10,394 bases of DNA from Porphyrobacter sp. Lineage in GTDB: Bacteria > Pseudomonadota > Alphaproteobacteria > Sphingomonadales > Sphingomonadaceae. The stretch's first letter is position 1, and every line of letters starts with the position of its first letter. The translations under genes were made by a program, and so were the position numbers. Below the pieces are notes generated by a model. It did no database searches. It was not told the DNA's origin and saw only the letters and a list, made by a program, of their open reading frames with translations. The stretch covers positions 1-10,394 of the forward strand of contig JAKFWB010000077.1 in the NCBI GenBank assembly GCA_021732945.1. The letters run 5' to 3'. This document shows, one piece after another, positions 1 to 10,394 of this stretch.

Positions 1-1044
1 GACAGAACGGATGGTGCGGAATTCCCCGTGCGGGCCATCGGGATCGCTGACTTCGATGCCCAGCACCTTGGCCTGCTCGGTGCCAAGCACTTCAGCGCTG
101 TCGAGGACGGGGGAATTGGGGACTTCCAATCGCGTCAATTCCGCGGTCCATACGGCGCGCGGGCGGCGCGCGAAGATCGGGGCGAGGAAGGCGACCACAT
201 CTTCGTAATGCGCGATGCGTGCGTCACGGCTAGCGAAGGCGGGAAGCTGAAGCATATCTGGCTGGCCAACGGCGGTCGCAAGGTTCTCCCAGAACTTGGG
301 CGGCGACGACATGTGCAGCGCCAGCCACTTGCCGTCGGCGCATTGGAACACATAGCTCTGCGACACATGCGGGCGGCTATATGGCCCCATCACCTGATCG
401 GCGGAAAGCAGGTGGGTGAAATCATCGAGATTGAAGTGGCACATCGCCTCAAACATTGACGTTTCGACCACCCGGCCCTTGCCCGTTTCGTGCCGCTCAT
501 TCAGCGCAGCAAGGATGCCCAGCGCGGTGTAGAACCCGGTCATGGCGTCGGCAATCGCGGGGCCGACGACGCGGGGATGCTGCGGGTTGACCAGCAGCCG
601 CAGAAAACCGCTGGCGGCCTGCGCCACGGTATCAAATGCGGGGCGATCCCGCTCTGGCCCCTCGCTGCCGAAGCCCGAGATTGAGGCATAGACCAGCGCA
701 GGGTTGATGGCCTGCAGCCGCGCCGCATCGACGTTGAGACGGTCTGCCACGCCGGGGCGGAAGTTCTGGATGAACACGTCAGCGGTCGCGACCAGCTGAT
801 CAAGGGTCGCTAGGTCTTCGGGCTGCTTGGGATCGATGGTGATCGACCGCTTGTTGCGGTTATAGGTCTGGAAATGCGGGGCATAGAGCCCGCCCTTAAA
901 CGATCGGAACGGATCGCCGGTAACCGGTTGTTCGACCTTGATGACATCTGCGCCCAGATCAGCCAGCAGCATCCCGGCGGCAGGGCCAGTGATGAAGGTG
1001 CCCATTTCGAGCACGGTAACGCCTGCGAGAGGTCTTGCAGTCAT
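1..1044 (-). CDS. Family III (CaiB/BaiF) acyl-CoA transferase, C-terminus cut off by window edge
   Basis: This gene probably transfers CoA between carboxylic acids in the cytosol and activates a catabolic substrate. The frame begins with ATG at 1044 (MTARPLAGVTVLEMGT) and stays open for 348 codons to base 1, so only the last few dozen residues are missing compared with the usual 380-400. The N-terminal stretch EMGTFITGPAAGMLLADLGA followed by VIKVEQP is the typical nucleotide-binding start of the family. Asp166, in GPAIADAMTG (codon at 547-549), sits where family III enzymes have the aspartate that forms the acyl-anhydride intermediate (Asp169 in formyl-CoA transferase). The ribosome site (GGGATCAGG) is weak. 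It diverges from the citryl-CoA lyase-like gene across a 91-bp gap holding a tandem palindrome, so the two are probably co-regulated. The substrate cannot be read from the sequence. Confidence 0.9.
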   Translation of the reverse strand, partial: MTARPLAGVTVLEMGTFITGPAAGMLLADLGADVIKVEQPVTGDPFRSFKGGLYAPHFQTYNRNKRSITIDPKQPEDLATLDQLVATADVFIQNFRPGVADRLNVDAARLQAINPALVYASISGFGSEGPERDRPAFDTVAQAASGFLRLLVNPQHPRVVGPAIADAMTGFYTALGILAALNERHETGKGRVVETSMFEAMCHFNLDDFTHLLSADQVMGPYSRPHVSQSYVFQCADGKWLALHMSSPPKFWENLATAVGQPDMLQLPAFASRDARIAHYEDVVAFLAPIFARRPRAVWTAELTRLEVPNSPVLDSAEVLGTEQAKVLGIEVSDPDGPHGEFRTIRSV

Positions 1045-1090
1045 CAGCCTGATCCCATCTTGTATCTTGACATTACAATGATACTATATT

Positions 1091-1124
1091 CTTCGCATAC
1101 CGAAATCAACTTCGAATATCGAAA
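1091..1124. promoter_or_regulatory. Tandem palindromic operator between divergent genes
   Basis: Two 15-bp units, CTTCGCATACCGAAA (1091-1105) and CTTCGAATATCGAAA (1110-1124), differ at only two positions. Each is an inverted repeat TTCG-N5-CGAA, and their centres are 19 bp apart, about two helical turns. They lie 12-45 bp upstream of the start of the plus-strand lyase gene and 47-80 bp upstream of the minus-strand CoA-transferase gene. This layout suits a dimeric regulator binding twice and controlling both directions. The unit loosely resembles 15-bp operators of IclR-type regulators, but no regulator gene lies nearby in the window, so the protein is unknown. Confidence 0.55.
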
Positions 1125-1135
1125 AAGGGAGCTCC

Positions 1136-1921
1136 ATGCGCATCGGCAAACTGGATAACGCCGCCACTTCGATCTGCACTTCGGATGCGACGAGCATCAC
1201 CGTGCGCAGACTGGACCTGTGCTCAGCGGTCATCGGCCATGTCGATTTCACCAGCTATTTCTGGCTGCTGGTGACCGGCGCCATGCCATCGCGACCGCAA
1301 AAGGCTTTGGCCGACGCGGTGCTATGCGCAATTGCCGAACATGGCCTGGTCCCTAGCGTCGTCGCGGCCCGAATGACCTATGCCGCCGCGCCCGAAGCGT
1401 TCCACGGCGCGGTTGCCGCCGGGCTACTCGGGTGCGGCTCGGTGGTGCTTGGAAGCGCTGAGGCCGCTGGCAGGTTCTATGCGGCGGTAGTCGCGCAGGC
1501 AGAGGCCGAGGGCACCGATCCAAACGAAACGGCCACATCAGCCATCCGCGAGTTGCGCAGTCAAAAACAAGCTATCCCAGGCTTTGGCCACCCGCAACAT
1601 TCGGATGGCGATCCACGCGCACACCGGCTGCTCGCTCTCGCCAAAGAGCATGGAATGGAAGGAAGGCATATTGCCATGCTGCGCACCATTGAGGCCGCTC
1701 TGCCTGCAGCCATCGGTCGGTCGCTACCGATCAACGTCAACGGCGCCATTCCGGCCGTCATGCTCGATGCGGGCTTCCCGCTCGCTGCCTTGAAGGGCAT
1801 CTCGCTGCTCGCTCGCACCGCCAGCCTGATCGCGCATCTGCAGGAGGAAACTGAGCGGCCCATCGGCTTCATCATGTCGGGCGCGGCGGCGGAGCGGATC
1901 GGTTTCGAGGCTGAAGAATAG
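1136..1921 (+). CDS. Citryl-CoA lyase-like protein (citrate synthase superfamily)
   Basis: The 261-residue product is a short member of the citrate synthase / citryl-CoA lyase / ATP-citrate lyase C-domain superfamily, which makes or cleaves citryl-CoA-like thioesters. PGFGHPQHSDGDPRA (148-162) is the superfamily's CoA and oxaloacetate-binding loop, with His152 in the catalytic loop. AFHGAVAAGLLGCGSVVLG (88-106) matches the segment around the first catalytic histidine, and LPINVNGAIPAVMLDAGFP (197-215) the third catalytic segment. In that segment the usual catalytic Asp (NVD in citrate synthase and ATP-citrate lyase) is Asn202. At 261 residues it lacks much of the large domain of true citrate synthase (about 430), as in stand-alone citryl-CoA lyases. 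ATG at 1136 follows AGGGAG at a good distance. It is paired divergently with a CoA-transferase, which suggests catabolism of a CoA-activated acid. The true substrate is unknown. Confidence 0.8.
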   Translation: MRIGKLDNAATSICTSDATSITVRRLDLCSAVIGHVDFTSYFWLLVTGAMPSRPQKALADAVLCAIAEHGLVPSVVAARMTYAAAPEAFHGAVAAGLLGCGSVVLGSAEAAGRFYAAVVAQAEAEGTDPNETATSAIRELRSQKQAIPGFGHPQHSDGDPRAHRLLALAKEHGMEGRHIAMLRTIEAALPAAIGRSLPINVNGAIPAVMLDAGFPLAALKGISLLARTASLIAHLQEETERPIGFIMSGAAAERIGFEAEE

Positions 1922-1929
1922 TCAGACCC

Positions 1930-2127
1930 ATGCAATCGAGGGCTCTATCAGAGCAAATGCACCACTGGCGGCGATCGCGCCATAGGGTGAAGTCGCTACA
2001 GAAGTTCGCCTCGGTCCATGCCAACGTCCACAACCACTTCAATCTCGACCGCCACCTCACCGACCGCCAGACCTACAAGACCGCCCGCTCAGCCGCATTG
2101 GCTGAGTGGCAGAACCTCATGGCCTGA
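1930..2127 (+). pseudogene. 3' remnant of an IS6-type transposase gene
   Basis: Only the C-terminal end of a transposase remains. The segment VKSLQKFASVHANVHNHFN, then RHLTDRQTYK and RSAALAEWQ, ending at TGA 2125-2127, resembles the C-terminus of IS6-family DDE transposases of alphaproteobacteria. The upstream part of the frame (1930-1980) matches nothing I recognise, and the DDE catalytic domain is absent. The fragment starts 8 bp after the lyase stop codon, so the insertion or later deletion trimmed right up to the end of that gene. The family call rests on recalled motif similarity. The exact IS is not determined, and no clear terminal inverted repeat is visible. Confidence 0.6.
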
Positions 2128-2281
2128 GCCGTCTCTGGGTAAGGGCCAACTCTGCCAATCGGAGACGGGTTGCGATTAGACTGGCAGCTCCGCCACCACC
2201 CCTAGGTCGCGTTGACATTCAGGATTTCCGTTGGGCTGATTTTCCGATCCAAGCTGCTGGCTGGAATGTAGGTCAGCGTGG

Positions 2282-2467
2282 ATGGATCGACAGGCACTGA
2301 GCGACGACGTGGGTGCGAGGATTGAGCCGCACTTTCCTGGCAAGGCGGGCGATCCGGGGCGCAATTGCGGTGACAGCTGGCTGTTTGTCGAGGCGACACT
2401 GTGGCTGGCCCGGTCAGGCGCGCATTGGCGGGTTTTGCCACGTGCATTTGTTCAGTGGAACATGTGA
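2282..2467 (+). pseudogene. 5' remnant of an IS5-family transposase gene
   Basis: The 61-codon frame MDRQALSDDVGARIEPHFPG, then KAGDPGRNCGDSWLFVEA and LWLARSGAHWRVLPRAFVQWN, is the N-terminal domain of an IS5-family (IS427/IS1031-like) transposase. The normal family continuation after the WN (a TVFKRFRRW-like stretch) is missing: homology breaks at about 2463 and the frame stops at 2465-2467. The upstream flank from about 2205 (GGTCGCGTTGACATTCAGG) looks like the outer end of such an element, so the surviving piece is probably about 2205-2463. Several residues differ from the common family form (for example SDDVGARIEPHF), which suggests an old, decaying copy. It cannot transpose without its DDE domain. 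Confidence 0.7.
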
Positions 2468-2545
2468 CGTGCTCCCCCGATTGTTACCTGACAGATGTAG
2501 AGTCCGGCTCCTTCATGATGGTTGGTTGAGGTGATGGCAACCTGT
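2465..2545. other. Unassigned short segment after the IS5 break, possibly another IS end
   Basis: Directly at the breakpoint of the IS5-like fragment the sequence reads TGACGTGCTCCCCCGATTG. A TGACNTGCTCCCC-like start resembles terminal repeats of some IS3-family elements, but no matching opposite end or transposase lies in the window. The rest of the segment has no gene I can support. It may be a leftover tip of a third element that interrupted the IS5 copy, or ordinary intergenic DNA. Confidence 0.25.
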
Positions 2546-2573
2546 CCCGGCGCATGCTTGGGCCCGCGCCGGG
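2546..2573 (-). terminator. GC-rich hairpin downstream of the acyl-CoA dehydrogenase operon
   Basis: CCCGGCGC (2546-2553) pairs perfectly with GCGCCGGG (2566-2573) around a 12-base loop. It lies 13 bases past the TGA of the minus-strand acyl-CoA dehydrogenase gene, the usual place for a terminator. There is no T-run after the stem in the direction of transcription, so it is at best an incomplete intrinsic terminator or an RNA 3'-end stabilising stem. Confidence 0.4.
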
Positions 2574-2586
2574 ATAACCGATCCGA

Positions 2587-3717
2587 TCACGCCAAGGCGA
2601 CGTGGCGCTTCAGGTGGTGGTCGACATTGCCGAACTCGGCATCGAAAATGGTGAGCCGCTTGAAGAAGTGGCCGATGGCGTATTCGTCGGTCACGCCGTT
2701 GCCACCGTGGATCTGCACCGCTTCCTGCCCGATCAGCCGCGCCGCTTGTCCAACGCCGACCTTCGCCGCCGAGACCGCGCGCTTGCGCTCGACCTCGTCC
2801 GAACTCAGCCGCAAAGTCGCGAGATAGGTCAGCGAGACTGCCTGCTCGTAAGCCGTGTACATATCGACCATGCGGTGCTGGAGCACCTGGAAGCTGCCGA
2901 TGGGCACGCCGAACTGCTTGCGCTGGCGCGAGTACTCCACGGTCATCGCATGGGCGACCTTCATCGCTCCGCAGGCCTCGGCGCAGATCGCGGCGATGGC
3001 TTCGTCGGTAACGAGTTCAATCAGCGCCAGCCCTTCGCCCTCGACGCCGATCAGCGCGTCAGCGGGGATGGCGACGTTCTCGAAATAGACTTCCGACGCG
3101 CGGCGGCCATCGACCGTTTCATAGTCGCGGGTGGTGATGCCGGCGGAATCCTTTGCGATTACAAAGACCGAGACGCCCGCCCGGTCGCGCCGCTCACCGC
3201 CGGTGCGCGCGGTGACGATCAGGTGGCTGGCCCAGGGTGCACCGATGACGACCGCCTTGTGGCCGTTCAGCACCCACCCCGCACCGTCCTTCTTGGCGGT
3301 GGTTTCTAGATCGGCATAGTCAAACCGGCCCTTGGGTTCGGCATAGGCGAAGGCGAAGACGGCGCTGCCCGCCACGATCCCGCCGATATGCTCTTCCTTC
3401 TGCGCGGCCGTTCCGCCATGCTTGAGGAACCCGCCGGCACACACGACTGTGGGCACAAAAGGCTCGATTACCAAGCCCTTACCGAACTCTTCCATGATCA
3501 CCATCGCATCGACCGCACCGCCGCCAAAGCCGCCATCGGCCTCGGAGAAAGGCATGCCGAGGATGCCCAATTCGGCGAGCTGCGCCCACACTTCGGGCCG
3601 CCAGCCTGCCCCGCTGGCGATCGCCTTGCGGCGCGTTTCCCAGTCATATTGCTCACGCACCAGCCGCGAAAGCCCGTCGCGCACCATGCCTTGTTCTTCG
3701 GTGAAGTTGAAATCCAC
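2587..3717 (-). CDS. Acyl-CoA dehydrogenase, small-subunit type
   Basis: This is a flavin enzyme of 376 residues that introduces a 2,3-double bond into an acyl-CoA thioester. It starts with GTG at 3717 after GGGAGAG at 5 bases. The N-terminal helical domain (MDFNFTEEQGMVRDGLSRLV) is followed by the middle beta domain with FAYAEP (124-128) and the C-terminal helical domain with YSRQRKQFGVPIGSFQ (262-277) and QIHGGNGVTDEYAIGHFFKR (335-354). The C-terminus resembles the small subunit of pimeloyl-CoA-type dehydrogenases. Glu239 (VTDEA) lies near where isovaleryl-CoA dehydrogenase has its catalytic Glu254. There is no glutamate at the MCAD-type C-terminal position. The gene follows the larger dehydrogenase gene after 24 bp. 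Such adjacent pairs often form heterotetramers, as described for steroid side-chain and pimeloyl-CoA dehydrogenases. The substrate is not determined. Confidence 0.9.
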   Translation of the reverse strand: MDFNFTEEQGMVRDGLSRLVREQYDWETRRKAIASGAGWRPEVWAQLAELGILGMPFSEADGGFGGGAVDAMVIMEEFGKGLVIEPFVPTVVCAGGFLKHGGTAAQKEEHIGGIVAGSAVFAFAYAEPKGRFDYADLETTAKKDGAGWVLNGHKAVVIGAPWASHLIVTARTGGERRDRAGVSVFVIAKDSAGITTRDYETVDGRRASEVYFENVAIPADALIGVEGEGLALIELVTDEAIAAICAEACGAMKVAHAMTVEYSRQRKQFGVPIGSFQVLQHRMVDMYTAYEQAVSLTYLATLRLSSDEVERKRAVSAAKVGVGQAARLIGQEAVQIHGGNGVTDEYAIGHFFKRLTIFDAEFGNVDHHLKRHVALA

Positions 3718-3741
3718 GAATTCTCTCCCGTCTTCAGCCGT

Positions 3742-4938
3742 TTACAGGCCGAGGATCATCTTGGTGATGATGTTGCGCTGAATTTCGTTCGATCCGCCAT
3801 AAATCGAGGTCTTGCGCATGTTGAAATAGGTCGCCGCGGCGTGTTGGGCATAGTCGGGGCCGACGGGGTGCTAGTTGGAGCCATTATCGTTCGAAATTCC
3901 GCCGTGGTAGGGCGCGCCATAGGTGCCGACCGCTTCCAGCGTCAGTTCGGTCAGGCGCTGCTGGATTTCGGTGCCCTTGATCTTGAGGATCGAACTTTCC
4001 GGCCCCGGCCCCTTGCCCGCCTGCTCACCGGCCAGCGTGCGCAACTCGGTGATTTCGAGCGCGGCGAGATCGATTTCGAGTTGGCTCACCTTGCGGGCGA
4101 AATCGAAATCCTTGATCAACGGCGCGCCGTCATAGCTCTCGTTCGCGGCGATTTCGCGCAGCTTTTCAACGCCCCGCTTCGACCGCGCCACACCCGCAAT
4201 GCCAGAGCGTTCGTGGGCGAGCAGGAACTTGGCATAGGTCCAGCCCTTGTTCTCCTGGCCCACGAGGTTCTCGACCGGCACGCGCACGTCGGTGAGCCAG
4301 GTCTCGTTGACCTCGTAGCCGCCATCCAAGAGCTTGATCGGCTTCACTTCCACCCCCGGCGATGTCATGTCGACTAAGATGAAGCTGATGCCTTCCTGCG
4401 CCTTGGCGGTGGGATCGGTGCGGCACAGGAAGAAGCCCCAATCGGCGTGCTGGGCGAGCGTCGTCCAGGTCTTCTGGCCGTTGATGATGTAGTGATCGCC
4501 GTCACGCACCGCGGTGGTCTTGAGGCTGGCGAGGTCGGACCCTGCGCCGGGCTCCGAATAGCCCTGACACCACCACACTTCGCCGCTGACGATACCGGGC
4601 AGGTGGCGCGCCTTTTGTTCGGCATTGCCAAAGGTATAGATCACCGGGCCGACCATCGACACGCCGAAGGGCAGCGGCATGACAGTGCTGGCGCGGGCGT
4701 TTTCTTCCGACCAGATGTAGCGCTGCGTCGGGGTCCAGCCAGTGCCGCCATATTCGGTCGGCCAAGCCGCGACCGACCAGCCCTTCTTGCCGAGGATCTT
4801 GTGCCAGGCGAGAAAGTCCTCGCGGCTCATGTCTTCGCGCATCCCGAAATCGGCCAGATGCTTGGGATAGTTTTCGGCAATGAAGGCGCGGACTTCGTCG
4901 CGGAAGGCCTGTTCTTCGGGGGTGAATTCGAGGTTCAT
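3742..4938 (-). pseudogene. Acyl-CoA dehydrogenase, large-subunit type, interrupted by an in-frame amber codon
   Basis: ATG at 4938 follows GGAGAG. The first 355 codons encode a standard acyl-CoA dehydrogenase: EEQAFRDEVRAFIAENYP at the N-terminus, EYGGTGWTP (62-70), the flavin/substrate loop GYSEPGAGSDLASLKTTA (126-143), INGQKTWTT (152-160), and AHERSGIA (241-248), whose Glu243 aligns with the IVD/LCAD-type catalytic glutamate. Codon 356 is TAG (3871-3873). The same frame then continues with HPVGPDYAQ, YFNMRKTSIYGGSNEIQRN and ends ITKMILGL with TAA at 3742-3744, the expected family C-terminus. Full length would be 398 residues, normal for the family. As written, translation stops 43 codons early and removes the last helix of the C-terminal domain. 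It could be a recent nonsense mutation, a sequencing error or suppression. A product ending at 3871 would be 355 residues. Confidence 0.85.
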
Positions 4939-5050
4939 GGGATGATCTCTCCGCCTGTGGTGTTCTGCTTTGCGATACGTCTTGTCACGCCCGGCGGACT
5001 CGGAAAAGAGGCAAATGCAGCGCCAATTTGGAAAGCCGCCGCGCAGTAGG

Positions 5051-5074
5051 GGAATGTTTCACGTGAAACATTCC
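5051..5074. other. parS: parS centromere-like site (ParB-binding palindrome)
   Basis: Bases 5055-5070 read TGTTTCACGTGAAACA, identical to the canonical bacterial parS consensus. The symmetry extends without mismatch to 24 bp (5051-5074, from GGAAT to ATTCC). It lies in the 274-bp non-coding gap between the acyl-CoA dehydrogenase operon and the monooxygenase gene. ParB dimers load at such sites as CTP-dependent clamps, and with ParA they segregate the replicon. Chromosomal parS sites cluster near the origin, so the window probably lies in an origin-proximal region or on a large replicon that uses the chromosomal ParB type. No parA or parB gene is in the window. Confidence 0.85.
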
Positions 5075-5100
5075 TCAGAGCCATTCTACCAGCGTTCAAA

Positions 5101-5136
5101 CCGGGTTTAACTGGCCCAAAAGGGCGTCAAACCCGG
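5101..5136 (-). terminator. Two-tier hairpin downstream of the monooxygenase gene
   Basis: CCGGGTTT (5101-5108) pairs perfectly with AAACCCGG (5129-5136). Inside, GCCC (5114-5117) pairs with GGGC (5122-5125) around an AAAA loop. It lies 77 bases beyond the stop codon of the minus-strand monooxygenase gene and just before the parS site in that direction. Only a short TTT follows the stem, so it may be a weak intrinsic terminator that keeps operon transcription from running across parS. Confidence 0.45.
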
Positions 5137-5212
5137 AGCAGATTCGCGCAAAGGGGGTCACTATGGCTGACCGACATTTTTGGCAGGGCGGGGATTGAAT
5201 CGATTGCCGGTC

Positions 5213-6298
5213 TCACATCTCCAGCGGACCGTGCTGAATATGCGGCAACACATGACGAGCGAACAGGTCGGCCTCTTGCGCATGGGGATAACCTGACAGA
5301 ATGAAGGCCTCGATCCCCTCCGCCTGATAGGCGCGCAGCTTGGCAAGCACCTGATCGGGCGTGCCGACGATCGCCGCCCCGCAGCCGGACCGTGCACGGC
5401 CAATGCCGGTCCACAGGTTTTCCTCGACGAAACCGTCGCCATCGGCGCCGCCGCGCAGCTCCTGCTGGCGCTGAACACCGTAGTTCTTGGCATCAAGGCT
5501 TTTCTCGCGGATCGCGCGGCCCGCTTCGTCATCGAGCTTGGACAGCAGCCGGTCGGCATAGTGGCGCGCCTCGTCCTCGGTCTCGCGCACGATCACGTGG
5601 GCGCGGTAGCCGAACTTGAGCGTGCGGCCATAGTTGGCAGCGCGCGCTTTCAGGTCGGCGATATTCTCGCGCACCTTGTCCATCGTGTCGGGCCACATCA
5701 GATAGACATCCGCCGCCTCGGCCGCACATTCGCGCGCTTCGTGGCTGAGGCCGCCGAAATAGAACGGCGGGCATTTGCCATTGAGGGTGGTGATGCGCGG
5801 CGGATCGAGCTTGAGCTGGTAGAACTCGCCGTCGAAATCGAGATGCTCGCCGTTCAGCAGCGTCTTGACGATTGTCATGATCTCGGTGCCGCGGCGGTAG
5901 CGGGGTGCGCTCTCGATCTTCTCGCCCGGCATGTCGGAAGAGATGATGTTGACGTTCAATCGCCCGCCGGTGCCGTTCGCATTGGGGCCAAGGATGCGGT
6001 CGAGTGTCGCAATCCGGCGTGCCAGCTGCGGCGGCCAGTCCTCGCCCATGCGGGTCGCCCACAGCAGCTTGATGCGCTTGACCTGCGTGGCGACGGCGGC
6101 GGCGAAGATCGTGGTGTCCACGCCCAGCTGATAGCCCGAGGGCAGCAGGATATTGTCAAACCCGCCCTCTTCGGCGCGCAACACGATGTTGCGACAATGC
6201 TCCCAGCTCGATTGCAGATAGGGATCGGGGACGCCGAGGAATTCATAATCATCGTCGCACAGCGCGGAGAACCACGCGATTTCGCATTGTTGGGTCAT
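5213..6298 (-). CDS. smoC: SsuD-like FMNH2-dependent monooxygenase, probable sulfoquinovose monooxygenase
   Basis: The 361-residue protein belongs to the bacterial luciferase-like (LLM) fold and closely resembles alkanesulfonate monooxygenase SsuD, which cleaves C-S bonds with FMNH2 and O2 to release sulfite. Residues matching the SsuD active site occur with a constant +6 offset: Arg232 and His234 in FGYRAHVIVRETEDEA (SsuD Arg226/His228), Arg303 (Arg297) and Tyr337 in SGYPH (Tyr331). The SsuD Cys54 region is LLPSGYQLG here, without Cys. No signal peptide is seen, so it is cytosolic. ATG at 6298 follows GAGGAAAG at 7 bases. Because it lies downstream of a sulfoquinovosidase and an AKR, I infer that it oxidises sulfoquinovose to 6-dehydroglucose plus sulfite, as in the sulfo-SMO pathway. 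It would need a separate flavin reductase, which is not in the window. The family is sure. The substrate is inferred from context and could be another sulfonate. Confidence 0.85.
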   Translation of the reverse strand: MTQQCEIAWFSALCDDDYEFLGVPDPYLQSSWEHCRNIVLRAEEGGFDNILLPSGYQLGVDTTIFAAAVATQVKRIKLLWATRMGEDWPPQLARRIATLDRILGPNANGTGGRLNVNIISSDMPGEKIESAPRYRRGTEIMTIVKTLLNGEHLDFDGEFYQLKLDPPRITTLNGKCPPFYFGGLSHEARECAAEAADVYLMWPDTMDKVRENIADLKARAANYGRTLKFGYRAHVIVRETEDEARHYADRLLSKLDDEAGRAIREKSLDAKNYGVQRQQELRGGADGDGFVEENLWTGIGRARSGCGAAIVGTPDQVLAKLRAYQAEGIEAFILSGYPHAQEADLFARHVLPHIQHGPLEM

Positions 6299-6322
6299 AG
6301 ATTTCTTTCCTCAACCACAAAC

Positions 6323-6412
6323 CCGTTCACCCTGAGCTTGTCGAAGGGTCGTCCTTTTCTTCGCAGGGTGCAGGAAGGAAGAACGAGGCTTCGGCAAGCT
6401 CAGCCCGAACGG
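6323..6412. repeat. Imperfect inverted repeat between AKR and monooxygenase genes
   Basis: The left arm, 6323-6346 (CCGTTC, then CTGAGCTTG, then TCGAAG), and the right arm, 6389-6412 (CTTCGGCAAGCTCAG, then CGAACGG), are inverted copies matching at 20 of 24 positions. The bases inside the arms (CGTCCTTTTCTTC near 6350 and GAAGGAAGAACG near 6374-6385) also nearly pair, giving one long stem. This resembles a dispersed intergenic repeat built on GAGCTTGTCGAAGG that I know from sphingomonad genomes. It occupies most of the 124-bp gap, so in the operon transcript it forms a strong hairpin before the monooxygenase ribosome site. It may act as a terminator, an RNA-processing site or an expression modulator. 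Confidence 0.7.
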
Positions 6413-6422
6413 AGATTAAATC

Positions 6423-7337
6423 CTAGGGAAGCGGCACACCCCGCGCCGCCACCAGCACCGCGTACCAATCCGTTCTTGTCCAGCGCACCGAGAGCGCCTG
6501 CGCCCCTTCCGCGATCCGCGCAGGATTCTGCGATCCGATAATCGGAATGATCCCGGCGGGATGCGCCATCAGCCAGCTATAGGCGGCGACCGTGCGCGAG
6601 ACGCCTTGCGCCTCGGCTACCGTGTCCAGCGCAGCGGCGACCGCCTTGTCGTGCTCCGTTTCGGGCGCGGCCAGACGCCCGCCACCCAGCGGCGACCATG
6701 CCAGCGGGATCATGCCGAGCATCATCGCCTGATCCAGCTCGCCGTTCTCGAAACAGTCGATCCGCAGCGGGCTGATCTCGGGCTGGGTCGAAACCAGCCT
6801 GTTGCCGAGGAAGTGGCTAAGCGCGGCGGTCTGGGCCATCGTGAAGTTCGACACGCCTAGCGTCCGCACCTTCCCGCTCGCCACCGCATCATCGAGCACG
6901 CGCGCCACTTCTTGCGGGTGGGCGAGGATATCGGGGCGGTGGATCTGCCACAGGTCCACCGAGTCCACCTGAAGGCGGCGCAGGGAATCGTCGATCGCCT
7001 TGCGCAGATAATCCGCGCTCTGATCATAGGGCAGCGGCGGCAGGATCCCGCCCTTGGTCGCGAGCACCATCCGGCCCCGCAGCGATGGATCAGCAGCCAG
7101 CACCTCGCCGAGCAGCGCCTCGGCATCGCCAAACCCGCCCGCCCCGTCGAAGCCATAAATGTCGGCGGTGTCGAGGAAGGTGATCCCGGCATCCAGCGCC
7201 GCGTGGACCAGCTTGGCCGCATCGGCAGCGGTGCGGCCATCCTCAGCCAGCCGCCACATGCCCCAGGCCAGCGGGGATACGGCAATGCCGCTCGCACCAA
7301 GTGTGCGGGTTGCGGGAGGCAGGGGCAGTTCACTCAT
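6423..7337 (-). CDS. smoB: Aldo/keto reductase, probable 6-dehydroglucose reductase
   Basis: The 304-residue (alpha/beta)8-barrel NAD(P)H-dependent oxidoreductase is of the YdhF-like type. The AKR catalytic tetrad is complete: Asp56 and Tyr61 in FLDTADIYG, Lys95 in VLATKGG and His133 in LWQIHRPD. The cofactor-binding loops GVSNFT (161-166), LAWSPLGGGRL (212-222) and PIIGSQNPARI (265-275) are present. ATG at 7335-7337 touches the TAG of the upstream regulator gene with no gap, after AGAGGA, so translation is coupled. In the sulfo-SMO pathway an AKR (SmoB) reduces 6-dehydro-D-glucose, the product of the monooxygenase, to glucose, and the position here fits that role. Family membership is certain. 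The substrate is inferred from its neighbours. Confidence 0.85.
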   Translation of the reverse strand: MSELPLPPATRTLGASGIAVSPLAWGMWRLAEDGRTAADAAKLVHAALDAGITFLDTADIYGFDGAGGFGDAEALLGEVLAADPSLRGRMVLATKGGILPPLPYDQSADYLRKAIDDSLRRLQVDSVDLWQIHRPDILAHPQEVARVLDDAVASGKVRTLGVSNFTMAQTAALSHFLGNRLVSTQPEISPLRIDCFENGELDQAMMLGMIPLAWSPLGGGRLAAPETEHDKAVAAALDTVAEAQGVSRTVAAYSWLMAHPAGIIPIIGSQNPARIAEGAQALSVRWTRTDWYAVLVAARGVPLP

Positions 7338-8357
7338 CTACGGGTTCCTCTTTGGTGGGGCGACCGAGGCGCGCTCCACAAGCGTGTGGGGCAGGCGTTT
7401 GTGGGTAATGTCCCCGCCTGCAATCAGGATTTGGGTGGCGGTGCGCGCCAGATCGGCCATCGGCTGGCTGATCGTCGTCAGCGGTGGCCAGACGGTGCGG
7501 GCGAGCGTCGTATCGTCAAAGCCTGCGACCGAAAGCTCAGCCGGCACATTGATCCCGCGGTCATGCGCCACGGCGAGCACGCCTGCGGCCATATCGTCGT
7601 TTGAAGCAAAGATTGCGGTGGGGCGCTCAGGCAGATCGAGCAGGGCGTTCGCCCCCGCCACCCCGGAATCGAAGTCAAACTCGCCATCGGCCACCAATTG
7701 CGGTTCAAACGGGATACCCACCCGGTCGAGCGCGCGGCGGTATCCGAACAGGCGGTCGTCCGACGCCATGTGGTTGGTGTGGCCTTTGATGAACCCGATC
7801 CGGCGGTGGCCTGCGTTGATCAAGTGCGTGGTCATGTCATCGGCGGCCTGCGCGTCGTCCATGAACACCGATGATGTCAGCGCGTGGTTGGTCCCCGGCG
7901 AGATCCGCACAAACGGCACGTCCATCCCTTCGAGCGCGCGCAGCACCGGGTCGCAATCGGTGACGGGGGAGGACAGGATGATGCCATCGACATGCGTCTC
8001 ACTCACCAGCCCGCGCACCTGATCGCCGACGCGCGGATCGGCGACGTCCACGGGTTGCGCCAGCAGGCGGATGCCGTTTTCCTGGCACACTTCCCAGCAG
8101 CCCTTCTGGATCTGGAACATGTAATAGGGGCTGTGATTGTCATAGATCAGCGCGACCTGATTGGACTTCGCGCCCGACAGGATGCGTGCCGCGACCGAGG
8201 GGCGATAGTCGAGATCAGCCATCGCGGTCTCCACTCGTGCGCGCAGTTCTGCGCTGACATAGGGGTGGCCGTTCATCACGCGGCTGACAGTCTTCACCGC
8301 CACGCCCGCGCGGGCGGCGACGTTCCTGATATTTGGGCGGATGTTGTCGCGGCTCAT
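7338..8357 (-). CDS. LacI-family transcriptional regulator
   Basis: The 339-residue one-component sugar-responsive regulator has an N-terminal helix-turn-helix (residues 10-30, IRNVAARAGVAVKTVSRVMNG) and the hinge-helix region YRPSVAARILS (51-61). The periplasmic-binding-protein-like effector domain runs from about 67 to 335, with typical VDGIILSSP (123-131), GHRRIGFIKG (183-192), AIFASNDDMAAGVL (248-261) and LSVAGFDD (275-282). Its ATG overlaps the stop of the GH31 gene by four bases (ATGA), and its TAG is followed directly by the ATG of the AKR gene, so it is made as part of the operon. I infer that it represses the cluster and responds to sulfoquinovose or its glycoside. The target operator is probably upstream of the GH31 gene, outside the window. 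I saw no convincing LacI-type operator inside. Confidence 0.92.
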   Translation of the reverse strand: MSRDNIRPNIRNVAARAGVAVKTVSRVMNGHPYVSAELRARVETAMADLDYRPSVAARILSGAKSNQVALIYDNHSPYYMFQIQKGCWEVCQENGIRLLAQPVDVADPRVGDQVRGLVSETHVDGIILSSPVTDCDPVLRALEGMDVPFVRISPGTNHALTSSVFMDDAQAADDMTTHLINAGHRRIGFIKGHTNHMASDDRLFGYRRALDRVGIPFEPQLVADGEFDFDSGVAGANALLDLPERPTAIFASNDDMAAGVLAVAHDRGINVPAELSVAGFDDTTLARTVWPPLTTISQPMADLARTATQILIAGGDITHKRLPHTLVERASVAPPKRNP

Positions 8358-10394
8358 GCAGCGAGGCTTTCAAACAACGGCGCGAAGGCGCTGGACGGGT
8401 GGTAGAACACCGGCGGCTCGCCAATCGGTGCGGGGACATCGTGCCAGCCGGGGGCATAATCCCGGCTGCTCCAGACGTGCCGCCAGACCATATCCGCCGC
8501 TCCGGGCAGATAGACCCGCCGCACTTCCGCCCCCTCATCGATCACCGGTGCCACCATCAGATCGGCACCATAGAGGTATTGATCCTGAATGGTGAAGGTT
8601 TCGCGGTCATCGGGATAGTGCAGGAACAGCGCCCGCTGGGCTGGCAGGCCGGTCGCCTGCGCCTCGGCCGCCAAGTGCTTCACGTAAGGCGCGAGCGCTT
8701 CGTGAACGCGGCTCCAGCGCACGAAGCCTGCGATCAGTTCGGCGCTGGAATCGATCTGGAGGTTGTCGTCCGGGCGGTTGCCCTCATGCGTCCGCATCAC
8801 CGGGCTGAACGCACCCAGCTCATACCAGCGGAGCAGCAATTCCGCGGTACGGATGTTGCCGTGCAGGCTGGTATAGCCGCCGACATCGGAATGGCTGAAC
8901 GCGTTCCCCACCAGCCCAGACGAAAGCGCGGCGGTGATCACCGTGCCGATACCGTCATGGCGGCTGAAGTCGACCGATTGGTCGCCTGCCCACAGCAAGG
9001 GGCAATGCTCCTGCACCCCGGTATATCCCGCGCGCATGAAGAACAGCGCGTCACCCGTGCGGCCGCGCGCTGCGATCGCAACGGCGTTGACCTTGGCCCA
9101 GCGGACCGGCCACAGATTGTGCTCAAGCATCGGATCGCCCCTGTGCAGCCGCAGATCGACCGGCAGATATTCGCCGAAATCAGCCATCCAGCCATCGAGA
9201 CCAATATCGAGCATCCGCTTGCCGATGATCTCTTCGGAAAACCAGTCGGCTGCGGCGGGATTGGTGAAATCAACCACACCTGCATCAAATTCGCCGAAAT
9301 CGACCAGATAGGGCGCGTCGCTATCCAGTTGCAGCGCCAGATAGCCCAGCGCCGCCGCTTCGGCATATTGCGGGCCGTCCGCTGCGAGATAGGGGTTCAC
9401 ATAGCCAAGGAAGCGGATGCCGCGCGCTTTCAGCGCCGCGATCCGGGCGGGCAGATCGGGATAGCGGGCAGGGTTCCACTGCCAGTCCCAGAACAACCGG
9501 CGGCCAAAGCTGGTCTGGCGGATACCGACCCAGTCCTCGCACCACAGGCCCGATACCGCCGCGCCCGCTGCGATCAGCGCTTCGAGCCGGGCGAAGCTAT
9601 TGGCGCCGTCCTTCAGCCCCACAATCGCCCCGCCGATGGCCCAATCGGGCAAGGCGCGGGCCGCCCGAAAGCGTCCGGCGAGCAGCCCCACCAATTCTGC
9701 TGGCGAGGACGCCGCGGCGATGGCCATCGTGACATTGCCGGTCCAGCAATGCCACTCCATCTGCCCGGGCTGCGACAGGTCGATTTCGGCGTAGTAGCCC
9801 TCTTCCCCTGCCTCCCATCCAGTCAACGACCAAAAGCAATTGGCCGAGGACAGAATGGTAGGTTCGGGATAATTGGTGGTCCAATAGTCGCCGCCCGCAA
9901 AGGAGCCATCGCTGCTCATCAGATCAGTGAGCGGCGTGCCCGGTTCGCGGCCCACGCCCGGTTCGCTGGTCCACATCGGCCAGCGCCGGCCATTGAGCGC
10001 GAGATGGCTCATCTGCTCGCCGCCGCCCCAGAATATCTCGTCAGGCTCGGTCACCAGCCGCATAGAAATTCGGTCAAAGCCGGGGTAGGTCGTATATGCT
10101 GTCAACAGCGGCCCCGGCTCTGCGGATAGCAAGGTTAACGCGATGGTCAGCTCGCTCGGACCGCCGGGCTCGCAGGCCAGACCGATGGTGCTGAAACCCT
10201 GGTCCGGGTCCATGTGGTTATCGACCACATGGCACGGGATGCGCGACTCGCGCGAGGTATCCGCCAAGCGGAAGTTCCCGCGCACCATGGTGATGGCCGG
10301 ATCACCCTTGGCGATGCGGAACGCCGGGGCCGCGACCCGATGGCGCAGGATCACACGATCCCCCAGCAGCAGATCAAAGCCGCCGCCGCCATCC
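8354..10394 (-). CDS. smoI: GH31 sulfoquinovosidase (YihQ/SmoI type), 5' end outside window
   Basis: This retaining alpha-glycosidase probably releases sulfoquinovose from sulfoquinovosyl glycerol or sulfolipid head groups. The frame is open to the window edge. GTG at 10354 is an internal or alternative start, and 13 in-frame codons upstream (DGGGGFDLLLGDR) still align with the N-terminus of E. coli YihQ, so the start is just outside. Counting from that GTG: the nucleophile is Asp392 in DGWMADFGEYLP (YihQ Asp405), and the acid/base is Asp458 in WAGDQSVDF (Asp472). The sulfonate-recognition set is Lys248, Glu273 (CEDWVGIR), Arg286 and Trp289 (FGRRLFWDW) and Tyr494 (VGGYTS). This is the KERWY pattern known from the Agrobacterium sulfoquinovosidase, where E. 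coli has QQRWY. Ordinary alpha-glucosidases lack the Arg/Trp pair. It heads an operon with a LacI regulator, an AKR and an SsuD-like monooxygenase, which supports this substrate. Confidence 0.9.
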   Translation of the reverse strand, partial: DGGGGFDLLLGDRVILRHRVAAPAFRIAKGDPAITMVRGNFRLADTSRESRIPCHVVDNHMDPDQGFSTIGLACEPGGPSELTIALTLLSAEPGPLLTAYTTYPGFDRISMRLVTEPDEIFWGGGEQMSHLALNGRRWPMWTSEPGVGREPGTPLTDLMSSDGSFAGGDYWTTNYPEPTILSSANCFWSLTGWEAGEEGYYAEIDLSQPGQMEWHCWTGNVTMAIAAASSPAELVGLLAGRFRAARALPDWAIGGAIVGLKDGANSFARLEALIAAGAAVSGLWCEDWVGIRQTSFGRRLFWDWQWNPARYPDLPARIAALKARGIRFLGYVNPYLAADGPQYAEAAALGYLALQLDSDAPYLVDFGEFDAGVVDFTNPAAADWFSEEIIGKRMLDIGLDGWMADFGEYLPVDLRLHRGDPMLEHNLWPVRWAKVNAVAIAARGRTGDALFFMRAGYTGVQEHCPLLWAGDQSVDFSRHDGIGTVITAALSSGLVGNAFSHSDVGGYTSLHGNIRTAELLLRWYELGAFSPVMRTHEGNRPDDNLQIDSSAELIAGFVRWSRVHEALAPYVKHLAAEAQATGLPAQRALFLHYPDDRETFTIQDQYLYGADLMVAPVIDEGAEVRRVYLPGAADMVWRHVWSSRDYAPGWHDVPAPIGEPPVFYHPSSAFAPLFESLAA

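Follow-up and report, generated by a model that had tools for sequence, protein, structure and literature searches.

A putative sulfoquinovose operon of an Erythrobacter-like sphingomonad and a conserved DNA element that may serve its LacI-family regulator

The window, meaning the whole stretch of DNA analysed here (10,394 nucleotides), coincides with contig C44, one of the 594 contigs of a fragmented MAG that is 74% complete. The host is Erythrobacter-like; the LLM monooxygenase gene of the window is closest, at 98%, to those of named Porphyrobacter and Erythrobacter. Four minus-strand open reading frames (ORFs) are open in the window, encoding in this order a putative sulfoquinovosidase, a LacI regulator, a SmoB-type aldo-keto reductase (AKR) and a SmoC-type monooxygenase (Table 1). 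Pfam domains score above cut-off in each of them (PF01055 and PF21365 in the GH31 protein, PF00356 in the LacI protein, PF00248 in the AKR, PF00296 in the LLM protein), which confirms the preliminary description of this DNA as four adjacent minus-strand genes with a LacI regulator between SmoI and SmoB.

Table 1. Features of the putative operon (window coordinates).
Feature	Position	Strand	Remarks
Putative GH31 sulfoquinovosidase (SmoI/YihQ type)	8354-10393 (span to 10394)	-	5'-open, start codon past the right end of the window
LacI-family regulator, candidate regulon repressor	7338-8357	-	PF00356 and PF13377 above cut-off
Putative SmoB/SquF-type aldo-keto reductase	6423-7337	-	best PDB matches 7bbz/7bby; tetrad D56, Y61, K95, H133
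Spacer with dispersed-repeat copy, 124 bp	6299-6422		repeat matches in the MAG
Putative SmoC/SquD-type FMNH2-dependent LLM monooxygenase	5213-6298	-	PDB ranking, NCBIfam cut-offs, tree

Since the LacI gene overlaps the stop of the GH31 gene by 4 bp and abuts the AKR gene at a distance of 0 bp, regulator and enzymes look like one transcription unit. The repeat in the spacer has 59 matches listed in the MAG, with self-matches and both-strand duplicates counted in. Scans of positions 5000-10394 displayed no excess of promoters (1 match, shuffle mean 1.1) or of terminators (2 matches, 3.0 in shuffles). Genes for an ABC importer, a flavin reductase or ssu transporters were not found among the ORFs of the window. 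Beyond the LLM gene lie genes of a different kind, namely two acyl-CoA dehydrogenases, a citryl-CoA-lyase-like gene and a class III CoA transferase; acyl-CoA dehydrogenases come after SmoC in many, not all, Erythrobacter and Porphyrobacter loci.

The GH31 protein scores 787 bits against the NCBIfam profile PRK10426 (cut-off 553), a profile named alpha-glucosidase which we take to be YihQ, and its best PDB match is 5ohy (747 bits), presumably the Agrobacterium sulfoquinovosidase. The frame of 679 amino acids holds the complete KERWY sulfonate-recognition set that had been proposed for it (K261, E286, R299, W302, Y507) together with both catalytic aspartates (D405, D471); the choice of these decisive positions follows what we assume to be the residues of the Agrobacterium enzyme. 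This data supports an assignment as sulfoquinovosidase of the SmoI/YihQ type, and an alpha-glucosidase or xylosidase reading was rejected on the strength of the PDB ranking and of the catalytic and KERWY residues. Within the ORF family, at most 10 of 90 rows deviate at any one key position; the residue evidence is that of the window's own protein, and deviating rows, possibly spurious ORFs, were left aside. The reading frame extends into another contig of the MAG (C407), with 11 codons to a GTG and 20 codons to an ATG. A sulfoquinovosidase gene swapped in from another genus was considered as well; in the GH31 tree the window and one relative (L041) stand on a long branch next to the Erythrobacter group.

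The AKR finds its best PDB matches in 7bbz (185 bits) and 7bby (184 bits), which we take to be SmoB, and retains all four D-Y-K-H positions listed in Table 1, presumably the AKR catalytic tetrad, as had been claimed before. These results support a SmoB/SquF-type enzyme, predicted to turn 6-dehydroglucose into glucose.

The LLM protein ranks first with 7olf (367 bits) and 7oh2 (360 bits), which we take to be the crystallised SmoC enzymes, and which carry the PDB labels methanesulfonate sulfonatase and alkanesulfonate monooxygenase. Next come 7jv3 (200 bits), the SsuD entries 1nqk and 1m41 (189 bits) and the dimethylsulfone monooxygenase 8t0u (96 bits). The protein misses the SsuD profile TIGR03565 (248 bits, cut-off 518) as well as the SfnG profile TIGR04021 (134 bits, cut-off 383). 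Comparison with SsuD by phylogeny, suggested in the preliminary description, separates two SsuD rows from the remaining 22 of a 24-row tree at 100/100. In the same tree, of which 13 of 21 inner branches are poorly supported, the window falls into an 8-row sphingomonad clade (99/100), and 7olf and 7oh2 into a separate 5-row clade (99/100), whose other members are LLM proteins from Rhizobium sp. SL42, Ruegeria and, on a long branch, Emticicia. The LLM genes of Rhizobium sp. SL42 and Ruegeria adjoin AKR and flavin reductase genes. Identity of the window protein is about 50% to the crystallised-enzyme group and 51% to Rhizobium sp. SL42. The SsuD-type active-site residues noticed earlier are indeed present, all five of them, but they are uninformative on the substrate, because all 24 rows share them, E. 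coli SsuD included. Alkanesulfonate and dimethylsulfone readings were rejected on the strength of the NCBIfam cut-offs and the SsuD split; PDB ranking, cut-offs, tree and gene neighbourhood support a monooxygenase of the SmoC/SquD type. Hence, the earlier assignments to SmoI, SmoB and SmoC appear well backed by PDB rankings, NCBIfam cut-offs, residues and the SmoC tree. The putative SmoB and SmoC genes stand side by side, so that both markers are present by which genomes are counted as pathway-positive in PMC13372026.

The LLM protein matched 236 named loci, of which the best 80, sphingomonad loci, were kept; the sample is therefore one of close relatives, and counts among these related genomes are not counts of independent events. 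All four proteins were matched in 74 of the best 80 loci, and 72 of them display the gene order and strand of the window with gaps below 350 bp. The two exceptions are a mirror-image contig (L041) and a locus with the sulfoquinovosidase match in two pieces (L066). Among the six incomplete loci, L078 and L084 are differently arranged, L085 is without a sulfoquinovosidase match, and L092, L106 and L107 are contigs that start inside the cluster. Close sphingomonad relatives thus mostly have this four-gene layout, which is not an unusual one, and the earlier idea of a variant layout has to be abandoned. Conservation of the order in named relatives places the grouping of these genes above chance. 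A gene for a TonB-dependent receptor stands divergent from the sulfoquinovosidase gene in 70 of the best 80 loci. In a sample of 298 genomes from the family of the host, an LLM match (E <= 1e-80) turned up in 78; a search for protein homologues (best 120 of 7999 scored, close relatives again) added little. Named records of Erythrobacter, Porphyrobacter, Blastomonas, Sphingomonas and Sphingopyxis are likely to carry the trait.

The gap between receptor and sulfoquinovosidase genes could be assessed in 70 named loci (best 80 of 236). Plain counting of 8-mers exposed in it a 15-bp element, TGTCAAGCGGTGTCA, between the two divergent genes, which is exact in 67 of these 70 loci and off by a single base in the other 3; the runner-up among shared 15-mers reaches 18 of 70. 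The MAG holds one exact copy (C407, 291-305). Across the 298 family genomes, 25 carry exactly one exact copy each; all 25 are SmoC-positive, while none of the 220 SmoC-negative genomes carries the element, and the reversed pattern, used as control, occurs in 2 of 298. In 23 of the 25 genomes the element shares a contig with SmoC, at a distance of no more than about 5 kb; the remaining two copies (C407 and G271:C149) have a TonB-receptor gene on one side and a sulfoquinovosidase gene on the other. Exact copies are absent from 53 SmoC-positive genomes, 47 of which have LLM genes just 67-76% identical to that of the window; four inspected members of the other six (L116, L117, L119, L120) have one mismatch. 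The MAG also has six copies with two mismatches (the reversed control gives 2), which were not used.

Sequence comparison points to TGTCAAGCGGTGTCA as probably the operator of the LacI protein of the operon, whose helix-turn-helix domain (PF00356) scores 60 bits against a cut-off of 27. The element is an imperfect palindrome; near-palindromes in 71 receptor/sulfoquinovosidase gaps included none common to two gaps. Its reverse complement holds TTGACA, and part of its conservation could be that of a -35 box on the other strand. Together with the imperfect palindrome, this lends some weight to the alternative that TGTCAAGCGGTGTCA is not a LacI operator but serves the TonB-receptor promoter as its -35 element or binds a different regulator. 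We regard this alternative as doubtful, though still a serious one, because a -35 box would not hold all 15 bases fixed in 67 of 70 loci, and because second sites of the form TGTCNNGCGGTGTCAT occur elsewhere in these loci: the 80 named loci, 1.49 Mb in total, contain 14 of them, 13 next to the MFS/YeiH genes and 1 between SmoC and GlpD, against 0 for the reversed pattern in the same 1.49 Mb. The MAG, whose contigs do not include the YeiH/MFS gap, showed none of these second sites. In the recognition segment of LacI, the 16 motif-bearing loci inspected have AVKTVSR or SVKTVSR, and four site-lacking loci (L085, L126, L127, L128) have SIKTVSRV followed by LNKE or INNE, a correlation that is only suggestive because these four differ in layout too.

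When the MAG was probed with the equivalent stretch of a complete relative (G260, locus L112), two short contigs came up, C407 and C248. On C407 lie the gene of a TonB-dependent receptor and the beginning of that of an MFS permease. Over its opening 178 bases, this contig agrees with the last 178 of the window at 172 positions (6 mismatches), so that C407 is probably the direct neighbour of the window, perhaps with some difference between strains; C407 is thus linked by end overlap and synteny, and C248 was placed by synteny alone. The latter encodes a partial glycerol-3-phosphate dehydrogenase (GlpD), an FMN reductase of the PF03358 type, which we take to be the SsuE family, a RibB-like protein (DHBP synthase) and a sulfite-oxidase-like molybdopterin oxidoreductase (PF00174), which has what resembles a Tat signal at its N-terminus (LTRRALIAG). 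In the complete relative, the divergent series runs TonB receptor, MFS, YeiH, GlpD, FMN reductase, RibB-like protein, molybdopterin oxidoreductase. YeiH was not found in the MAG with this probe, as the matches skip that part of the query. In named loci, the YeiH protein of L032 remains below the NCBIfam cut-off (86 bits, cut-off 233), and its counterpart in L061 passes Pfam PF03601 (202, cut-off 24.5). Other sphingomonads have the partner genes reshuffled, many of them with GlpD, FMN reductase, RibB and/or glycerol kinase directly after SmoC. This set of partners suggests a diet of sulfoquinovosyl glycerol and a flavin supply of the monooxygenase's own. The earlier remark that an ABC importer is lacking holds for the window, but uptake need not be missing, as an importer probably lies next door in the form of the TonB receptor and MFS permease.

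Plants and algae produce sulfoquinovose, the sugar of the plant sulfolipid, in enormous quantities. It appears very likely that the genes described here form one arm of a regulon for sulfoquinovose use in sphingomonads, with a pathway of the sulfo-SMO (sulfo-ASMO) type. From the observed homology, gene order, residues and DNA element we infer the enzymatic and transport steps and the binding of LacI as follows. Sulfoquinovosyl glycerol would probably enter via the TonB receptor and the MFS permease, and the sulfoquinovosidase would free sulfoquinovose and glycerol. SmoC, with reduced flavin from the FMN reductase of the partner group, would oxidise C6 to yield sulfite and 6-dehydroglucose, which SmoB would convert to glucose. 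Glycerol would be consumed via GlpD, in some relatives with GlpK, and sulfite may exit by a YeiH-type exporter and then be oxidised by the exported molybdopterin enzyme. The LacI protein would probably repress both divergent arms at TGTCAAGCGGTGTCA until a sugar of the pathway binds it. We further consider it rather probable that this LacI protein is a sulfoquinovose-responsive repressor which acts via TGTCAAGCGGTGTCA, and via second sites of the TGTCNNGCGGTGTCAT form, on a regulon of many sphingomonads comprising TonB/MFS uptake, sulfoquinovosidase, SmoB/SmoC, a dedicated flavin supply (FMN reductase and RibB), glycerol use and sulfite export with extracytoplasmic oxidation; such a regulon would match the Agrobacterium smo cluster in function but have been assembled separately. 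TGTCAAGCGGTGTCA is a single DNA word that marks these loci and makes the regulon prediction testable, and the comparison names candidate genes for uptake, flavin supply and sulfite handling.

The smo cluster of Agrobacterium tumefaciens was reportedly described by Sharma and colleagues in 2022. By published accounts, it shares with the present locus sulfoquinovosidase, SmoC, SmoB and, as products, glucose and sulfite (predicted here), but it uses an ABC importer where we propose a TonB receptor and an MFS permease. In contrast to that cluster, the LacI gene sits inside the operon here.

The pathway and its occurrence in Sphingomonadales are already known, so that the gain lies in regulation, transport and distribution; the additions are the conserved DNA element, the flavin and sulfite genes and the range of genera. 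An oxidative sulfoquinovose pathway was reported from Novosphingobium aromaticivorans (PMC9594981), and a sulfo-ASMO pathway with SquD and SquF is attributed to its strain DSM 12444 (Liu et al., 2021, as given in PMC9594981 and PMC12890257). Compared by these descriptions, that strain belongs to the same order and performs the two reactions predicted here, and its cluster was found via a YihQ-type sulfoquinovosidase, a type also present here; the species is said there to be without an SsuE-type reductase, whereas the MAG has an FMN reductase on C248. In mangrove samples, Novosphingobium was the main assimilator of 13C-sulfoquinovose, and the pathway was predicted in related genomes (PMC13372026). 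In the openly licensed literature we found no paper on this regulator, the element or the TonB receptor, nor on the flavin and sulfite genes or the genus range of these loci.

A further reading keeps the pathway but has it act mainly on some other sulfoquinovoside or sulfonated sugar, with a regulon that answers a different inducer. The moderate identity of SmoC to the crystallised-enzyme group would permit this, as would a Rhizobium SmoC-like protein (70% identity) without an annotated AKR and beside sugar-oxidation genes, but the intact sulfonate-binding set of the GH31 protein and the assimilation of 13C-sulfoquinovose by Novosphingobium (PMC13372026) make it improbable. Even less credible is that the LLM protein scavenges sulfur by oxidising alkanesulfonates, methanesulfonate or dimethylsulfone and adjoins the sugar genes by chance. 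The SsuD fold, the five residues and the PDB labels lend themselves to this view, but against it stand the missed SsuD and SfnG cut-offs, the SsuD split and the constant company of sulfoquinovosidase and AKR genes in relatives. With E. coli SsuDE the locus has in common the LLM fold, the five residues and, as predicted, reduced flavin from a PF03358-type partner; it differs in the separate LLM branch, the score under the SsuD cut-off and a window without ssu transporter genes. Plasmid pLA3 of Novosphingobium pentaromativorans US6-1 (NZ_CP009292.1) displays alpha-glucosidase, LacI, AKR and LLM genes in the same order, with a TonB receptor divergent from the alpha-glucosidase and an exact TGTCAAGCGGTGTCA; it differs by GlpD and glycerol kinase after SmoC and by its generic annotation.

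Within the window's operon the sulfoquinovosidase is the outlier, with approximately 70% identity to the sulfoquinovosidases of the Erythrobacter relatives, which are mostly 76-90% identical to one another; in the same comparison the window's SmoC reaches 97-98% and its LacI protein approximately 95%. A window-type sulfoquinovosidase is found only at L041, a locus of another genome (94% identity, partial). In the sulfoquinovosidase tree these two form a pair on a long branch adjoining the Erythrobacter group, and the LacI tree places the window and L041 differently. The L041 contig (1-10242) is a mirror image, with LacI, SmoB, SmoC and dehydrogenase genes followed by an inverted copy of the same genes, which is probably an assembly artefact.

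Features of the window discussed in this section
Feature	Position	Remark
Class III CoA transferase	1-1044	
Citryl-CoA-lyase-like gene	1136-1921	plus strand
Acyl-CoA dehydrogenase, pimeloyl-CoA type	2587-3717	
Acyl-CoA dehydrogenase, pimeloyl-CoA type, second	3871-4938	
Dispersed repeat	6299-6422	between SmoB and SmoC; 59 matches listed in the MAG, counting self and both-strand duplicates
Sulfoquinovosidase	8354-10394	

The stretch 1-4938 of the window holds a separate CoA-ester gene set.

In Novosphingobium sp. MD-1 (L078:813-11083), SmoB and SmoC are present and the sulfoquinovosidase gene lies on the opposite strand, 6 kb off; this locus has no LacI match and, with up to 2 mismatches allowed, no copy of the 15-mer, the candidate operator of related loci. 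L084, a locus of a further genome, resembles it.

On a plasmid of Rhizobium sp. WSM4643 (L143:1-13059), a SmoC-like LLM gene (70% identical) follows a LacI gene, near genes for an ABC importer, alpha-glucosidase, SDR, gluconolactonase, aldolase and dehydratase. No AKR is annotated within this stretch, and its gene set recalls a sulfo-ED cluster.
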